A DNA stretch of 64,000 bases from Desulfosporosinus youngiae DSM 17734 (GTDB lineage Bacteria > Bacillota > Desulfitobacteriia > Desulfitobacteriales > Desulfitobacteriaceae). Positions 1-64,000 of this stretch are shown here, piece by piece; the stretch's first letter is position 1, and each line of letters begins with the position of its first letter. Below the pieces are notes generated by a model that saw only the letters and a list, made by a program, of their open reading frames with translations, ran no database searches and was not told the origin of the DNA. Where the stretch lies: contig NZ_CM001441.1 in assembly GCF_000244895.1 (NCBI RefSeq), positions 2,562,226 through 2,626,225 of the forward strand, read 5' to 3'. The position numbers and the translations under genes were made by a program.

Positions 1-479
1 TAAAACGGAATAGGATTCTCTTCAATGATAAATTTGAGAAACAAAACCGGAATGCCGATTATCTCAAGCAACCCGATGAATTTTTTTCTGATAGCCATTT
101 GTATTTTAAGGATGATGGTAACTCAGGGTTTGCGGACTATTCAGTCATAGGAGACGGATATCTTGAAGCCGGTTTTGCCCCGTATGCAGTTGCGATCCAT
201 ATCGTGTATTTTGCTGAAAATCAAGAACTGAGAGTAAGGCATTTTGTTTCTGATTCAAATGAAGATATAGCTAACCCTGCCAAAAAATTCTATGAAGCGG
301 TTTCCAAATTGGCAACCTGGTATAAGGCAGAACCTAAGTCGGTTGAATTAACATCAGGGCTAAAAACTTTGTTGGAACATTACGAAAATCAAACATATCC
401 GGGACTTGGAAGCGTAAAAAAACTGTCCTTGATGCATCATTTGGAGTTAATGGGAAAATACTTGAGCGAGGTTGGTTAA
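1..479 (+). CDS. sce7725-family protein, 5'-truncated by the window edge
   Basis: The frame is open from base 3 to a TAA at 477-479, so this is the C-terminal ~158 residues of a longer gene that begins outside the window. The visible part (RILFNDKF, FFSDSHLYFKDDG, YAVAIHIVYF, VRHFVSD) matches my memory of the C-terminal half of the sce7725 family. That family is of unknown biochemistry, about 300 residues long, and commonly found beside sce7726 or RES-type genes. An internal ATG at 99 is unlikely to be the real start because conserved residues lie upstream of it. The stop is followed one base later by the ATG of the RES gene, so the two form an operon. Family assignment is from recalled sequence pattern; no function is claimed. 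Confidence 0.65.
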   Translation, partial: KRNRILFNDKFEKQNRNADYLKQPDEFFSDSHLYFKDDGNSGFADYSVIGDGYLEAGFAPYAVAIHIVYFAENQELRVRHFVSDSNEDIANPAKKFYEAVSKLATWYKAEPKSVELTSGLKTLLEHYENQTYPGLGSVKKLSLMHHLELMGKYLSEVG

Positions 480-480
480 T

Positions 481-1566
481 ATGTATTGCTGTACCAACTG
501 CTTTAGGGATGCTGAAATCAAAGGGATTATTCAGGGCTATAATATAAGCGGCAATTGCAGCTTTTGTGGACAAAAGAATGCCTCTACATATCAAATCGGT
601 ACAGATACCAATTTGTCCGATTTATTTGATGAATTGCTGGATGCTTATACTACAGCGGCAAATCTGCCGGAGACTTTCCCAAAAGATAGTACAGACTTGC
701 TGAAAAACATTCTTTATTCTAAGTGGAATATTTTTAATGTTGCGCCGGAGTGCATTTATAGGTTGATTACAAGCATTTGCCATGAAAAATATAGTGAACA
801 GCCCGAGTTGTTTGATGCTCCTGTTGGGCTATGGCAGAGTCAAGACCAAGGGTATTTAAAGGATAATGGAATCATAAAAAATTTTGCCTGGGCTGATTTC
901 GTTGAGGTAATTAAACGCAAGAACCGATTTCATACGGATTATTTAAACAAAGATGTTTTGTACCAATTCATATACTGTGTAAGGAAGACCTATAAGGCTG
1001 GTACTACTTTTTATCGCGGGCGGATATGTCCGACAGGACAGGGTTTTTCAACAGATGATATGGGTCCCCCGCCGCCTCATTTAGCATCAGCCGGGAGGGC
1101 CAATTCCGAGGGAATCAGCATTCTTTATTTGGCAGATACCGTAAAAACAACTCTGCATGAGATTCGAGCGGGAGTTTACGATTATGTGACAATTGGGAGT
1201 TTTGAATTGCTAAAGGATATGGAAGTGATTAACCTGGCAGAGATTGATAAGATTAGTCCATTTATCGCTTCCAAATCCTACGGGATTGAGTTTACCCGTC
1301 ACGCTGTAAATATTGAACCATTAAAAATGATCAGCCAGGAGATCGCCAAGCCACTTAGGCGTCATGACAGTCTTTTAGACTATCTGCCGACCCAATATGT
1401 AAGCGATTACATAAAAAGCAAAGGGTTTGACGGTATTGAATATATTAGCACTATGTCCCCTGATGGAGTTAATCTGGCAGTTTTTGATTACAGTTTATTA
1501 AAGTGTACAAGTACGACCGTTTATGATGTAAAGGCTCTTAACTATTCATATGACAAAGTTAAATAG
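481..1566 (+). CDS. RES-domain protein with N-terminal zinc-ribbon/HEPN-RES region
   Basis: 361 residues from the ATG at 481. An in-frame TTG at 472 would overlap the upstream stop and has no better ribosome site. The N-terminus carries CxxC pairs (YCCTNCF about residues 2-7 and NCSFCGQ about 24-30), which look like a small zinc ribbon. This is followed by a helical region typical of the N-terminal domain found on RES proteins. The RES domain begins near FYRGR (about 178) and includes ASAGRANSEGISILYLA and LHEIRA. RES toxins of the Xre-RES (type II) systems degrade NAD+ by phosphorolysis. No Xre-type antitoxin is adjacent here; the partner is the sce7725 gene. NAD+ phosphorylase activity is therefore inferred from the family, and the pairing suggests a conflict or defence unit. 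Confidence 0.75.
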   Translation: MYCCTNCFRDAEIKGIIQGYNISGNCSFCGQKNASTYQIGTDTNLSDLFDELLDAYTTAANLPETFPKDSTDLLKNILYSKWNIFNVAPECIYRLITSICHEKYSEQPELFDAPVGLWQSQDQGYLKDNGIIKNFAWADFVEVIKRKNRFHTDYLNKDVLYQFIYCVRKTYKAGTTFYRGRICPTGQGFSTDDMGPPPPHLASAGRANSEGISILYLADTVKTTLHEIRAGVYDYVTIGSFELLKDMEVINLAEIDKISPFIASKSYGIEFTRHAVNIEPLKMISQEIAKPLRRHDSLLDYLPTQYVSDYIKSKGFDGIEYISTMSPDGVNLAVFDYSLLKCTSTTVYDVKALNYSYDKVK

Positions 1567-1575
1567 ACTTAGTTG

Positions 1576-1604
1576 CGCCGCAGTGAATTCTGTCGGCGTT
1601 TTTT
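1576..1604 (+). terminator. Rho-independent terminator after the RES gene
   Basis: CGCCGCAG pairs with CTGTCGGCG around a TGAATT loop with one bulged T, followed by six T residues. It sits 10 bases after the RES stop codon and closes the sce7725-RES operon. Confidence 0.75.
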
Positions 1605-1787
1605 GTCTGAAGAAAAGTGAAAATTGATTATATCTGGGTTTCAAAAAAAGAAATGCCGAAAAGATCTGAAATTTTTGTTTTTGTAAAGATCAATACAGGA
1701 AATTACAATTTTTAAAAGAAATATATCAAAAGGTTTCATTGTCCTTAAATCAGTTCATAGGCTAATGCAAAGGTTGGTGAAAATAGG

Positions 1788-4700
1788 ATGAGCCTTTTTA
1801 AAGACATTCTATCCGGAATCTCCGGTATCTTTTCCGGATCCCCGTATCGGATTATTCTCTCTGCAGAAGACAAGAAATTCTATCTAAATGCGTATAAAGG
1901 AGCCGGAGCGATACCCTTCGCTCAGCTGCTGAATAAATATCCGCAGTTAGGTGATCTAGCTGTATGGGTGAACTATGAGAAAGGACGCATAGTAATTCCT
2001 CTGGGAAACTTAGCCTATGTAAAAAAGGAATTGGCCCGCTTAATTTCGGAGGAGCAAAAAAATAAGCCTCAGATTGTAATACCCCAGGAAATTCAGCAGC
2101 TCAAGCCCGGAAAAATGCCGGCAGGATTTGAAATCCGGTATAGTTGGAACGGCTCGGAAAAAGCTATCCAACCCCAACTGAGGGGAGAATATTGGGGAGA
2201 AGGCACATATGTATCAGAAAACAGCTATTGGAACATGCCAGGCTTTACTGAAAACGATGACCTTTGGCTCAGAAAAAACAAAATCCAGGGCCAAGAAATC
2301 CTTGAATTTCTCCGCGCGATCCTTCCCCAATGGCAAAGGCGCAGTTTCCCGGTACAATCTGAAGTCGTCCTGGAAGCAGAACCTGCCTGCACTATTAAAA
2401 TCAACCGGGTCCTTATAGATTCCGTCACCTGTGAAGCTCTCTGGCGGGTAAATCCCGGGAGCATCGCTGAAATCCCTTCATTGGCAGGCTATATAATTGC
2501 AGGCTCTTCACTTTGCGAGGGATTTAATCCCGCCGGGCTTTCCTTGCAAATTCCGCTTCAGAGCGGGGAGTTTACCCTCAGGGGTGAAGAAATTGCTGTC
2601 TTTCAGCGGGAAATCCTACCTAAAATCAAAAAGTGGATCAAAGGCAACCTGGAGGAATTGTCTGACAGACACCGGGTGACGGAAAACAGAGGAGGGCTTA
2701 TTCTTTCCATCGCCAGAGGAGAAATGAATGGTATAGGCTATGCGGAGGCGATTCCTTATTTTGTGGAGGGAAATGAAAGAATTAAAGCGGAAGATCTCTC
2801 CAGGAAAATTCAACCGGATAAAAAATATATCCGCTTGGAGAGTGGCTGGTGTCCCGTGGAAAGTTTGAAACAGCTTGGGTTAGGGCCCATGGGGCGTTTA
2901 ATTGACGGAACAGCATTAAGCAATTACCTTAGGTTATCCGCCGCGGAAATTCTGCTGAGAGGTTCGGAGCGTTTTGATGGCCCCTGGCAGCGGCTTGAGT
3001 TTCCGGAGCTGAAATTGCCCGCCAATGCTGCACCGGGCAGGATTGCAGCTGAACATCTGAAGTTCCTGATCCAATGGGGGATTCCCGGAGGTTTTACCGG
3101 AGCTTTTGCCGATTATGAGATTACTCTGCTGGAAACTTTGACTGGTCTGTTCCGGGAATCCCCTAAAATCCGGGTGCTGGTGGTGGGAAAAAAGACTCTT
3201 TTCAGCCAAATGACGGAGCAATGGCAAGCCATTCTCTCCGCAAAATATGAAGGAAATAAGAAAGATCCGGAAATAAAAAGCAATGCAGCCGGATTGTATA
3301 TGGCGACTCCCAATGCCTTGGAAAATTACCCGGGGCTGAGCCGGGCTAAATGGGATCTGCTCATGATTCTGGAAGCCGATGCTTTGCTTAAGTCCAGCAC
3401 TTCAAAGCTATATAACAATCTCATCGCTTGTAAAGCGCGCCTGGTCCTCGGCCTGTTTAGCGGTACCGGGTTTTTCAAGCATCAGCAATCCTTGGAGGCC
3501 CTTTCAACTCTGTTTGGCATTCAGGATAGAGATACGGTTTGGAAGTATGGGGTTCGCAATCCTTATGAAGAGAGAGTAGCCTTGCCGCCGGCCTATCGAT
3601 TGCGGCAAAAGCCTGTAAGCGGCGGAAAAACACCAGGGGGACCGGCTGAATTTACCCTTCGGAATGATTCGCCGGGTAAGGCCCAGCCCATTCCCCTCAG
3701 GACTGAACAAAAGGTACAAGTAGCCACTGCTGAGGGCAACTTGGATTTCAGCTTCTCCATTGAAATCAGTACGTCTAATTCCTATACGGGCTATTATAAC
3801 GGAGAAAGTTTTCTCCAAGAAGCAAAGAAGCTCGTCGGACATGTGGAATCTAAAGCCAGGTTCATTCCCTTTATGTCCTATTGGCCGACGTACAGTTCCA
3901 TGAGCGCCGAACAGCAGAAGTGGTATTTTTACTGGCGGGGGCAGGTCAGAAAAGGACTTTATCCCGACACGGATCTTTCTTACATCTTTGTTCATGTCTA
4001 TGAACTGATTAATAATGTGGGAGTCTTAAGGCCTCAGGATGGATACCGGCAGTTGTTTGATCTATGGATCAACTACCGGGAGCGCTATCCGAAGCTGGAT
4101 CATTATTTGGTGGACTGGCTTATGGATTATGCGGTTATGTTTGGGTGCGACAGCGACCCTCTGCAAATCTATGAGCAACTCGACACCCGGAACGCGAATT
4201 CTGTTTACCTGGATACCATCCTGACTCGCTATAACAAGTCCGGAATCTATCGTTTTCCCCTGGAGTTAATTAACCGGCTTTCGGATTATAATCTTTTCCG
4301 CAGTAAATTCTACAATGAAAGCGGTCAAGCCCTTGTGGCGGAATATATCCCGAAAACTATTGAAAAAGTTAATGAGTTTCTGTTACAACAGCACCATTTA
4401 GGAATGCTGGATATGTTTCAACCCAGTCAAAGGGAGAAAATACAGCATGCACCTTTCCGCAGTGCGGTGCACTGCTATGATGCAGGCCGGCAGATTACCC
4501 TGGAGACGATTCCTTACACCAGGCACAAACCTTTACGGGAATTTCTTACCGCCGTGATCAAACACACTGAAAACAAGCTCAGAGAAGCGAAGGGATACAA
4601 CGGAAGGCTGCGGAGCTATGCACTTGAATCTGAAATCAGGATCTGGATCGATGATTTTCTGGCTTCCGAAATAGAAAGTCTGGAACCGGCAACCAAGTCC

Positions 4701-5465
4701 TCTCTTAAAATCGAGCTGGATCCGTCTAAAATAGACCAACTGCTCAAAGACTCCAATAAAGTACGGGATATGCTGATCATCCCTGAAATTGAGGTTCAAG
4801 CCGAAGACAAGGAGGAGCCCCGGCCCGGAAGAGAGAAGACTGTCGCCGGCAATTTAGAGAGGCCTCAGGGAACGCCGGTTCAATTGCTGACGGATTTGGA
4901 GCCTGTTCATCAATTGCTGGAGGAGCTTGATGACCGGCAATTAGGATTGCTCAGAGCCCTGGCAGAAAATCTGTGGGTATTAGAAGATTCAACATTATCC
5001 GGGTTGTTTCCTGATCTGTTGGTCGACTCGGTGGTTGACAATATCAATGAGCTGTCTCTTAACTATCTCGGCGACCTGCTCATTGCCGTTGAAGGCAGCC
5101 AGAAAATTGTTGCCGATGACTTCCGGGATGAACTGGACTATCTTTTACCCCGCCTGGAAGAGGCAAAGCCGCAGAAGCCGGAACATTCCAAGCCGGCGCA
5201 GGATCTTTCTGAGGAGTGGAAACGCTTCCGGATGAATATCTCCGCTTTTCAATACCGGGCTTTGAAGGCCTTCAGCCAGGAAGAGGACTTAATCGCCAGG
5301 ATCGATAAAATTGCCGGGGAGTCCCTGATGATGCCCGAAATTCTGATTGATTCCATCAATGAATTGGCCCTGGATAATCTTGGCGATATAATTATTAATG
5401 TAGAATCGTTTCCACCGGCAATCAATGAGGAATACAGGGATATGATTAAGAAAATTACAGCATAA
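1788..5465 (+). CDS. TerB_N domain protein with degenerate SNF2-like ATPase domain
   Basis: 1225 residues, first gene of a three-gene module (16 bases to the next). Residues about 415-560 (FLIQWGIPGGFTGAFADYE, RVLVVGKKTLFSQMTEQW, LMILEADALLK, LGLFSGTGFF) follow the layout of the SNF2 N-terminal helicase lobe. The Walker A lysine and the DEAD/DEAH acidic pair are missing, so it should not hydrolyse ATP. Residues about 690-830 (FMSYWPTYSSMSAEQQKWYFYWR, YIFVHVYELIN) match TerB_N. The C-terminus holds two related 80-residue repeats (LVDSVVDNINELSLNYLGDLLI and LIDSINELALDNLGDIII), which resemble a TerB_C-like tail. TerB_N proteins of this kind usually sit beside a DUF2791 ATPase and an Lhr-like helicase, as here. 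A scaffold or sensor role is inference. Ribosome site is a weak AAAGGTTGGTG. Confidence 0.75.
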   Translation: MSLFKDILSGISGIFSGSPYRIILSAEDKKFYLNAYKGAGAIPFAQLLNKYPQLGDLAVWVNYEKGRIVIPLGNLAYVKKELARLISEEQKNKPQIVIPQEIQQLKPGKMPAGFEIRYSWNGSEKAIQPQLRGEYWGEGTYVSENSYWNMPGFTENDDLWLRKNKIQGQEILEFLRAILPQWQRRSFPVQSEVVLEAEPACTIKINRVLIDSVTCEALWRVNPGSIAEIPSLAGYIIAGSSLCEGFNPAGLSLQIPLQSGEFTLRGEEIAVFQREILPKIKKWIKGNLEELSDRHRVTENRGGLILSIARGEMNGIGYAEAIPYFVEGNERIKAEDLSRKIQPDKKYIRLESGWCPVESLKQLGLGPMGRLIDGTALSNYLRLSAAEILLRGSERFDGPWQRLEFPELKLPANAAPGRIAAEHLKFLIQWGIPGGFTGAFADYEITLLETLTGLFRESPKIRVLVVGKKTLFSQMTEQWQAILSAKYEGNKKDPEIKSNAAGLYMATPNALENYPGLSRAKWDLLMILEADALLKSSTSKLYNNLIACKARLVLGLFSGTGFFKHQQSLEALSTLFGIQDRDTVWKYGVRNPYEERVALPPAYRLRQKPVSGGKTPGGPAEFTLRNDSPGKAQPIPLRTEQKVQVATAEGNLDFSFSIEISTSNSYTGYYNGESFLQEAKKLVGHVESKARFIPFMSYWPTYSSMSAEQQKWYFYWRGQVRKGLYPDTDLSYIFVHVYELINNVGVLRPQDGYRQLFDLWINYRERYPKLDHYLVDWLMDYAVMFGCDSDPLQIYEQLDTRNANSVYLDTILTRYNKSGIYRFPLELINRLSDYNLFRSKFYNESGQALVAEYIPKTIEKVNEFLLQQHHLGMLDMFQPSQREKIQHAPFRSAVHCYDAGRQITLETIPYTRHKPLREFLTAVIKHTENKLREAKGYNGRLRSYALESEIRIWIDDFLASEIESLEPATKSSLKIELDPSKIDQLLKDSNKVRDMLIIPEIEVQAEDKEEPRPGREKTVAGNLERPQGTPVQLLTDLEPVHQLLEELDDRQLGLLRALAENLWVLEDSTLSGLFPDLLVDSVVDNINELSLNYLGDLLIAVEGSQKIVADDFRDELDYLLPRLEEAKPQKPEHSKPAQDLSEEWKRFRMNISAFQYRALKAFSQEEDLIARIDKIAGESLMMPEILIDSINELALDNLGDIIINVESFPPAINEEYRDMIKKITA

Positions 5466-5481
5466 GATAGGCGGGAATGGA

Positions 5482-6813
5482 ATGAGTCAAATGAAAATAC
5501 CGAAAAGAATCAGCACCGCATTAATCCAGTCACTGTCGGCGGGAGTGGTTCCCAGGATCGGACTGGAGTATATAGCGGTGGGCAGAAAAGAAGAAATCGA
5601 ATCCCTTCTGTCTGACCTGGAAAATGTGGGGGAGGGGGGAGCCTCCTTCCGGTTTATTGTCGGAAGGTATGGCAGCGGCAAGAGTTTTCTCATGCAAACA
5701 CTCCGTAACTATGCCATGGAAAGGAATTATGTCGTTGCCGATGGGGATTTGTCACCGGAGCGCCGTTTCACGGGGACCAAAGGACAGGGGCTGGCTACTT
5801 ACCGGGAATTGATGACTAATTTATCGACTAAGACCAGACCCGACGGCGGCGCTTTGGCCTCAATCCTGGAAAAATGGATTGGGGGAATCCAGATGGAGGT
5901 TATGAAAGATACAGGGCTGCGTCCTCAGGCTAACGGTTTTGGCGAGGCGGTAGAGCTCAAGATCTTTGAGACTGTAAACCAGATGTCTGGCCTGGTCCAT
6001 GGCTTTGACTTCGCCAATGCGGTGACAGCTTATTGGAATGGTTACCGTCAGGTGGATGAGAGTAAAAAAGCAGCTGCTTTGCGCTGGCTGCGGGGGGAAT
6101 TTGCCACTAAGACCGAGGCTAAAGCTTTTCTGAATGTCCAGATGATTATTGATGACGAAAGCTGGTATGACTACATTAAATTGATGGCGTCTTTCGTGGT
6201 CCGGATAGGCTATAAAGGTTTGATTACGTTCCTTGATGAAGGAGTTAACCTCTACAAAATCAGCAATAGTATAGCCAGGCAAAGCAATTACGAAAAGCTA
6301 CTGACTATGTTCAACGATACCATGCAGGGCAAGGCCCAGCATCTGGGCATCCTTTTGGGCGGTACTCCTCAATTTGTGGAGGATCAGCGCAGGGGATTAT
6401 ACAGTTATGAGGCCTTGCGCTCCCGATTGGCGGAGAGCAGGTTCAGTCAGGGAGGGTTGCGGGATCTCTTTGGCCCGATTATCCGCTTACAGACCCTGAC
6501 TCATGAAGAAATATTTGTACTGCTTAAGCGTTTGGTTGAAGTCCATGGACAGCATTATGGCTATGAACCCCGCATCACGGAGCAGGATATGATGGCTTTC
6601 ATGCAGGAAGTGGCAGGACGGATGGGCGCCGACGAACTTTTAACACCAAGAGAGGTGGTCCGGGACTTTATCGGGATATTAAATATCCTGCTGCAGAATC
6701 CCCGGATATCTTGCAGTGAAGTTTTGTATGGGCCTGATTTTAAACTGAGAGCGGCCGATCAAGATCCGGAACAAATAGGCGTAGATGATGAATTTGCGGA
6801 ATTCAGCTTATGA
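5482..6813 (+). CDS. BrxD-like P-loop ATP-binding protein (DUF2791)
   Basis: 443 residues. Walker A GRYGSGKS at about 61-68 and a Walker B-like ITFLDEGVNL with D252-E253. The motifs RFIVGRYGSGKSFLMQTLRN, DGDLSPERRF and ILLGGTPQFVEDQRRGLYSYEALRSRL are characteristic of the BrxC/BrxD group (DUF2791) known from BREX/Pgl phage-defence loci. The length suits BrxD rather than the much longer BrxC/PglY. The stop overlaps the start of the following helicase by four bases (ATGA), which implies translational coupling. BrxD and the BrxHI helicase pair together in type 2 (Pgl) BREX; here they sit with a TerB_N protein instead of PglX/PglW. Role in defence is inference from family and company. Confidence 0.8.
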   Translation: MSQMKIPKRISTALIQSLSAGVVPRIGLEYIAVGRKEEIESLLSDLENVGEGGASFRFIVGRYGSGKSFLMQTLRNYAMERNYVVADGDLSPERRFTGTKGQGLATYRELMTNLSTKTRPDGGALASILEKWIGGIQMEVMKDTGLRPQANGFGEAVELKIFETVNQMSGLVHGFDFANAVTAYWNGYRQVDESKKAAALRWLRGEFATKTEAKAFLNVQMIIDDESWYDYIKLMASFVVRIGYKGLITFLDEGVNLYKISNSIARQSNYEKLLTMFNDTMQGKAQHLGILLGGTPQFVEDQRRGLYSYEALRSRLAESRFSQGGLRDLFGPIIRLQTLTHEEIFVLLKRLVEVHGQHYGYEPRITEQDMMAFMQEVAGRMGADELLTPREVVRDFIGILNILLQNPRISCSEVLYGPDFKLRAADQDPEQIGVDDEFAEFSL

Positions 6814-9077
6814 GCGGCAATCCATTTTACAGGCTGGCCCCTTTTATTCAGGAATACATCTATAATCATCAATGGACAGAACTGCGGGCCGTGCAGGTGG
6901 AAGCCTGCCAGGTTGTCTTTGAGTCGGACGCCCACTTGCTTTTGGCCGCCGGCACTGCCTCGGGAAAAACCGAAGCAGCCTTTTTGCCGGTGATTACCTT
7001 ACTCCATGAAAATCCGCCTTCAAGTATTGGCGCTCTCTATATCGGCCCTTTAAAGGCTTTGATTAACGATCAATTTGTGCGGCTCAGAGATCTGCTGGCA
7101 GAGGCGCATCTTCCGGCCTGGCATTGGCACGGGGATGTATCTCAAAGCCACAAAAACAAGATGTTGAAGAATCCCCGGGGGATCTTGCAGATTACCCCGG
7201 AATCCCTGGAGAGTATGCTCATCAACCGCAGTACGGATAGTTTGCGGCTCTTTGCCGATCTCCGCTTTATTGTTATTGATGAGGTCCATGCCTTTATGGG
7301 GACGGACAGGGGCGGCCAGATTCTCTGTCAGCTGGAGCGGCTGACGCGGATGATCGGTCATCAGCCCAGAAGAATCGGTCTTTCCGCAACCTTGGGTGAT
7401 TATGCCAAAGCTGAAAAGTGGCTGTCATCCGGGACGGAGAGGGCGGTAATCACTCCCATAGTTCAAGGGGGGCAGCAGAAAATTCGTCTGGCTGTGGAAC
7501 ACTTTTATCAGGATGACGAGGTTGAGGAAGAAAAGGAAGCCGCAAATCTGTACGGGCCGGAAGGGCAGCGGGAACACCGACCGGAACAACAATCCGATAA
7601 AGTTTCCAAGCAAGGGATTCCACCCTTTGACCAATATATTTTTGAGCAGAGCAAAAATAAGAAGTGTTTGATTTTTACCAATAACCGGGAGCAGGCAGAG
7701 TACACGGTGGCCACCTTGCGTCAGCTGGCTGAAAGTAAAAGGATGCCGGATGTCTACCATGTTCACCATGGCAGCATCTCGGCTCCTTTGCGAGAAGCGG
7801 CAGAAAAGGCAATGAAGGAATCGCCGGAACCTTGTGTTACGGCTGCCACCATTACTTTAGAATTAGGGATTGATCTGGGATATCTGGAACGAATTATTCA
7901 GTTGGAGACCCCTTTTTCCGTTTCCAGCTTCGTCCAGCGCTTAGGACGTTCAGGCCGCAGAGGTACTCCTTCGGAAATGTGGTTTGTTTGTAAGGAAGAT
8001 CAAGGGGCAAATGACCTGCTCCCTAACCGGATTCCCTGGTCACTGCTTCAAGCCATTGCTATTATTCAGCTGTATTTGGAAGAACGCTGGATTGAGCCGG
8101 TCAGTTCTAAGGATTATCCTTTTAGTCTTCTTTATCATCAAACCATGAGTACCCTGGCTGCTATGGGAGAATTGATACCGTCAGCACTGGCCCAAAGGGT
8201 GTTAACCTTGAGCCCTTTTAAGAACATTTCCAGTGAGGATTTCAGGCAGCTCTTACTTTACTTGATTGAAATTGATCATATTGAGCAAACGGAAGAACGG
8301 GGACTGCTGGTGGGTTTAACCGGGGAGCAAGTAGTGCGTAATTTTCGCTTCTATTCGGTATTTCCGGACAATGAAGAATTTGCAGTACGCGATGAATCCA
8401 AGGAAGTCGGCAGTATTCTGTCGCCGCCGCCTCAAGGGGAGCGTTTTGCTCTAGCCGGCCGGACCTGGGAGGTCACGGAGATTGATCTGAAACGCAAGAC
8501 CGTTTATGCCAAACAGGTCAAGGGCAAGGTCCGTACTGCCTGGAACGGCGGGGGAGGCTCTATTCATTCCAAGATCCTGCAGCGCATGAAGCGGGTCTTG
8601 GAGGAAGATATTACTTATGCATACCTTCAGCCCGGTGCGGTTAAGCGGTTATCTGAAGTGCGGGATTTAGCCCGGGAGACCGGGGTCTTGAAAACCAATA
8701 TTCTCCCCTTAGGAGGTAATAGCTACTGCCTGTTCCCTTGGCTGGGAACAGTCGCTTGTCGGACTCTGGAAAGGTGCCTGCGTTATGGGGGAGCAGAGAT
8801 GTTTGAAATAAGGAATGTGGGTGGCCTTTCACCCTATTTTATTACCTTCAGTACGAAGAGCGGGTCTGAGATTGACCTTAATTCCTTGCTTAAGAGGGTT
8901 ATAGCCGGCGCTTCTGACACAGAGCAGCTTATGCAAGAAGACGAAGCACCACAATTGGAGAAGTACGATGAGTTTATTCCTCCGCCTTTACTGAGGAAAG
9001 CATTCAGACATGATTATCTGGATTTGCAGGAAGTAAAATTTGCGTTGGACTTTGAAAAAACCGGTCAGATCGTTTAA
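6810..9077 (+). CDS. BrxHI/Lhr-like superfamily II DNA helicase
   Basis: 755 residues. Motif I AGTASGKTE at 47-55, motif II DEVH at 157-160, motif III SATL at 192-195 and motif VI QRLGRSGRRG at 376-385 define an Lhr/YprA-type SF2 helicase. All catalytic motifs are intact, unlike the SNF2-like domain two genes upstream. The length fits the shorter BrxHI proteins; the DUF1998 zinc region of YprA is not evident. It overlaps the BrxD-like gene by four bases. Expected to translocate on DNA with ATP hydrolysis as the motor of the module. The specific activity and target are not visible in the sequence. Confidence 0.85.
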   Translation: MSGNPFYRLAPFIQEYIYNHQWTELRAVQVEACQVVFESDAHLLLAAGTASGKTEAAFLPVITLLHENPPSSIGALYIGPLKALINDQFVRLRDLLAEAHLPAWHWHGDVSQSHKNKMLKNPRGILQITPESLESMLINRSTDSLRLFADLRFIVIDEVHAFMGTDRGGQILCQLERLTRMIGHQPRRIGLSATLGDYAKAEKWLSSGTERAVITPIVQGGQQKIRLAVEHFYQDDEVEEEKEAANLYGPEGQREHRPEQQSDKVSKQGIPPFDQYIFEQSKNKKCLIFTNNREQAEYTVATLRQLAESKRMPDVYHVHHGSISAPLREAAEKAMKESPEPCVTAATITLELGIDLGYLERIIQLETPFSVSSFVQRLGRSGRRGTPSEMWFVCKEDQGANDLLPNRIPWSLLQAIAIIQLYLEERWIEPVSSKDYPFSLLYHQTMSTLAAMGELIPSALAQRVLTLSPFKNISSEDFRQLLLYLIEIDHIEQTEERGLLVGLTGEQVVRNFRFYSVFPDNEEFAVRDESKEVGSILSPPPQGERFALAGRTWEVTEIDLKRKTVYAKQVKGKVRTAWNGGGGSIHSKILQRMKRVLEEDITYAYLQPGAVKRLSEVRDLARETGVLKTNILPLGGNSYCLFPWLGTVACRTLERCLRYGGAEMFEIRNVGGLSPYFITFSTKSGSEIDLNSLLKRVIAGASDTEQLMQEDEAPQLEKYDEFIPPPLLRKAFRHDYLDLQEVKFALDFEKTGQIV

Positions 9078-9140
9078 TAATAGTAAATTATTAAAAGCCG
9101 ATGGCTGAAAATACTTCAAAAGGAAAAAGGACATGAATCG

Positions 9141-11900
9141 ATGAATCCTAATCAATACTTAATCTGGTTAAATGGCGAAGATAAGACAGAAGAGGTTGAA
9201 ACGTATAATAATGCAGGTTATATGGTGCATGTAATCTTCAATAATAATTCCCGTCAGTATTCTTATCATCGCAGCAACACCTTTATCCGTGAAAATCCGA
9301 CGACGATTAATATGGAAGATAAAGCAGCCTATTGGGGGGACATGCCGCTGTATGATGTTGAATATATCTTGGATTTTGGACCGATGGTAAGAGTTAGATT
9401 CAGGCAGAAGAGCAAAAGTCAGGTGTTCAACAAGACGGAATTAAGTATAAAAAGCAACGGCATCAATGAAATGGGAAAAGACATCCTGGAATATTGGAAA
9501 GAAATTGCGCACTTCAGTCCCATAGAAGATGAAGCTGAATCTTTTCTGGAAAAGGTGTTCGATAAACTTACATTTGTCAGTCCGGAAAGTGTTCTCGGCA
9601 GTTATATCAATAAAAGACCTCTGCAAAAATCAGCCCCCGATCTCCAGAACCTTATCTTTCCGTTCCGTTTTAATCTGAATCAAAAGAAGGCCCTGGAGAA
9701 CGCGCTGTCATGTAATGTTTCGGTTATTGAAGGGCCTCCGGGAACGGGTAAAACCCAATCCATTTTGAATATCCTGGTTAATTTAATTACCCGGAACAAA
9801 ACGGTTGCCGTCGTATCCGATAATAATGCGGCAGTTAAAAATGTGAAAGACAAGCTGGAGAAAGACGGCTATGGATTTCTGGTAGCTGCCTTGGGAAGCA
9901 ATGAGAACAAAGGAGAGTTTTTCAGCTGTTTGCCCCAAGGCAATGTGCAGGACTGGGAGCGGGGAGTTCAGAAAGAGGAACTGACAGCAAAGATCACCAA
10001 TCTAAATACTAAAATCAACCGTCTTCTTGAAGTTAATGTTGAAAAGGCACGAATTCAGCAGCAACTTGCCTCTTTCCTGACAGAACAGGAGCATTTTGAG
10101 ACCTATTACGAGAAACAAGACATTCCGGAGATTCAAAAGCTTTCTTTTTATCGGACCAGCCCTGAAAAAATTATTGCCTTCTTAGCCGATAGTTATCTGG
10201 CTAACCAAAGAGGAACGGTGGATCGTTTTCTTTATAAGATCAAGCTGTTGTTTTCTTACGGTTTTAAAGATTTTAAATCTCTTCTGAAAAATGACATGGA
10301 CCTGGTCATCAATCTGCAGCGGAAATTTTATCAATTAAAGATAGAAGCTTTGACAGAGCAAAAAGCAAAATTGGCCAAAGAATTGGCGGACGATTCATTC
10401 GATCAATTATTGAAAGAGCATCAGCAGGCTTCCGAATTGCTGTTCAGGGAAGCGTTGGTTAAAAAATACCGTAAGCAAAAGCTTCCCCAGTTTACAATCA
10501 AAAATTATAAACCGATGTTTGCTGAATTCATCCAGCACTTTCCTATTGTTCTGAGCACAACTTACTCATTGCGCAATTCGCTTCCGGATAATTACCTTTT
10601 GGACTATGTCATCATCGATGAATCCTCTCAGGTGAATTTATTGACGGGCGTATTGGCTCTTTCCTGCTGCAAAAATGCCATTATTGTCGGGGATATCAAG
10701 CAGCTGCCGCAGATCGTTGATGAGAAGAAAATAGGTAAACTGTCTAAACAGGTTGCTGATCCTGTTTTTAATTATTTTAAACATAATATTTTGTCTTCAA
10801 TCCTTGCCCTGTATGGGGAGAAGGGTATTCCTCAGGTCATGCTGAAAGAGCACTATCGCTGCCACCCCAAAATTATTGAATTTTGCAATCAGAAATACTA
10901 TGAAGGCGGCTTGGTTCCTTTCACTCAAGAGGATATGGAGGCTAATCCTTTAATTCTCTATCGTACCCCAGAGGGCAATCATATGCGCAATAATACTACA
11001 GGTGTGAAACCGGGAAAATACAATCAGAGAGAAATAGATGTAGTAGTCGGGGAGGTATTGCAGAATCCCAGTATAGCCCAGGATAGTGAGGAAATCGGCT
11101 TTACGACACCTTATGTCAAGCAGGTAAGCGCAGCCGCCGGACTGCTTCCGAAAGAAATCCAGTGTGACACTATTCATAAATATCAGGGGCGGGAAAAGAA
11201 GATCATGATTATGTCAACCGTCTTGGATGACACCCGGGACGGAAAAAGCGGTCTCCGCTTTGTGGATGATCCCTGTAAAATCAATGTTGCCGTATCCAGA
11301 GCAATCAAGCAGTTTGTCCTGGTGACAGATCACTCTTTATTCCAGCGACGGGGAAAAGAAATCGGCGATTTGATCCGCTACATGGAGTACAATACGTTGG
11401 ACCAGAATATTATTGAAAGCCAAATTGTCTCCGTATTTGATCTCTTGTACAAAGAATATTCAGCGAAACTGCATTCTTTCAGCCAAAGGCTGAGTCGACG
11501 TTCAAAATACAAATCTCAGAACATTATCTATACGCTTTTAGACGACATTCTTAAGGAAAAGCAGTATGATAATTTGAGCTTTACTACGGAGGTCATGGTG
11601 AAAAATCTCCTCAAGAGTCTGGAAAAGCTTACCCTACAGGAACAACGTTATGTTAACAATAGAGCATCCGTTGACGTCGTCATCTTCCATAAGCAGGATA
11701 AGCAGCCTGTTCTGATTATCGAGGTGGATGGGTTTGCTTTTCATGAAAATAACCCCTCACAGCTAGAGAAGGATGCCATGAAGGATGAGATTTTGCGGAA
11801 ATATGAGTTTTGCTTTTTAAGGCTGCCCACTAATGGCAGCGGGGAGGAAGGTAAGATTAGAAGTCAGCTGGATATTGCTCTGAAGGCAGTGCGAAACTAA
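9141..11900 (+). CDS. SF1 (DNA2/NAM7-type) helicase with C-terminal Vsr/DUF2726-like nuclease
   Basis: 919 residues. Walker A GPPGTGKT at 198-205, motif II DESS at 493-496, VGDIKQLPQ, EHYRCHPKIIEFCN and DTIHKYQGREKK are the Upf1/DNA2-like SF1 motifs. A long helical insertion lies between motifs I and II (about 270-450). The C-terminal ~100 residues (SVDVVIFH, IIEVDGFAFHENN, E861, D863, H868, CFLRLPT) match the DUF2726/Vsr-like PD-(D/E)XK nuclease fold, so the protein probably unwinds and cuts DNA or RNA. Ribosome site AAAAAGGA upstream of ATG 9141. It is 63 bases behind the helicase module and may be its last gene. AT-richer codon use than the TerB/BrxD/BrxHI genes hints at a separate origin. 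Confidence 0.8.
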   Translation: MNPNQYLIWLNGEDKTEEVETYNNAGYMVHVIFNNNSRQYSYHRSNTFIRENPTTINMEDKAAYWGDMPLYDVEYILDFGPMVRVRFRQKSKSQVFNKTELSIKSNGINEMGKDILEYWKEIAHFSPIEDEAESFLEKVFDKLTFVSPESVLGSYINKRPLQKSAPDLQNLIFPFRFNLNQKKALENALSCNVSVIEGPPGTGKTQSILNILVNLITRNKTVAVVSDNNAAVKNVKDKLEKDGYGFLVAALGSNENKGEFFSCLPQGNVQDWERGVQKEELTAKITNLNTKINRLLEVNVEKARIQQQLASFLTEQEHFETYYEKQDIPEIQKLSFYRTSPEKIIAFLADSYLANQRGTVDRFLYKIKLLFSYGFKDFKSLLKNDMDLVINLQRKFYQLKIEALTEQKAKLAKELADDSFDQLLKEHQQASELLFREALVKKYRKQKLPQFTIKNYKPMFAEFIQHFPIVLSTTYSLRNSLPDNYLLDYVIIDESSQVNLLTGVLALSCCKNAIIVGDIKQLPQIVDEKKIGKLSKQVADPVFNYFKHNILSSILALYGEKGIPQVMLKEHYRCHPKIIEFCNQKYYEGGLVPFTQEDMEANPLILYRTPEGNHMRNNTTGVKPGKYNQREIDVVVGEVLQNPSIAQDSEEIGFTTPYVKQVSAAAGLLPKEIQCDTIHKYQGREKKIMIMSTVLDDTRDGKSGLRFVDDPCKINVAVSRAIKQFVLVTDHSLFQRRGKEIGDLIRYMEYNTLDQNIIESQIVSVFDLLYKEYSAKLHSFSQRLSRRSKYKSQNIIYTLLDDILKEKQYDNLSFTTEVMVKNLLKSLEKLTLQEQRYVNNRASVDVVIFHKQDKQPVLIIEVDGFAFHENNPSQLEKDAMKDEILRKYEFCFLRLPTNGSGEEGKIRSQLDIALKAVRN

Positions 11901-11902
11901 AG

Positions 11903-12079
11903 GTGCATAAGATAGATCTGTATCATAATGAAAATGTACTAAAAACAAGTTCTTATATATCTTTAATGGTTCTTATACAAAAGTCAAAGGCTGCAGGATT
12001 TCAGGTAATGGTCTTGCAGCCAATAACAATGAAGGCATGGGCAATTGAACAATTGCATCCAAAGATACCCGGTCATTAA
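11903..12079 (+). CDS. Possible 58-aa ORF, unrecognised
   Basis: A GTG two bases after the helicase stop opens a 58-codon frame (IDLYHNENVLK... AIEQLHPKIPGH). No good ribosome site lies close to the GTG, and I recognise no family. It may be a short coupled gene or the tail of a decayed gene. The stretch up to 12165 also contains GGCTGCA paired with TGCAGCC (11988-12020) but no T-run. Confidence 0.25.
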   Translation: MHKIDLYHNENVLKTSSYISLMVLIQKSKAAGFQVMVLQPITMKAWAIEQLHPKIPGH

Positions 12080-12174
12080 TTTTGGGGTAAAGGTTAAAGA
12101 TTATATAAAGTTAATTTATGGTATATTATAGATAGTATCCCAAATCAGGACAAACGTGAAATAGGGTGACACTA

Positions 12175-15129
12175 TTGACCTTTGAAGAATTGCTGAAGCA
12201 TTATCAAACTCTGATTAAGGAAAACTGTAAGCTAAAGGATGAAATAGTTCACTTGAAGGCAAAGCTTGATGCTTTAGAACATCAGGTTACAATTACCGGG
12301 TGTTCTGATTTTGCTGTTGAGAATATACCTCATCAAACGATACTTCCGTTAGAATTATTCAGGCATGAATCTGAAGATCAAGCCTTGCCCCCTGAAATAG
12401 ATAATCAGTCAGACCCAGAGGAAAAAGTTAAGTTATTTATGTCATACTTTAAAGGCCGGGATGATGTCTATGGAAAACGGTGGGAAAATAAAAAGAAGGG
12501 GACGGCAGGATATTCACCGTCCTGTCTAAACGAATGGAAATCGGAGCTATGCAGAAAACCGATGGGAAAGTGCGTCGATTGCCCAAATAAGGCCTATGCA
12601 GTTTTAGATGAAAGAGTTATTGATGATCATTTGCGAGGGAAAAACAACTTAGTTGCGGGAATTTATCCTTTGTGCCTTGATGAAACCTGCTATTTCTTGG
12701 CTATTGATTTCGATGAAGAAGAGTGGCAAAAAGACATTACTCAGCTGAGAGAAGTATGTTCGCAATTTGACTTCCCCATAGTTATTGAACGCTCACGATC
12801 AGGTAAAGGAGCCCATGCCTGGATTTTCTTTGAAAAGCCGATTGCGGCATCACTGGCAAGAAAACTGGGAAGCGCGTTACTTACCTACGCAATGAATAAG
12901 AGACACGAGATTACCTTTAAATCCTATGATAGGTTTTTCCCCAATCAGGACACTATGCCGAAGGGTGGCTTGGGGAATCTAATAGCTTTGCCTTTGCAAA
13001 AAACTGCCAGGGCTAATAACAACAGTGTCTTTGTCGATGAAAACTTTGAACCCTTCAAAGACCAATGGGCCTATTTAGCTGCTGTTCGGAAGCTCTCTGA
13101 AGATGACGTTGATAGACTGATAGCAAAACTTTGTTATGGCAATGAATTGGGACTATTGAAAACAGATGATCAAACAGAGTCTGAAAAGCCTTGGGAAACT
13201 AACCGAGTCAAGCTATCCAAGGATGATTTTTCCGATAACTTAGAAATTGTCAAAGCAAACATGCTCTTCATTCCTAAAACCGGAGTTTCGCAAAGAGCGT
13301 TAAACCATTTAAAACGGTTGGCCGCCTTTAAAAATCCGGAGTTTTATAAGGCCCAGGCAATGCGTCTGCCCACCTTTGACAAACCCAGGATAATATCTTG
13401 TTCTGATGAAACCGAAGAATATCTTTGCCTCCCGAGAGGCTGTGAGTCAGATTTAGTGGCTCTTTGTACAGAACTTGGGATAGAGACTGATTTTATAGAT
13501 AAGACGAATCATGGCAATACCATCGATGTACAGTTTAAAGGGATCTTGAGAGATGAACAACTACAGGCTGTCAACCTATTGTTAAAACATGATCTGGGAG
13601 TGCTTTCGGGAACAACCGCTTTCGGAAAAACAGTTGCAGCAATAAAACTGATTGCTGAGAGGAATGTAAATACACTGATTCTGGTTGACAAAGTTAGCTT
13701 GGTGTCCCAATGGAAGAAAAGGCTCAAGGAATTTTTGATAATTAATGAGGTTTCACCAGACGATGCTGGAAGAAATCCAAGAGGGAGGAAAAGGAAAAAA
13801 GATAATATCGGACAGTTGGGGGCAGGCAAAGACGACTTGGGCGGTATCATTGATATTGCTTTGCTGCAATCCTTAAACAGGATGGGTGAAGTGAAGAATT
13901 GCGTGAAAGAGTATGGCATGATTATCGTCGATGAGTGTCATCATATTTCAGCCTTTAGCTTTGAGCAGATCCTGAAAAATTCCAACGCCAAGTATGTTTA
14001 TGGATTGACAGCGACTCCTATCAGAAAGGACGGGCATCAGCCCATTATTTTTATGCAGTGTGGTCCTATACGATATAAAGATGATGCCAAGAAACAAGCA
14101 GCAAAACGCCCGTTTGAACATTATGTCATACCAAGATTTACGGCAATGAGGGTCCCCCTCGATAAGATTGAAAAGGATGTATCCATTCAAGAACTGTACT
14201 CTGAGATAGTCGTTAATGAATTGAGGAATCAGCGGATCATTGATGATATCGTAAAAAGCTTTCAAGGCGGCAGGAACTGCCTTGTCATAACTGAGAGAAC
14301 TGCGCATGTTGCCTTGCTTGCGGAAAGATTGAGTGAAAAAATTCCCGACGTGATTGCTGTTACAGGTGGAATGGGGATAAAAGAAACCAGAGAAATAATG
14401 GCGAGAATATCTGAAACACCGGCAGACAAACCGCTAACCATAGTAGCTACAGGAAAATATATCGGAGAGGGCTTCGACGAACCTCGCTTGGATACCCTAT
14501 TTTTAGTCATGCCAATATCATGGAAGGGAACCCTCCAGCAATATGCTGGCAGGCTGCACAGACTTTTTGAGAATAAGAATGAAGTTCTAATCTATGATTA
14601 TGTGGATATCCATATCAGGATGTTGGAGAAGATGTATCATAAACGGCTTAACGGCTATGCCTCCATTGGCTATAAAGCTAAAGGCGAATCAATAACGGAG
14701 GAGTCCGTCAATAGTATCTATATTAAAGATAATTTTCTTCCAGTATATTCCAATGATGTTATTAATGCGGCAAGGGAGATATTGATTGTCAGTCCTTTCA
14801 TTACCAGGAAGCGAACCTTACAAATGATGCAATATCTTATAGTTGCCTTACAAAATAACGTAAGAGTTATCGTGGTAACAAGACCTAGTGAAGATTTTAA
14901 GGAAAAGGATAGAAGTAGGATACAGGAGACGGTAGATATAATGAAAAATGCCGGTATAAGCATTGTCTTTAGATCACGGATTCATCAAAAATATGCAGTT
15001 ATAGACCAAAAGCTTGTATGGTACGGAAGCATTAATCTTTTGAGTTTTGGTAGTACGGAAGAAAGCATTATGCGGCTTGATAGCCCGAATATTGCCAGTG
15101 AATTAATATGGAGTATGGAGAACAAGTAA
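12175..15129 (+). CDS. TOTE-type AEP primase - SF2 helicase - PLD nuclease fusion
   Basis: About 984 residues. I choose TTG 12175 over GTG 12166 because AGGGTG at 12163-12168 is six bases upstream and gives MTFEELLKHYQ, but this is not certain. A short coiled coil is followed by an archaeo-eukaryotic primase domain (about 80-310; YPLCLDETCYFLAIDFDEE with the D-x-D near 178-180, ERSRSGKGAHAWIFF). Next is an SF2 helicase (GTTAFGKT near 479-486, DECHH near 586-590, LTATPIRKDG). The C-terminus is a phospholipase-D-type domain (IHQKYAVID, GSIN; H near 937). This order matches the AEP-TOTE proteins described as prokaryotic conflict systems. It appears to act alone, with no co-directional partner within 250 bases. 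Primer synthesis, unwinding and nuclease activities are inferred from the motifs. Confidence 0.85.
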   Translation: MTFEELLKHYQTLIKENCKLKDEIVHLKAKLDALEHQVTITGCSDFAVENIPHQTILPLELFRHESEDQALPPEIDNQSDPEEKVKLFMSYFKGRDDVYGKRWENKKKGTAGYSPSCLNEWKSELCRKPMGKCVDCPNKAYAVLDERVIDDHLRGKNNLVAGIYPLCLDETCYFLAIDFDEEEWQKDITQLREVCSQFDFPIVIERSRSGKGAHAWIFFEKPIAASLARKLGSALLTYAMNKRHEITFKSYDRFFPNQDTMPKGGLGNLIALPLQKTARANNNSVFVDENFEPFKDQWAYLAAVRKLSEDDVDRLIAKLCYGNELGLLKTDDQTESEKPWETNRVKLSKDDFSDNLEIVKANMLFIPKTGVSQRALNHLKRLAAFKNPEFYKAQAMRLPTFDKPRIISCSDETEEYLCLPRGCESDLVALCTELGIETDFIDKTNHGNTIDVQFKGILRDEQLQAVNLLLKHDLGVLSGTTAFGKTVAAIKLIAERNVNTLILVDKVSLVSQWKKRLKEFLIINEVSPDDAGRNPRGRKRKKDNIGQLGAGKDDLGGIIDIALLQSLNRMGEVKNCVKEYGMIIVDECHHISAFSFEQILKNSNAKYVYGLTATPIRKDGHQPIIFMQCGPIRYKDDAKKQAAKRPFEHYVIPRFTAMRVPLDKIEKDVSIQELYSEIVVNELRNQRIIDDIVKSFQGGRNCLVITERTAHVALLAERLSEKIPDVIAVTGGMGIKETREIMARISETPADKPLTIVATGKYIGEGFDEPRLDTLFLVMPISWKGTLQQYAGRLHRLFENKNEVLIYDYVDIHIRMLEKMYHKRLNGYASIGYKAKGESITEESVNSIYIKDNFLPVYSNDVINAAREILIVSPFITRKRTLQMMQYLIVALQNNVRVIVVTRPSEDFKEKDRSRIQETVDIMKNAGISIVFRSRIHQKYAVIDQKLVWYGSINLLSFGSTEESIMRLDSPNIASELIWSMENK

Positions 15130-15545
15130 CGGGAGGCGCTATTTTCCGCTTCTCATTCTTGGTGTGGTGGCGAATTATAGAATTAGAACTCTGTCGAACA
15201 TTTTGTGCGCTGCACTTTCTGTTGTGCTCCCCAAAAAGGCAATTAATAAAGAGCCTGGAATATTCTAAAAGTGAATAGTTTGGGCAGGGATTAGCAAAAG
15301 GATGAAGAATATTAGAATAGCAAAGAATTATCTAGAAATATTATAAAGTTTCAAAAAATAAAATGTAATTCATGACAATGTTTAGGTTAAGCTATTTATA
15401 GAACAATGCCCAAGTCCGCTTGGAGTCGTGATGAAGGGTTAAGATGGTATAGGCATTATTGATTATATTTCTGATTTTACAATATATGAGAATGCTTGGA
15501 AGTGTTCTGAAGAACTAATTCTTAATTAGAGAGGAGTTGATTAGT
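15130..15545. other. Non-coding stretch with possible gene debris
   Basis: 416 bases with no intact gene. A short open piece at 15446-15530 (GIGIIDYISDFTIYENAWKC) ends in a stop but has no start, and looks like the tail of a lost gene. AT-rich sequence just before the AAA gene probably holds its promoter; no clear -35/-10 pair was found. Confidence 0.4.
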
Positions 15546-16727
15546 TTGAAGATTACGGAACTGCGACTGAAAAATTTCAAAGTCTTTAAAGATATTAAAA
15601 TCACAAATTTGCCGGATATGGCTGTCTTCTTGGGTGCCAATGGGACGGGAAAATCCACGCTCTTTGATGTCTTCGGTTTTTTGCACGATGCTTTGACCGA
15701 TAACGTCAAAGCAGCCCTTCTTAAAAGAGGAGGTTATAAGGAGGTTATCTCGCGTAATGCAAAGGGACCGATCGAGATCGAAATTAAGTTCCGACCAGAA
15801 CCGGACGAACCCTTAGTTACTTACGAACTCAACGTAGGTCTTAATGACAGGGGTTTACCCATTGTGACTCGTGAACGTTTAAAATACAGACGAGGTCAAA
15901 AAGGTAAACCTTGGCACTTCCTTGATTTTTCCAATGGGTCTGGAACTGCCATTGTCAATGAGAGTGAGTACGGCAGTGCCGGGGCGAAAGAGAAACGAGA
16001 AGAACAGAGGCTGGATTCTCCTGATATCTTAGCGATTAAAGGTTTAGGTCAGTTTAAAAAATTTAAGCAAGTTGCGGCTTTTAGACGCCTTATTGAAGGC
16101 TGGCATGTTTCCGATTTTCATGTTCAAGCGGCTCGATCAAGTCAAGACGCCGGCTATGCAGAGCATCTATCCCCAACGGGTGAAAACTTGCCGTTGGTTG
16201 CGCAATTTATGCATGAACATTATCCGGAAAAGTTTCAAGACGTCTTAAGAAAGATGGAACAAAGAGTTCCGGGAGTAACTTCGGTTGAGGCGGCTGAAAC
16301 TCAAGATGGGCGAATTATTTTAAGGTTTCAGGATGGAGCCTTTCGAGATCCGTTTATAGCACGGTATGTTTCAGATGGTTCTTTAAAAATGTTTGCCTAC
16401 TTACTTCTTTTAAGTGATCCGAACCCTCATCCGTTGCTTTGTATCGAAGAACCGGAAAATCAACTATATCCCGATTTGTTATATGAGTTAGCGGAAGAAT
16501 TCCGGAGCTATATGGAGGCAGGTGGGCAAGTCTTCATCTCAACGCATTCTCCTGATTTCGTGAACGGGGTTAAACTAGAGGAACTGTTCTGGCTGGTCAA
16601 AGTGGATGGGTTTAGCCAAATTAGGCGAGCCTCGGAGGATGAACTCCTGCGCAATCTGGTGGCCGCAGGGGATTTGCCCGGTTATCTTTGGAAACAAGGG
16701 CTTTTTAAAGGGGCCAGCCCTCTATGA
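15546..16727 (+). CDS. AAA (AAA_21/OLD-type) ATPase of a split ATPase-TOPRIM pair
   Basis: 393 residues from TTG 15546. GAGGAG at 15531-15536 is nine bases upstream of that TTG but abuts the alternative TTG 15537, so the downstream start is favoured. ITELRLKNFKVFKDI and GANGTGKST (about 30-38) are the N-terminal P-loop of SMC/RecF/OLD-like ATPases. SDGSLKMFAYLLLL is signature-like, LLCIEEPENQLYPDL is Walker B, and FISTHSPDFV is the switch region. The stop overlaps the DUF4276 start by four bases (ATGA). ATPase plus TOPRIM-like nuclease in two genes recalls OLD and PARIS (AriA/AriB) defence, although PARIS uses DUF4435. Defence function is inferred. Confidence 0.85.
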   Translation: MKITELRLKNFKVFKDIKITNLPDMAVFLGANGTGKSTLFDVFGFLHDALTDNVKAALLKRGGYKEVISRNAKGPIEIEIKFRPEPDEPLVTYELNVGLNDRGLPIVTRERLKYRRGQKGKPWHFLDFSNGSGTAIVNESEYGSAGAKEKREEQRLDSPDILAIKGLGQFKKFKQVAAFRRLIEGWHVSDFHVQAARSSQDAGYAEHLSPTGENLPLVAQFMHEHYPEKFQDVLRKMEQRVPGVTSVEAAETQDGRIILRFQDGAFRDPFIARYVSDGSLKMFAYLLLLSDPNPHPLLCIEEPENQLYPDLLYELAEEFRSYMEAGGQVFISTHSPDFVNGVKLEELFWLVKVDGFSQIRRASEDELLRNLVAAGDLPGYLWKQGLFKGASPL

Positions 16728-17278
16728 AGGAAATCGTGTTTTTAGTTGAAGAACCCTCCATGAAAGAATTGCTCAAAGCGATCTTACCTAAAGTGATACC
16801 TGATAATGTTTCCTATACGATTATTCATCATGAGGGTAAGCAGGACTTAGAAAAATCGATTCCCAAGAAACTTTGTGCCTTTAGGCAACCTGAGACACGT
16901 TTTGTGGTTTTGATCGATCAAGATAGTAACGATTGCATAGTATTGAAAAAGCGTTTGTTAGAACTCTGCCAAGTAGGCGGAAGGGAAAATTGTCTCGTGA
17001 GAATTGTATGTCATGAGCTTGAATCCTGGTTCCTGGGTGATTTAGCGGCTGTGGGAAAAGCCTACAATCAGACAAGCCTTGCCCGTCGGCAAAGAGAAGC
17101 AAAGTATCGGCAACCTGATCGGTTAAGCAATCCTGCTCAGGTCTTAAAGTTACTAGTGCCGGAATACCAGAAGATAAGCGGTGCACGGGCTGTAAGTAAT
17201 TATATGAAGCTTAGTGAAAACGAATCTCATAGTTTTGCAGTCTTCTTAAAAGGGTTGCAAAAAGTCATTGGAGATTAG
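16724..17278 (+). CDS. DUF4276 TOPRIM-like protein, partner of the AAA ATPase
   Basis: 184 residues, about the usual length. FLVEEPSMKELLKAI near the start gives the conserved acidic residue of TOPRIM-type folds, VVLIDQDSND (about 61-70) the D-x-D-like pair, and CHELESWFLGD (about 99-109) the family signature of DUF4276. TOPRIM folds in OLD-type systems cleave DNA or RNA in a metal-dependent way, so this is probably the effector nuclease, with the upstream ATPase as sensor. Translationally coupled to that gene. Catalytic residues look intact. Confidence 0.8.
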   Translation: MKEIVFLVEEPSMKELLKAILPKVIPDNVSYTIIHHEGKQDLEKSIPKKLCAFRQPETRFVVLIDQDSNDCIVLKKRLLELCQVGGRENCLVRIVCHELESWFLGDLAAVGKAYNQTSLARRQREAKYRQPDRLSNPAQVLKLLVPEYQKISGARAVSNYMKLSENESHSFAVFLKGLQKVIGD

Positions 17279-17303
17279 ACAGATAACGGGGAGAAGGAGT
17301 GCG

Positions 17304-17444
17304 TTGAAAAATTGGCGTGGTGAAATACTTAATCACTTCAGTGAGCCGACACCAGCTCTGAAGATCGTTTCAGACCCGGACGAGCTGCTTTGTAATGAAA
17401 ACATTTATCGGGATGCCTTGGCTAAGGCATCCCTTTGTTTATGA
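17304..17444 (+). pseudogene. 5' fragment of a PglZ-like gene
   Basis: TTG at 17304, preceded by GGGGAGAAGGAG, opens 46 codons: KNWRGEILNHFSEP, then LKIVSDPDELLCNENI, then a stop. In my recollection PglZ proteins of BREX/Pgl loci start with a tryptophan-containing helix followed by a (V/A)xDPDGLL motif, which this resembles closely. The usual length is 650-900 residues, so only the first ~5% remains, and the frame runs into a perfect 10-bp hairpin terminator. The ribosome site is intact, so a 46-residue peptide might still be made. Assignment rests on one short motif. Confidence 0.5.
17410..17433 (+). terminator. Strong Rho-independent terminator
   Basis: GGGATGCCTT and AAGGCATCCC form a perfect 10-bp stem with loop GGCT, followed by TTTGTTT. 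It ends transcription from the AAA/DUF4276 operon and lies inside the PglZ-like fragment. Confidence 0.85.
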
Positions 17445-17554
17445 TGTTCATAGACAAAGAGAAAACCAGTGATGAGAATCAATGGCTTAAAGAATAATAT
17501 TTTGCAGATGTGGTTACCGTCAATGATATATTTCGTGTAAATATGCGAAATAAA

Positions 17555-19966
17555 TTACTTCAAGAGTCGTACCACGCCTTGCCCACCATCGACAAGTACA
17601 CGATCGCCGGTCCGCAAACACATGGTCGCGTTGCCACAACCTACAACTGCCGGAATACCCAACTCGCGAGCAATGATAGCTGCATGCGACAGCGGTGCTC
17701 CCACATCAGTGATGATTGCTCCCGCCCTAGGAAAGAGTGGTGTCCAAGCGATGTCTGTTTGAGAGGTAAGCAGTATTTCACCTTTCTGAAGTTGTTCACA
17801 TTCCTCCAGAGTATGTATGCGGCGAACCAATCCCTCATATCGACCGGCAGACCCGGAGGAGCCTGTAATTATATGACTCTTCGATTGACTGGAATTATTC
17901 TCAGAACAGGATGTAGAGCCATTAGCATCATATATGCCATTTTGCCGCATGGGATCTAACGCCCACCGGAACGGATCAAAACGGCCACATATGATCGAAG
18001 GATAGGCAGGTAAAGATAGGTACCTTTTGTGGATATCCTTCCTGGCAGGGATATATTCTATTGCTGCCTCTTCTCCAGACAGAACATTCAACACCTCATC
18101 GATTGTCAGATAGAAAATGTCATCTCCAAGGCCTGTTAAATGCCCGGCTTGAAGAGCAAACATACGGGCAACCCAACGATCACGCGCATATTCGGAACGA
18201 ACTGCCTCGCGTATGCGAGCCTTTGGAGCAACTTTGTTTAAACGACGTTTTATAGATCGCACCTTCTGGGGATGGCTTGTTGCAAAACGATTCCAGGCAG
18301 CGGCAAAAGAGGTGCGCTGTTTTATGAGCAGAGCTTCTATATCTATGGGCGAACTCTCATATTGTGCCAGCTGCTGGTCAAGCCAGCCCGGGTCTTCAGC
18401 CGGACGAGGAACAGATAGTTCAAACTCATTTGGCCCACGGTGGCCAAAGTAAGCTATGTATTCTTTGCGGGTGATTTCCTTGCAGGCCAATTTTGATATG
18501 CCAAGAAGAGGTCCAAGACTTGCTAATAGTTTCGAATTGTCTCTTACGTCCGAACTGCTGCTCAGTCCGGATATAAACAGATCTGCATTTTCCGGTCCAA
18601 TTAGCTCGGTTAACTCACGTCGTAGTTTAATGGTATAGCCTGAAAACTGAGTAACACTAGCCATTACATACCAAACAGTGTTCTGCAGGTGAGGTAAAAT
18701 TTCTCTTTGCCACAAGGAATTAAGTTCGGCTTTGGTATTTGTTTTTTGGATCTGTTTTTGCATATTCTCGCACCAAACCGGATTCGAACTAAGGAATTTG
18801 GGTAATAATCGGGTTGTCTGAATTTGTTTAAGTATTAACTTTCCAAAACTAATAAGAAAGGAAACCGTAGATCGTTTAGACAGTGATATTATGGGAATGT
18901 CCATACTCTCCGGGATTCGTGTGTATAATAAACCTTCCAAAAATTGAATTATCCCTTGTTTGTTTTTTCCTAAAGCACTTAATACCGAAGCATAAATACT
19001 TAAATTAAGATAGATACGCCCACCAATATTGCCTGATGATTGATATCCGGGCAGCAACTTCCACGACTCGAATATTTGATGTTGAACAGTCCAAGTGATA
19101 GGTGTCATCACTTGGGGGATAGCTTCGCCGAAATTTACGTTAGACCATAGGTAATTGCCAGTCAAGCTATCGTTACACTCACCGGTGATAGGATTATATC
19201 CGATCAAGGTGGTTACTGGCCGGGACTGCAGCAAATATAATGTGTTGCTAGTGATCGCCCATTCGATATCCTGAGGACAGCCCATTTCCATCTCCAGACG
19301 ATTTGCCAGTTTGTAGAGCTTAGGAGCGAATTTTTTAAGTTTCGGCGATCCATCATAGCTAAAGCTATGCCAAATTCCTGTTTTTCGACGCAGCTTGAAA
19401 GTATTCGCTGTGATATGACCAGACACTAATTTTTCACCCAACCCGAAGATAAAGTTGCCGGCCATTTCATTTCGGTTATTAGTAACCGGGTCTACCGTAA
19501 ACAAAACGCCTGAAATATCTGACTTCACCATTTGTTGGATTACTATAGGCATGTCGTGAGACACAGTAAGGCCTTTCGAGCGACTGTAAACCTGCACATC
19601 CTCACTATGCCGTGATTGGCGCACAGTTTGAATCGCCTTTCTGATTTCATCGTCAGTACCAACATTAAGCACAGTTTTAAATTGGCCGGCAAAAGATGCA
19701 GTGGAAGAATCCTCAGATAGCGCAGATGAACGGACAGCGAAAGCGTTTTCATCAACTGTCTGACGCAGTTGTCTAAGGTACATTTGGATTTGGTTCCAGG
19801 CTTCAGGTATTAACTCGTCCTTTTCGAAGGCGGCCGGCATAATAATAAAACCATTGGGCACCGGATAACCGTGTTGATAAAGGTAAGCGAGTGTTCCTCC
19901 TTTACCGCCTGCCAAATGCTGATCTTCAGTTTTCAATTCCTTAAATAAACAAACTAATTGTTTCAT
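17555..19966 (-). CDS. PEP-synthase/rifampicin-phosphotransferase-like enzyme
   Basis: 803 residues. The N-terminal ATP-grasp part (GGKGGTLAYL, FAVRSSALSEDSSTASFAGQF, DIEWAITSNTLYLLQSRPVT) occupies about 1-255. A poorly conserved middle domain follows, then the swivelling phosphohistidine domain (DVGAPLSHAAIIARELGIP, His near 761, GDRVLVDGG). This three-part layout (ATP, substrate, His domain) and length fit rifampicin phosphotransferase and its unnamed relatives. True PEP synthase would carry a C-terminal PEP-binding TIM barrel, which is absent. It transfers phosphate through the histidine to a substrate set by the middle domain; I cannot tell whether that is a rifamycin. A TetR-family gene lies 55 bases upstream on the same strand, so expression is probably ligand-controlled. 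Confidence 0.8.
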   Translation of the reverse strand: MKQLVCLFKELKTEDQHLAGGKGGTLAYLYQHGYPVPNGFIIMPAAFEKDELIPEAWNQIQMYLRQLRQTVDENAFAVRSSALSEDSSTASFAGQFKTVLNVGTDDEIRKAIQTVRQSRHSEDVQVYSRSKGLTVSHDMPIVIQQMVKSDISGVLFTVDPVTNNRNEMAGNFIFGLGEKLVSGHITANTFKLRRKTGIWHSFSYDGSPKLKKFAPKLYKLANRLEMEMGCPQDIEWAITSNTLYLLQSRPVTTLIGYNPITGECNDSLTGNYLWSNVNFGEAIPQVMTPITWTVQHQIFESWKLLPGYQSSGNIGGRIYLNLSIYASVLSALGKNKQGIIQFLEGLLYTRIPESMDIPIISLSKRSTVSFLISFGKLILKQIQTTRLLPKFLSSNPVWCENMQKQIQKTNTKAELNSLWQREILPHLQNTVWYVMASVTQFSGYTIKLRRELTELIGPENADLFISGLSSSSDVRDNSKLLASLGPLLGISKLACKEITRKEYIAYFGHRGPNEFELSVPRPAEDPGWLDQQLAQYESSPIDIEALLIKQRTSFAAAWNRFATSHPQKVRSIKRRLNKVAPKARIREAVRSEYARDRWVARMFALQAGHLTGLGDDIFYLTIDEVLNVLSGEEAAIEYIPARKDIHKRYLSLPAYPSIICGRFDPFRWALDPMRQNGIYDANGSTSCSENNSSQSKSHIITGSSGSAGRYEGLVRRIHTLEECEQLQKGEILLTSQTDIAWTPLFPRAGAIITDVGAPLSHAAIIARELGIPAVVGCGNATMCLRTGDRVLVDGGQGVVRLLK

Positions 19967-20021
19967 ACCAATTCTCTCATTCTAAATTTGATTAGTTATC
20001 TATGGGTTTTATTGCATTTAA

Positions 20022-20636
20022 CTAATCTTTTTCGTGCCCTGTTAGACTGTTGATCAGTACTTGTAGCGCCCAATTCATTGCTTCAGTCGTTTCTTCGGAG
20101 TTAAGTTCGTACCTTTGCTTAAGAGTTGTCCAGGTTAGAGAACTGCAAAGATGAGAAATTATTGCAGCGGTCTCTTTGACGGCTCCTGCGGACAAGTGTG
20201 GGGCATTTTCTATAACCAACGCTTGTATTTTTTGATCGCGCTGATTCCTGCTTTTTGGCTTAACATTGTTAACCAGCAAAGCTATCGTGAAAGCCTGAAC
20301 GAGATTTGCCTTCTCCTCGAATATCTTTAAAGTATTTCCTGCCATGGCAGGAATGTCATCTAACGATTGAGGTATAAAAGGTGCGCTTTGTGCGATAATA
20401 GTTGAGGCTGCTTCATAAAGAGCCTCCAGGAAAGATTCTCGTGTCGGAAAGTGGCGGTAAACCGTACCATAAGAGATACCGGCACGGATAGCTACATCTT
20501 TTACAGTAAAATCAAGGATGCGCCCTTCACTGATAATTTCCGCTAGAGTATCTAAGATACGATCACGCGTATTTTCCTTTTGATTACTACGCAGGGGACT
20601 AGTGTAAGAACGACGATCGGATTTTTCTTTAGACAT
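20022..20636 (-). CDS. TetR/AcrR-family transcriptional regulator
   Basis: 204 residues. The N-terminal helix-turn-helix (RDRILDTLAEII, FTVKDVAIRAGISYGTVYRHFPTRESFLEALY, about 25-75) is typical of TetR. The C-terminal ligand-binding region is helical and not assignable. Ribosome site GGAGAGG before the ATG. It leads the operon with the PEP-synthase-like gene and likely represses it and itself. No clear palindromic operator was identified in the AT-rich 60 bases upstream. Confidence 0.85.
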   Translation of the reverse strand: MSKEKSDRRSYTSPLRSNQKENTRDRILDTLAEIISEGRILDFTVKDVAIRAGISYGTVYRHFPTRESFLEALYEAASTIIAQSAPFIPQSLDDIPAMAGNTLKIFEEKANLVQAFTIALLVNNVKPKSRNQRDQKIQALVIENAPHLSAGAVKETAAIISHLCSSLTWTTLKQRYELNSEETTEAMNWALQVLINSLTGHEKD

Positions 20637-20829
20637 ACAGTTGCCTCTCCATTACTATATAATTGGATTGATACTCTCTATATTAAATTATGAGTTTATA
20701 TATCAAATATGTCAAGGGGCAAAATAAACCTTTAGGTACTATTATTAAATATACCAATTTTACAGTCCAGAACTTTTGGAACAATACCGGTCTTTCCAGT
20801 GACAACATCCACAGCATGGAAGACGCTCT

Positions 20830-21130
20830 ACTCTGTAAGATGAGTTATGGTAAACAGGTTCTATTTGTCAAGCTCCCGGAAAATGGCATCGGTATCTTGC
20901 CTTGCAAAAGCCTGTGCTGCCGGTATTTGAACAAAGATGTGCATCTCATTGGCAAGAGCTTCAAAGGGAGAAAGCATCTTTGCGGGCCACGTTGAATGGA
21001 CAGTTGATCAGTGCACCGGAAACCCTCTATGATGACTTTATCTTTCGTTAAATCGCAGTAGAAGGTGAGGAATTTCAGGAGGCAAAGGTTATCGAGCGGG
21101 TGATGGGTAAATATCAACTTGGAATGAAGA
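20830..21130 (+). pseudogene. Decayed DUF1835/DUF3658-type gene (C-terminal part)
   Basis: One reading frame across this stretch gives KWHRYLALQKPVLPVFEQR, WQELQREKASLRATLNGQ, SAPETLYDDFIF, a TAA at 21049, then VEGEEFQEAKVIERVMGKYQL. This is the pattern of the DUF3658 C-terminal domain (LQxENAxLRAxxNG, YDxFI, AKVIGxVxGKYxxG). The frame has stops at 20836, 20851 and 21049 and no start, so the gene is dead. The 101-codon frame opening at 20690 in another phase is a chance ORF. Function of the family is unknown. Confidence 0.6.
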
Positions 21131-21151
21131 CGAAAGAAGGAGGCGCTTCAA

Positions 21152-21187
21152 GAACTGAGTGCAGTTCAAAAGGCGCTTCCTTTTTTG
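21152..21187 (+). terminator. Hairpin followed by T-run
   Basis: GAACTG-AGTG-CAGTTC is a perfect 6-bp stem, followed by AAAAGGCGCTTCC and six T. A related unit (TGGAC-GTA-GTCCA, then AAAAGGCGCTTC) recurs at 22459-22487 after the hicB remnant. Both remnants therefore carry a similar 3' cassette. Confidence 0.5.
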
Positions 21188-21301
21188 TGGGTAAATTGCT
21201 TAGGTCACCGGCGGATCGTAGAGATCGTTTGTAATCATGTCACACTCTTAAGTCTGTCCACATATCCTATGAGTGACATTAGCCTAAGGAGTGTGGATAC
21301 C

Positions 21302-21908
21302 ATGACGGGTACCGGCACGGACATTATCAGCGGACGCACCACCCAGGTCATCGCGGCTGAAATTAACATGATCAAATATCAGACTGAGAGAATCTGCCTG
21401 GCCGCCGCCGTGGAGATCGGAAGGCGGCTGACGGAGGCCAAGGCCTTGCTCGAACATGGAGAATGGGGCAAGTGGCTGGAAGAGTCGGTGGACTTTTCCC
21501 AGAGCCGGGCCAATAAACTGATGCGTATCTTTACAGAATACGGAGCCGGACAGTTTTTCTCCTCAAATTCGGATTCGAATCCGAATTTGAACTACAGCCA
21601 GGCAGTGCTTCTTTTAGGTATCCCAAAGGAGGAACGGGCGCAATTCATCCTTGATATGGATATCGAGGGAATGACCAAACAGGAAGGCCTCCGGAAGAGT
21701 GGCGGAGCAAAGCAGTATTATCACCGGGCTGACTGGGGAGCTTGCCGATCTGAAGGTCCAATTGGAGAGAGTCAGAGCCAGCCAGATCGCCTTCCTCTGT
21801 GAAAACCCGGATAAAACTCTTAAGCAAGTCAAGCATGAGCTGCTCCAAATCGCCCCCAATGACAAAGAGACGATATCACTTATAAGAATAAAGTGTACGA
21901 TCTTTTGA
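21302..21908 (+). pseudogene. DUF3102-family gene, frameshifted
   Basis: ATG 21302 has AAGGAG 10 bases upstream. The N-terminal part (EINMIKYQTERICLAAAVEIGRRL, EAKALLEHGEWGKWLEESV, RANKLMRIFTEYG) is the DUF3102 domain, found on plasmid/phage-like accessory genes in Clostridia. Near 21690-21701 the coiled-coil continuation (ITGLTGELADLKVQLERVRASQ) moves to another frame, while the original frame drifts into an unrelated tail and stops at 21802. I therefore call a frameshift. A shorter functional product cannot be excluded. A 26-bp perfect palindrome lies inside the gene at 21564-21589. Confidence 0.6.
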
Positions 21909-21980
21909 ATGTGTGGCTTAAGGATGAGACCTGGAGCAGGTAAGTCTGTTCCGGCGGAGATATGCAGTAAGGACTGGTGG

Positions 21981-22457
21981 ATGATGAAGAGGAAATATGT
22001 TTTCCCGGCCATTATAGAGCGGGATAGAATAAACGGCAAATATACGGTTGTTTTCCCGGATCTGCCGGGCTGCTCCATCGAAGGGGAGGATTTTATTCAA
22101 GCTTATTACTGGGCCGGGCCCAGGCTGGCGTTTCATTTATATATGATGGAGAGAGAATATGAGTACATTCCCGAAGCTTCGGATACTTCAAACTAGGAAA
22201 TTGCGGCGGACGCTGTCGTTGTTCTGATAGCGGCCGATCGGCAGGAGTACCGGCGCATGTTCGGTTCCAAATTCGCCAGAAAAGCCATTGGGTTTCCCAG
22301 CTGGCTCTTTCAATTGGGGGAAAGAGGCAGGCCGATTTTTGTGCGGGATATACGCGGGGTATTGAGGGAGAAGCTGGGGATCGACATGCTGCCTGAAACC
22401 ACTCATGATTTATCTGAGGTGTTCGGGAATGAAAATAACGAAGAAGGAGATGTCTAA
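21981..22457 (+). pseudogene. hicB-like antitoxin gene with internal stop codon
   Basis: Translation from ATG 21981/21984 gives KRKYVFPAIIERDRINGKY, TVVFPDLPGCSIEGEDF, ALAFH-like RLAFHLYMM: the HicB partial RNase-H fold. A TAG at 22194 interrupts it. The same frame then continues with VVVLIAADRQEYRRMFGS, FPSWLFQLGE and LREKLGID, which is the HicB C-terminal DNA-binding tail, and ends at 22457. So one nonsense mutation splits an otherwise full-length hicB. No hicA toxin is adjacent: upstream is the DUF3102 remnant. The C-terminal part also looks diverged from the usual TIPSWLNxLAE motif. Confidence 0.7.
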
Positions 22458-22495
22458 AGAACTGGACGTAGTCCAAAAGGCGCTTCTTCGTTTCT

Positions 22496-22666
22496 CACAT
22501 CCTTTCCGACCTATTGGCCGGCCGCTTTGAACTCAGCCCGTCCGGGGAGGCGTTAGATGATTTTTCAAGGATTATAACGTTTTATGATGCCGAGGGGATT
22601 ATGCATCAATTCGAGACTAGTGCTTGTGTAGAAGCCCTGTTTGAAAGGATAGATGAACTAAGATAG
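22496..22666 (+). pseudogene. Unrecognised 3' gene fragment
   Basis: An open stretch without a start reads LSDLLAGRFELSPSGEALDD, FYDAEGIMHQFETSACVEAL, and ends FERIDELR-stop at 22666. The composition looks like genuine protein, but I do not know the family. It is probably the tail of a gene whose 5' part was lost. The following 88 bases up to the IS contain nothing I recognise. Confidence 0.4.
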
Positions 22667-22850
22667 AGGAATCCTATTTTTCGCTGTTCGGAGTCATCTG
22701 GTTTCATCATGTAGAACAATGAGTCACCGGTCATGACTGTCAACCCTCTTGTATCCTAAATCCCGCAAAAAAATATCATATACCTGTATAAGAGCATAGA
22801 AATATAGCTTAAATACAGGTATTTTTTCATATTAGGGGGAAGATAAATGT

Positions 22851-22884
22851 TTATGTATATGGTATAATATAATCATATACATAA
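22851..22884 (+). promoter_or_regulatory. Transposase promoter inside an inverted repeat
   Basis: TTATGTATATG (22851-22861) and CATATACATAA (22874-22884) are perfect 11-bp inverted repeats flanking TATAAT, a likely -10 box. The ribosome site AGGAGGG follows at 22891. The symmetric arms could bind a regulator or the transposase itself. Confidence 0.5.
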
Positions 22885-22903
22885 GGCTTTAGGAGGGATG
22901 TTT

Positions 22904-24517
22904 ATGACGAAACTCTCAGCACCCGCATACACCTTCGTCTCCATGCCGAAAAGCAATGTCTCCTGCAAGAAGTCAGGATATGTGTACCATATTGGCAAAG
23001 GCTATCGAAATGACAAAGGCCAGCCGACGAGTTCCCAAACCATCATCGGCAAATATGACACGCAAACCGGTATGTTGATTCCAAACGATAATTATTTCAA
23101 GATTTACGGCGGGAAACCACAGCTAAGGACTGTTCCGATCGAGAGCATCAAGAATTATGGAAGCTACTTTCTGTTGAAGGCAATCACCCGGGAATCTCAG
23201 CTGGATACGTTGCTGTACAGAGTCTTCGGCGAAGATGCCCAAAGTATCTTAATGCTGGCCATCTATATGGCTCTGGAAGGCAATGTTTTGTCTCATTGTG
23301 AGGACTGGATGGAGGAAACGCTCACTGGAAGCGATGTTATCCTTGCATCTCAAGAATGCTCAAGGCTTCTGAAAGTTATTAATGAAGCTAAGCGCAATGA
23401 ATTTTTCCGAGCATGGGTCCATATACGCCAACAGGAAGAATACCTAGCCTATGATATAACCTCCATTTCTTCCTATAGCAAGCTCAATGAAGAGGTGGAA
23501 TTTGGTTATAACCGCGACAAGGAGAAACTACCGCAGATCAATCTGGGCATGTACTTTGGCGAGACGACGAAGCTACCGGTCTATTATCGAACCTATTACG
23601 GCAGTATCCCTGATAAAAGCCATTTAGTCGCCATGATGGAAGGCAGTGATAAGGTTGGCATTAAGAACGCGCATTTTGTGATGGACAGAGGGTTTTTTAG
23701 CAAAGACAATCTGCTTTATCTGAACCAACATACCCGTGGGTTTATTATCGGTATGCCCAATAGGCTGGTTCTATCTCAAGAGATTATTCAGGCCCATGGC
23801 GAAAACGTCAAGAGTTCGCGTTATGATCTGGGCATTGGCGATGTTAATGGCATAGCCCTTGAGCGCAGTGATTATGGCTTTCGCTGTCGAGTCCATCTCC
23901 TGTATTCCGATGAAAAAATGGCGGATGAAAAATACCGTTTCAAGATAGACTTCAAGAAGTGGCAAGCCTCCATAGCCAAAGGGCTCATTCCTCGTGAGGC
24001 GGAACCGTTTTTTCATATCACCAAAGACAAAAAGGATACTGTCCTCAGCGTAGAAGCCAACCACGAGGTCATCGATGCCTATATGCGGACCATGGGATAT
24101 TTTCTAGTGATGAGTACGGATTTTCAGAAAAGCACGGCGGACATCCTGGAGATTTATAGGATGAAGGACGTCATCGAAAAATCCTTTGACAGTCTAAAAA
24201 ATGATTTAGATATGAAACGATTAAGAATTCATTCCGCGCAGGCGGAAGAAGGAAAGATGTTTTTAGCCTTTCTGGCGTTGATTCTGAGGACGTATGTGTT
24301 CAATACGATAAAGCCCTATATCCTCAAGAAGCGTCTCTCCCTAGATAGAATCTTTATCGAAATGCGCAAGATCAAAGTCGTCGTCCACCCATCGGGGGTG
24401 ATGATGCACAACCCGCTGACGAAAAAGCAAAAAGATATTCTTGCCTACTTTAATCAATCGGAAGAGAGTGTCACAGAAAGCTTAAAACACATCCTCAAGT
24501 ATCAAAGTGTCTTCTGA
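22904..24517 (+). CDS. IS1634-family DDE transposase
   Basis: 537 residues from ATG 22904, which has AGGAGGG six bases upstream; an ATG at 22898 abuts that site and is less likely. The catalytic triad lies in AYDITSISSYS (first D, about 186), HFVMDRGFFS (second D, about 262) and YRMKDVIEKSFDSLKNDLDM (E, about 429), the Y-(2)-R/K-x-E-like signature of the IS4/IS1634 supergroup. The protein is full length with no stop or frameshift. With intact ends and target duplication, the element should still be able to move. Confidence 0.9.
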   Translation: MTKLSAPAYTFVSMPKSNVSCKKSGYVYHIGKGYRNDKGQPTSSQTIIGKYDTQTGMLIPNDNYFKIYGGKPQLRTVPIESIKNYGSYFLLKAITRESQLDTLLYRVFGEDAQSILMLAIYMALEGNVLSHCEDWMEETLTGSDVILASQECSRLLKVINEAKRNEFFRAWVHIRQQEEYLAYDITSISSYSKLNEEVEFGYNRDKEKLPQINLGMYFGETTKLPVYYRTYYGSIPDKSHLVAMMEGSDKVGIKNAHFVMDRGFFSKDNLLYLNQHTRGFIIGMPNRLVLSQEIIQAHGENVKSSRYDLGIGDVNGIALERSDYGFRCRVHLLYSDEKMADEKYRFKIDFKKWQASIAKGLIPREAEPFFHITKDKKDTVLSVEANHEVIDAYMRTMGYFLVMSTDFQKSTADILEIYRMKDVIEKSFDSLKNDLDMKRLRIHSAQAEEGKMFLAFLALILRTYVFNTIKPYILKKRLSLDRIFIEMRKIKVVVHPSGVMMHNPLTKKQKDILAYFNQSEESVTESLKHILKYQSVF

Positions 24518-24765
24518 TGCTCCCAAAAACCAAGGCAAAAGATGGAACGTGTAGGTGTTCCAAATCTATTTACAGATGTTCGGTTGACATGCATTTTACA
24601 ATAAGAGCTTTGGCTCAATGGCGAAAAGTGAAGACACCAGGGTTTGAGATCGGTTAGGCCGGAAACTCATACCCTTGGTGTCTTATTGCTTTTTGTATAT
24701 GGTAAATTCATGCGGAATTTACGTTGTATAAAAGACCCAAGAACATAAAATTAGTATGAAAGAGG

Positions 24766-24800
24766 CACCGCTCAGCAGTTAAGACTGACCGGTGCCCCTT
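24766..24800 (-). terminator. Hairpin, terminator of the xre/small-protein operon
   Basis: GGCACCG pairs with CGGTGCC with an inner CAGT/ACTG stem; on the minus strand it is followed by TCTTTC. It lies just after the stop of the minus-strand gene at 24811. A similar hairpin with the same flanks (AAGACTGAC, GGTGC, CTTTTGCA-AGTTTTT) occurs at 25824-25857. Confidence 0.6.
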
Positions 24801-24810
24801 TGCAAAGTTT

Positions 24811-25056
24811 TTATTTAGGGAGACAGGGACCAGAGGGACTGGGACCGGGGATAATCTCAGCGAGGCGGGTTTTAATTCCTAACTCCAGGAAATAGAAGCC
24901 CATGCCTCTGGATAGCTCGGCGTTAGCCCCTCTGGTCTGCAGATAAGCGATTCCCAGTTCCCATAAATCCTGGCAGTTACGTTTAGCTAAAATGGAATAG
25001 CGCTTGCGGACATAGTCATAACCTATCTCAAAATCACTGAGGTCTTGTCTGGACAT
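24811..25056 (-). CDS. Small hypothetical protein coupled to an XRE regulator
   Basis: 81 residues from the ATG at 25056 (MSRQDLSDFEIGYDYVRKRY... LWELGIAYLQTRG... FYFLELGIKTRLAEII). A longer frame begins at 25113 but would lie deep inside the xre gene. The start overlaps the xre 3' end by 23 bases, implying translational coupling. It is soluble, largely helical and of no recognised family. Its position suggests a partner of the regulator. Confidence 0.6.
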   Translation of the reverse strand: MSRQDLSDFEIGYDYVRKRYSILAKRNCQDLWELGIAYLQTRGANAELSRGMGFYFLELGIKTRLAEIIPGPSPSGPCLPK

Positions 25057-25279
25057 CGTTTTCCTCCCGCTGTTCAGGGGATTGTTCTCCGATGAGTTCG
25101 GAAATACTAACACCGAGGGCGGCAGCGAGTTTGGTCAAGGTTCGGATTGAGCCTGCTGAATGACCATTTTCGATTTTATTGATCATGCTCTCGTCGATAT
25201 GAATTAAATCAGCAAGTTGTTTTTGAGTCAGTCTGAGTGATACTCTTAGCTTTTTAATTTGTTTTGCGGTTGTATCCAC
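25034..25279 (-). CDS. XRE-family transcriptional regulator
   Basis: 81 residues. IKKLRVSLRLTQKQLADLIHIDESMINKIENGHSAGSIRTLTKLAAALGVSISELI is a complete Cro/C1-type helix-turn-helix (about 8-62). It diverges from the second XRE gene at 25415 across a 135-bp AT-rich gap with repeated TGAATT/AATTCA boxes. The two regulators probably cross- or auto-regulate. Confidence 0.85.
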   Translation of the reverse strand: MDTTAKQIKKLRVSLRLTQKQLADLIHIDESMINKIENGHSAGSIRTLTKLAAALGVSISELIGEQSPEQREENDVQTRPQ

Positions 25280-25414
25280 AATAAGACCACCCCTAATTAC
25301 AGGTTATAGAATTTAATTCATTATGTCAATATATAAAGTGAATTAAAATCACGATATTTACATTTCAGTGATTCAGTTATAATTGAACATGAATTATATT
25401 CAGGATGTGATGAG
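25280..25414. promoter_or_regulatory. Shared promoter/operator region of divergent XRE genes
   Basis: Several copies of AATTCA/TGAATT (TTTAATTCATTATG, AAGTGAATTAAAATCAC, CAGTGATTCAGTTATAATTG, CATGAATTATATTCAGG) fill the gap, a layout typical of XRE operators. TATAAT at 25378 is a plausible -10 for the plus-strand gene, and AGGATGTGATGAG precedes its ATG. Confidence 0.5.
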
Positions 25415-25720
25415 ATGAATTACGGACAGCGAATCAAGTTCTTTCGTAATACCGTTGGAATTTCTGCCAATGCTTTAGCGAAAAAAATCGGACTGGATCC
25501 GACTACGATTTATAAAATTGAAGCCAACGATTCTAAACCCTCACTAGGTTCCCTCGAAAGCATTTGTGCTGCTCTGGGCATTAGTCTTGCCGAATTCTTT
25601 GCAGAAGAAGAACAGGCCTGGGGCCCGGAGATCCAACGACTACTGGGTACCGTGAAAAAGCTGTCACCGGAACAAATCGATTATCTGCAGAAGTTATTGG
25701 AATCTCTGAGTAAGGAGTGA
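25415..25720 (+). CDS. XRE-family transcriptional regulator
   Basis: 101 residues. RIKFFRNTVGISANALAKKIGLDPTTIYKIEANDSKPSLGSLESICAALGISLAEFF (about 6-62) is a Cro/C1 helix-turn-helix. The tail (IQRLLGTVKKLSPEQIDYLQKLLESL) is a short dimerising helix like those of SinR-type regulators. Divergent from the other XRE gene. Confidence 0.85.
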   Translation: MNYGQRIKFFRNTVGISANALAKKIGLDPTTIYKIEANDSKPSLGSLESICAALGISLAEFFAEEEQAWGPEIQRLLGTVKKLSPEQIDYLQKLLESLSKE

Positions 25721-26057
25721 TTTTGTTCTCTGAGCCATAGGGAAAACAGAGCAAGTGGTGTTATTGAAGTTTCATTTTATACTATATGTCATTATCATTG
25801 TGCGGTTTGAAAATAGAAAAGGGCGCCAATCAGTTTTTAAGACTGACTGGTGCTCTTTTGCATAGTTTTTGAATTATTTGGTGAATGGTGGAAGGAAAAG
25901 ATAAAAGTTCGGCGAAAAAGAAACTATACGTCAAAGGTTGTCCGTAAGGACTAGTAATAATCTAGGGGGAGTTTTCAGTGCATCGTAATGTTGAACAGAG
26001 AAAATTAATCCAAACATGCCCGGGGGCTCACTCCTTGATAAAAGAAGCTGCCGGGTC
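25721..26057. other. Intergenic region with terminator-like hairpin
   Basis: A long imperfect hairpin at 25824-25857 (AAAAGGGCGCCAATCAGT with ACTGACTGGTGCTCTTTT) ends the plus-strand xre unit and resembles the one at 24766-24800. The rest, up to the RNase HI start, shows no gene. Confidence 0.55.
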
Positions 26058-26576
26058 ATGAATGACCGCGAACTAAAACAAGTTGACATATATACTGATG
26101 GAGGATGTATCAGCAATCCCGGAGGCAATGGGGGGTATGGGGTTGTACTCTTATATAATGAAAAGAGAAAAGAATTATCCGGGGGATACGCCAATACAAC
26201 CAATAACCGGATGGAGTTAATGGCTGCTATCAAAGGGCTGGAGGCTTTAAAAGAAAAATGCCGTGTGACCATCTATAGTGATTCGAAATATTTGACAGAA
26301 GCTATTGAACAGAGATGGATCATTAAGTGGATGCGTAAAGGGTGGATGAGGACTAAGACGGAAGAGGTCAAGAATGTAGATCTATGGAAAAGACTGTGGG
26401 TGATGATCCAAAAGCATGAGGTCAGATTTCATTGGGTGCGGGGTCATGCAGGAAATCCGGAAAACGAGCGCTGTGACCAATTGGCTGCAATAGCTATGAA
26501 TTTGCCCGATTTAGAGGAAGACGTCAGAGAAGAGACTCAAGGTTCCTCGCAAATCGGGATGGACCTCTTTAGCTGA
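26058..26576 (+). CDS. rnhA: Ribonuclease HI
   Basis: 172 residues from ATG 26058 (MNDRELKQVDIYTDGG); the frame is open from 26016 but that segment is not conserved. The catalytic acids are visible in YTDGGCISNPGG (D), NNRMELMAAI (E), IYSDSKYLTEAI (D) and ENERCDQLA (D), with the usual basic-protrusion tryptophan motif KWMRKGW and the loop histidine in WVRGHAGN. It removes RNA from RNA:DNA hybrids. A short tail of about 20 residues follows the standard domain. Stands 77 bases upstream of the DUF429 gene and probably shares its transcript. Confidence 0.92.
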   Translation: MNDRELKQVDIYTDGGCISNPGGNGGYGVVLLYNEKRKELSGGYANTTNNRMELMAAIKGLEALKEKCRVTIYSDSKYLTEAIEQRWIIKWMRKGWMRTKTEEVKNVDLWKRLWVMIQKHEVRFHWVRGHAGNPENERCDQLAAIAMNLPDLEEDVREETQGSSQIGMDLFS

Positions 26577-26653
26577 CCGCGCTTTTGGAGGTTAATAAAG
26601 ACTGAGATCAGATTGGTATGAGAATAAAGCCAAAAGTTTTTGGGGGTAAATCA

Positions 26654-27739
26654 ATGCATTATATCGGAATCGATTTAGCCTGGACCTATGCCAATGAATC
26701 GGGAATTTGTGTGATCGCTGACAATGGGGAAATCATCTATTGTGAGTCCAGGGTTTTCAGCGACGAAATGATTGGGGATATCGTAGCAGAGTATGCCCGG
26801 GCAGGAGCCCTTGTGGGGATTGATGCCCCTTTAATCGTTAATAACGAGACAGGTGCCCGGTACTGTGACGGAGCTATTATGAGAGAGAAAATTCATGGCA
26901 GAAATCTGTCCGTTTTTACCTGCAGCAGGCGCTTTATGCTCAAACACTTCGGGGTGGTCAGAGGAGAAGAAGTGGTTAAAGCCATTCGAAAGCGGATGCC
27001 GGAATTTGCCCTCACAGGTGACTTAAGCAATAAAGAGCATGTGATTATGGAAACCTTTCCCACGGGAATAACCTTAGGCCTTTTTCCCGACGCTTTTCCC
27101 GTTAAATATAAGATCAAACATAAGGTTCCCTTTGAAACAACCAAGACAGAAATGGGGCGGATGGTCAGCCTTTTGCAAAGGCTGGGGGACTTTAATCCTC
27201 CCGTCCATAATATTAATGATTTCTTTAATCATTCACCGGGCATTCAGGCTATGTCTAAAAAGGAATATAAGAACCTTGAGGACAGGCTGGATGCTTTTTT
27301 ATGTGCTTACGCCGCCTATTGGCTCGTCAGGCATAAGGGAAAGGTGATCGGCGATGATCGGGATGGCTTCATTACCATTCCGGTAATAGATGAGAAGGAA
27401 GTCCGTGACGGCGGATCAGAGAGGATAAAAATCTACAACAAACTGATTCGCGATAAAATACCCCAGATCATCGAAGATAGCGGCAAGAAAGCCATTATCG
27501 CAAAGGTTTCAGGCCCGGAATACCTGGATTTATTAAACGCCAAGTTAGGAGAAGAGATTCAGGAGTACCTGGACAGCCAAAAGGTTGAAGAACTGGCGGA
27601 TTTAGTGGAAGTGGTCTACGCCATCCTGGATTACAAAGGGGTTTCCCGGCAGGAATTTGAGAGTATCAGGAAGCAAAAGGTTGAGGAGAGAGGCGCTTTC
27701 CGGGATAGGCTCTTGCTCAAGGAAGTCAGGGAAGACTGA
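26654..27739 (+). CDS. DUF429 domain fused to MazG-like pyrophosphohydrolase
   Basis: 361 residues from ATG 26654, which has GGGGGTA eight bases upstream; an upstream frame start at 26618 has none. Residues 1-240 (YIGIDLAW, LVGIDAPLIV, METFPTG, EDRLDAFLCAYAAYW) are DUF429, an RNase-H-like fold of unknown substrate. Residues about 262-355 (IKIYNKLIRDKIPQIIEDSGKKAI, KLGEEIQEYLD, EELADLVEVVYAI, KVEERGAFRDRLLL) match the phosphoribosyl-ATP pyrophosphohydrolase/MazG-like family with its metal-binding E-E...E-x2-D set. The fusion suggests nucleotide clearance linked to nucleic acid handling, but the reaction is not known. Confidence 0.8.
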   Translation: MHYIGIDLAWTYANESGICVIADNGEIIYCESRVFSDEMIGDIVAEYARAGALVGIDAPLIVNNETGARYCDGAIMREKIHGRNLSVFTCSRRFMLKHFGVVRGEEVVKAIRKRMPEFALTGDLSNKEHVIMETFPTGITLGLFPDAFPVKYKIKHKVPFETTKTEMGRMVSLLQRLGDFNPPVHNINDFFNHSPGIQAMSKKEYKNLEDRLDAFLCAYAAYWLVRHKGKVIGDDRDGFITIPVIDEKEVRDGGSERIKIYNKLIRDKIPQIIEDSGKKAIIAKVSGPEYLDLLNAKLGEEIQEYLDSQKVEELADLVEVVYAILDYKGVSRQEFESIRKQKVEERGAFRDRLLLKEVRED

Positions 27740-27753
27740 GAGGTAGAAGGAAA

Positions 27754-30012
27754 TTGACAGAAAAGATCAAGCACAAGGGATGTTTGGGCAGTATCGCCGA
27801 AGACCTCTTTGTTGAGCTGTTTTGTGATACCTTTGGTCCGGATCAAGCGGAGTATCTATTTCTTCAGTATCCAGTCATAGATATTTATGGCCATAGACGC
27901 TCCCTTGATTTTGCTCTGGAAAGCGAAGACTTAAAAATCGCCATCGAGATTGACGGCGAAACCTATCATAATCCCAACAAGGTTTCTTCTAATAAATATT
28001 ATGATGACCTTACCAAGCAAAACAGCCTGATCTATCAGAACTGGAAGGTTTACCGCTGGGTTTACAACCAGCTTAAGCATCAACCGGAAAAGGTCAAGGA
28101 TGAGCTGCGGATTTTTGTGGGGGAAATGCCTGCCTTTAGAATGCTGGAGGATTATCTGCCTAAGCAGAAGGGCAAGGTCATCGAACTGCGGGAGCATCAG
28201 CAAGCAGCTTTAGACAATCTTCAGACCATGCGCGAGCATGGGGAGAGTATCGCCCTGCTTTATCATGCTACCGGAACTGGAAAAACTGTGACTGCAGTCA
28301 GTGATGCCAAACGCCTGGGGAAACGAACTCTGTTTTTGGCTCATACCAAAGAACTAATTGCCCAGGCGAAAGGCACCTTTGAAGAACTTTGGGATCAGGC
28401 TGAGACAGGACTCTATGTTGCTGAAGAAAAGGCTAATGACGCTTATGTTGTCTGCAGCAGCATTCAGAGTGTCGCCAGAAATCTGGAAGGCTTCAAACCC
28501 GATGACTTTGGATATATCATCTTCGATGAATGTCATCATGGAACAGCAGATACTTATAGGAAGGTTTTGAGTTATTTCAAGCCTGAATTTACTCTGGGTC
28601 TCACGGCTACCCCGGATAGAGCCGATGGCGAGAGTATCCTGGAGGACTTTAAAAATGTGGCTCATAAACTGGATTTGCAGCAAGCCGTGGAATTAGGGGA
28701 ACTTGTTCCCATCAGGTGTATCCGGGTCAAGACCAATGTGGATCTTTCTACAGTGAGAATCAATGGCATTAAATATTACGCCCAGGACTTAGAAAGCAAG
28801 CTCTTTGTGCCGGAGAGAAGTAAGCTGATTGCCGAAACTTATCTGAACTATGTTAGGGATAAGAAGGCGGTGGTGTTCTGTGCTTCCGTAAATCACGCTC
28901 AGAATATTTCTGCCTTGTTCAAGGAAAAGGGAATTCATTGCGAGGCTGTTTCCGGTTCTATGAAGTCAGGAGAAAGGGCGAGGATTTTAGATCGTTATGA
29001 AAATGGGGATATCCAAGTCTTATGTGCCTGTGATCTCTTAAACGAGGGTTGGGACAGTCCGAAAACAGAAGTTTTGTTCATGGCTAGGCCGACGCTTAGC
29101 AGAGGACTTTATGTTCAGCAGCTGGGCCAAGGGATGCGCAAGTGCGCGGGTAAGGACTATCTGATGGTCTTCGATTTTATTGATAATGCTGGATTGTTTA
29201 ATATGCCCTACTCTCTGCACAGAATGTTTAACCTGAAGGAATATAGGGCCGGAGAGTACGTTGTTGCTTCACAGAAGCAGTTTGAATTGGACAGGGATTT
29301 AATCGCCAGAGGAGAAAAGCCGGCTGTTTTTCTGGATTTCCCGGTGAATGCCGCGGATTATGAACTGATTGATCTTTTTAACTGGCAGGATGAAGTGAAA
29401 GGGATGATATCCCAGCTGGAGTTTGTGAGGATGGTGGATGTGCAAACAGAAACCATTGAACGGTACCTGCGTGAAAGAAAGATAACCCCTGATTTAGAGG
29501 TACCCTTTGGGGATAAAAGGAGCTTTAAATATTTTAAGGAAGCAACTGTGGAGAGCTATGCTAAACAGTACGGCTGGGAGCTGATTAATCCTGCCAATAT
29601 GAAAGATAAGTTTATGGACATGGTCAGGACCATGGATATGAGCTTTTCCTATAAGCCGGTACTGCTCAAGGCCATGCTTGAGCATGTTGACGAAAGTGGA
29701 AGAGTTAGAGTCGAGGACATGGTTAATTACTTCATGGATTTCTATAGGGACAGAAAAGAGAGCGGGCTGGTGGTTGAGAAGAAATCCAGTCTGTATTGTA
29801 AAGATGGATATACCCGAAAGGATGTTGAGAGAAATATCTTTAGCAATCCCTTTAAGCGGTTTGAGGATATGCGGTTTATTAGCCGGTGCCGGGATATTGA
29901 GTATGTGGAGTTTAATCGGCATGTTTGGAGGAGGCTGACGCATGAGGAGAAGGACTGGATTTTTGGGTGGTGTGATGAGAAGTTGGAGGAGTATTATAGG
30001 AAGCGGGTTTAG
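27754..30012 (+). CDS. SF2 helicase with N-terminal Vsr/DUF559-like nuclease domain
   Basis: 752 residues, TTG start with AGAAGGA just upstream. The N-terminus has RRSLDFALE (D52) and IEIDGETYH (E65, D67, H72), a PD-(D/E)XK-type nuclease core. The helicase follows: ATGTGKT at 172-178, DECHH at 258-262, LTATPDRADG, CDLLNEGWDSPKTEV and QQLGQGMRKC. The C-terminal ~200 residues are unassigned. The domain order (nuclease then SF2 motor) resembles restriction-type helicases, but there is no methyltransferase or specificity subunit nearby. It sits 14 bases after the DUF429 gene, so the three upstream genes and this one look like one operon. Confidence 0.82.
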   Translation: MTEKIKHKGCLGSIAEDLFVELFCDTFGPDQAEYLFLQYPVIDIYGHRRSLDFALESEDLKIAIEIDGETYHNPNKVSSNKYYDDLTKQNSLIYQNWKVYRWVYNQLKHQPEKVKDELRIFVGEMPAFRMLEDYLPKQKGKVIELREHQQAALDNLQTMREHGESIALLYHATGTGKTVTAVSDAKRLGKRTLFLAHTKELIAQAKGTFEELWDQAETGLYVAEEKANDAYVVCSSIQSVARNLEGFKPDDFGYIIFDECHHGTADTYRKVLSYFKPEFTLGLTATPDRADGESILEDFKNVAHKLDLQQAVELGELVPIRCIRVKTNVDLSTVRINGIKYYAQDLESKLFVPERSKLIAETYLNYVRDKKAVVFCASVNHAQNISALFKEKGIHCEAVSGSMKSGERARILDRYENGDIQVLCACDLLNEGWDSPKTEVLFMARPTLSRGLYVQQLGQGMRKCAGKDYLMVFDFIDNAGLFNMPYSLHRMFNLKEYRAGEYVVASQKQFELDRDLIARGEKPAVFLDFPVNAADYELIDLFNWQDEVKGMISQLEFVRMVDVQTETIERYLRERKITPDLEVPFGDKRSFKYFKEATVESYAKQYGWELINPANMKDKFMDMVRTMDMSFSYKPVLLKAMLEHVDESGRVRVEDMVNYFMDFYRDRKESGLVVEKKSSLYCKDGYTRKDVERNIFSNPFKRFEDMRFISRCRDIEYVEFNRHVWRRLTHEEKDWIFGWCDEKLEEYYRKRV

Positions 30013-30120
30013 GTGCTTAAAGAAAAGTTCTTTTAGTCGTGCTTAGAAAAAGCTTAGGAGTTAAAAAGCGACTATAGGCTTTGAAAACGCCAAGAGAGGA
30101 AATGAGGGGGAGAAGCTCAA

Positions 30121-30873
30121 ATGATAAAGGCTTTCGTGGAGTTATGGTATTTGTGGCTTTTAGTTTTAGTAGTTTTTATTTATCGATTGTATAAGGCCAA
30201 AATCAAAGGAATCATTGGTGAGAAAACTATATCGGCATTTCTGATGAGGTTAGATCCTACGAAATATAAGGTCATAAATGATCTGATGTTGAGAGTTGAT
30301 GGGAAGACGTCCCAGATAGATCATGTAGTCGTGTCAAATTATGGGATTTTTGTAATAGAGACAAAGAACTATAAGGGCTGGATTTTGGGAGATGAGCACG
30401 GGGAGTATTGGGCACAAGTAATTTACAAGCGGAAGGAAAAGTTCTTTAATCCGATAAGACAAAACTATGGGCATATTCAGGCTCTAAAGCAGAATTTGCA
30501 AGAATACCCAGAATTGAATTACGTGCCAATTATTGTTTTTTCCATTGATGCTAATTTAAAGGTTAAGACAAATACCAAGGTTATATATTCAGTAAAATTG
30601 CTTAAAACGATTAGAGAGTTTACAGCGGAAACCATTACTGAACAACAAAAGGAAGAGATATATGCGAAATTACTAGCTCTAAATGTAAGAGATAAGGAGG
30701 CCAGAACTCAGCATGTTGAAGGAATTCATAAAAAGAAAGCTGAAGTGGCGAACCAAGTAAGCGCTAATATTTGCCCAAAATGTGGTGGGGATTTAATCAT
30801 GAGAAAGGGTAAATATGGGGATTTTAAGGGGTGTAAGAATTATCCGAAGTGTAGGTTTACAATTACCAACTAG
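30121..30873 (+). CDS. Membrane-anchored NERD nuclease-related protein with zinc ribbon
   Basis: 250 residues. One N-terminal transmembrane helix (LWYLWLLVLVVFIYRLY, about 7-23) is followed by the NERD domain (GIIGEKTISAFL, LMLRVDGKTSQIDHVVVSNYGIFVIETKNYKGWI, FFNPIRQN). The conserved D and ETK pattern is that of a PD-(D/E)XK-like nuclease fold. The C-terminus (CPKCGGDLIMRKGKYGDFKGCKNYPKC) is a topoisomerase I-type four-cysteine zinc finger. The cytoplasmic part probably binds or cuts nucleic acid at the membrane. Confidence 0.88.
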   Translation: MIKAFVELWYLWLLVLVVFIYRLYKAKIKGIIGEKTISAFLMRLDPTKYKVINDLMLRVDGKTSQIDHVVVSNYGIFVIETKNYKGWILGDEHGEYWAQVIYKRKEKFFNPIRQNYGHIQALKQNLQEYPELNYVPIIVFSIDANLKVKTNTKVIYSVKLLKTIREFTAETITEQQKEEIYAKLLALNVRDKEARTQHVEGIHKKKAEVANQVSANICPKCGGDLIMRKGKYGDFKGCKNYPKCRFTITN

Positions 30874-31196
30874 GCGTGAATTTTGATTTCGGTGTAAGTT
30901 GAGTAATCAAGTATCGATGTTGAGTATGTCTAGAATGAGAACCTATTGAACGTTTCACTTATAGCAATAATGAGAAAAAGATGGTTAAGAGATTGGAAAT
31001 ATAAAATCGATTGTATTATTACTCTTGAAATGGAAGTAGTCGAATAGGTGCCGTTTTTGAGATCTTTAACTTTTAAGTGGTAGATTTAGGCAAAATAATA
31101 AAAACTTACTTGTGTCCTGATTATAGCAATAATGCGAAGTCAACAAAGCCACATACCTTGACATTGAAATGCAACAGAATAGGAAGGGATAAAAAA
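30874..31196. other. Intergenic region
   Basis: 323 AT-rich bases with no gene. TATAGCAATAATG occurs twice (near 30960 and 31122), a 13-bp direct repeat of unknown meaning. AGGAAGGGAT at 31181-31190 is the ribosome site of the next gene. Confidence 0.4.
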
Positions 31197-34181
31197 ATGA
31201 AATTATTATTTGTCCAATTAAGTGATATGCATTGCCATAGTTCGGATCATTCTTTAACAGAAAAACTCAATAAGGCCGTTAGCGCAATTAGAACACTTGG
31301 TAAAATGGATGGCGCTGTTCTAGTTTTCTCAGGTGATCTTTGCGATACGGCTGACCCAAATGAATTTAAAACGGGCAGGCATTTACTTGGTAAGTTCCTG
31401 TATCAATTGTCAGAGGCTTTAAGCTGTGGTTTCATTCATACAAAAATTGTCCCCGGTAATCACGACATGATTCTACCGAAAGGGAGCCGCGGAGCAGAAG
31501 AAATCAAAGTCTGGAACAAAGATGAGCATCTTTTTGAAGAGTTAGATCGTCTTAAAAGCTTTTTCGCATATTCAGCGATCAAGCACTGCTTTGTTAAAGA
31601 CAAAATATGTGATGTGAACACTATTACTGTTGGAGACGTTAAACTGCAATTCTGTCTGCTGAACTCAGCGCCGTATTCAACGCGAGATCCAGAAGATAAA
31701 CAATTTCACTATCTACCCACTTATGTCGGTGAAAAACTAACCCGTGATCCGGAAGCCGAATTGAAAATCACTATTATGCACCATCATTACGAATGGTGTG
31801 AATGGAATACCAAAGAAATATTGAAAAAAGCATTAGCTACCGATGATCTTGTTTTCTTTGGTCATGACCATAAAGCGGAAGCGATTACAACAGTAAATGG
31901 CGATGGTTCCACCTTCAATATCATTATGGGAGGACAGTTCAATCTTAATATAGACAAAGAATGCGCTTTTAATGCGGTTACATACGATAGCAACACACGC
32001 GAGATGGAGAGGTTAGAGTTCAATTGGGCTACCAAAGAAAATATTTTCGTCCCGGTATCTCGCGGGAAAATTAATAAAAAGAAAAAAGGGCTTGCGCCTA
32101 CTGATGCATTCTTAAACATGCTTCTTGAGGACAAGCAAAACATACGGACTCATTTTACGGATTATTATGTACTTCCAAAACTGGCTGCAGAAGGAGACGC
32201 GTTCTCCTCTGACGAACATGTTGAATGCATCGGTATCGATGATATTTTTTCTGCGGTTAAAACCGATAAGGCTATCAGAATAACCGGCAATAGCGGTTCT
32301 GGTAAAACTGCTCTTCTCCGATATTTGTATTCCAAGTCAATAGAACTTGGTTTTATGCCAATCCTTATCGAAAAGAGAGATTATAAGGATAGTAGAATAG
32401 ACAAAATGTTCCGCGATTTGTTCGAAGAGCAGTATGGAAACATGTCCGAACACGGATACAATACGTATGAGCAAGCTGATAGAGCGAGTCAAATTGTATT
32501 CATCGACGATGTGGATCTCATTTCAAATCAAAAAGCGCAAGAGAATTTGATTGCAAGAATAATCGAATCAGGAAAGCTTCTTATTTGTACAACCAAAGAA
32601 AAAAAACAGGATCTCGAGGAAATTGTCAAAGCCAAATTGCAAGGAAAAACTATTAGCACCATTGATATTAAGCCGTTCTATAAGGAAACACGTGACAAAC
32701 TTGTGGGAAAAGTATGTGGAATTTATGGAAAAAGACAAGATGAGATAGATGCAATCAAAACCGCTCTCGACTATATGGTTCAATGCCAAACTAGCCTCTT
32801 TTCATTCATGCCGGTCAACATGTTGCAATATATCAAATACTTCTTGCAAGGCGGTGCCGGTGATCGTAAGGGCGTTCAGACTATTTCCATGGTATTTGAA
32901 ACAAATATAAGGAATTCGATCCTTTCATGCGAAAAGGACTCTGTTGCCAATGTATATCTTATGGTACTCGAATACATAGCTGACCAAATGTATTTTGGAT
33001 TGCAAACCGAGAGGATCAACATTTCAGATCTAGAAAGAATTATCAAAGGATATAACAGTAAGAAAAAAGCTGACATAATCGCAAAGAGGTTTCTGAATTC
33101 TTGTGTCGAGGCACATATATTGAAAGAAGACGATAATTCCTTTAGTGTTAGTTTCTTCGATAAGAATACCTTTGCTTATTTTGTAGCTAAGTCCATAAAC
33201 AGAGAACTGGAGAAAGACCAAACAAACCTTAAAACGCTGTCATTTGTCATGAACCATATATGTTTCGGAATAAATGATACCATAATTCTATTCTTGTCAT
33301 TTATAAGAAACAATGTAAATATTATCCTCAGAATTGCTGATGATGCTATAAAATTGATGGGCGAATATCCTGAGTGGGATTTTGAAAAGATGAATATTCC
33401 GTTTCTTCACGAATCTGCTGATATATCAGACAAACTTCCTTCTTCGCAAGATAAAAAAAATGCCCATTGGCAGGTTGAACAGATTGAAAAAGAACGTCAT
33501 GATATGATTAAATTCCGTGGAATATTTGATTATGACGTAAATGACGTTAATAAGGAGCATTACATAGTGATGCGTGCATTAAAGTACTCACAGCTTATCG
33601 GTCGTGCCCTAATTGATCAATATGGAGCTTTGGATGCAGATGAAATAGATAAGATATTGCAAACATTGTACTCTGTACCTCAAAAAGTCATTTACGCAAT
33701 GCTGAAACGTTATCAAGACCATAGCGAAAATATTGTCCACAGTATCATTGAATTTGCAAAAGAAAGAATGCCAGATGAAGTGATAAAAGAAGATTATGTA
33801 AGAAAGCTGATTGGGCAGGTAGGTACCTTTATTGCGCTTAATATTATGAATGATATTGCATATAACGCCTCAAATGAAAATACAATCACCGCTCTGCGGG
33901 ACGGCCCTCTCGATAATGCAAACCACAAAATTATGCTGTTGATGATGGAAGAGAATGTTGGAAACACCCCCCAATTTGTATCGAGAGCTATAACTCTGCG
34001 GAAAGAACTCGATAGTTGCTATTATGCCAGAACGCTGATTGCGCAAATTGCAAGAAAGCATATTATTTATACCGAAAATATAGATCATAGGGAAATTGAC
34101 AGGCTTTTATCAGGGAAGGTCATGTCATCTGATAGCAAATCGATATTGTTACTTGAGCAGGGTAAAAATAGTAAAAGCTAA
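31197..34181 (+). CDS. Calcineurin-like phosphoesterase fused to P-loop (STAND-like) NTPase
   Basis: 994 residues from ATG 31197, chosen because AGGAAGGGAT is seven bases upstream; the frame is open from 31077. The N-terminal ~290 residues carry the metallophosphoesterase signatures LSDMHCH, VFSGDLCD, VPGNHDM, IMHHHYEW and FGHDHKAEA. A central P-loop follows with ITGNSGSGKTALLRYLY (K about 370) and Walker B-like IVFIDDVDLIS. The remaining ~500 residues are helical with no clear repeat. A phosphoesterase effector joined to a STAND-like switch and a helical sensor tail is the architecture of Avs/NLR-like immune proteins. This exact combination is not one I can name. Monocistronic, followed by a terminator. 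Confidence 0.8.
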   Translation: MKLLFVQLSDMHCHSSDHSLTEKLNKAVSAIRTLGKMDGAVLVFSGDLCDTADPNEFKTGRHLLGKFLYQLSEALSCGFIHTKIVPGNHDMILPKGSRGAEEIKVWNKDEHLFEELDRLKSFFAYSAIKHCFVKDKICDVNTITVGDVKLQFCLLNSAPYSTRDPEDKQFHYLPTYVGEKLTRDPEAELKITIMHHHYEWCEWNTKEILKKALATDDLVFFGHDHKAEAITTVNGDGSTFNIIMGGQFNLNIDKECAFNAVTYDSNTREMERLEFNWATKENIFVPVSRGKINKKKKGLAPTDAFLNMLLEDKQNIRTHFTDYYVLPKLAAEGDAFSSDEHVECIGIDDIFSAVKTDKAIRITGNSGSGKTALLRYLYSKSIELGFMPILIEKRDYKDSRIDKMFRDLFEEQYGNMSEHGYNTYEQADRASQIVFIDDVDLISNQKAQENLIARIIESGKLLICTTKEKKQDLEEIVKAKLQGKTISTIDIKPFYKETRDKLVGKVCGIYGKRQDEIDAIKTALDYMVQCQTSLFSFMPVNMLQYIKYFLQGGAGDRKGVQTISMVFETNIRNSILSCEKDSVANVYLMVLEYIADQMYFGLQTERINISDLERIIKGYNSKKKADIIAKRFLNSCVEAHILKEDDNSFSVSFFDKNTFAYFVAKSINRELEKDQTNLKTLSFVMNHICFGINDTIILFLSFIRNNVNIILRIADDAIKLMGEYPEWDFEKMNIPFLHESADISDKLPSSQDKKNAHWQVEQIEKERHDMIKFRGIFDYDVNDVNKEHYIVMRALKYSQLIGRALIDQYGALDADEIDKILQTLYSVPQKVIYAMLKRYQDHSENIVHSIIEFAKERMPDEVIKEDYVRKLIGQVGTFIALNIMNDIAYNASNENTITALRDGPLDNANHKIMLLMMEENVGNTPQFVSRAITLRKELDSCYYARTLIAQIARKHIIYTENIDHREIDRLLSGKVMSSDSKSILLLEQGKNSKS

Positions 34182-34188
34182 ACACCGT

Positions 34189-34217
34189 GCCGGTCCTTCC
34201 CCGGCTGGCCATTTTTG
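34189..34217 (+). terminator. Likely terminator after the phosphoesterase-NTPase gene
   Basis: GCCGG-TCCTTCC-CCGGC followed by TGGCCATTTTT, eight bases past the stop codon. Short stem, modest confidence. Confidence 0.5.
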
Positions 34218-34455
34218 CCCTAGAGATAATGGCCTAACTACTAGAGCAAGATCTGGCATGTCATATCGCCACGCTGACGATGTTTAGCCCTGATATTATA
34301 TTATGCCACTAGCAATGACTAATATTCATTGAGCTAGTACATGCTTTGAATTATACCAAATTGGAAGAAAGAAAATGATAGTTACAGAACTTCCGTTATG
34401 TCCATATACTTAGCTTTCTCAAGGCTAATCTCACTCCGTGAACTAGAGGTGCATC

Positions 34456-37400
34456 ATGTCCGAAATCATCTATGGCCTATACGAGCAAATCATCAACGGA
34501 ATTATCAACGAAAATCTGGATAAAGTGGATCGGCAACTAATCTTTAAAGATACTCAGCCCCTGGATTCAGCTGAGTCTTCTAAAATTCTGGCTGAATACC
34601 TGACGAAAATTATGCGTGAGATTTTGGATTATATTGAAGATAGAGACTCTGTCGTCATAGACCGTGTCAATTTCTGTAATGGTATCTTACAATACATAGC
34701 CGAATGTATTCAGAAAGGGAGCTTTAGCTTCAAAAAGGATCAAGAGACCTTAAAACGAGTTGAGAGTTTCCTAATAAATCAGGACGCCCAACTCTTACTA
34801 GCCTTGGTAGACAAGAATGCAAACAAGCCAAAAGCTTTACCTACCTCGGAAAAGATCGTGAGGCCAGAGACTTCAATCGCGGAGAACTCCCTCTTTACTG
34901 GGGCAGTCCATGAGCCGAGCATGATCTCCGAACTCAAAAAGGAAATCCTAAGCAGTGACAGAATAGATTTCCTCGTTTCCTTTATCAAGTGGAGCGGCTT
35001 GCGGTTAATCATCAATGAACTGACCCAGTTTACCATGGGCGGTGGTAGACTGCGGGTTATCACCACCTCTTATCTAGGAGCCACGGATTTTAAAGCCGTA
35101 GAACAACTCAGTAAACTAACCAACACGGAAATACATATTTCCTATGATACGGAACGGACCCGCCTTCACGCCAAAACCTATGTCTTCTGGAGAGATACCG
35201 GCTTCAGCACCGTTTATATCGGATCATCAAATATCTCAGAGTCAGCTATGACCAGCGGCTTGGAATGGAATATCAAGCTATCCCAATATGACTCCGGAGA
35301 TATCTTAGAGAAAATCCGGGCCACCTTTGAAGGATACTGGAATAACCTTGAGTTTACCCCTTTTATTCCAACCCTTGATTCTGAGCGCTTGAGAAAAGCC
35401 TTAAAGTCTGAGCGAAGAAACAGTCAGGATGAAGCCAATGCCTTAGGGTTTCACTTTGATCTGAAGCCTTACTATTACCAGCAGGAAATTCTGGACAGAT
35501 TGAAGGCTGAGCGGGAAGTGCATCACTCGTTTAAAAACCTGGTGGTTGCGGCCACGGGGACGGGTAAGACCGTGATCGCCGCCTTTGATTACCGGGACTT
35601 TTGCAGGACAAACCACACTCGCCCCAACAAACTGCTCTTTGTCGCCCACCGAAAGGAAATATTAAGCCAAAGTTTGGCTTGTTTTCGCGGGATACTCAAG
35701 GATCTCAACTTTGGTTCCATGATGGTGGGAGGTCTGAAGCCGGATAGCTTTGATCATTTATTTGTCTCCATCCAATCCTTTAACTCGAAGGATCTAACAG
35801 AGGTCACTTCCCCTGATTTCTACGATTATATTGTCATTGACGAATTCCATCACGCTGCTGCCCCATCTTACCAAGAACTTTTGGAGTATTATCAGCCGAA
35901 GGTGTTGCTCGGACTGACGGCAACCCCTGAGAGAGCGGACGGCCGGAGCATCTATACATATTTTCTAGGCAGAGTGGCTGCTGAAATCCGCTTATGGGAA
36001 GCTATTGAACGGAAATTGCTCAGCCCCTTTCATTATTTTGGGGTAACGGATAATGTTGACCTTAGTCGGGTTCACTGGGTTGCCGGCAATTACGATGAAC
36101 GGGAACTGGAGAACCTCTATGTGTTCGAAAAAGCCATTGCCGAAAAAAGGGTTAGCTATATTATCAGCGCCCTAGAAAAGTATTGTTTGGAACCTGGGGA
36201 GATCATCGGAATTGCTTTTTGCTTAAATAAGAGGCATGCTGAATTTATGGCTCAGGTTTTTAACAAAGCGGGGATTGCTTCAGAATTTCTGGTGGCGGAA
36301 TCGGAGAGCGCTGTGAGGGATAGCGTGAAGCGGCGTTTGGTGACGAAGGAAATCACCTTTGTTTTTGTGGTGGACATTTATAATGAAGGAATTGATATTC
36401 CGGAAGTGAATACGGTTCTTTTTCTGCGGCCTACGGAAAGCTTAACTGTTTTTTTGCAGCAGTTAGGCCGGGGGCTAAGACTCTGTGAGGGAAAAGAAGC
36501 CCTGACGGTCTTGGACTTTGTGGGACAAGCGCACCAGAAGTATTCTTTTGAAGACCGTTTTAAAGCCTTGTTATCCAGGTCTCGCAAAACCATTGAGCAG
36601 GAAATCAAGACGGGTTTTGCCAATGTGCCCAGAGGCTGCTCCATCCAATTGGAAAAACAAGCCCAGGACTACATTCTGGAGAACATACGCAATGCCGTTA
36701 ATACTAAGCGTAATATAATCAGCAAGCTCTATGATCTTATCGAAACTAAACAAGAACTTAAGGTTAGGGAGTTTTTCGAAGGTTATCATGTGACACCCCA
36801 AGACGTCTACAGCAAAAAGGCAACGGTTGTGGGACTGGCAGCCCAAGCCGGTTTACTGACGGGATATGAGGCAGATGCAGAGCGGGAACGATTGCTTGCC
36901 TCTGCGCTTGGAAGATTATCTTTTGTAAATTCCAGACGCTGGATTGGTTTTATGCAGAAGATCTTACCGCTGATTCTTTTAAGTAAAGGCTCTTTATTGC
37001 ATTCTTTAACTACGGTGGAACGGACAATGCTAACCATGGTTCACTATACACTATGGGGTAAGGGGCTAGGTAATCTGGACAAGAGGTTTGCTTCAATAGA
37101 AGAGGCAATTTATTGGGCCATTAATGATCAGCGGCTTTACCAAGAACTAATGGATTTACTGGACTATCAATTCGGCAAGATCGATTTCGTGGATAAGCCT
37201 TTAATTGGTTTTGAGGATGAATATCCACTCGACTTATACTGTGCCTATACCTTTGATCAGATTTTGGTGGCTCTGGGCAAACATACGGAACAAAAGAGGA
37301 GCTCTTTCCGGGAAGGAGTTCTCTACTTGGCTGAGAAGAAACTGGATGTCTTTTTCGTGACCTTGAACAAGTCTGAAAAGGACTATTCCCCCTCAACCAT

Positions 37401-37686
37401 GTATCAGGATTATTCCATCAATGAAGAGCTGTTTCATTGGCAGTCCCAAAGCCGGACGACGGTGGAATCCTTGACAGGGCAGAGGTATCTTAGCCAAGCA
37501 GCCAGTGAAGGGAAGGTGCTGTTTTTTGTGAGAGAATATAAGCAAGAGGGAGCTTTTACTACTCCGTATACTTGTCTTGGCTTTGCCGATTTTCAAAGCC
37601 ATTATGGTTCAGCGCCCATTAGTATTGTCTGGAAGATGAAGGAGCCACTGCCGGGGTTTGTAATGAAGAAGACGGTTAAAGTTTGA
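34456..37686 (+). CDS. PLD nuclease - SF2 helicase - DUF3427 protein
   Basis: 1076 residues, ATG with AGGTG upstream. An N-terminal helical region is followed by a phospholipase-D-type domain (FLVSFIKWSGLRLI, RLHAKTYVF with H238 and K240, GSSNISESAM). Then comes an SF2 helicase (ATGTGKT at 366-372, DEFHH at 462-466, LTATPERADGRSI, DIYNEGIDIPEVN, QQLGRGLRL). The C-terminal third (WKMKEPLPGF near the end) is DUF3427. Proteins of this layout are widespread putative restriction or repair helicases. A single H-x-K motif means it would need to dimerise to cut. All motifs are intact. Confidence 0.88.
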   Translation: MSEIIYGLYEQIINGIINENLDKVDRQLIFKDTQPLDSAESSKILAEYLTKIMREILDYIEDRDSVVIDRVNFCNGILQYIAECIQKGSFSFKKDQETLKRVESFLINQDAQLLLALVDKNANKPKALPTSEKIVRPETSIAENSLFTGAVHEPSMISELKKEILSSDRIDFLVSFIKWSGLRLIINELTQFTMGGGRLRVITTSYLGATDFKAVEQLSKLTNTEIHISYDTERTRLHAKTYVFWRDTGFSTVYIGSSNISESAMTSGLEWNIKLSQYDSGDILEKIRATFEGYWNNLEFTPFIPTLDSERLRKALKSERRNSQDEANALGFHFDLKPYYYQQEILDRLKAEREVHHSFKNLVVAATGTGKTVIAAFDYRDFCRTNHTRPNKLLFVAHRKEILSQSLACFRGILKDLNFGSMMVGGLKPDSFDHLFVSIQSFNSKDLTEVTSPDFYDYIVIDEFHHAAAPSYQELLEYYQPKVLLGLTATPERADGRSIYTYFLGRVAAEIRLWEAIERKLLSPFHYFGVTDNVDLSRVHWVAGNYDERELENLYVFEKAIAEKRVSYIISALEKYCLEPGEIIGIAFCLNKRHAEFMAQVFNKAGIASEFLVAESESAVRDSVKRRLVTKEITFVFVVDIYNEGIDIPEVNTVLFLRPTESLTVFLQQLGRGLRLCEGKEALTVLDFVGQAHQKYSFEDRFKALLSRSRKTIEQEIKTGFANVPRGCSIQLEKQAQDYILENIRNAVNTKRNIISKLYDLIETKQELKVREFFEGYHVTPQDVYSKKATVVGLAAQAGLLTGYEADAERERLLASALGRLSFVNSRRWIGFMQKILPLILLSKGSLLHSLTTVERTMLTMVHYTLWGKGLGNLDKRFASIEEAIYWAINDQRLYQELMDLLDYQFGKIDFVDKPLIGFEDEYPLDLYCAYTFDQILVALGKHTEQKRSSFREGVLYLAEKKLDVFFVTLNKSEKDYSPSTMYQDYSINEELFHWQSQSRTTVESLTGQRYLSQAASEGKVLFFVREYKQEGAFTTPYTCLGFADFQSHYGSAPISIVWKMKEPLPGFVMKKTVKV

Positions 37687-37796
37687 TTTCTGCTGTTATT
37701 GCGCAGGGATTGCCATTGTCGCGAAGAGGTTAAATAGTTATAGCTCTCATCTAAGCCTAGGTGGGGGTTATTTAACTTTAATTTCAATGTGCAAGG

Positions 37797-38420
37797 TTTA
37801 AATCCCCCGCCTTTAAGGCGGGAAAGGTTTTAGCGATGAACTTTTTCAGCCATATTATTCATGAGAGGTGAGTAATATGGTTGAATATAGGAAAAGCAGC
37901 CATGCAATCTATGATATAAAGTATCATGTAATATGGGTAACCAAGTATCGATATAAAATCTTAAAAGGAGAGATTGGCCTAAGATTAAGGGAGCTTATCC
38001 GGCAAGGATGTGAAGCACGAGGGATAACCATTGTGCAAGGGAGTATAGGTCGGGACCACGTTCACTTGCTATTGTCTTGTCCAGCAACTTTGGCCCCCAG
38101 TAAAATTGTGCAGTATTTGAAAGGAAGATCATCGCATTTGATGCAAGATCAGTTTCCAGAATTAAAGAAAAAATACTGGGGTCAACATTTATGGGCAAGA
38201 GGGTATTTCTGCGCAACGGTAGGCACAGTGACCGAAGAAACTGTGAGAAATTATATAGAAAATCAGGAACTGCATGATAAAGGGGATAACTTCAGAATCG
38301 AAGACTAAGTTTCAGTTAGAAGTCTTTAGCTTGCTTTAGCAGATGGGCTTTTTAGAAGGCGTTCAGCCTTAACGCGAGTTTTACTCGCAACGTTAAATCC
38401 ACCTGCTTCAGCAGGTGTGT
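37797..38420 (+). mobile_element. IS200-type element with solo TnpA
   Basis: Flanked by hairpins instead of inverted repeats. On the left is CCCGCC-TTTAA-GGCGGG at 37806-37822. On the right are GCGAG-TTTTA-CTCGC within an outer TTAACG/CGTTAA (38370-38397) and CACCTGC-TTCA-GCAGGTG at 38400-38417. Single-strand hairpin ends are the hallmark of IS200/IS605 elements. No TnpB is present. Exact boundaries cannot be fixed from one copy. Confidence 0.7.
37877..38308 (+). CDS. tnpA: IS200/IS605-family transposase TnpA
   Basis: 143 residues from ATG 37877 with AGAGGTGA upstream. It is a HUH-type Y1 transposase: the metal-binding motif is in GRDHVHLLLS (about 58-67) and the nucleophilic tyrosine is in ETVRNYIENQ near the C-terminus. 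AIYDIKYHVIWVTKYR is the standard N-terminus. Length is typical and the gene is intact. It excises and inserts single-stranded DNA. Confidence 0.92.
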   Translation: MVEYRKSSHAIYDIKYHVIWVTKYRYKILKGEIGLRLRELIRQGCEARGITIVQGSIGRDHVHLLLSCPATLAPSKIVQYLKGRSSHLMQDQFPELKKKYWGQHLWARGYFCATVGTVTEETVRNYIENQELHDKGDNFRIED

Positions 38421-38427
38421 TGTTTAA

Positions 38428-38601
38428 TTATTCTTGCTTTCCTGGGCCGTCTGAATCCGGGCTTGACTTCATAAGAACAAATTCACTGTCCCTACTATTT
38501 AAGTATATTTCTTCAGTTAGACGCTGGGTTTGTTGAATTTCTTCAATGATATCGGTCATTTTGTTGAAGAGTATACTATACAGTTCTTTATAATTTACCA
38601 A
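38428..38601 (-). CDS. Small 57-aa protein divergent from an XRE gene
   Basis: TTG start at 38601 with AGGGGTGA about eight bases upstream on the minus strand; reads VNYKELYSILFNKMTDIIEE, IQQTQRLTEEIYLNSRDS, FVLMKSSPDSDG, then stop. The first ~40 residues form a likely coiled coil with no membrane segment. The ribosome site and the two palindromic operators shared with the XRE gene make it a credible gene. Family unknown. It lies immediately beyond the IS200 right end. Confidence 0.55.
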   Translation of the reverse strand: MVNYKELYSILFNKMTDIIEEIQQTQRLTEEIYLNSRDSEFVLMKSSPDSDGPGKQE

Positions 38602-38638
38602 TGTTCTTCACCCCTATAGTGCTTTACACTCACTATTT

Positions 38639-38681
38639 TATGCGATAATCGCATAATAATCAATATGCGATTATCGCATAC
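38639..38681. promoter_or_regulatory. Twin palindromic operators between the small gene and XRE gene
   Basis: TATGCGATAATCGCATA and TATGCGATTATCGCATA, centred about 24 bases apart, are each near-perfect palindromes (ATGCGATwATCGCAT). The pair is enclosed in a larger symmetry, CACTATTTTAT ... ATAAAATAGTG. This is the classic layout of a Cro/CI-type operator. The adjacent XRE protein is the obvious ligand, repressing both divergent genes. Confidence 0.8.
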
Positions 38682-38707
38682 TATAAAATAGTGATGGGGT
38701 GAATACC

Positions 38708-38920
38708 GTGTACCAGCGATTACGTGACTTGCGAGAAGACGGGGATTTGACTCAGCAAGAGCTTGCTACCTTGCTGAAGGTAAGCCAAACAACCTATTCA
38801 AGATATGAAAGTGGTGTCCTGGATATTCCTAGTACCTCGCTTATTAAACTTGCCGAATTCTATAAAACTAGCATCGACTATCTGGTGGGATTGACTAATA
38901 ATAAAAGGCCCTATCGTTAA
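38708..38920 (+). CDS. XRE-family transcriptional regulator
   Basis: About 70 residues from GTG 38708 (GGGGTG six bases upstream; GTG 38699 is the alternative). MYQRLRDLREDGDLTQQELATLLKVSQTTYSRYESGVLDIPSTSLIKLAEFYKTSIDYLVGL is a complete, compact Cro/C1 domain with almost no tail. It should bind the twin palindromes just upstream. Confidence 0.85.
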   Translation: MYQRLRDLREDGDLTQQELATLLKVSQTTYSRYESGVLDIPSTSLIKLAEFYKTSIDYLVGLTNNKRPYR

Positions 38921-39046
38921 TGCTCAGTGGAACATGCAGTAAAATTGAAGAGAATTGGTTCACAATCTTCTCCAAGACCTTTGTGCTGAGGGTCTGAATT
39001 CAGACTTTCTACGTTAATCCAAACCAAAACTAAAGGGGAGCTATGC

Positions 39047-39595
39047 ATGAAAAATAAGATTTTGGTAACTGGTGTGTTCCTTCTCTTAGTTCTTGCAGCG
39101 GGTGGTTACTGGGTTTATTCTGAACGGGGTGAGACAACAGTCTATGGTGCGATTGAAAAAACTGGACGAAGAGGCAGCCGGGTAATTTATCAGGAAAAAG
39201 TTAAGGGTGGCGTAGTTGTTTTCACTAAACGTCTTACCGGAGATAGTAACACAATTGATGCCGGCTATGTAAAAAAGGGGTTGTTTGGCTGGAAATGGAT
39301 TTTGGGAGGCGGTTTTTCCGGCCACTCGGGACAGTATTTCCAAGCAGTTTCCGGAACTCCGTTTCCTATGCTGGTTGGCACCATTGACAATGACCAAACC
39401 ACAGAGATTAAAGTGACTGATTCTGAACACAGAAATTCCAAAGATGCTAAAATAGTTGGTACCGGTGATGATCGAATTTGGTTTGTTTTTGTAAATGAAT
39501 CTGACGGACCGGCTTTTGAAATAGACACGTTATCAGACTCGGGTAACGTTCTTAATTCTAAAACCATCGACATTCGAACCAGTACAACCTTTTAG
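39047..39595 (+). CDS. Exported or membrane-anchored hypothetical protein
   Basis: 182 residues, AAGGGGAG ribosome site. A basic N-terminus and hydrophobic helix (KNKILVTGVFLLLVLAAGGYWVY, about 2-24) form a signal anchor or uncleaved signal peptide; no lipobox is seen. The rest is a soluble, beta-rich extracytoplasmic domain (VIYQEKVKGGVVVFTKRL, IWFVFVNESDGPAFEIDTL) of no recognised family. Stands alone, convergent with sigK-like gene. Confidence 0.65.
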   Translation: MKNKILVTGVFLLLVLAAGGYWVYSERGETTVYGAIEKTGRRGSRVIYQEKVKGGVVVFTKRLTGDSNTIDAGYVKKGLFGWKWILGGGFSGHSGQYFQAVSGTPFPMLVGTIDNDQTTEIKVTDSEHRNSKDAKIVGTGDDRIWFVFVNESDGPAFEIDTLSDSGNVLNSKTIDIRTSTTF

Positions 39596-39681
39596 CCTCC
39601 GTAAGAAGTTATATTGTCAGTTTATGGGAAACGATTATTAGCAATGCCGGCGTCGTATACGTCGAAACTGAAGTCAATATT

Positions 39682-39715
39682 CAATCCAAGACCACTGATA
39701 GACGGTCTTGGATTG
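39682..39715. terminator. Bidirectional terminator
   Basis: CAATCCAAGACC and GGTCTTGGATTG form a perfect 12-bp stem with a 10-base loop. It is followed by TCATTTTA on the plus strand and AATATTGAC on the minus. It lies between the convergent ends of the exported protein and the sigK-like gene. Confidence 0.8.
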
Positions 39716-39738
39716 TCATTTTACTGATGCCTATATGC

Positions 39739-40479
39739 TTATGGTTTTCTCTCTTTCATTAGCTTGATTAACATTTGGCGGGCTTTTTTTTCAAGCCTTG
39801 ATACATAGGACCGTGAAATCCCAAGTGTTTCGCTTACCGTTTGTTGAGAATACTCTGTACTGTTCATCAAGCCAAATCTCATTTTAAGAACCTGGCGGTG
39901 AAGGATTGGTAGTTTTTTTACGTTTTCAAGCAGATCGCGTTGATCTTCATTGTTTACGACTTGATCAAGAATTGGTTTGTTGTCAGCACTCAAACGGTCA
40001 ATCAAACTTAATTCATCCCCACTGTCATCTGGTCCAATAGGTTTAAAAAGGGAGGTTTCTAAGTTGCTTCGATCTTTACGAAAGTACATAAGGATCTCAT
40101 TTTTGATACAGCGTGTGGCATAAGTGCTTAGTTTGGCACCAATATTAGGATTGAAGCTATCGATGGCTTTAATTAAGCCTATCATTCCTATTGAAAACAG
40201 ATCTTCGTTTTCTTCTTGATTTTTGACAAATTGTTTAACGATAAATGCCACTAGGCGCATGTTGTGCTCGATCAGCATGTTTCGTGCATGTTCTACTTCA
40301 ATTATTTCATCTATCCCGTCTAAATCTGAGTTTATATGAACACGCTGTAGGATTTGGAAGTAACGTGCTTCATCCTCTTGACTCAGAGGGGGTGGAAAAG
40401 AATTATTGTTAATATATGAAACCAGTAGGGGTACCCCTTTGAGTAGTAAAAGGGCCAAACTAGTCAGGATAACTTCCAT
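39739..40479 (-). CDS. SigK-like sporulation sigma factor (paralogue)
   Basis: 246 residues, AAAGGAGG ribosome site. The hydrophobic pro-sequence (LTSLALLLLKGVPLLVSYI) and NSFPPPLSQEDEARYF match pro-SigK, which is membrane-bound until cleaved. Region 2 is clear (LIEHNMRLVAFIVKQF, EDLFSIGMIGLIKAIDSFNP, STYATRCIKNEILMYFR) and so is region 4 (YSQQTVSETLGISRSYVSRLEKKA). It differs from standard SigK by an insertion of about 12-15 residues (INSDLDGIDEIIEVE) before the region 1/2 boundary, and by diverged sequence after FRKDRSN. No recombinase or skin-like break is present. It is SigK-type in design but may be a second copy with its own regulon. Confidence 0.8.
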   Translation of the reverse strand: MEVILTSLALLLLKGVPLLVSYINNNSFPPPLSQEDEARYFQILQRVHINSDLDGIDEIIEVEHARNMLIEHNMRLVAFIVKQFVKNQEENEDLFSIGMIGLIKAIDSFNPNIGAKLSTYATRCIKNEILMYFRKDRSNLETSLFKPIGPDDSGDELSLIDRLSADNKPILDQVVNNEDQRDLLENVKKLPILHRQVLKMRFGLMNSTEYSQQTVSETLGISRSYVSRLEKKARQMLIKLMKERKP

Positions 40480-40581
40480 TAACCTCAGCCTCCTTTCACA
40501 ATGTTCTATATTATGTGAAAGAGATGAAGTTGGTGTTTGTCCTAAGAGTGAGTGACTAAAAAGTTAAAGACGGGGTGTAGT

Positions 40582-41238
40582 ATGGAAGATAGGAAATCAA
40601 GCCTGGAAATAATATCCCCTGGTCTCCCGAAGGAGTTAGATATACTTTCAATTTTCGATAAATGTATTCTACCGGAAGATTCATTTACTAAGGGGATTAT
40701 TAGCAATGTTCTGTGCAAGGATCAAAATGCTGACCATGTATCCTTTAACAAAGTGCTTTTTAAGAACGTAAAGTTTGACAATGTGTCCTTTAAATACCTC
40801 GATTTAGTCGATGTTAGGTTTGAAAACTGCGATTTATCCAATGTGAATTTTAGCCAGTCTGTCATACATAAAGTAGAAATGATCAACTGCAAAATGGTTG
40901 GCATGAATATGAGTGAGTCTGCGCTGCGGAATGTACTTTTTGAGGAATGTGATGGAAGTTATGCTTTATTCCGTTTTTTGGATTGTAAACAGGTTGGTTT
41001 TAAGAATAGTTCACTTGGCAGCGCTGACTTCTACAAAGCTAAATTTTCAAAAGTCGCGTTTAACAATTCTAATCTGCAACAAACTGGAATGTCAGGAGTA
41101 AGCTTAAAGGGAATTGATTTAAGCAGTTGTAATATAGAGGGCTTAGGGGTTACCGTGGCTGACCTGGATGGCTGTATTGTTTCCCCTGAACAAGTAATAT
41201 CGTTTTCAAAACTCTTAGGACTTATCATTAAGAGATAA
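40582..41238 (+). CDS. Pentapeptide-repeat protein
   Basis: 218 residues from ATG 40582 with GGGGTG five bases upstream. From about residue 45 to 195 it shows repeated A(D/N)LXX-type pentapeptides (VSFNKVLFKNVKFDNVSFKY, LSNVNFSQSVI, SSLGSADFYKAKFSKVAFNN, NLQQTGMSGVSLKGIDLSSC). This predicts a right-handed quadrilateral beta-helix like Qnr/MfpA. Such proteins can mimic DNA and protect gyrase, but many do not; no resistance role is claimed. Divergent from the sigK-like gene. Confidence 0.85.
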   Translation: MEDRKSSLEIISPGLPKELDILSIFDKCILPEDSFTKGIISNVLCKDQNADHVSFNKVLFKNVKFDNVSFKYLDLVDVRFENCDLSNVNFSQSVIHKVEMINCKMVGMNMSESALRNVLFEECDGSYALFRFLDCKQVGFKNSSLGSADFYKAKFSKVAFNNSNLQQTGMSGVSLKGIDLSSCNIEGLGVTVADLDGCIVSPEQVISFSKLLGLIIKR

Positions 41239-41408
41239 TTCTGGAATAAAACCTTGAGATACCGCTTGAACTGGTGAAAAGCTAAGCATAAATTTGCTTA
41301 AAGATGGATTTGCATTATAATTTAGTTTAGGTCGTCCCCAAATAGTTGGTAAGCTTATACTCTGAAGGCCTGAATCAGGAATTGTCATAAGGAAAGAGAG
41401 ACCTCTCA

Positions 41409-42854
41409 ATGAACAAGGGTAATTTTAACGACTTTCAATTAAGCAGTGAATTATTAAAAGCAATTAGCTTACTGAATTTCATCAGTCCCAGCAAAGTCCA
41501 GGAGCAAGTGATCCCGGCAGTCCTGGCCCAAAAGGATATCATCGTCAAGTCCCAGACCGGAAGCGGAAAGACGGCGGCCTTTGCTATCCCTATTTGTGAA
41601 TTAGTGGACTGGGAACAGAATAAACCGCAGGCCCTAGTCCTTACCCCCACCAGAGAACTGGCAGTTCAGGTCAAAGAAGACCTGTTTCATATCGGCAGAT
41701 TTAGAAGAATAAAAGTAGCAGCAATTTTTGGTAAGTACCCTTTTCAAGTTCAAGAAAAGGAACTTAAACAAAAAACCCATGTTGTGGTTGGAACCCCGGG
41801 TCGCTTGATCGATCATATCGAAAGAGGGACCTTGGATCTATCAACTATAAAATACCTGGTCATTGATGAGGCTGATGAAATGCTGAATATGGGCTTTATC
41901 GAGCAAATCGAAACGATCATTGCCAACCTGGCTCATGAACGGGTGACCGTTTTATTGTCAGCGACAATGCCCCAAGATATCAATGTTTTATGCAGTAAGA
42001 TTATGAGAAATCCCATCCGCGTGGAAATCGAAGAACAGAATCCGGCGGCCGATCGGATCGCTCAGGAACGATATCTTGTCGATCAGACAGACAAGATGAA
42101 GCTTCTTCGAGATCTGACGATGGTTGAAAACCCGGACAGCTGTATGATCTTTTGCAATACTAAGCAAACTGTCGATGAAGTTTACACAGAACTCATGAAG
42201 CTGGACTATTCTTGTGATAAACTTCATGGCGGAATGGAACAACGAGATCGATTGAATGTCATGAAGAATTTTAAACAAGGATATTTCAGATATCTATGTG
42301 CGACAGATGTTGCCTCAAGAGGTCTGGATATCGAGGACATTACCTTGGTCATCAATTATGATATCCCATACGACCGAGAAAGCTATGTTCATCGGATCGG
42401 AAGAACAGGCCGAGTCAACAAACTGGGTAAAGCCATAACCTTTGTTACCAAAAACGAAGATAAGTTTTTGAAGGAAATCCACGACTACATCGGCAAAGAG
42501 ATCCTTCTAAAGGAAAGACCGGAAGAAGCAACGGTGCATGAGTCGAAACAAGGTTTTATGGCGAAAAGCAATACCTTGCCGGAAATCAAGGAAACAAAAG
42601 GCATGCAGCTGAGCACTGAAATCATGAAGATCCATGTGAATGCCGGGAAGAAAACAAAAATGAGACCCGTCGATATTGTGGGTACGCTTTGCCGTATTGA
42701 AGGCATAACCGCGGCAGATATCGGAATCATCAATATCCTGGATGTATCAACCTTTGTTGACATCTTGAACAATAAGGGTGAGGTGGTGCTGCAGAATCTG
42801 CAGAACACTCCGATTAAGGGCCGGCTTCGGAAGGTAAGCAAAGCAGAGCGGTAA
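41409..42854 (+). CDS. dbpA: DEAD-box RNA helicase, DbpA/YxiN-like
   Basis: 481 residues. Complete DEAD motifs: Q-motif FISPSKVQEQVIP, SQTGSGKT (about 48-55), PTRELAVQ, GTPGRL, DEAD (about 153-156), SAT, and HRIGRTGRV. The C-terminal ~75 residues (STEIMKIHVNAGKKTKMRPVDIVGTLCRIEG, IGIINILDVSTFVDI, NTPIKGRLRKV) are the DbpA RNA-binding domain that docks on hairpin 92 of 23S rRNA. It therefore most likely acts in 50S subunit assembly. Full length, monocistronic. Confidence 0.88.
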   Translation: MNKGNFNDFQLSSELLKAISLLNFISPSKVQEQVIPAVLAQKDIIVKSQTGSGKTAAFAIPICELVDWEQNKPQALVLTPTRELAVQVKEDLFHIGRFRRIKVAAIFGKYPFQVQEKELKQKTHVVVGTPGRLIDHIERGTLDLSTIKYLVIDEADEMLNMGFIEQIETIIANLAHERVTVLLSATMPQDINVLCSKIMRNPIRVEIEEQNPAADRIAQERYLVDQTDKMKLLRDLTMVENPDSCMIFCNTKQTVDEVYTELMKLDYSCDKLHGGMEQRDRLNVMKNFKQGYFRYLCATDVASRGLDIEDITLVINYDIPYDRESYVHRIGRTGRVNKLGKAITFVTKNEDKFLKEIHDYIGKEILLKERPEEATVHESKQGFMAKSNTLPEIKETKGMQLSTEIMKIHVNAGKKTKMRPVDIVGTLCRIEGITAADIGIINILDVSTFVDILNNKGEVVLQNLQNTPIKGRLRKVSKAER

Positions 42855-42912
42855 ACACAAGAACTAGGTGCTTTAAGGCAGGCATAGGAAACTAAATACG
42901 GGGGATGGTATT

Positions 42913-43767
42913 TTGAAAATCATTGATGCGCATTTGCATTTTTCATGTCGCCCTGGATTTAATGAAACGGCGAAAAATATATCACAAGTGGAATTTAGTG
43001 CTCAAGGGCTAAGACAAGAGTTCGAACAAGCCGGTGTTGTAGCTGGAATCATCATGTCAACGCCCAGTCGGGAGCCCAGCCAACCTTCGGGAAGTCCGGA
43101 AGAATTTGTTTTGGCAGATGGGACTGTAGAAGGTTTACTTTCTTGTGTAGGCGTCAATCCTGAAAGGCTTAAGGAAGATCATAAAGAACTTGATTATATT
43201 GAAGGAGAACTTAAAAAAAGGGGAGTGACAGGGATTAAACTCTATCCCGGTTATTTTCCATATTACGTGTATGATTCGATTTATGATCCTATCTATGAGC
43301 TTGCTCGCAAATACGAAGTTCCCGTAGCGATTCATTGTGGCGATACCCAATCCCCAAAAGGGCTTTTAAAATATTCCCATCCGTTAACGATTGATGAGTT
43401 AGCCGTAAAACAAGAGGACGTTACGTTTGTGATCTGTCATATGGGCGTCCCGTGGATGATTGATGCGGCAGAGGTCACTGCCAAGAATCATAATGTTTAC
43501 GCAGACTTATCCGGACTCATCGCAGGGAATAAAGAGCACGTGATGAAAACCAAAGATAAAAGGCTTTACGTGGAGTATATACAACAAGCCTTAGTCATTT
43601 CGAATTGCTATAATAAAGTTCTCTTTGGATCAGATTGGCCACTTGTACCTATTAAACCTTATATAGAATTTATCAAGCTTGTTATACCGGAAGAGTATCA
43701 CGAAGCTGTATTTTATCGAAATGCTCTTACAGTTTATCCCAAACTTCATGAAATTTTATCAACTTAG
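42913..43767 (+). CDS. Amidohydrolase-family (TIM-barrel) metal-dependent hydrolase
   Basis: 284 residues, TTG start preceded by GGGGGATGG. IDAHLHF (HxH), GIKLYPGYFPYYVYD, VAIHCGDT, VICHMGVPW and LFGSDWPLVP are the metal and active-site signatures of the Amidohydro_2 (ACMSD/decarboxylase-like) group. Substrate cannot be predicted. Stands 58 bases after dbpA but with its own ribosome site, and ends at a strong hairpin. Confidence 0.82.
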   Translation: MKIIDAHLHFSCRPGFNETAKNISQVEFSAQGLRQEFEQAGVVAGIIMSTPSREPSQPSGSPEEFVLADGTVEGLLSCVGVNPERLKEDHKELDYIEGELKKRGVTGIKLYPGYFPYYVYDSIYDPIYELARKYEVPVAIHCGDTQSPKGLLKYSHPLTIDELAVKQEDVTFVICHMGVPWMIDAAEVTAKNHNVYADLSGLIAGNKEHVMKTKDKRLYVEYIQQALVISNCYNKVLFGSDWPLVPIKPYIEFIKLVIPEEYHEAVFYRNALTVYPKLHEILST

Positions 43768-43775
43768 GTTTTATA

Positions 43776-43808
43776 TGCCCCACACCGGAATCAGCAAGGT
43801 GTGGGGCA
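43776..43808 (+). terminator. Hairpin after the amidohydrolase
   Basis: TGCCCCACACC and GGTGTGGGGCA, perfect 11-bp stem (13 with flanking TA), 11-base loop. No long T-run follows, so termination may be partial. Confidence 0.6.
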
Positions 43809-43921
43809 TAGCAGTTATAACAAGATTATTTCTTTGATTTAAAACTTTTTAGGGCTCAGTGAAGTCCAATAAGTGAAGCCCAAACTCGACCAAACGAGGA
43901 ATCCGGACAGAGAGGTGAGCA

Positions 43922-44470
43922 ATGGAAGCGCAAACTATTGTCGCAGCAATAAGAGGAGATGCTGAGGCTTTTTACGAGCTTATAAATTTTCATAAGCATC
44001 AGCTATATCGGATCGCTTTTCGGTATTTGAAGAGTGAACATGATGCCCTCGAGGCTATTCAAGAAATGACCTATCGTGCTTACCGCAGCATACATAAACT
44101 TAAGGAGCCTAAATACTTTCAGACCTGGCTTATTCGCATTCTTATTAATGTCTGTAACGACGAGTTAAAGCGGCTTAAAGCCCAACTTCCTCTGACTGGT
44201 GAGGTTATTCAATCTAAACTGACAGCCTTAGATGACTCAACTGAACCGGGAGGAAGGGTGGATTTGCAACGTCTGGATATTCTAGAGGCCCTCGATCGTC
44301 TCGATCTCAGATATCGTCAGGTTATTGAACTGAAGTACTTTGAGGATTTAACGATTCAGCAAATTGCTGTTGTTTTAGAACGACCTGAAGGTACGATCAA
44401 GACCTGGTTATTCCAGTCATATAAACTGCTTAAAGAATTCCTTCAAATGAGGGGGGACAGTCATGTTTGA
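43922..44470 (+). CDS. ECF RNA polymerase sigma factor (sigma-70 family)
   Basis: 182 residues, GAGGTGAGCA ribosome site. Region 2 (GDAEAFYELINFHKHQLYRIAFRYLKSEHDALEAIQEMTYRAYRSI) and region 4 (ILEALDRLDLRYRQVIELKYFEDLTIQQIAVVLERPEGTIKTWLFQSYKLLKE) are typical of SigV/SigW-like ECF factors. It overlaps the following DUF4179 gene by eight bases. That gene is expected to be its membrane anti-sigma factor. Confidence 0.9.
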   Translation: MEAQTIVAAIRGDAEAFYELINFHKHQLYRIAFRYLKSEHDALEAIQEMTYRAYRSIHKLKEPKYFQTWLIRILINVCNDELKRLKAQLPLTGEVIQSKLTALDDSTEPGGRVDLQRLDILEALDRLDLRYRQVIELKYFEDLTIQQIAVVLERPEGTIKTWLFQSYKLLKEFLQMRGDSHV

Positions 44471-45989
44471 ACAAAATGAACCAGATGAGAGCATTAAAGG
44501 GGAAAAGGGAACTTTTAGCTATTCAGAAACGATGGATGAGTTAGATACATTGGACGACTTGGGAAAATTAATGAATGAGTTTAATGCCTTTCACGAGCTT
44601 GAGGGTGTTAATCAAGTTCATGATCAATTGATTCAGGCCAAGCTTCGGGTTGCTGACATGCCTATCCCCAATGAACTCGACGATCATATTCAAAAAGGTT
44701 TAACTAAGGGAATAAAAGCCCAAAAGGTATGGCGTTTCCGCAAATGGAATACTCTCGTGGCATGTTTTCTGCTGGTCGCCTTCATTACGACTGCTCGGGT
44801 TTCTCCCGCCGTTGCAGCTGTATTGCATAAAATACCAGGTTTAGGTTATATTGTTCAACTTATAAACTATGATAAAGGACTTCAATCCGCAGTAGAGAAT
44901 GATTTTATCTTACCTCTGGGGGTCTCGGATGAACATGAAAATATTGTGTTTACCGTCGATGGAATCATTATGGATGAGGCAAGTCTAGTTATATTCTACA
45001 CGGTGGAAAACAAAAGGGGAGAAGGTACCTTTGATTTTTCCGAAGTTGGGATCTTTGATGAAGTGGGTGAGCCTCTGAAGGAGATTTCTATTGGTCACAG
45101 CAGCTCTGGTGACCCTGATGAGGATGGTGATGGCAAGATTCAGTCTCGAATTAATGTCAACTTTTATGACAATACTGTTATTCCAAATCGACTAACCTTG
45201 AAAGTCAAGCTTCATCAAATAGTTCAAGATGTTCCCGCCGCTCCTTCCTCTCAACTACCTTCAACTTGGGAAATCACAATCCCTGTGGACAAAGATAAGT
45301 TTGTTGGTATGAAGACGGTTTATGAAGTCAACCGGAGTGTAGTTATTGAAGGGCAAAGAATTACCTTGGAAAAGGTTACTGTTTATCCAACGCGCATATC
45401 CCTGAATATATTCTATGATCCGGCGAATAGCAAAAAGATCTTTGCCTTTGATGATCTGACTCTAGTCAATGAAAAAGGGGAAGAGTGGGGTAGTATTATA
45501 AACGGAGTGAGTGGCAGCTATCCAGATGAGAACCGGGAAATTCTCTTCTTCCAAAGTAATTATTTTACCCAATCCAAAAAACTCTTTTTGAGAGGAAAAA
45601 GCATCCGAGCTATGGATAAGAAGAGTTTAAGCATTACTCTGGATCCAGAAAACGAAAGAATCCTTGTTGGCCCGCCAAACCTTGTGCTTGATCAGGTAAT
45701 TAAGAATCCCGCAGAAAATAAAATGGATTTAATCTTCTCCCTGAAAACTAATCCTTTGTACGATGAAAAGCGTGGATTTGGTGTATTTCCCTTTGAATTC
45801 ATGGATGCGCAAGGAAATTCATTCGAGATTAAAGGGCAAAGTACAGCAACTAGCTCTGACAAACCAGGGTATGATAAAACCTTATGGCTAACTCTCCCGG
45901 ATGACCAATTTTACCAATCTCCGATCACATTTCAAATTCAGGATTATCCAAGTCGGATTACGGGTGAGTTTGAGATTAGAATTAAATAG
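44463..45989 (+). CDS. DUF4179-domain membrane protein, probable anti-sigma factor
   Basis: 508 residues. About 95 cytoplasmic residues contain LADMPIPNELDDHIQKGL-type helices. A single membrane helix follows (NTLVACFLLVAFITTARVSPAVAAVL, about 97-122), then a large extracytoplasmic region beginning with the DUF4179 motif (IPGLGYIVQLINYDKGLQSAVENDF, VTVDGII-like FTVDGIIMDEASLVIFYTVE). The co-translated ECF sigma gene upstream supports an anti-sigma role, with the outer domain sensing an envelope signal. That role is inferred. Confidence 0.82.
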   Translation: MFEQNEPDESIKGEKGTFSYSETMDELDTLDDLGKLMNEFNAFHELEGVNQVHDQLIQAKLRVADMPIPNELDDHIQKGLTKGIKAQKVWRFRKWNTLVACFLLVAFITTARVSPAVAAVLHKIPGLGYIVQLINYDKGLQSAVENDFILPLGVSDEHENIVFTVDGIIMDEASLVIFYTVENKRGEGTFDFSEVGIFDEVGEPLKEISIGHSSSGDPDEDGDGKIQSRINVNFYDNTVIPNRLTLKVKLHQIVQDVPAAPSSQLPSTWEITIPVDKDKFVGMKTVYEVNRSVVIEGQRITLEKVTVYPTRISLNIFYDPANSKKIFAFDDLTLVNEKGEEWGSIINGVSGSYPDENREILFFQSNYFTQSKKLFLRGKSIRAMDKKSLSITLDPENERILVGPPNLVLDQVIKNPAENKMDLIFSLKTNPLYDEKRGFGVFPFEFMDAQGNSFEIKGQSTATSSDKPGYDKTLWLTLPDDQFYQSPITFQIQDYPSRITGEFEIRIK

Positions 45990-46403
45990 TTGAGGGGATG
46001 CATCTCATGATTGCATTTGCGGCACTCATTGTTCAGGCCGCCTCATACTTGAGGCGGCCAGCGGATGATATTCGCTTTTACATTATCGAATTGGATTCCA
46101 GCTTCTGTTCAATATGTATATCAAGGCACTTAGTATTTCTTGCTACAAGCTAGACGAGAAGTGGCGGCTACATGGCCGCCGTTCTTTTTTTGCTTCACCT
46201 AAGCTTGTAGCGGGTAGATAAGAAGGAACTCTCCTTTTCAGTGCAGGGCAGGAAAATTAATTGCTTAAAGGAGAAATGGCCTGTTAGTTGAATATAGTTA
46301 CTAAAGATTTGGCGATAATTGGCTTTGGCCGAAGGCGGATATACTGCCGCAGATTCTTTTAGCCGAAGGCTCTTTTGGTAAGACTCTAGATAAACCTTGT
46401 ATC
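45990..46403. other. Spacer with toxin-gene relic and hairpins
   Basis: Bases 45998-46032 read MHLMIAFAALIV and are nearly identical in DNA to the core of the two type I toxin genes near 51.6 and 58.6 kb, but the frame then runs into unrelated sequence. GGCCGCCTCA-TACT-TGAGGCGGCC at 46036-46059 is a perfect 10-bp hairpin. GGCGGC-TACATG-GCCGCC at 46163-46180, followed by GTTCTTTTTTT, is a good terminator. The rest (46193-46403) shows nothing. Confidence 0.6.
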
Positions 46404-46518
46404 TGCTAACATAAAAGTGTACCACTTAGACATGGTTTGCTAACAAAAAAGTTGACCACCCTGAGCCCTAACCTGTTATGCTCGATTTGTCCAAGAATCA
46501 GCAAAACAGGAGGAAGGA

Positions 46519-47955
46519 ATGCTTAGAATGGTCGACAAAGAGTATATCAGAAAGAAACATTTTTTGGAAGGATGGTCAATCCGAGAACTCAGTAGACAAC
46601 TGAAGATTTCCAGGCAAACCGTAAGGAAAATGCTAAAGGATGGTGAAATACCGAAGTACCATCGAAAAAAGCCTAAACCCAGTCCGGTCATGGATCCTTA
46701 TCGAGACGTCATAGAAAACATCTTAGAAATGGATACAAATGCTCCACCAAAGCAGCGGCATACCTCAGCTCGTATTTATGAACGACTTCATGATGAATAT
46801 GGATTCAAAGGCGGAGAATCAACGGTCCGACGCTACGTGCGCAGTTTAAAAGATGTAAAGAATGAGTGTTTTCTTTTGCTCGAAGCCGCACCAGGCGAAC
46901 AAATGCAGATCGATTTCGGGGAAGCCCAAATCTATTTAAAAAATAAGCTTGTGAAAGTTTTGTTATTCTGTATGCGCTTAAAGCACAGCAGCGTACCGTT
47001 TGTTATCGCTTTCCCAACCCAACGTCTTGAAGCTTTTCTTGAAGGCCATAATCGTGCCTTCGCATATTTTGGAGGTGTTTGTAAAGAAGGCTTGTATGAC
47101 AATGCCTCTACTCAGGTCGTTAAAATCCTTGAAGGTCCCGAACGAGAAGAACACACTTGGTTTTCCAGTCTGAGGGCTCACTATCTCTTTAACAGCTTAT
47201 TTGCCCGACCTGGTCGTGGAAACGAAAAGGGCAGCGTTGAATCTCTTGTTAAATATGTACGTAAACGCGCTTTAGTTCCAGTTCCATCGTTTCAGACATG
47301 GGATGAATTGAATGCTCATCTGCTTTCTTGGTGCCAAAAAGAGAAAGAGAAGCATATGGATCAATGGCTTGAAGAACAAAAAGCTCTGCGTCCGCTTCCC
47401 GTCACCTCCTTCTCCGCTGCACGGCCAAAACCCGTTAAAGTGGATTCTTATGCTTTAGTTACGGTCGATCGTAACAAGTATTCCGTTCCATGCCAGTATA
47501 CTGGCCAAGTGCTTCTAGCCAAAGCGTATGTGGATCGTGTAGACATCATCCATCTTAGCCAAATTGTAGCAACACATCCTCGCTGTTATGCCCGAGGTGA
47601 AGCTATCCTTGAAATCTTGCATTACCTACCCGTGCTTCAGCACAAACCTCATGCCGTCACCCATGCTAAAGTGGTGAGGCAGCTCCCGGCAGTGTTTGGA
47701 CGTTTACGTGAACGAATGGTCGGGGTCCATAGCCGCGGCTACAAAGACTTTCTTGAAGTTCTGCTTCTGCTGCGTGACTATTCCGTTGCCGAACTGACCA
47801 CAGCGTTGGAATTGCTGGGTGAATCTACGATCACAGCGGATACTATCCGCCAAATAGTATCAGGAGATAATGTTCAACCCCAAGTCTATTCAGAAGCCAT
47901 CACGACCATTGATGATGCGACGAAATACGATCAACTTCTAGCGGAGGTGATCTAA
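46519..47955 (+). CDS. istA: IS21-family transposase IstA
   Basis: 478 residues, AGGAGGAAGG ribosome site. N-terminal HTH (GWSIRELSRQLKISRQTVRKML) and the rve integrase core: QMQIDFGEAQIYL (first D), LYDNASTQVVK (second D), RGNEKGSVESLVKYVRKRAL (E). A C-terminal Mu-transposase-like domain follows (VDSYALVTVDRNKYSVPCQY). Intact. The last base overlaps the istB ATG. Confidence 0.92.
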   Translation: MLRMVDKEYIRKKHFLEGWSIRELSRQLKISRQTVRKMLKDGEIPKYHRKKPKPSPVMDPYRDVIENILEMDTNAPPKQRHTSARIYERLHDEYGFKGGESTVRRYVRSLKDVKNECFLLLEAAPGEQMQIDFGEAQIYLKNKLVKVLLFCMRLKHSSVPFVIAFPTQRLEAFLEGHNRAFAYFGGVCKEGLYDNASTQVVKILEGPEREEHTWFSSLRAHYLFNSLFARPGRGNEKGSVESLVKYVRKRALVPVPSFQTWDELNAHLLSWCQKEKEKHMDQWLEEQKALRPLPVTSFSAARPKPVKVDSYALVTVDRNKYSVPCQYTGQVLLAKAYVDRVDIIHLSQIVATHPRCYARGEAILEILHYLPVLQHKPHAVTHAKVVRQLPAVFGRLRERMVGVHSRGYKDFLEVLLLLRDYSVAELTTALELLGESTITADTIRQIVSGDNVQPQVYSEAITTIDDATKYDQLLAEVI

Positions 47956-48716
47956 TGGATGCCTCTGCCATTATTGAAGCGCGGATAGAGCTGGCCTGTG
48001 GGCAACTACGGTTGCCGGGACTTGCTCAATACTATCGAGACATTGTTCGCGATGCTCTTGAACGGAATTCAGATCACTTAAGCTTCTTGGCAGCTTGCTT
48101 GGAATATGAGGTTGCCCGAAAACAAGAGCAAAAACAATTAGCCTTACTTAGGCAGGCCAAATTTCCGGTCCTTAAAACACTGCAAGAATTTCAATTTACA
48201 AAGATCCCTAAACTGCCAAAAATGAAGGTAGAACAGCTTGCCGGGGGAGATTTTGTCGGTCACCACGAAAACGTTCTTTGCATCGGAAAATCTGGAACTG
48301 GTAAAAGCCACATAGCCATTGCTCTTGGGATAGAGGTTATGCGTCAGGGGTATCGGGTGCGTTTTACACCGGTTATGCAACTCATCCAGGAGTTGCAGCA
48401 AGCGGAATCGGAATACCGTCTTCCCCGTTATCTGAAAACCTGGAACAAATATGATGTCGTGATTCTTGATGAACTTGGGTATATCCCTTTGGGAGAAGGC
48501 GGCAAGCTTCTCTTCCAGTTTATTTCTCAGCGTTATGAACGAAGCAGCCTCATTATTACCTCTAATTTGGAGTTTTCCCGCTGGATCGAAGTGTTTGGAG
48601 ATCCCGCTTTAACCACCGCACTATTGGATCGACTGACCCACCATTCTCACATCCTTGTGTTTGATGGCGAATCACACCGATTCCGTGAGCGCTTAAGCCG
48701 CTCAGAGGAGGTGTGA
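47955..48716 (+). CDS. istB: IS21 helper ATPase IstB
   Basis: 253 residues. Walker A GKSGTGKSH (about 105-113), Walker B VVILDELGYI and sensor IITSNLEFSRW are the DnaC/IstB AAA+ motifs. It loads or targets the IstA transpososome. Start overlaps istA by one base (TAATG). Confidence 0.92.
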   Translation: MDASAIIEARIELACGQLRLPGLAQYYRDIVRDALERNSDHLSFLAACLEYEVARKQEQKQLALLRQAKFPVLKTLQEFQFTKIPKLPKMKVEQLAGGDFVGHHENVLCIGKSGTGKSHIAIALGIEVMRQGYRVRFTPVMQLIQELQQAESEYRLPRYLKTWNKYDVVILDELGYIPLGEGGKLLFQFISQRYERSSLIITSNLEFSRWIEVFGDPALTTALLDRLTHHSHILVFDGESHRFRERLSRSEEV

Positions 48717-48717
48717 A

Positions 48718-48942
48718 GTGGTGAGTAGAAAGACGACGATTCACTACAACCGTGAGCAAGACCAGTGGTGTGTCAAATTAAATGAGCGGATGTATCCCTT
48801 ACACTGTGGAGAATCCTTTCTGTTGCATATAGGAAAAACCACGTTTTCATGCCAATTGGAGTTAGATGCTAACTGGTATGTCATTGTTCAGGAAACTCCC
48901 TTCGTGTTGCATCCAACGACTATTTATAGCGTGAGCATGTGA
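48718..48942 (+). CDS. IS21 passenger gene 1, DUF5348-like small protein
   Basis: 74 residues, GTG start (48718 or 48721) after AGAGGAGGTG. TTIHYNREQDQWCVKLNERMYPLHCGESFLLHI and ANWYVIVQ recall DUF5348 proteins, which often follow IstB in Clostridia elements. Beta-rich, role in transposition unknown. Confidence 0.6.
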   Translation: MVSRKTTIHYNREQDQWCVKLNERMYPLHCGESFLLHIGKTTFSCQLELDANWYVIVQETPFVLHPTTIYSVSM

Positions 48943-49010
48943 GAACGTCTAGTGGCAACAGATAAGCCTATCTTAATCCAGCTTGAATACGTTAAAATGG
49001 AGGAAATTAC

Positions 49011-49352
49011 GTGAATCGATTCAACCGCGACCTTAAAAATCTAATTCAAATACTGCTCAAAAATAATGTACCGGCAATTTATCCTGCAGAAATAGCCCGC
49101 ATGCTGCATTGTGAAGTGGAAATGATTCAAACTATACTCTTTCAGATGGTAGAAGAAGAGAAGCTTGAGCAGGCGTATGAACTGCATTGTGGCGAATGCG
49201 GTGAGATCATGTGGGTTTATGAGGACCCGGACCAATTAGATGGTCCTTCATTTCCTTGTCATGGCTGTTACACTCAAATGGATTCCATTACTATGAACGA
49301 AACGGTATGTACATTCTATCCACAAGGGAATAAGCGAGTGGTTTATGCGTAA
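49011..49352 (+). CDS. IS21 passenger gene 2, winged-helix plus zinc-finger-like small protein
   Basis: 113 residues, GTG start with GGAGGAAA. The N-terminal 60 residues look like a winged helix (YPAEIARMLHCEVEMIQTILFQMVEEEKLEQAYELHC). The rest has CGECGEIMWVY and FPCHGCY, a probable four-cysteine zinc site. A DNA- or RNA-binding accessory of the element is plausible; family not named with confidence. Confidence 0.55.
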   Translation: MNRFNRDLKNLIQILLKNNVPAIYPAEIARMLHCEVEMIQTILFQMVEEEKLEQAYELHCGECGEIMWVYEDPDQLDGPSFPCHGCYTQMDSITMNETVCTFYPQGNKRVVYA

Positions 49353-49460
49353 CCCCAAAGATTGATTCGGTCTTGTCTGTGGATAGGTGGCTTAGTAGCC
49401 TAGGGTTACTCCGGCGGATAACTTACTTTCTCCTTGGTGATAGAGGCTGAATTTTTCGCG

Positions 49461-49513
49461 GCGCGTGTAAAATCTTCATTCGGACTACGTCCTCACTTCG
49501 ATTTTACACGCGC
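49461..49513. repeat. 14-bp inverted repeat inside the IS21 element
   Basis: GCGCGTGTAAAATC (49461-49474) and GATTTTACACGCGC (49500-49513) are perfect complements around a 25-base loop, between the last passenger gene and the right end. It is too far from a T-run to be an ordinary terminator. Confidence 0.7.
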
Positions 49514-49769
49514 ACTCTCTCCAAAAGAAGAATATGTCATTAACATTCGTATGTATTTAACGCTAATTTTTTTTGCCAGGGTAGGTCAACTTTTAAGTTA
49601 TCAAGGTGGTCAACTTTTAGGTTGACAAATACAAACCTAAAGTATAGAACACTGCTACTAACACTTAGGAAGATAAAACGATATAGCGTATCGGAAATTC
49701 ACAACTTTATGGGCATTATTCTTATTCGGGACCCAAGTAGATGAATGTTTATTCGAAGGAGATTTTCCA

Positions 49770-50879
49770 ATGTTTGAATTAACAAACGAAGAACGCAAAT
49801 ATCTAGGATTAACCCTTGTTTCTTCTACTTGGGATTTAGTCAAACTCATTCCGAGTCCACATGATAAGCGAGATACATTTGTATATTTTGACGGAAATAC
49901 TATCTGCAAGCGAATAATAATAAGCGAAAATACTTATTTCGAACATAATTTAAATGAGGAAACAACCAATAGCAGAACAGAGCTTCTCCCAAAGACGGGA
50001 AGAGGTAAAATTGTGAAATTGACCACTTCAACTCTCGAAAAAAGAACGCCAAAAGGAATGTATTTTTCTTTTAATGGTAGCAATGTAACTATTGGTAAAT
50101 GGGAAACGAACAGAGAATTTTATAGTTCCTACATTGAAGATATAAAATTAAATACTTTTGAAGATCTTTCTGGTTGGATAGAACAGTGGATAAAAGAAAC
50201 CACCATATCAGACTTAAACGAGCTTGCAGAATTTGCATCATTACCCAAAAAACATTACAAATATAGCGTTGGCGATTTTTTTAGATTTAAGCTAAATAGA
50301 AGATTATATAGTTATGGAAGGATACTGCTTAATTACGATAAGATGCGAAAAGAAAAAATCAAATTTTGGGATATTTTAATGGGCAAACCGTTGGTAGTGA
50401 AGGTGTATTATATCGCAACAACCGACAAAAATATTAGTTGTGAGGATTTAAGAAACCTTAAAGCGATGCCCTCCCAATTTATAATGGACAACCCGTTTTT
50501 TTATGGTGAATATGAAATTATTGGGAGTTTACCACTAGCAGATAATGAGCTAGACTTTCCTGTTATGTATGGAAAAAGTATTGATATAAGAGATGGTAAT
50601 AAAGTATTTCTTCAGTCGGGGAAAAGTTATTTTGAGCTAAATAGAACCCATGCTTTATATTCAGAGTTTAGAAACAACGGAATTGTTTTTGGAATAAATG
50701 TGAAACTGCCGATTTTGGATAAGTGTGTAAAACTGCATAATAATCAACCCTACTGGGAGCAAAATAATTATACGGCAAATAAAGATTTGCGAAATCCAAA
50801 ATTTTGTGCAGAACGAGAAATGATATGTAAACAATTTGGAGTTTCAGAAGCGGATATTTTTTCAAAGATGATTCTCTAA
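49770..50879 (+). CDS. Immunity-26-like domain protein
   Basis: 369 residues. The C-terminal half (YSVGDFFRFKLNRRLYSYGRIL, GKPLVVKVYYIATTDKN, MPSQFIMDNPFFYGEYEIIG, FPVMYGKSIDI) matches the Imm26 domain of polymorphic-toxin immunity proteins. The N-terminal ~150 residues (FELTNEERKYLGLTLVSSTWDLVKLI) are an unassigned partner domain often attached to it. No toxin gene lies beside it, so it is an orphan immunity protein or has an unrelated role. GC is lower than neighbours. Confidence 0.65.
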   Translation: MFELTNEERKYLGLTLVSSTWDLVKLIPSPHDKRDTFVYFDGNTICKRIIISENTYFEHNLNEETTNSRTELLPKTGRGKIVKLTTSTLEKRTPKGMYFSFNGSNVTIGKWETNREFYSSYIEDIKLNTFEDLSGWIEQWIKETTISDLNELAEFASLPKKHYKYSVGDFFRFKLNRRLYSYGRILLNYDKMRKEKIKFWDILMGKPLVVKVYYIATTDKNISCEDLRNLKAMPSQFIMDNPFFYGEYEIIGSLPLADNELDFPVMYGKSIDIRDGNKVFLQSGKSYFELNRTHALYSEFRNNGIVFGINVKLPILDKCVKLHNNQPYWEQNNYTANKDLRNPKFCAEREMICKQFGVSEADIFSKMIL

Positions 50880-51010
50880 AAGTTAATATGAATTTTAAGT
50901 TGAAGACCCATCCTACGGAGATATTGGTCAGTATCATAGTGATTGAGAATATAACAAATTAAACAACGAGGCGATGGGGATTCAATTAATTAAGCAAAGG
51001 TGATGCATTA

Positions 51011-51226
51011 ATGGTGGCTGTGTTTCTACTTCAGCATTATTATGAGGTTGAGAATCTAGAGGAAACTAAGATTATTGGAATTTATTCTACAAAGGAAAAG
51101 GCAGAAGTTATTATAAGAAAATACCAAGAACTACCGGGGTTTAAACTTTATCCTGGTGGTTTTTATATTGATGAATACAATCTAGATGAAGATAATTGGA
51201 CAGAAGGATTTATAAATGTCGGCTAA
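51011..51226 (+). CDS. DUF7336-like small protein, probable immunity factor
   Basis: 71 residues, AAGGTGATG ribosome site. FLLQHYYEVENLEETKIIGIYSTKEKAEVIIRKYQELPGF, YPGGFYIDEYNLDEDNWTEGF is the whole small domain I know as DUF7336, common in immunity clusters with Imm26-type genes. The gap upstream (50880-51010) may hold debris: a short frame reads EDPSYGDIGQYHSD. Confidence 0.65.
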   Translation: MVAVFLLQHYYEVENLEETKIIGIYSTKEKAEVIIRKYQELPGFKLYPGGFYIDEYNLDEDNWTEGFINVG

Positions 51227-51480
51227 TTTCAATAAAAGCAGCATCTGATATCAACAACGAGCTAAAATTCAATTTTCACTGCCGGTTTTAGCATAGGAAA
51301 TTGATAAACATCAAGCCGATGGATTTCGCCTAGGGCAGGACCATAAACTGATGCGTATTTTCATGGGTACGGAGCCGGACAGCTTGTCTCCTCAAATTCG
51401 GATTCGAATCCGAATTTGAACTACGGATATCCTTGATAAGAATACACCTGGAATAGTCTGGGATAAGTTTTATGCTTTTG
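51227..51480. pseudogene. Spacer with a second DUF3102 gene fragment
   Basis: Bases 51342-51425 match 21511-21595 of the DUF3102 gene (AAACTGATGCGTAT, ACGGAGCCGGACAG, and the shared 26-bp palindrome at 51393-51418), but the flanking protein sequence is lost. The rest of the spacer shows no gene. Confidence 0.65.
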
Positions 51481-51514
51481 TCTGGAAGATTATGCTATAA
51501 TAATTACAACAGGT

Positions 51515-51565
51515 TGTCGTGGGACGGTTAGCCACACCCTTTTAGAAAGGGGGTGGTAAGATGAT
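51515..51565 (+). promoter_or_regulatory. Structured 5' leader of type I toxin, copy 1
   Basis: CCACACCC (51532-51539) can pair with GGGGGTGG (51549-51556), burying the Shine-Dalgarno in a hairpin. ACGGTTAGCC (51524-51533) is complementary to GGCTAACCGT (51685-51694) in the 3' region. TGCTATAAT at 51493-51501 is an extended -10 promoter for the toxin mRNA. Confidence 0.65.
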
Positions 51566-51638
51566 CTCAATGGTTGAGGCGATGTATTTAATGATTGCAT
51601 TTGCTACACTCGTTGTTATGATCATGAAGAAGAAATAA
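51561..51638 (+). CDS. Type I (holin-like) membrane toxin peptide, copy 1
   Basis: 25 residues: MISMVEAMYLMIAFATLVVM then IMKKK. A single membrane helix with a lysine tail matches the putative holin-like toxin group (Fst/BsrG-style type I toxins) of Firmicutes. The strong site AAAGGGGGTGG is just upstream. An inverted repeat, GAAATAACCGCC (51632-51643) and GGCGGTTATTTC (51656-51667), overlaps the stop and acts as terminator. Nearly identical to the copy at 58625. Confidence 0.75.
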   Translation: MISMVEAMYLMIAFATLVVMIMKKK

Positions 51639-51742
51639 CCGCCCCAGGCTAGGATGGCGGTTATTTCTTATAATCTCTGATTCTGGCTAACCGTTCGGTT
51701 AGACAATCTGCCGGGCTGGCGTGCTGGCAACACGTCAGTCCT
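51632..51742 (-). ncRNA. Predicted antisense antitoxin RNA, copy 1
   Basis: On the minus strand, TTGCAT (complement at 51773-51778), a 17-base spacer and TATAAT (complement at 51750-51755) form a near-consensus promoter. Transcription would start near 51742 and run toward the toxin, ending at the bidirectional hairpin 51630-51669, giving about 100 nt fully complementary to the toxin 3' region. The 3' stem CTAACC-GTTC-GGTTAG lies within it. The element is conserved in copy 2. Confidence 0.65.
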
Positions 51743-51900
51743 TATTTATATTATATCCATAGATTGTAAAATATGCAACCGGTTCACTTTAACCCTTTGC
51801 AAAACGATATTCTCAGATTTAACTTCAGTCTCGGTGCAGAGGATATGGTACAATAGTTCAAAAGAGTATATAAGCGCTGATGGAAGGTGTGTGACTAAAA

Positions 51901-52137
51901 ATGGAAGACAGAGTACTATACACTATAAACCATATTTTACAAAGGAAGAAGAGAAAAATAACCCTGGAGAGCCGTTTGCGGGAAGACCTATTTGTAGATT
52001 CGGTAGATATGGCGATGATTATCGGAGATCTGGAGGATGAATTTGAGATAACCATTACTGATAACGAGTTTGCGGATGTGGTGACCGTCAATGATATTGT
52101 AGAGAAACTGAAAGCCAGAGGTTTATCCGAATACTGA
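51901..52137 (+). CDS. Acyl carrier protein
   Basis: 78 residues, GGAAGGTGTG ribosome site. LREDLFVDSVDMAMIIGDLEDEFEITITDNEFADVVTVNDIVEKL is an ACP with the phosphopantetheine serine in DSVDM (about residue 34). It lies away from fatty acid or polyketide genes, so it is an orphan or second ACP. The partner enzyme is not visible. Confidence 0.88.
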   Translation: MEDRVLYTINHILQRKKRKITLESRLREDLFVDSVDMAMIIGDLEDEFEITITDNEFADVVTVNDIVEKLKARGLSEY

Positions 52138-52479
52138 TTAATTATTATTTGAGTGATATAACCTGTCGTTCCCTGCTTCTGAATTTGAAGCGCAATTCAT
52201 CTGGTTCCTCCTCCGCTGTTTGGGCATGATCAAAGGAGGTTAAGGTGGCAATTGGGTTGGTCGGGATAATAGATGGGATACCTGCGCACAGACATTTACA
52301 GCCATTATCTGAAATGTATGTGCGCTTTGTTATTTTGCATCTCCCCTTTCGACAGAGTATGAAGCGGGAGATTATTAGGGAAGACTCTGGGTAACCTTAA
52401 AAGAACTATAGAAATCTGAGGTGGATGGGGATGGAATAGCAGGAAAATAGAAGAAAAGTGGAGAATTCTGTAGGATGAA
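52138..52479. other. Spacer with a possible 49-codon ORF
   Basis: GTG 52245 preceded by AAAGGAGGT opens 49 codons to 52394 (VAIGLVGIIDGIPAHRHLQP, MYVRFVILHLPF, REIIREDSG). The ribosome site is excellent, but I recognise no family and the peptide may be a relic. Nothing else is visible apart from the ribosome sites of the next gene. Confidence 0.3.
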
Positions 52480-55400
52480 GTGAGAACAAAGGAGGAAACG
52501 ACCCTGAAACCCATCGTCTTTATCGATACAGAAATTGAACCGAAAAGTGGCAAAGTGCTGGACATCGGCGGTGTCAAGGGTGACGGCGGTTCCTTCCACT
52601 CCAATTCTCTGGTTGACTTCGCTAAGTTTCTTCAGGGGTCGGACTATGTTTGCGGCCATAATATAATCAAGCATGATTTGCAATACATTCGCCGGGCCCT
52701 CATTGCTGCCGGTCTTGAGGATCCGGAGATTATTGACACCCTGTTTCTTTCCCCGCTGCTTTTTCCGGCCAAACCTTATCATAAGCTGGTCAAGGACGAT
52801 AAGCTGCAAACAGAAGACACCAACAATCCCCTGAATGACGCCATCAAGGTCAAAGACCTTTTCTTTGATGAGATTGCGGCTTTTCAGCAGGCGGATGACG
52901 GTTTAAAACAGATCTTTTATCAGCTCCTGAGAGAGCAAAAGGAGTTTGTCTCCTTCTTTCATTTCTTGGGCTATCAAGGAGACAATATCCATCTCGAAAA
53001 AGCAATTCGTGAAAAGTTTCATTCTCAAATCTGTGCCAACAGTGACCTGGCCCGGATAATCGGGGACTATCCCGTCGAACTGGCCTACTGTCTGGCCTTA
53101 ATCCATACGGATAACCGCTATTCCATCACGCCGCCCTGGGTTTTGAAGAGCTATCCGGCAGTAGAACGGATTATGTTTTTATTGAGAAGCAGCCCCTGCC
53201 TGACCGGCTGTGAGTATTGCGATCAGGCCCTGGACGTTCAGCAAGGGCTGAAGCGTTTCTTTGGCTTTGATCATTATCGGACCTATGCCGGGGAACCTTT
53301 ACAGGAGCAGGCCGTTCAAGCCGCGGTTGACAACAAATCTCTTTTAGCCGTCTTTCCTACCGGGGGCGGCAAGTCCATTACTTTTCAAGTGCCGGCCTTA
53401 ATGAGCGGGGTCAGTACCAAGGGGCTGACCGTCGTCATTTCTCCTTTGCAGTCCTTGATGAAAGACCAGGTGGATAACCTGGAAAAACTGAATATCACAG
53501 ATGCGGTGACGATTAACGGTTTGCTGGACCCCATCGAACGGGCCAAAGCTTTGGAGCGGGTGGAAAATGGTTCGGCCTCCATTCTGTATATCTCGCCGGA
53601 GTCTTTACGTTCCAAGACCATTGAACGCTTGCTGTTAGGCAGAAATGTGGTCCGTTTCGTCATCGACGAAGCCCACTGTTTTTCCTCCTGGGGCCAGGAT
53701 TTCCGGGTGGACTATTTATATATCGGGGACTTTATCAAATATTATCAGGAAATGAAAAGCCTTGGGGAAGGGATTCCTGTTTCCTGTTTTACGGCCACAG
53801 CCAAGCAGAAGGTGATCGCGGACATCCGGGACTATTTTAAGGAAAAGTTAGCTCTGGAACTGGAAGTCTTCAGCTCCAATGCCTCCAGAAGCAATCTGCA
53901 TTATGAGGTCTTCGAGAAGCAGGATGAGGAGGACAAGTACAATACTCTGAGAAACATGATTGAAGAAAAGAACTGTCCGACCATCGTCTATGTATCGCGG
54001 ACCCGCAAAGCAGAGGGGTTGGCCCAGCGCTTAAACCAGGACGGTTATGTGGCCGGAGCCTACCATGGTCAGATGGACAAACAGGAGAAAAGCGAAAATC
54101 AGGATGCCTTTATGGGGGGAGAACTTCAGATCATGGTCGCCACCTCGGCTTTTGGCATGGGGGTGGATAAGAAAGATGTGGGCTTGGTCATCCATTACGA
54201 CATCTCCGATTCTCTGGAGAATTACGTTCAGGAAGCGGGCAGGGCAGGACGGGACGAAAGAATTTCCGCCGCCTGTTGTGTGCTGTTTAATGACGATGAC
54301 CTGAGCAAGCATTTTGTGATGCTGAACCAGACCAAGCTGAGTATACAGGAAATTCAGCAGGTCTGGAAAGCGGTGAAAGATCTCACCAGATCCCGGAAAC
54401 AGGTGTCTCAATCCACCTTGGAAATTGCCCGCAAGGCCGGTTGGGATGACAGTATCATGGACATCGGCACCCGAGTGACCACGGCCATTGCCGCTTTGGA
54501 AAATGCCGGCTATCTGAAAAGGGGCCAGAATAGCCCGAAACTCTACGCCAACAGCATTCTGGCCCGAAATGCTGAAGAGGCTATTCAGAAGATTGACCGT
54601 TCCTCCCGTTTTAGTGATAAGCAAAAGGAACAGGCCGCACGGATTATCAAGAAACTGATCTCCAGTAAAAGCAAAGGACGCTCCGGGGATGAAGTGGCGG
54701 AAGCAAGGATCGATTATATCTCGGATCATTTGGGGATTGTGAAGGAGGACGTCATCCGGATTGTCAATCTTTTGCGGGAAGAAAAGATTTTAGCGGATGC
54801 TAAAGACCTGAATGCCTTTATTAAGAAAAAGGATAGCAGGAAGAATTCTTTGAGTATTCTGAAGACCTATGGGCAAATCGAAAAATTTCTCCTCACCATC
54901 ATCGGCGATGAGGAAAAAATCATTCATCTCAAGGAGCTAAATGAGCAGGCGGAAGGGGCGGACTGTGCAGAGGTTTCGCCCAGTAAGCTCAAAACCATTC
55001 TCAATCTCTGGGCAATCAAAAACTGGATCAAGCGGCAGACAACGCCCCATTCTAAAAACCATCTGGCCGTCTTGGCGCTGTTTGACAGAGAGACCTTGGC
55101 GGCTAAGCTGGAAAAACGCAATGAGATTGCCCGCTTTATTTTGGATGTGCTTTATGATCGAAGCCAGGCAGACCCTGCTGCGGATGAAAGCAGCCGGGAG
55201 GAAGTGCCGGTAGCTTTTTCGGTTTTGGAACTGAAGGATCAATATGCCCGGCGCTCCACCCTTTTTCAGACCGGCGCGACGACGGCGGAGATTGAGGACG
55301 CCCTTTTCTATCTTTCCAGAATCGAAGCCCTGAAGATCGAGGGCGGCTTTATGGTGGTTTATAATGGGCTGACCATTGAACGTCTGGAGCAGGACAACAA

Positions 55401-57312
55401 AAAGCGCTACAAATTAGAGGACTACCAGAGGCTGGAGGAGTATTACCGGAATAAAGTCCAGCAAATCCATATTGTTGGCGAATATGCCCGGAAAATGATC
55501 AGGAACTATCAAGAGGCCCTCCAATTTGTGGACGATTATTTTAAGCTGAATTACACCTCCTTTCTGCAGCGGTATTTTCCGGGCAGCCGTCAGGACGAAA
55601 TCCAACGCAATATTACCCCTGCCAAGTTCAAACAGCTCTTTGGCGAATTGTCCCCGACCCAACTGAAGATCATCAAGGATAAGGAATCCAGGATCATGGT
55701 CGTCGCCGCCGGACCGGGAAGCGGCAAGACGCGGATTCTGGTGCATAAGCTGGCCTCACTGCTGTTAATGGAAGATGTCAAGCACGAGCAATTGCTGATG
55801 GTGACCTTTTCCAGATCGGCGGCGACGGAATTTAAGAAGCGTTTGTTAAAGCTGATCGGCAATGCGGCCAACTATATTGAGATCAAGACCTTTCATTCCT
55901 ATTGCTTTGACTTATTGGGCAGAGTCGGCTCCCTGGAAAAGTCGGGGAATGTCATTCAGGAAGCGATTAAGCGGATCAAGAACGGCCAGGTCGAACCGGG
56001 CCGGATCACGAAAACCGTCTTGGTGATTGATGAAGCCCAGGACATGGATGCCCATGAGTTTGCCTTAGTCAAGGCCTTGATGGAAGAGAACGAGGGGATG
56101 CGGATCATTGCCGTTGGCGATGACGACCAGAATATTTTTGAATTCAGGGGGGCCAGTTCTAAATATATGGAGAGCCTGATCACCGAACATGGGGCTGTGC
56201 TGGTTGAACTGGTGGAAAACTACAGGAGCAAGGGTAATCTCGTCGATTTTGCCAATCAGTTTTTAACGCGCCTGCCCAACCGCTTAAAGCACACGCCGAT
56301 TATGGCCGTTAAGAGTGACCACGGCAGGATTAAGCGGCTCTGCTATGGCAGCCGGTATTTGCTGATGCCCTTAGTCGAGGACCTCCTGGCCCAGGGGCTG
56401 ACCGGCAGCACCTGTGTTTTGACGAAAAGGAATGAAGAAGCGTTACAGATTGCCGGACTGCTTATGAAGAAAGGCAGGCAGGCTAAGCTGATCCAGTCCA
56501 ATGAGGGGTTTAACCTCTATAACCTGCTGGAAATCCGCTATTTCCTCAGCCGCCTGAATTTGACGGAGGATGTGTATATCATCCGTGATGATCTTTGGGA
56601 AACTGCCAAGAGGAAACTGGCGGAGCGGTTTAGGGGCAGCTTGAATTTGGAGAGTTGTCTGAATTTGATTAAGGATTTTGAGGCGGTGAATCTCAAGTAT
56701 AAGTACAAATCGGACCTGGAGATCTTTATCCGCGAGTCCGCGCTGGAGGATTTTAGCGGCGAAAATATGGAAACGGTCTTTGTGTCCACTATTCATAAGG
56801 CCAAAGGCCGTGAGTTTGACAATGTCTTTCTGATGCTGGACCACTTTGACCCGGGAACCCAGGAGGCCAAACGCCAGCTTTATGTAGCTCTGACCAGGGC
56901 CAGGAATAATTTGACCCTTTATGATAACGGGAACTATTTGAATTTTATCAAAGCTGAGGCTATGCAAGTGGTTGTTGATTCTCAAACCTATCTTCCGCCT
57001 CAGGAATTGGTGATGCAATTATCCCATCGGGACGTTCAGTTGGATTTTTTTCTCTACTGCCGGCATCTGGTTAAGGATCTGCAGAGCGGGGAATTCCTCG
57101 GTGTTGACGGGAAGGGCTGCTATAATACCAAAGGCCAGGCAGTTCTCAAATTCTCCCGGCAATTTTTACAGCAAATCGAGGGGATGAGGCAGAAGAATTA
57201 TGTGCCGAAAACCGCCAAGATACGGTTTATTGTCTACTGGAAGAAAGAAAACACTGAGGTTGAGGTGAGAATTGTTTTACCGGAGCTTTACTTTGAGAAG
57301 AAGTTGCCGTGA
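52480..57312 (+). CDS. DEDD exonuclease - RecQ helicase - UvrD helicase fusion
   Basis: 1610 residues if GTG 52480 is used. The best ribosome site, AAAGGAGGAA at 52488-52497, instead points to CTG 52504 seven bases on. The N-terminal ~170 residues (IVFIDTEIEP with D16 and E18, CGHNIIKHDLQYI) form a DnaQ-like 3'-5' exonuclease. The RecQ core has PTGGGKS (293-299), DEAH (396-399), CFTATA and QEAGRAGRDE. An RQC/winged-helix-like middle follows. An SF1 UvrD/PcrA-type helicase completes it: AAGPGSGKTR (K1083), VIDEAQDMD, VGDDDQNIFEFRGA, VSTIHKAKGREFDNV, YVALTRARNNL. Two opposite-polarity motors plus a nuclease in one chain suggests end processing or destruction of foreign DNA. All motifs intact. 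Confidence 0.85.
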   Translation: MRTKEETTLKPIVFIDTEIEPKSGKVLDIGGVKGDGGSFHSNSLVDFAKFLQGSDYVCGHNIIKHDLQYIRRALIAAGLEDPEIIDTLFLSPLLFPAKPYHKLVKDDKLQTEDTNNPLNDAIKVKDLFFDEIAAFQQADDGLKQIFYQLLREQKEFVSFFHFLGYQGDNIHLEKAIREKFHSQICANSDLARIIGDYPVELAYCLALIHTDNRYSITPPWVLKSYPAVERIMFLLRSSPCLTGCEYCDQALDVQQGLKRFFGFDHYRTYAGEPLQEQAVQAAVDNKSLLAVFPTGGGKSITFQVPALMSGVSTKGLTVVISPLQSLMKDQVDNLEKLNITDAVTINGLLDPIERAKALERVENGSASILYISPESLRSKTIERLLLGRNVVRFVIDEAHCFSSWGQDFRVDYLYIGDFIKYYQEMKSLGEGIPVSCFTATAKQKVIADIRDYFKEKLALELEVFSSNASRSNLHYEVFEKQDEEDKYNTLRNMIEEKNCPTIVYVSRTRKAEGLAQRLNQDGYVAGAYHGQMDKQEKSENQDAFMGGELQIMVATSAFGMGVDKKDVGLVIHYDISDSLENYVQEAGRAGRDERISAACCVLFNDDDLSKHFVMLNQTKLSIQEIQQVWKAVKDLTRSRKQVSQSTLEIARKAGWDDSIMDIGTRVTTAIAALENAGYLKRGQNSPKLYANSILARNAEEAIQKIDRSSRFSDKQKEQAARIIKKLISSKSKGRSGDEVAEARIDYISDHLGIVKEDVIRIVNLLREEKILADAKDLNAFIKKKDSRKNSLSILKTYGQIEKFLLTIIGDEEKIIHLKELNEQAEGADCAEVSPSKLKTILNLWAIKNWIKRQTTPHSKNHLAVLALFDRETLAAKLEKRNEIARFILDVLYDRSQADPAADESSREEVPVAFSVLELKDQYARRSTLFQTGATTAEIEDALFYLSRIEALKIEGGFMVVYNGLTIERLEQDNKKRYKLEDYQRLEEYYRNKVQQIHIVGEYARKMIRNYQEALQFVDDYFKLNYTSFLQRYFPGSRQDEIQRNITPAKFKQLFGELSPTQLKIIKDKESRIMVVAAGPGSGKTRILVHKLASLLLMEDVKHEQLLMVTFSRSAATEFKKRLLKLIGNAANYIEIKTFHSYCFDLLGRVGSLEKSGNVIQEAIKRIKNGQVEPGRITKTVLVIDEAQDMDAHEFALVKALMEENEGMRIIAVGDDDQNIFEFRGASSKYMESLITEHGAVLVELVENYRSKGNLVDFANQFLTRLPNRLKHTPIMAVKSDHGRIKRLCYGSRYLLMPLVEDLLAQGLTGSTCVLTKRNEEALQIAGLLMKKGRQAKLIQSNEGFNLYNLLEIRYFLSRLNLTEDVYIIRDDLWETAKRKLAERFRGSLNLESCLNLIKDFEAVNLKYKYKSDLEIFIRESALEDFSGENMETVFVSTIHKAKGREFDNVFLMLDHFDPGTQEAKRQLYVALTRARNNLTLYDNGNYLNFIKAEAMQVVVDSQTYLPPQELVMQLSHRDVQLDFFLYCRHLVKDLQSGEFLGVDGKGCYNTKGQAVLKFSRQFLQQIEGMRQKNYVPKTAKIRFIVYWKKENTEVEVRIVLPELYFEKKLP

Positions 57313-57323
57313 TTATTAATCAG
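57266..57323 (+). repeat. 58-bp direct repeat, copy 1 (3' end of the fusion helicase gene)
   Basis: TGAGAATTGTTTTACCGGAG through ATTAATCAG is identical, base for base, to 58428-58485. This copy contains the last codons and stop of the exonuclease-RecQ-UvrD gene. Confidence 0.95.
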
Positions 57324-57345
57324 AACTAATCTACATGGGAGGATC

Positions 57346-57396
57346 ATGAGAATGAAGTATACTTGCACGTTGATTGTGGTAAGAAAAGCACATTGA
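57346..57396 (+). pseudogene. N-terminal fragment of a VOC/glyoxalase-like gene
   Basis: GGGAGGATC precedes an ATG reading MRMKYTCTLIVVRKAH then TGA. The first 12 residues look like the opening strand of VOC-family proteins (MKYxCxLIVVxDI). Too short for certainty. The next 138 bases up to the mntA-like gene hold nothing recognised. Confidence 0.35.
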
Positions 57397-57534
57397 CGGG
57401 ACAATTTCCCCATGCTATGCTGAGAATACCAATAATTGGAGATGGGAAAATGCCGGGTTAATAGTTTAGTTTATTAATTAGCCAAAAGTATTAAACAAAA
57501 AAGTCTTAGATAATGACAAGAGGATGTGATCTGA

Positions 57535-57831
57535 ATGTCTGAGCAAAATCATCAAATATCTGAATTAGAAAGTATTATGGTTCAAAATAATCTATTTAAG
57601 AAATTCAAATTGAGCAAATTAGGAGTATTCGGTTCTATGGCAAGAGGAGAAATGTCTAATGACATAGATATCCTCATTGAAGACAATGTTGATTACCGAT
57701 CACTGTCAGTGTTTAGAGATGAGCTCAAGAAACTTACAAATAAGCACATAGATATTGTAATTGAAAGGTATGCCAATCCCATCGTGCTGCATAGAGCAAG
57801 AAAGGAGATTATCTATGTTACCGAGCCTTAA
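57535..57831 (+). CDS. mntA: MNT-type minimal nucleotidyltransferase antitoxin (MntA)
   Basis: 98 residues, AGAGGATGTG ribosome site. LGVFGSMARGEMSNDIDILIE is the GSxARG-x-(S/N)DID nucleotidyltransferase motif, and HIDIVIERYANP supplies the third acid. In MntA/HepT systems this protein AMPylates and inactivates the HEPN RNase. It overlaps the HEPN gene by 17 bases. Confidence 0.88.
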   Translation: MSEQNHQISELESIMVQNNLFKKFKLSKLGVFGSMARGEMSNDIDILIEDNVDYRSLSVFRDELKKLTNKHIDIVIERYANPIVLHRARKEIIYVTEP

Positions 57832-58249
57832 GAACGACCTCATGTATCTGCTCAATATACTTGAATGTATTGAGAAAATCATACTGTATTCCGCAGATTG
57901 TGCCGGTGCTGAAGACTTCTTCGAAAAGAACGAACAGATGAATTTCAACGCCACTTTGAATCTTTTGACAAACATCGGTGAGAATGTTGGAAAAATCAGC
58001 AAAGAGCTTAAACAGATATATTCGGATGTAGATTGGTCGTTGATAAAAAGCTTCAGGAATCGGGTAGTGCATGACTATATTAATATTGATACTTTTATGG
58101 TGTTTGATATCATCACAAATGATCTCAAAATGCTTAGAGGTACGATTATGAATATTGTGGGGATAGAACTGGATAAGGGTAGTTTCGATACAGAGGAATA
58201 CGAGGTCGCTAAGAAGAGTTTCTATTATCGGCATATTAAGTTTAATTAA
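57815..58249 (+). CDS. hepT: HEPN-family RNase toxin (HepT)
   Basis: 144 residues from ATG 57815, which lies inside the mntA-like gene end; an earlier in-frame start at 57761 is less likely. FRNRVVHDYINID contains the R-x4-6-H ribonuclease motif (R-NRVV-H-DY), and the adjacent tyrosine is the AMPylation target in studied HepT proteins. Helical throughout, usual length. With MntA it forms a type VII-like toxin-antitoxin pair. Confidence 0.88.
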   Translation: MLPSLKNDLMYLLNILECIEKIILYSADCAGAEDFFEKNEQMNFNATLNLLTNIGENVGKISKELKQIYSDVDWSLIKSFRNRVVHDYINIDTFMVFDIITNDLKMLRGTIMNIVGIELDKGSFDTEEYEVAKKSFYYRHIKFN

Positions 58250-58287
58250 ATAAGTACAGAAGTGCTGCTTAATCTCAAGGGATTCGG

Positions 58288-58310
58288 AAAACTGACAATG
58301 TCAGTTTTTT
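58288..58310 (+). terminator. Rho-independent terminator of mntA-hepT
   Basis: AAAACTGAC-AAT-GTCAGTTTT followed by further T residues, 39 bases past the hepT stop. Between it and 58427 no gene is seen. Confidence 0.85.
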
Positions 58311-58427
58311 ATACTATTTATACTATCAGAAAGCATAAGTTCTGGGGGCACTAAAGGGTACCTGATTCTAAGTATTCAGATCATCAATAAAAGCACTGAC
58401 GCTGTCAAAAGCTTTGCTCATATTGCA

Positions 58428-58485
58428 TGAGAATTGTTTTACCGGAGCTTTACTTTGAGAAGAAGTTGCCGTGATTATTAATCAG
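58428..58485 (+). repeat. 58-bp direct repeat, copy 2
   Basis: Exact copy of 57266-57323, here without the upstream coding sequence. It abuts a GC-rich hairpin, CAGGCCG..CTC-GTTTA-GAG..CGGCCTG (58483-58509), a probable original terminator of the fusion helicase gene. Confidence 0.95.
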
Positions 58486-58556
58486 GCCGCCTCGTTTAGA
58501 GACGGCCTGAATCCCGTAATAGTCAGAATAAGTTTCCTGTTTTTACCTGGAAGATT

Positions 58557-58629
58557 ATGTTATAATAGTTATAACGGTTGTCGAGGGACGGTTAGCCACA
58601 CCCTTTTCGAAAGGGGGTGGTAAGATGAT
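58557..58629 (+). promoter_or_regulatory. Structured 5' leader of type I toxin, copy 2
   Basis: Extended -10 TGTTATAAT near 58558-58566. CCACACCC-TTTTCGAAA-GGGGGTGG sequesters the ribosome site, and ACGGTTAGCC is complementary to GGCTAACCGT near 58749-58758. Same design as copy 1, with a different loop but conserved stem. Confidence 0.65.
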
Positions 58630-58702
58630 CTCAATGGTTGAGACAATGTATCTCATGATTGCATTTGCGACACTCATTGTGATGATCATGAAGAAGAAAT
58701 AA
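58625..58702 (+). CDS. Type I (holin-like) membrane toxin peptide, copy 2
   Basis: 25 residues: MISMVETMYLMIAFATLIVM then IMKKK, differing from copy 1 at two positions (A7T, V18I). One membrane helix and a lysine tail. The terminator stem AGAAATAACCGC/GCGGTTATTTCT (58692-58732) overlaps the stop. Whole locus conserved with copy 1 over about 300 bp. Confidence 0.75.
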   Translation: MISMVETMYLMIAFATLIVMIMKKK

Positions 58703-58808
58703 CCGCCCCTGGCAAGGTTTGCGGTTATTTCTTAATAACATGTAAGCCGGCTAACCGTTCGGTTAGGCAATCTTGCCGGGCTGGCGTGCTCTCAACACGT
58801 CAGTCCTT
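58692..58808 (-). ncRNA. Predicted antisense antitoxin RNA, copy 2
   Basis: Minus-strand promoter TTGCAT (complement 58839-58844), 17-base spacer, TATAAT (complement 58816-58821). The start is expected near 58808, with termination at the hairpin 58692-58732 followed on that strand by TCTTCTTC. The product overlaps the toxin 3' untranslated region and stop codon. Confidence 0.65.
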
Positions 58809-58855
58809 ATTTAATATTATATCCATAGATTGTAAAATATGCAACCGGTTCATAT

Positions 58856-59005
58856 ATGGAAAGGCTACAAATAATGGGGGACGGATTTTTCCTGGCGCTC
58901 CTACGGATGCCGTTCTTTTTTGGCTTCACAATCCACTAAACTTGCCGCGGATCGTAGAATTCGTGATTGGAAATGGAATGTAACCGCCCTTTGCAGGTTT
59001 TGCCG
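58856..59005. other. Spacer with a relic hairpin
   Basis: GTAACCGCCC...GCCGTTAC near 58979-59010 echoes the toxin-locus terminator, and CCTACGGATGCCGTTCTTTTTTGGCTTCAC near 58900 resembles 46167-46198. These are likely relics of further toxin loci. No gene is seen. Confidence 0.4.
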
Positions 59006-60412
59006 TTACGCAATAAATAAAACAAGGCAGACTCTTATTTTATTGGCTTCTGATTCAGCATAGATTTCACCGTCATGAAGATCGATAATACTTTTAGCGA
59101 TGGCCAGGCCCAGTCCTGAGCCGGATGTCCTTGAATTTCTGGACTGATCAGCTCGGAAAAACCGATCGAACAAAAGGGGAAGAAGTTCGGTGGGGATGGT
59201 ATTGCCTTGATTTTCTACGCTGATCTGGACGTGATTTGTTTCCTTAGTGACAGTGACAAGGATTTCCCCAGGCAAATCCTTATAGCTGTATTTGATGGCA
59301 TTGGAAAAAACGTTTTCGAATACTCTGGCGATCAAATCTGAGTCCACATTGACCATGATACTGGGGTGAGAAAACCTTTTGACAAAACTCAGGCTATTTT
59401 GCTTGGCCAGGACAGAGATTTCGCCCATTTGCTGCTCCAGCAGCGCAATGAGATCAATGGTTAATTTGTTGGCTTGAATAATGCCATTGGAGAGTTTGGT
59501 GTACTCAAATAAATCCTCAATGAGTTTTTTTAGTTTCAACGACTTAGTGTAAGCTTTGCCCACGTATTCAGCCAGGATGTCCTGGCTTTCATATTTTTTG
59601 TCGTTAAGCAGAGTAAGATAGCCGATGATGGTGGTGAGCGGAGTCTTCAAATCATGGGAGACATTGGTGATCAGTTCATTTTTAGTCCGTTCGGCCCGCC
59701 TTTCATCTTCAATCTTGTTAATTAATTGTTCGGACATATGGTTTATGCTTTGAGCGAGGGTTCTGAATTCATCCTCGCCTTTGACCGTGACCCGGTAATC
59801 GAGATTGCCTTTGGATATTTCCGCGATTCCGTCGGTAATTTCCTTGAAATAGTTCAGCTTGTTTCTGACAAGCAGACTATTGATGATCAGGAAGGAGATA
59901 ACACCAAGGATACCCGCCAGTATCAGATAGTAGGGCCAAGTATAAACAAGAATGCAGAATATGACAGCTCCTCCCAGGAGGCTTAATAAATTAAAGACAA
60001 AAAGTTCCATACCGACACTGCGCTGGCAGATCCCTTTAATTACCAGACAGGATGTCAGGATAGAATGTTCAAACTTTTTGTATCTGCCGGTAAAGGCCAT
60101 AATTATCAGAAAGATGGAGACGGCTGTACCTAAGGACGTCCATAAGTCAAAGGTCAGATAGTATTCAGCAAGATAGACAATACTGGAAATGATAAGTCCG
60201 AGGATTCCTTTCCGAATGGTTGATTTCAAGTTGCTTGTAACAATCAAAGAGATAACGAAAACAAGCGCGGAGGCAATGGTTGCTTTAGTAGACCAATCAT
60301 ATACATAATTGTAGGCTGTATACACCGTTCCATAAGCTGCAAGGGCTAAACCCAGACAGATAATCAACCGTCTTACAATCCCGGCAGGGTCAATTTTACG
60401 GATTGTGATCAA
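59006..60412 (-). CDS. Membrane sensor histidine kinase
   Basis: 468 residues, TTG start with GGGGGGTAGG upstream. Several hydrophobic segments (about 12-190) are followed by a HAMP-like linker (GNLDYRVTVKGEDEFRTLAQSINHMSEQL), HisKA H-box ITNVSHDLKTPLTTIIGYL and the HATPase N, G1 and G2 boxes (NVFSNAIKYSY, VSVENQG-like, RTSGSGLGLAIAKSIIDLHDG). It overlaps the response regulator by 17 bases. Envelope-stress sensing like VanS-type kinases is plausible; the signal is unknown. Confidence 0.92.
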   Translation of the reverse strand: MITIRKIDPAGIVRRLIICLGLALAAYGTVYTAYNYVYDWSTKATIASALVFVISLIVTSNLKSTIRKGILGLIISSIVYLAEYYLTFDLWTSLGTAVSIFLIIMAFTGRYKKFEHSILTSCLVIKGICQRSVGMELFVFNLLSLLGGAVIFCILVYTWPYYLILAGILGVISFLIINSLLVRNKLNYFKEITDGIAEISKGNLDYRVTVKGEDEFRTLAQSINHMSEQLINKIEDERRAERTKNELITNVSHDLKTPLTTIIGYLTLLNDKKYESQDILAEYVGKAYTKSLKLKKLIEDLFEYTKLSNGIIQANKLTIDLIALLEQQMGEISVLAKQNSLSFVKRFSHPSIMVNVDSDLIARVFENVFSNAIKYSYKDLPGEILVTVTKETNHVQISVENQGNTIPTELLPLLFDRFFRADQSRNSRTSGSGLGLAIAKSIIDLHDGEIYAESEANKIRVCLVLFIA

Positions 60413-61097
60413 TTTTATAGCCTACCCCCCAAACGACCTTAACGTAGCGTGGTTCTTTCGGATTAATTTCGATTTTTTCTCTGATATTGCGGATATGAAC
60501 GGCAACCGTGTTTTCCGATTCGTAGAAAGGTTCCTTCCAAACGTCTTCATAGATGTTTTCAATGCTTAAGACCCTGCCTTTGTTCCGGGCCAGCACCTCC
60601 AGGATGGAAAATTCCGTTGGCGTCAGCTTGATATCCTTGCCGTCCACTTTGACTTGGTGGCTGGCGGTATTAATCAGCAGCCCTCCGATGATAATTTCAT
60701 CCTGGGATTTGGGCATATAATCATTGAGCCGGGTATAGCGTCTCAGCTGGGATTTCACTCGGGCCACTACCTCCAAAGGATTAAAGGGCTTGGTGACGTA
60801 GTCGTCGGCACCTGTGTTTAAGCCCAGGATTTTATCCATGTCCTCACTTTTGGCGGATAACATGATAATGGGGATGCCTTTAGCTTGTCTGATTTTGATG
60901 CAGGTTTGTATGCCATCCAGTCTCGGCATCATGATATCCAGAATGATCAAATCAAAATCACGTGCTTCAAGTATTTGTAAGGCATCATAACCGTCAACAG
61001 CTGTGGCGACTTCAAAGCCTTCGCTTTTCAGATAGATCTCCAGTAAGTCCCGGATATCATCTTCGTCATCGGCTATAAGTATCCTGTAACTCTCCAT
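60396..61097 (-). CDS. OmpR/VanR-type response regulator
   Basis: 233 residues. Receiver domain with ADDEDD (acidic pocket), LIILDIMMPRLDG (phospho-Asp about 54), MLSAKS and YVTKPFNP; C-terminal winged helix with LTPTEFSILEVLARNKGRVLS and ENTVAVHIRNIREKI, VVWGVGYKI. It stands 67 bases after the HAD-GtrA gene and is probably the regulator of the envelope operon or of its own targets. Confidence 0.93.
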   Translation of the reverse strand: MESYRILIADDEDDIRDLLEIYLKSEGFEVATAVDGYDALQILEARDFDLIILDIMMPRLDGIQTCIKIRQAKGIPIIMLSAKSEDMDKILGLNTGADDYVTKPFNPLEVVARVKSQLRRYTRLNDYMPKSQDEIIIGGLLINTASHQVKVDGKDIKLTPTEFSILEVLARNKGRVLSIENIYEDVWKEPFYESENTVAVHIRNIREKIEINPKEPRYVKVVWGVGYKIDHNP

Positions 61098-61164
61098 ACC
61101 GGGTTTTTCCTCCTATCGTCTGGTCCATACGTCCAAGTATACCACATTATGGGCAAGGAGTTGC

Positions 61165-62136
61165 TTAAGAGGCTGCTATATTCGATCTGAAAGCAAATTT
61201 CCTGATTAGAATAAAGGTTATGGGAACCCCGATGATGGCGGCAAGGAAATAAACAAGGACTTTAGGCAGACCGCAGAAGTTAAAAAAGATCAGCACAATC
61301 AGGTTTTGAATTAAAAAATTCGGCAGGTAGGAAAAACAGAATTTAATATATTTAGGCCAGGACAGGGCTTCTTTAAATGTCAGGCAGCTGTTCAGCAGAT
61401 AGGATAGGCTGAGGCTCAGCAAATAGCCGGCAATAAAAGCGGTATTGACATTAAAGAGCAGGGAAAACAAGTAAGCGAATAAGACCCCGTGGAGGGCATT
61501 GAGGGTACCGATGATCAGAAAGCCAATCAACTCTTTGCTGAACAATAACCCCTTGGCTTTCTTGAACCCCGCTGGCTGATAGTCCGACCAGGGGATAAGC
61601 TCATCACCCTCAACAAGAAAGCTCCGCTCCGCCAGCAGGGCCAGGGGGGCATCGGAGAGGGAATCTGAATAAAATTCATCAATTGCCCAATCCTTGATTT
61701 CATCCTGCAGACGTTGGACTTTCGCTGTCCCGTAACAATTATCCCCTTCATAAAGACCGGTGGCTTTATTGACCTTTGAGGCCAGAATAGTTATCCCCAG
61801 TTTTTCGCCAAGGGGCTTAAGTAAAAACTCCGGTGACGCGGAGATGACCACATCACTGTCAGCTCTCTGCTTCAGGTACCAATCCTTGATTTTACCGGCA
61901 TGAGAGGCCCAAAATCCAGCGATGATTCCGTCAATGTCCTGCAGAGACCGGAGAAAGGAATAAAAGATTTCCTTAAAGCGCACTTTGCTGTGCACGCCCA
62001 ATCCATATAACAGGGCTGAAGCCAACTGAGAGGGGAGATAACAGGCGGTTCTTGGGTGTTTTTTTAAGCAATAGACATAGAAATCCAGGGTACTGTCGCC
62101 GTCGTAAATGGTCTTATCGAAGTCATAAACATTCAT
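61165..62136 (-). CDS. HAD-superfamily phosphatase fused to GtrA membrane domain
   Basis: 323 residues. Residues 1-190 are a HAD-IB phosphatase: VYDFDKTIYDGDST (nucleophile DxD), VISASPEFL (motif II), EFYSDSLSDAPLAL (motif IV). Residues about 200-320 form four membrane helices of the GtrA family (LIGFLIIGTLNALHGVLFAYLF, LLSLSLSYLLNSCLTFKE). GtrA proteins are thought to flip polyprenyl-phosphate sugars. With a UbiA DPPR-synthase-like gene upstream, the HAD part may remove the 5-phosphate from polyprenyl-phosphoribose and the GtrA part may flip the product; this is inference. Confidence 0.85.
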   Translation of the reverse strand: MNVYDFDKTIYDGDSTLDFYVYCLKKHPRTACYLPSQLASALLYGLGVHSKVRFKEIFYSFLRSLQDIDGIIAGFWASHAGKIKDWYLKQRADSDVVISASPEFLLKPLGEKLGITILASKVNKATGLYEGDNCYGTAKVQRLQDEIKDWAIDEFYSDSLSDAPLALLAERSFLVEGDELIPWSDYQPAGFKKAKGLLFSKELIGFLIIGTLNALHGVLFAYLFSLLFNVNTAFIAGYLLSLSLSYLLNSCLTFKEALSWPKYIKFCFSYLPNFLIQNLIVLIFFNFCGLPKVLVYFLAAIIGVPITFILIRKFAFRSNIAAS

Positions 62137-62151
62137 TGTTTCTTCAGATCC

Positions 62152-63066
62152 TTACATTAAAAAAATCATAGCTGCCGGCAGATGAAGGGAAGGATAATAG
62201 ATAATGATAAACATCAGGAGGGCGTAGGAAATCACGAGGCCGATCAAGGTTTTGTCCCCAAGCAGGACATCAACGGGATCACCCTGGGAATCTCCTTCCA
62301 CTTGCAGGCTGTATTTCATGCAAATGATCAGAACCGGCATGACGGTCCAGATCATATTATTTGTGGAATGCATGGCCATAGTCACCGGGTCGACACACCA
62401 CAGGGCGTAAAAAGCGATGGTTAAGCCTAAACAGACATACATATTCCGATCAAGAAAATTTTGATTGTAGTACTGAGATACTTTGCGGATATTACCATGG
62501 TTTTTGATTTCATTTCTCCGTTTTCCCAGGGCCAGATAGAAGGACAAGGAAATAACGGTTAAATAGAGCCAATTTGATATGATCACCGCAGTAAGGGCGG
62601 AACCATAGACAACCCTTAACAAAAAGCCGGAGACTAAAATTATAATATCCAGGAGAGGAATGTTTTTCAGTCCTAGGCTGTACAGTATATTGAGGAAGAC
62701 ATAGGTTATAAGGATGATCCAGCCGAAGGCCTTAGTCCCGCAGGCCAGGTAGTTAAAAAGCAAGGATAGGATGACCAGAATAAAGGTCAATGCTTTCGCC
62801 GTCCCTAGGGAAACATTGCCGGAAGCAATCGGCCTTTTTGATTTAAGCTCATGCAGCCTATCGCTTTCCACATCACGAAGGTCGTTGATAATATAGATAG
62901 CCGATGCCGCCAGGCTGAAAGCGATAAAGCCAACCATAGTATTGAGAAGCATTGTCCCATGGAACAGGTTTCCGCTGAAGAGCAAAGGTAAAAATATTAA
63001 CAGGTTTTTCAGATAGTGATGGACCCGCATGGCTTTTAAAATCATTTTGATTTTTACAGTTAGCAT
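62152..63066 (-). CDS. UbiA-family prenyltransferase, DPPR-synthase-like
   Basis: 304 residues, about eight membrane helices. RVHHYLKNLLIFLPLLFSG, the aspartate motif INDLRDVESDRLHELKSKRPIASG and ALGKRRNEI are typical of decaprenyl-phosphate phosphoribosyltransferase (Rv3806c-like) members of UbiA, which join PRPP to a polyprenyl phosphate. It overlaps the upstream GT39-like gene by seven bases. Genuine quinone-type UbiA is less likely given the K-N-x-L/F-P motif and context. Confidence 0.82.
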   Translation of the reverse strand: MLTVKIKMILKAMRVHHYLKNLLIFLPLLFSGNLFHGTMLLNTMVGFIAFSLAASAIYIINDLRDVESDRLHELKSKRPIASGNVSLGTAKALTFILVILSLLFNYLACGTKAFGWIILITYVFLNILYSLGLKNIPLLDIIILVSGFLLRVVYGSALTAVIISNWLYLTVISLSFYLALGKRRNEIKNHGNIRKVSQYYNQNFLDRNMYVCLGLTIAFYALWCVDPVTMAMHSTNNMIWTVMPVLIICMKYSLQVEGDSQGDPVDVLLGDKTLIGLVISYALLMFIIIYYPSLHLPAAMIFLM

Positions 63067-64000
63067 AGTTTATCACCAGCTTCTTTTTGCTCATCTGATC
63101 CCCTAAAAGAAGTCAGGGCCAAAATCGGAAAGATCCAACAGGCAATATAACCGTATCGTGATTGGGATTCCGTAATTAAATAGAAGAGGGCAAACCCGGC
63201 AAAAAGGATATACAAAAGCTGCAGGCTTTGGCCGGCAGACCTTTCTTGACGAAATAATCCCCTCAGGGACAACATCAAGAGGACGATCCAGACCAGCTGA
63301 TGGAAAAGAAAGCCCTGGGAAAGCATGGAGACGACCATTTTGTTTTCCCGGTGGATACCTTGGGCAAATAGGGTCTGGGACTTGAAGTCCGTACGTCCGG
63401 CTTCCGCCCAATAGGCGCCGCCGAAATCGCCGGAGCTCCACTGGCTGCTGTATTTTAGCAGGTAAAATTTAAGCCAGGCGCCGGGTGGGGTTTCTGTGAA
63501 CCTTTGTTTAATAAGTCTTTGGCATTCTTGGTTAACAGCCTCATAATCCCCGTTGAATTGACTAAACACGGAAGCGTCTGCTTGATTCCAGCCGCCGCCG
63601 GAGGAAATGTTGGTCCCTTTAAGCATGGAAACCGTTAAAGGTTCCGTACCATGCCACAAGGGGTACTGGGTAATGTCCATTCGCACCAAGAGCAGGCTGA
63701 TGAGCACAAAGGGTAAAAGGGAGGCTAGGACAACACTGAGCACAGCCTTAAGTTTTACCCGGATATGATTTTGATAATAGATCAAAGCGTAAAGCACGTA
63801 AGCCACGAGAACGACATAGAGGAGGGGCCGGAATAAATGGGCAAGGCTCAAACATAAACCGGAACCAAGGAAGGGGATTATTTTTTGGTCATTAACTCCT
63901 TGAAGATAAAAAAGAACACTCAGCAGTAATAAGGGCAGGGCCAGGTTTTCTGAGGCAAAAACATTGTTGTAGTAGATCATGGGCGGGTAGATTCCGGCCA
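63060..64000 (-). CDS. Membrane glycosyltransferase (GT39/ArnT-like), cut by the window edge
   Basis: The frame is open to the right edge: residues before the first visible ATG (GIYPP then MIYYNNVFASENLALPLLLL) belong to the same conserved loop, so the true start lies outside. About ten hydrophobic segments and the periplasmic loop of the GT-C fold are visible (HLFRPLLYVVLVAYVLYALI, LVWIVLLMLSLRGLF). It transfers a sugar from a polyprenyl-phosphate donor to an external acceptor. It probably uses the lipid-linked pentose made by the UbiA/HAD-GtrA genes that follow. Confidence 0.8.
   Translation of the reverse strand, partial: AGIYPPMIYYNNVFASENLALPLLLLSVLFYLQGVNDQKIIPFLGSGLCLSLAHLFRPLLYVVLVAYVLYALIYYQNHIRVKLKAVLSVVLASLLPFVLISLLLVRMDITQYPLWHGTEPLTVSMLKGTNISSGGGWNQADASVFSQFNGDYEAVNQECQRLIKQRFTETPPGAWLKFYLLKYSSQWSSGDFGGAYWAEAGRTDFKSQTLFAQGIHRENKMVVSMLSQGFLFHQLVWIVLLMLSLRGLFRQERSAGQSLQLLYILFAGFALFYLITESQSRYGYIACWIFPILALTSFRGSDEQKEAGDKLC

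Follow-up and report, generated by a model that had tools for sequence, protein, structure and literature searches.

Background

The passages of PMC12839542 on the BREX types assign BrxD and BrxHI to type-2 BREX, and type-3 BREX works with partners other than these two. The passages of PMC10250203 that describe Shango present it as a three-gene system, made up of a TerB-like protein, an ATPase and a helicase, without PglZ.

Here we report on a short frame in a 64,000 nt stretch of the Desulfosporosinus youngiae DSM 17734 genome (5.66 Mb, a single contig); this whole stretch is referred to as the window. Very likely it represents what is left of the 5' end of a decayed pglZ, one of the type-3 BREX subfamily that ancestrally stood behind a HEC-01 pair; today it is an ordinary gene relic and not a component of a functioning BREX system. 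With type-3 BREX PglZ (NF033449 BREX_PglZ_3; PDLC02558) it shares about 35 N-terminal residues, the DPD-LL motif and the start position, but it is without the other ~600 residues, the phosphatase core included, and PADLOC recognised no BREX partner genes beside it.

Results and discussion

The 46-codon frame and its similarity to PglZ

The frame, a type-3-like pglZ 5' remnant by its match to the PADLOC model PDLC02558 and its identity to a copy in genome G044 (same family, other genus), lies on the plus strand at 17304-17444 and consists of a TTG start, 46 codons and a TGA. It is preceded by a ribosome-site-like AAGGAG with a 4-nt spacer (17294-17303, plus strand) in a layout that is the same in G044, so the intact ribosome site named in the preliminary description is confirmed. 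A TTG at 17268 is an alternative upstream start for the open frame.

The same description had read the frame as the first ~40 residues of PglZ followed by a stop, and had proposed a profile search. That search agrees with the reading: the frame matches positions 2-36 of the 666 of PDLC02558, the N-terminus only, with E 2.6e-5. Pfam gave nothing at E <= 1, and NCBIfam BREX_PglZ_3 gave E 0.14, ranking below an unrelated family at 0.076. These weak Pfam and NCBIfam scores are what could speak for a chance resemblance without PglZ ancestry, a reading refuted by the G044 homologue, which when read across its frameshift matches PDLC02558 at positions 2-68 of 666 (E 1e-16) and aligns with 21 PglZ N-termini; we consider it practically negligible. 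Judged from the sequences, the PglZ similarity of the frame is beyond chance, and it is the relative that settles the matter.

As the frame stops after 46 codons, the catalytic phosphatase/nuclease core is absent and no PglZ activity can remain. When the whole genome was searched with PDLC02558 the remnant was the sole match (E 0.0038), and neither PF08665 nor PDLC02558 revealed a second PglZ in this genome; the PF08665 core, not found here, was detected by the same search in two of 14 control genomes.

Relation to type-3 BREX PglZ

By these and the following comparisons the remnant belongs to the PglZ subfamily of type-3 BREX, whose members it resembles most. The G044 read-through matched in 26 of 398 genomes of the phylum, the window's own included. 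Its six best places showed 43-49% identity; five of these lie in frames of 660-726 codons, the sixth in a frame truncated to 171, and the closest three complete genes (in G126, G159 and G199) showed 46-49% identity over 76 residues. Across the 21 aligned N-termini of complete PglZ genes WR is present in all and DPD in 20. With NCBIfam BREX_PglZ_3, which has a cut-off of 250 bits, the protein of G020 (same genus) scored 899 bits and that of G126, the best match, 707 bits. Matches on plasmids came from three records, all annotated as BREX-3 PglZ; on viral contigs 16 stretches fitted a pattern and none was confirmed. A search centred on the class of G126 comprised one genome.

Four pglZ neighbourhoods were fetched. 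In two of them (L142 and L143) the gene order by size is one that we take to be BREX-3-like, and the other two (L144 and L145) show just part of such an order. NCBIfam named no partner among the three proteins given for L142, and none of the four neighbourhoods held a match to the HEC-01 pair. L145 (G159:C3) also contains, at its positions 8311-8820, a truncated pglZ of 169 codons, in a genome that has a complete pglZ as well.

A homologous copy in a second genus

A peptide search of 82 genomes of the class gave a match at E <= 1 in 16, counting the window's own. G044 stood out with E 6.9e-13, followed by G020 with 7.7e-4, and the remaining 13 matching genomes were at 0.08 or worse. The window peptide is 68% identical to that of G044 over residues 1-37, and the two loci have in common the DUF4276 tail, the spacer, the ribosome site, the TTG and the PglZ N-terminus. 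The G044 copy carries a frameshift near codon 33, and its frame ends differently from that of the window; the two G044 frames match PDLC02558 separately (E 2.1e-10 and 0.0014).

Outside the window the arrangement of HEC-01 and a PglZ start was seen in G044 only among the 82 class genomes, so that a pglZ behind HEC-01 occurs in two genera. The comparison with relatives suggested in the preliminary description thereby yielded a longer, broken homologue at the same place, but no full gene there. As the genomes searched yielded no complete pglZ directly behind HEC-01, we infer that a full-length ancestral gene once stood here.

The HEC-01 pair upstream of the remnant

Directly upstream of the remnant, 25 nt from its start, ends an intact HEC-01 pair on the plus strand, HEC-01 being PADLOC's name. 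The pair is formed by a complete AAA ATPase (15537-16727; HEC-01B, E 1.9e-184) and a complete DUF4276 protein (16724-17278; HEC-01A, E 1.1e-70; Pfam DUF4276, E 1.4e-16), the A and B labels being swapped between the PADLOC models of the family. Hma-embedded candidates in general are reportedly the subject of one paper.

We searched 71 other HEC-01-type loci by tblastn and detected no PglZ, in contrast to the locus here; as the three queries were all type-3 PglZ, other PglZ subfamilies could escape this search. All 71 loci have a DUF4276 relative and 70 have the AAA partner, some share a contig, and the downstream sequence reached at least 2 kb in 61 and less than 200 nt in two. They include a sister locus (L086) in which Shango genes are found together with a HEC-01 whose DUF4276 gene is cut; no PglZ was detected at this locus either.

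Internal loss and junction to mobile repeats

Alignment to G044 places an internal-deletion junction at 17401-17402 (plus strand), where the window lacks 82 nt that G044 retains. The two ends of the retained stretch are TGAAAA and TGAAAC, and the window frame remains in phase up to a hairpin. Shortly after the hairpin the frame runs into part of a mobile element (17438-17502, plus strand), identified by repeat comparison, of which ~65 bp of the left part are present and the first 4 bases and the right end are absent; the stop codon TGA (17442-17444) lies inside it. The preliminary description had the gene cut by a terminator. The break is not so simple: part of the frame has been deleted internally, and the remainder runs into a mobile repeat.

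The element is 99-102 bp long with 16-bp inverted ends in four of the five loci examined (perfect in two, with one mismatch in two), the fifth being a variant and the window copy partial, and it was matched in 6 of 28 other genomes of the genus. Short, bounded by terminal inverted repeats and present in several copies, it is MITE-like. The inverted ends of this ~100-bp element read GAGATTTATGATGTTC, and copies were observed at window 17438-17502 and at L004, L006, L007 and L009. A 29-nt piece of another repeat comes next, at 17501-17529. The piece matches a ~280-bp repeat at window 51859-52138, and that repeat was matched in 16 of the 28 other genus genomes.

The hairpin within the frame

The hairpin spans 24 nt (17410-17433, plus strand) with 10-bp arms and a loop of 4, lies in frame, and is identical to G044 in 23 of 24 nt. 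Its fragment folds at -18.2 kcal/mol, a value that none of 200 shuffles equalled, and it also folds strongly in G044; between the two copies it is better conserved than its surroundings. The 64 kb contain six perfect inverted repeats whose arms measure 10 or more and whose loop does not exceed 8, this one among them. A terminator-like rule found 7 sites in 3 kb against 2.7 expected, the longest stem being that of the hairpin. To call it a perfect terminator is too strong: the hairpin is real and obeys such a rule, but the T tract that follows in the window is interrupted (TTTGTTT), and the G044 hairpin, which has TAAGTTTG behind it, is without a T run. As the hairpin lies in frame and is common to G044, it did not cut the gene on its own.

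The hairpin may be either native pglZ coding sequence or a terminator that arose later. It aligns without gaps with the closest three complete pglZ genes, but an equally good score was reached by 103 of 1000 shuffled tails, and two complete pglZ genes folded at its place gave -2.6 and -10.6 kcal/mol. We also considered the hairpin as a dispersed repeat and rejected this; with up to 2 mismatches it occurred in one of 29 genus genomes, and a search for its 20-nt core that allowed 1 mismatch matched two of 82 class genomes and led to this remnant in each of them.

Selection on the N-terminus

Comparison of codons 1-33 between the window and G044 shows 12 codons with a silent and 8 with a replacement difference (NG86 dN 0.11, dS 1.44, with dS near saturation and based on 33 codons). 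If all changes are equally likely, the excess of silent ones (12 of 20) has p 0.00013; at a 35% silent share it has p 0.02. For comparison, the DUF4276 tail differs from G044 by 7 silent and 7 replacement codons out of 33 (dN 0.11, dS 0.54). The N-terminus has probably been under selection for much of the separate history of the two copies, as far as so few codons can tell, and this fits a working gene that was broken late.

The silent excess could also be taken as a sign that the short peptide exists as a product in its own right, made behind HEC-01, ending at the hairpin and kept by selection, an alternative that the preliminary description had raised. The ribosome site and TTG kept in both copies and the near-identical hairpin would agree with this, as would the finding that at most one of the 8 hairpin codons differs (p ~0.008 at the rate seen for codons 1-33, in a test picked post hoc). 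However, the G044 frame shifts and ends elsewhere, the last residues and the stop in the window derive from the missing stretch and the mobile repeat, and the 82 class genomes gave no further strong match of such a form. Since the different breaks in the two copies argue against an independent small product, we regard it as very unlikely and prefer the decayed pglZ.

Shango upstream and the question of a BREX locus

The plus-strand genes 8-15 kb upstream of the remnant form a Shango locus (1788-9077) with SngA, SngB and SngC adjacent (PADLOC E 3.5e-122, 1.7e-197 and 1.5e-253), and its proteins include a BrxD-like and a BrxHI-like one. SngA (1788-5465) has 1225 aa, of which residues 663-1118 are the best SngA stretch, leaving ~660 N-terminal residues outside the match. 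The genes earlier read as BrxD and BrxHI are SngB, with 655 bits against 162 as BrxD, and SngC, with 842 bits against 432 as BrxHI (PADLOC). With scores so far above those for BrxD and BrxHI, the upstream genes do not count as evidence for such a locus of the BREX kind. Nor is the remnant part of Shango, which is without PglZ where PMC10250203 describes it.

Between 12166 and 15129 lies a TOTE-type primase with helicase and PLD-like domains, adjoining a 919-aa helicase with DUF2726 at 9141-11900.

The preliminary description had taken BrxD and BrxHI to suggest a once-larger BREX/Pgl-like locus, of which the frame would be a remnant. The PglZ fragment is genuine, and homology does link SngB to BrxD and SngC to BrxHI, but the two genes score far higher as Shango and adjoin SngA, the PglZ is of the type-3 subfamily, whose partners differ, and at the sister locus Shango and HEC-01 occur with PglZ undetected. 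Out of the BREX core trio of PglZ, BrxC and a methylase the PglZ piece alone was found, by two models. Two neighbours of the G020 pglZ, which we tentatively take to be BrxC-like and methylase-like from position and size (with a weak BrxC match by NCBIfam), had no match in the genome of the window in a search without an outside positive control. A larger BREX locus is thus highly improbable, and the remnant is not part of one built with the upstream BrxD/BrxHI-like genes. A likely mis-annotation is hereby corrected: since these BrxD-like and BrxHI-like genes belong to Shango, their presence near a PglZ fragment does not turn this place into a BREX locus.

Proposed decay of the gene and its possible ancestry

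The homology, the common position, the missing stretch and the repeat junction are directly observed, and for the decayed pglZ we propose the following course of events. The ancestor of the window strain and G044 would have carried, immediately after the HEC-01 pair, a pglZ with a ribosome site of its own; this gene was presumably full length and functional, and may have been co-transcribed with HEC-01. In the window lineage ~27 codons would then have gone from inside the surviving N-terminus, possibly by slippage between short repeats, and PglZ beyond about codon 64-75 would have been replaced by mobile-repeat relics. If the frame is translated today, it would yield no more than a short peptide of no known function, incidental to HEC-01 transcription. 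The locus is an example of a defence-island gene decaying beside intact systems via a short internal loss and mobile repeats.

Further, we speculate that the ancestor of the two genera had a working unit of HEC-01 AAA ATPase, DUF4276 protein and type-3-like PglZ, with PglZ as the effector and a conserved RNA hairpin inside the pglZ frame, both known copies being broken; this is rather unlikely. If pglZ did work with HEC-01, a known effector would have gained a new partner, as suggested by two broken copies.

Just past the remnant, on the minus strand, follows a PPDK_N / PEP-utilizers protein of 803 aa (17555-19966), with a TetR-type regulator beside it (20022-20636). Elsewhere in the window a perfect 28-nt palindrome occurs twice with the same sequence, at 21563-21590 and 51392-51419.
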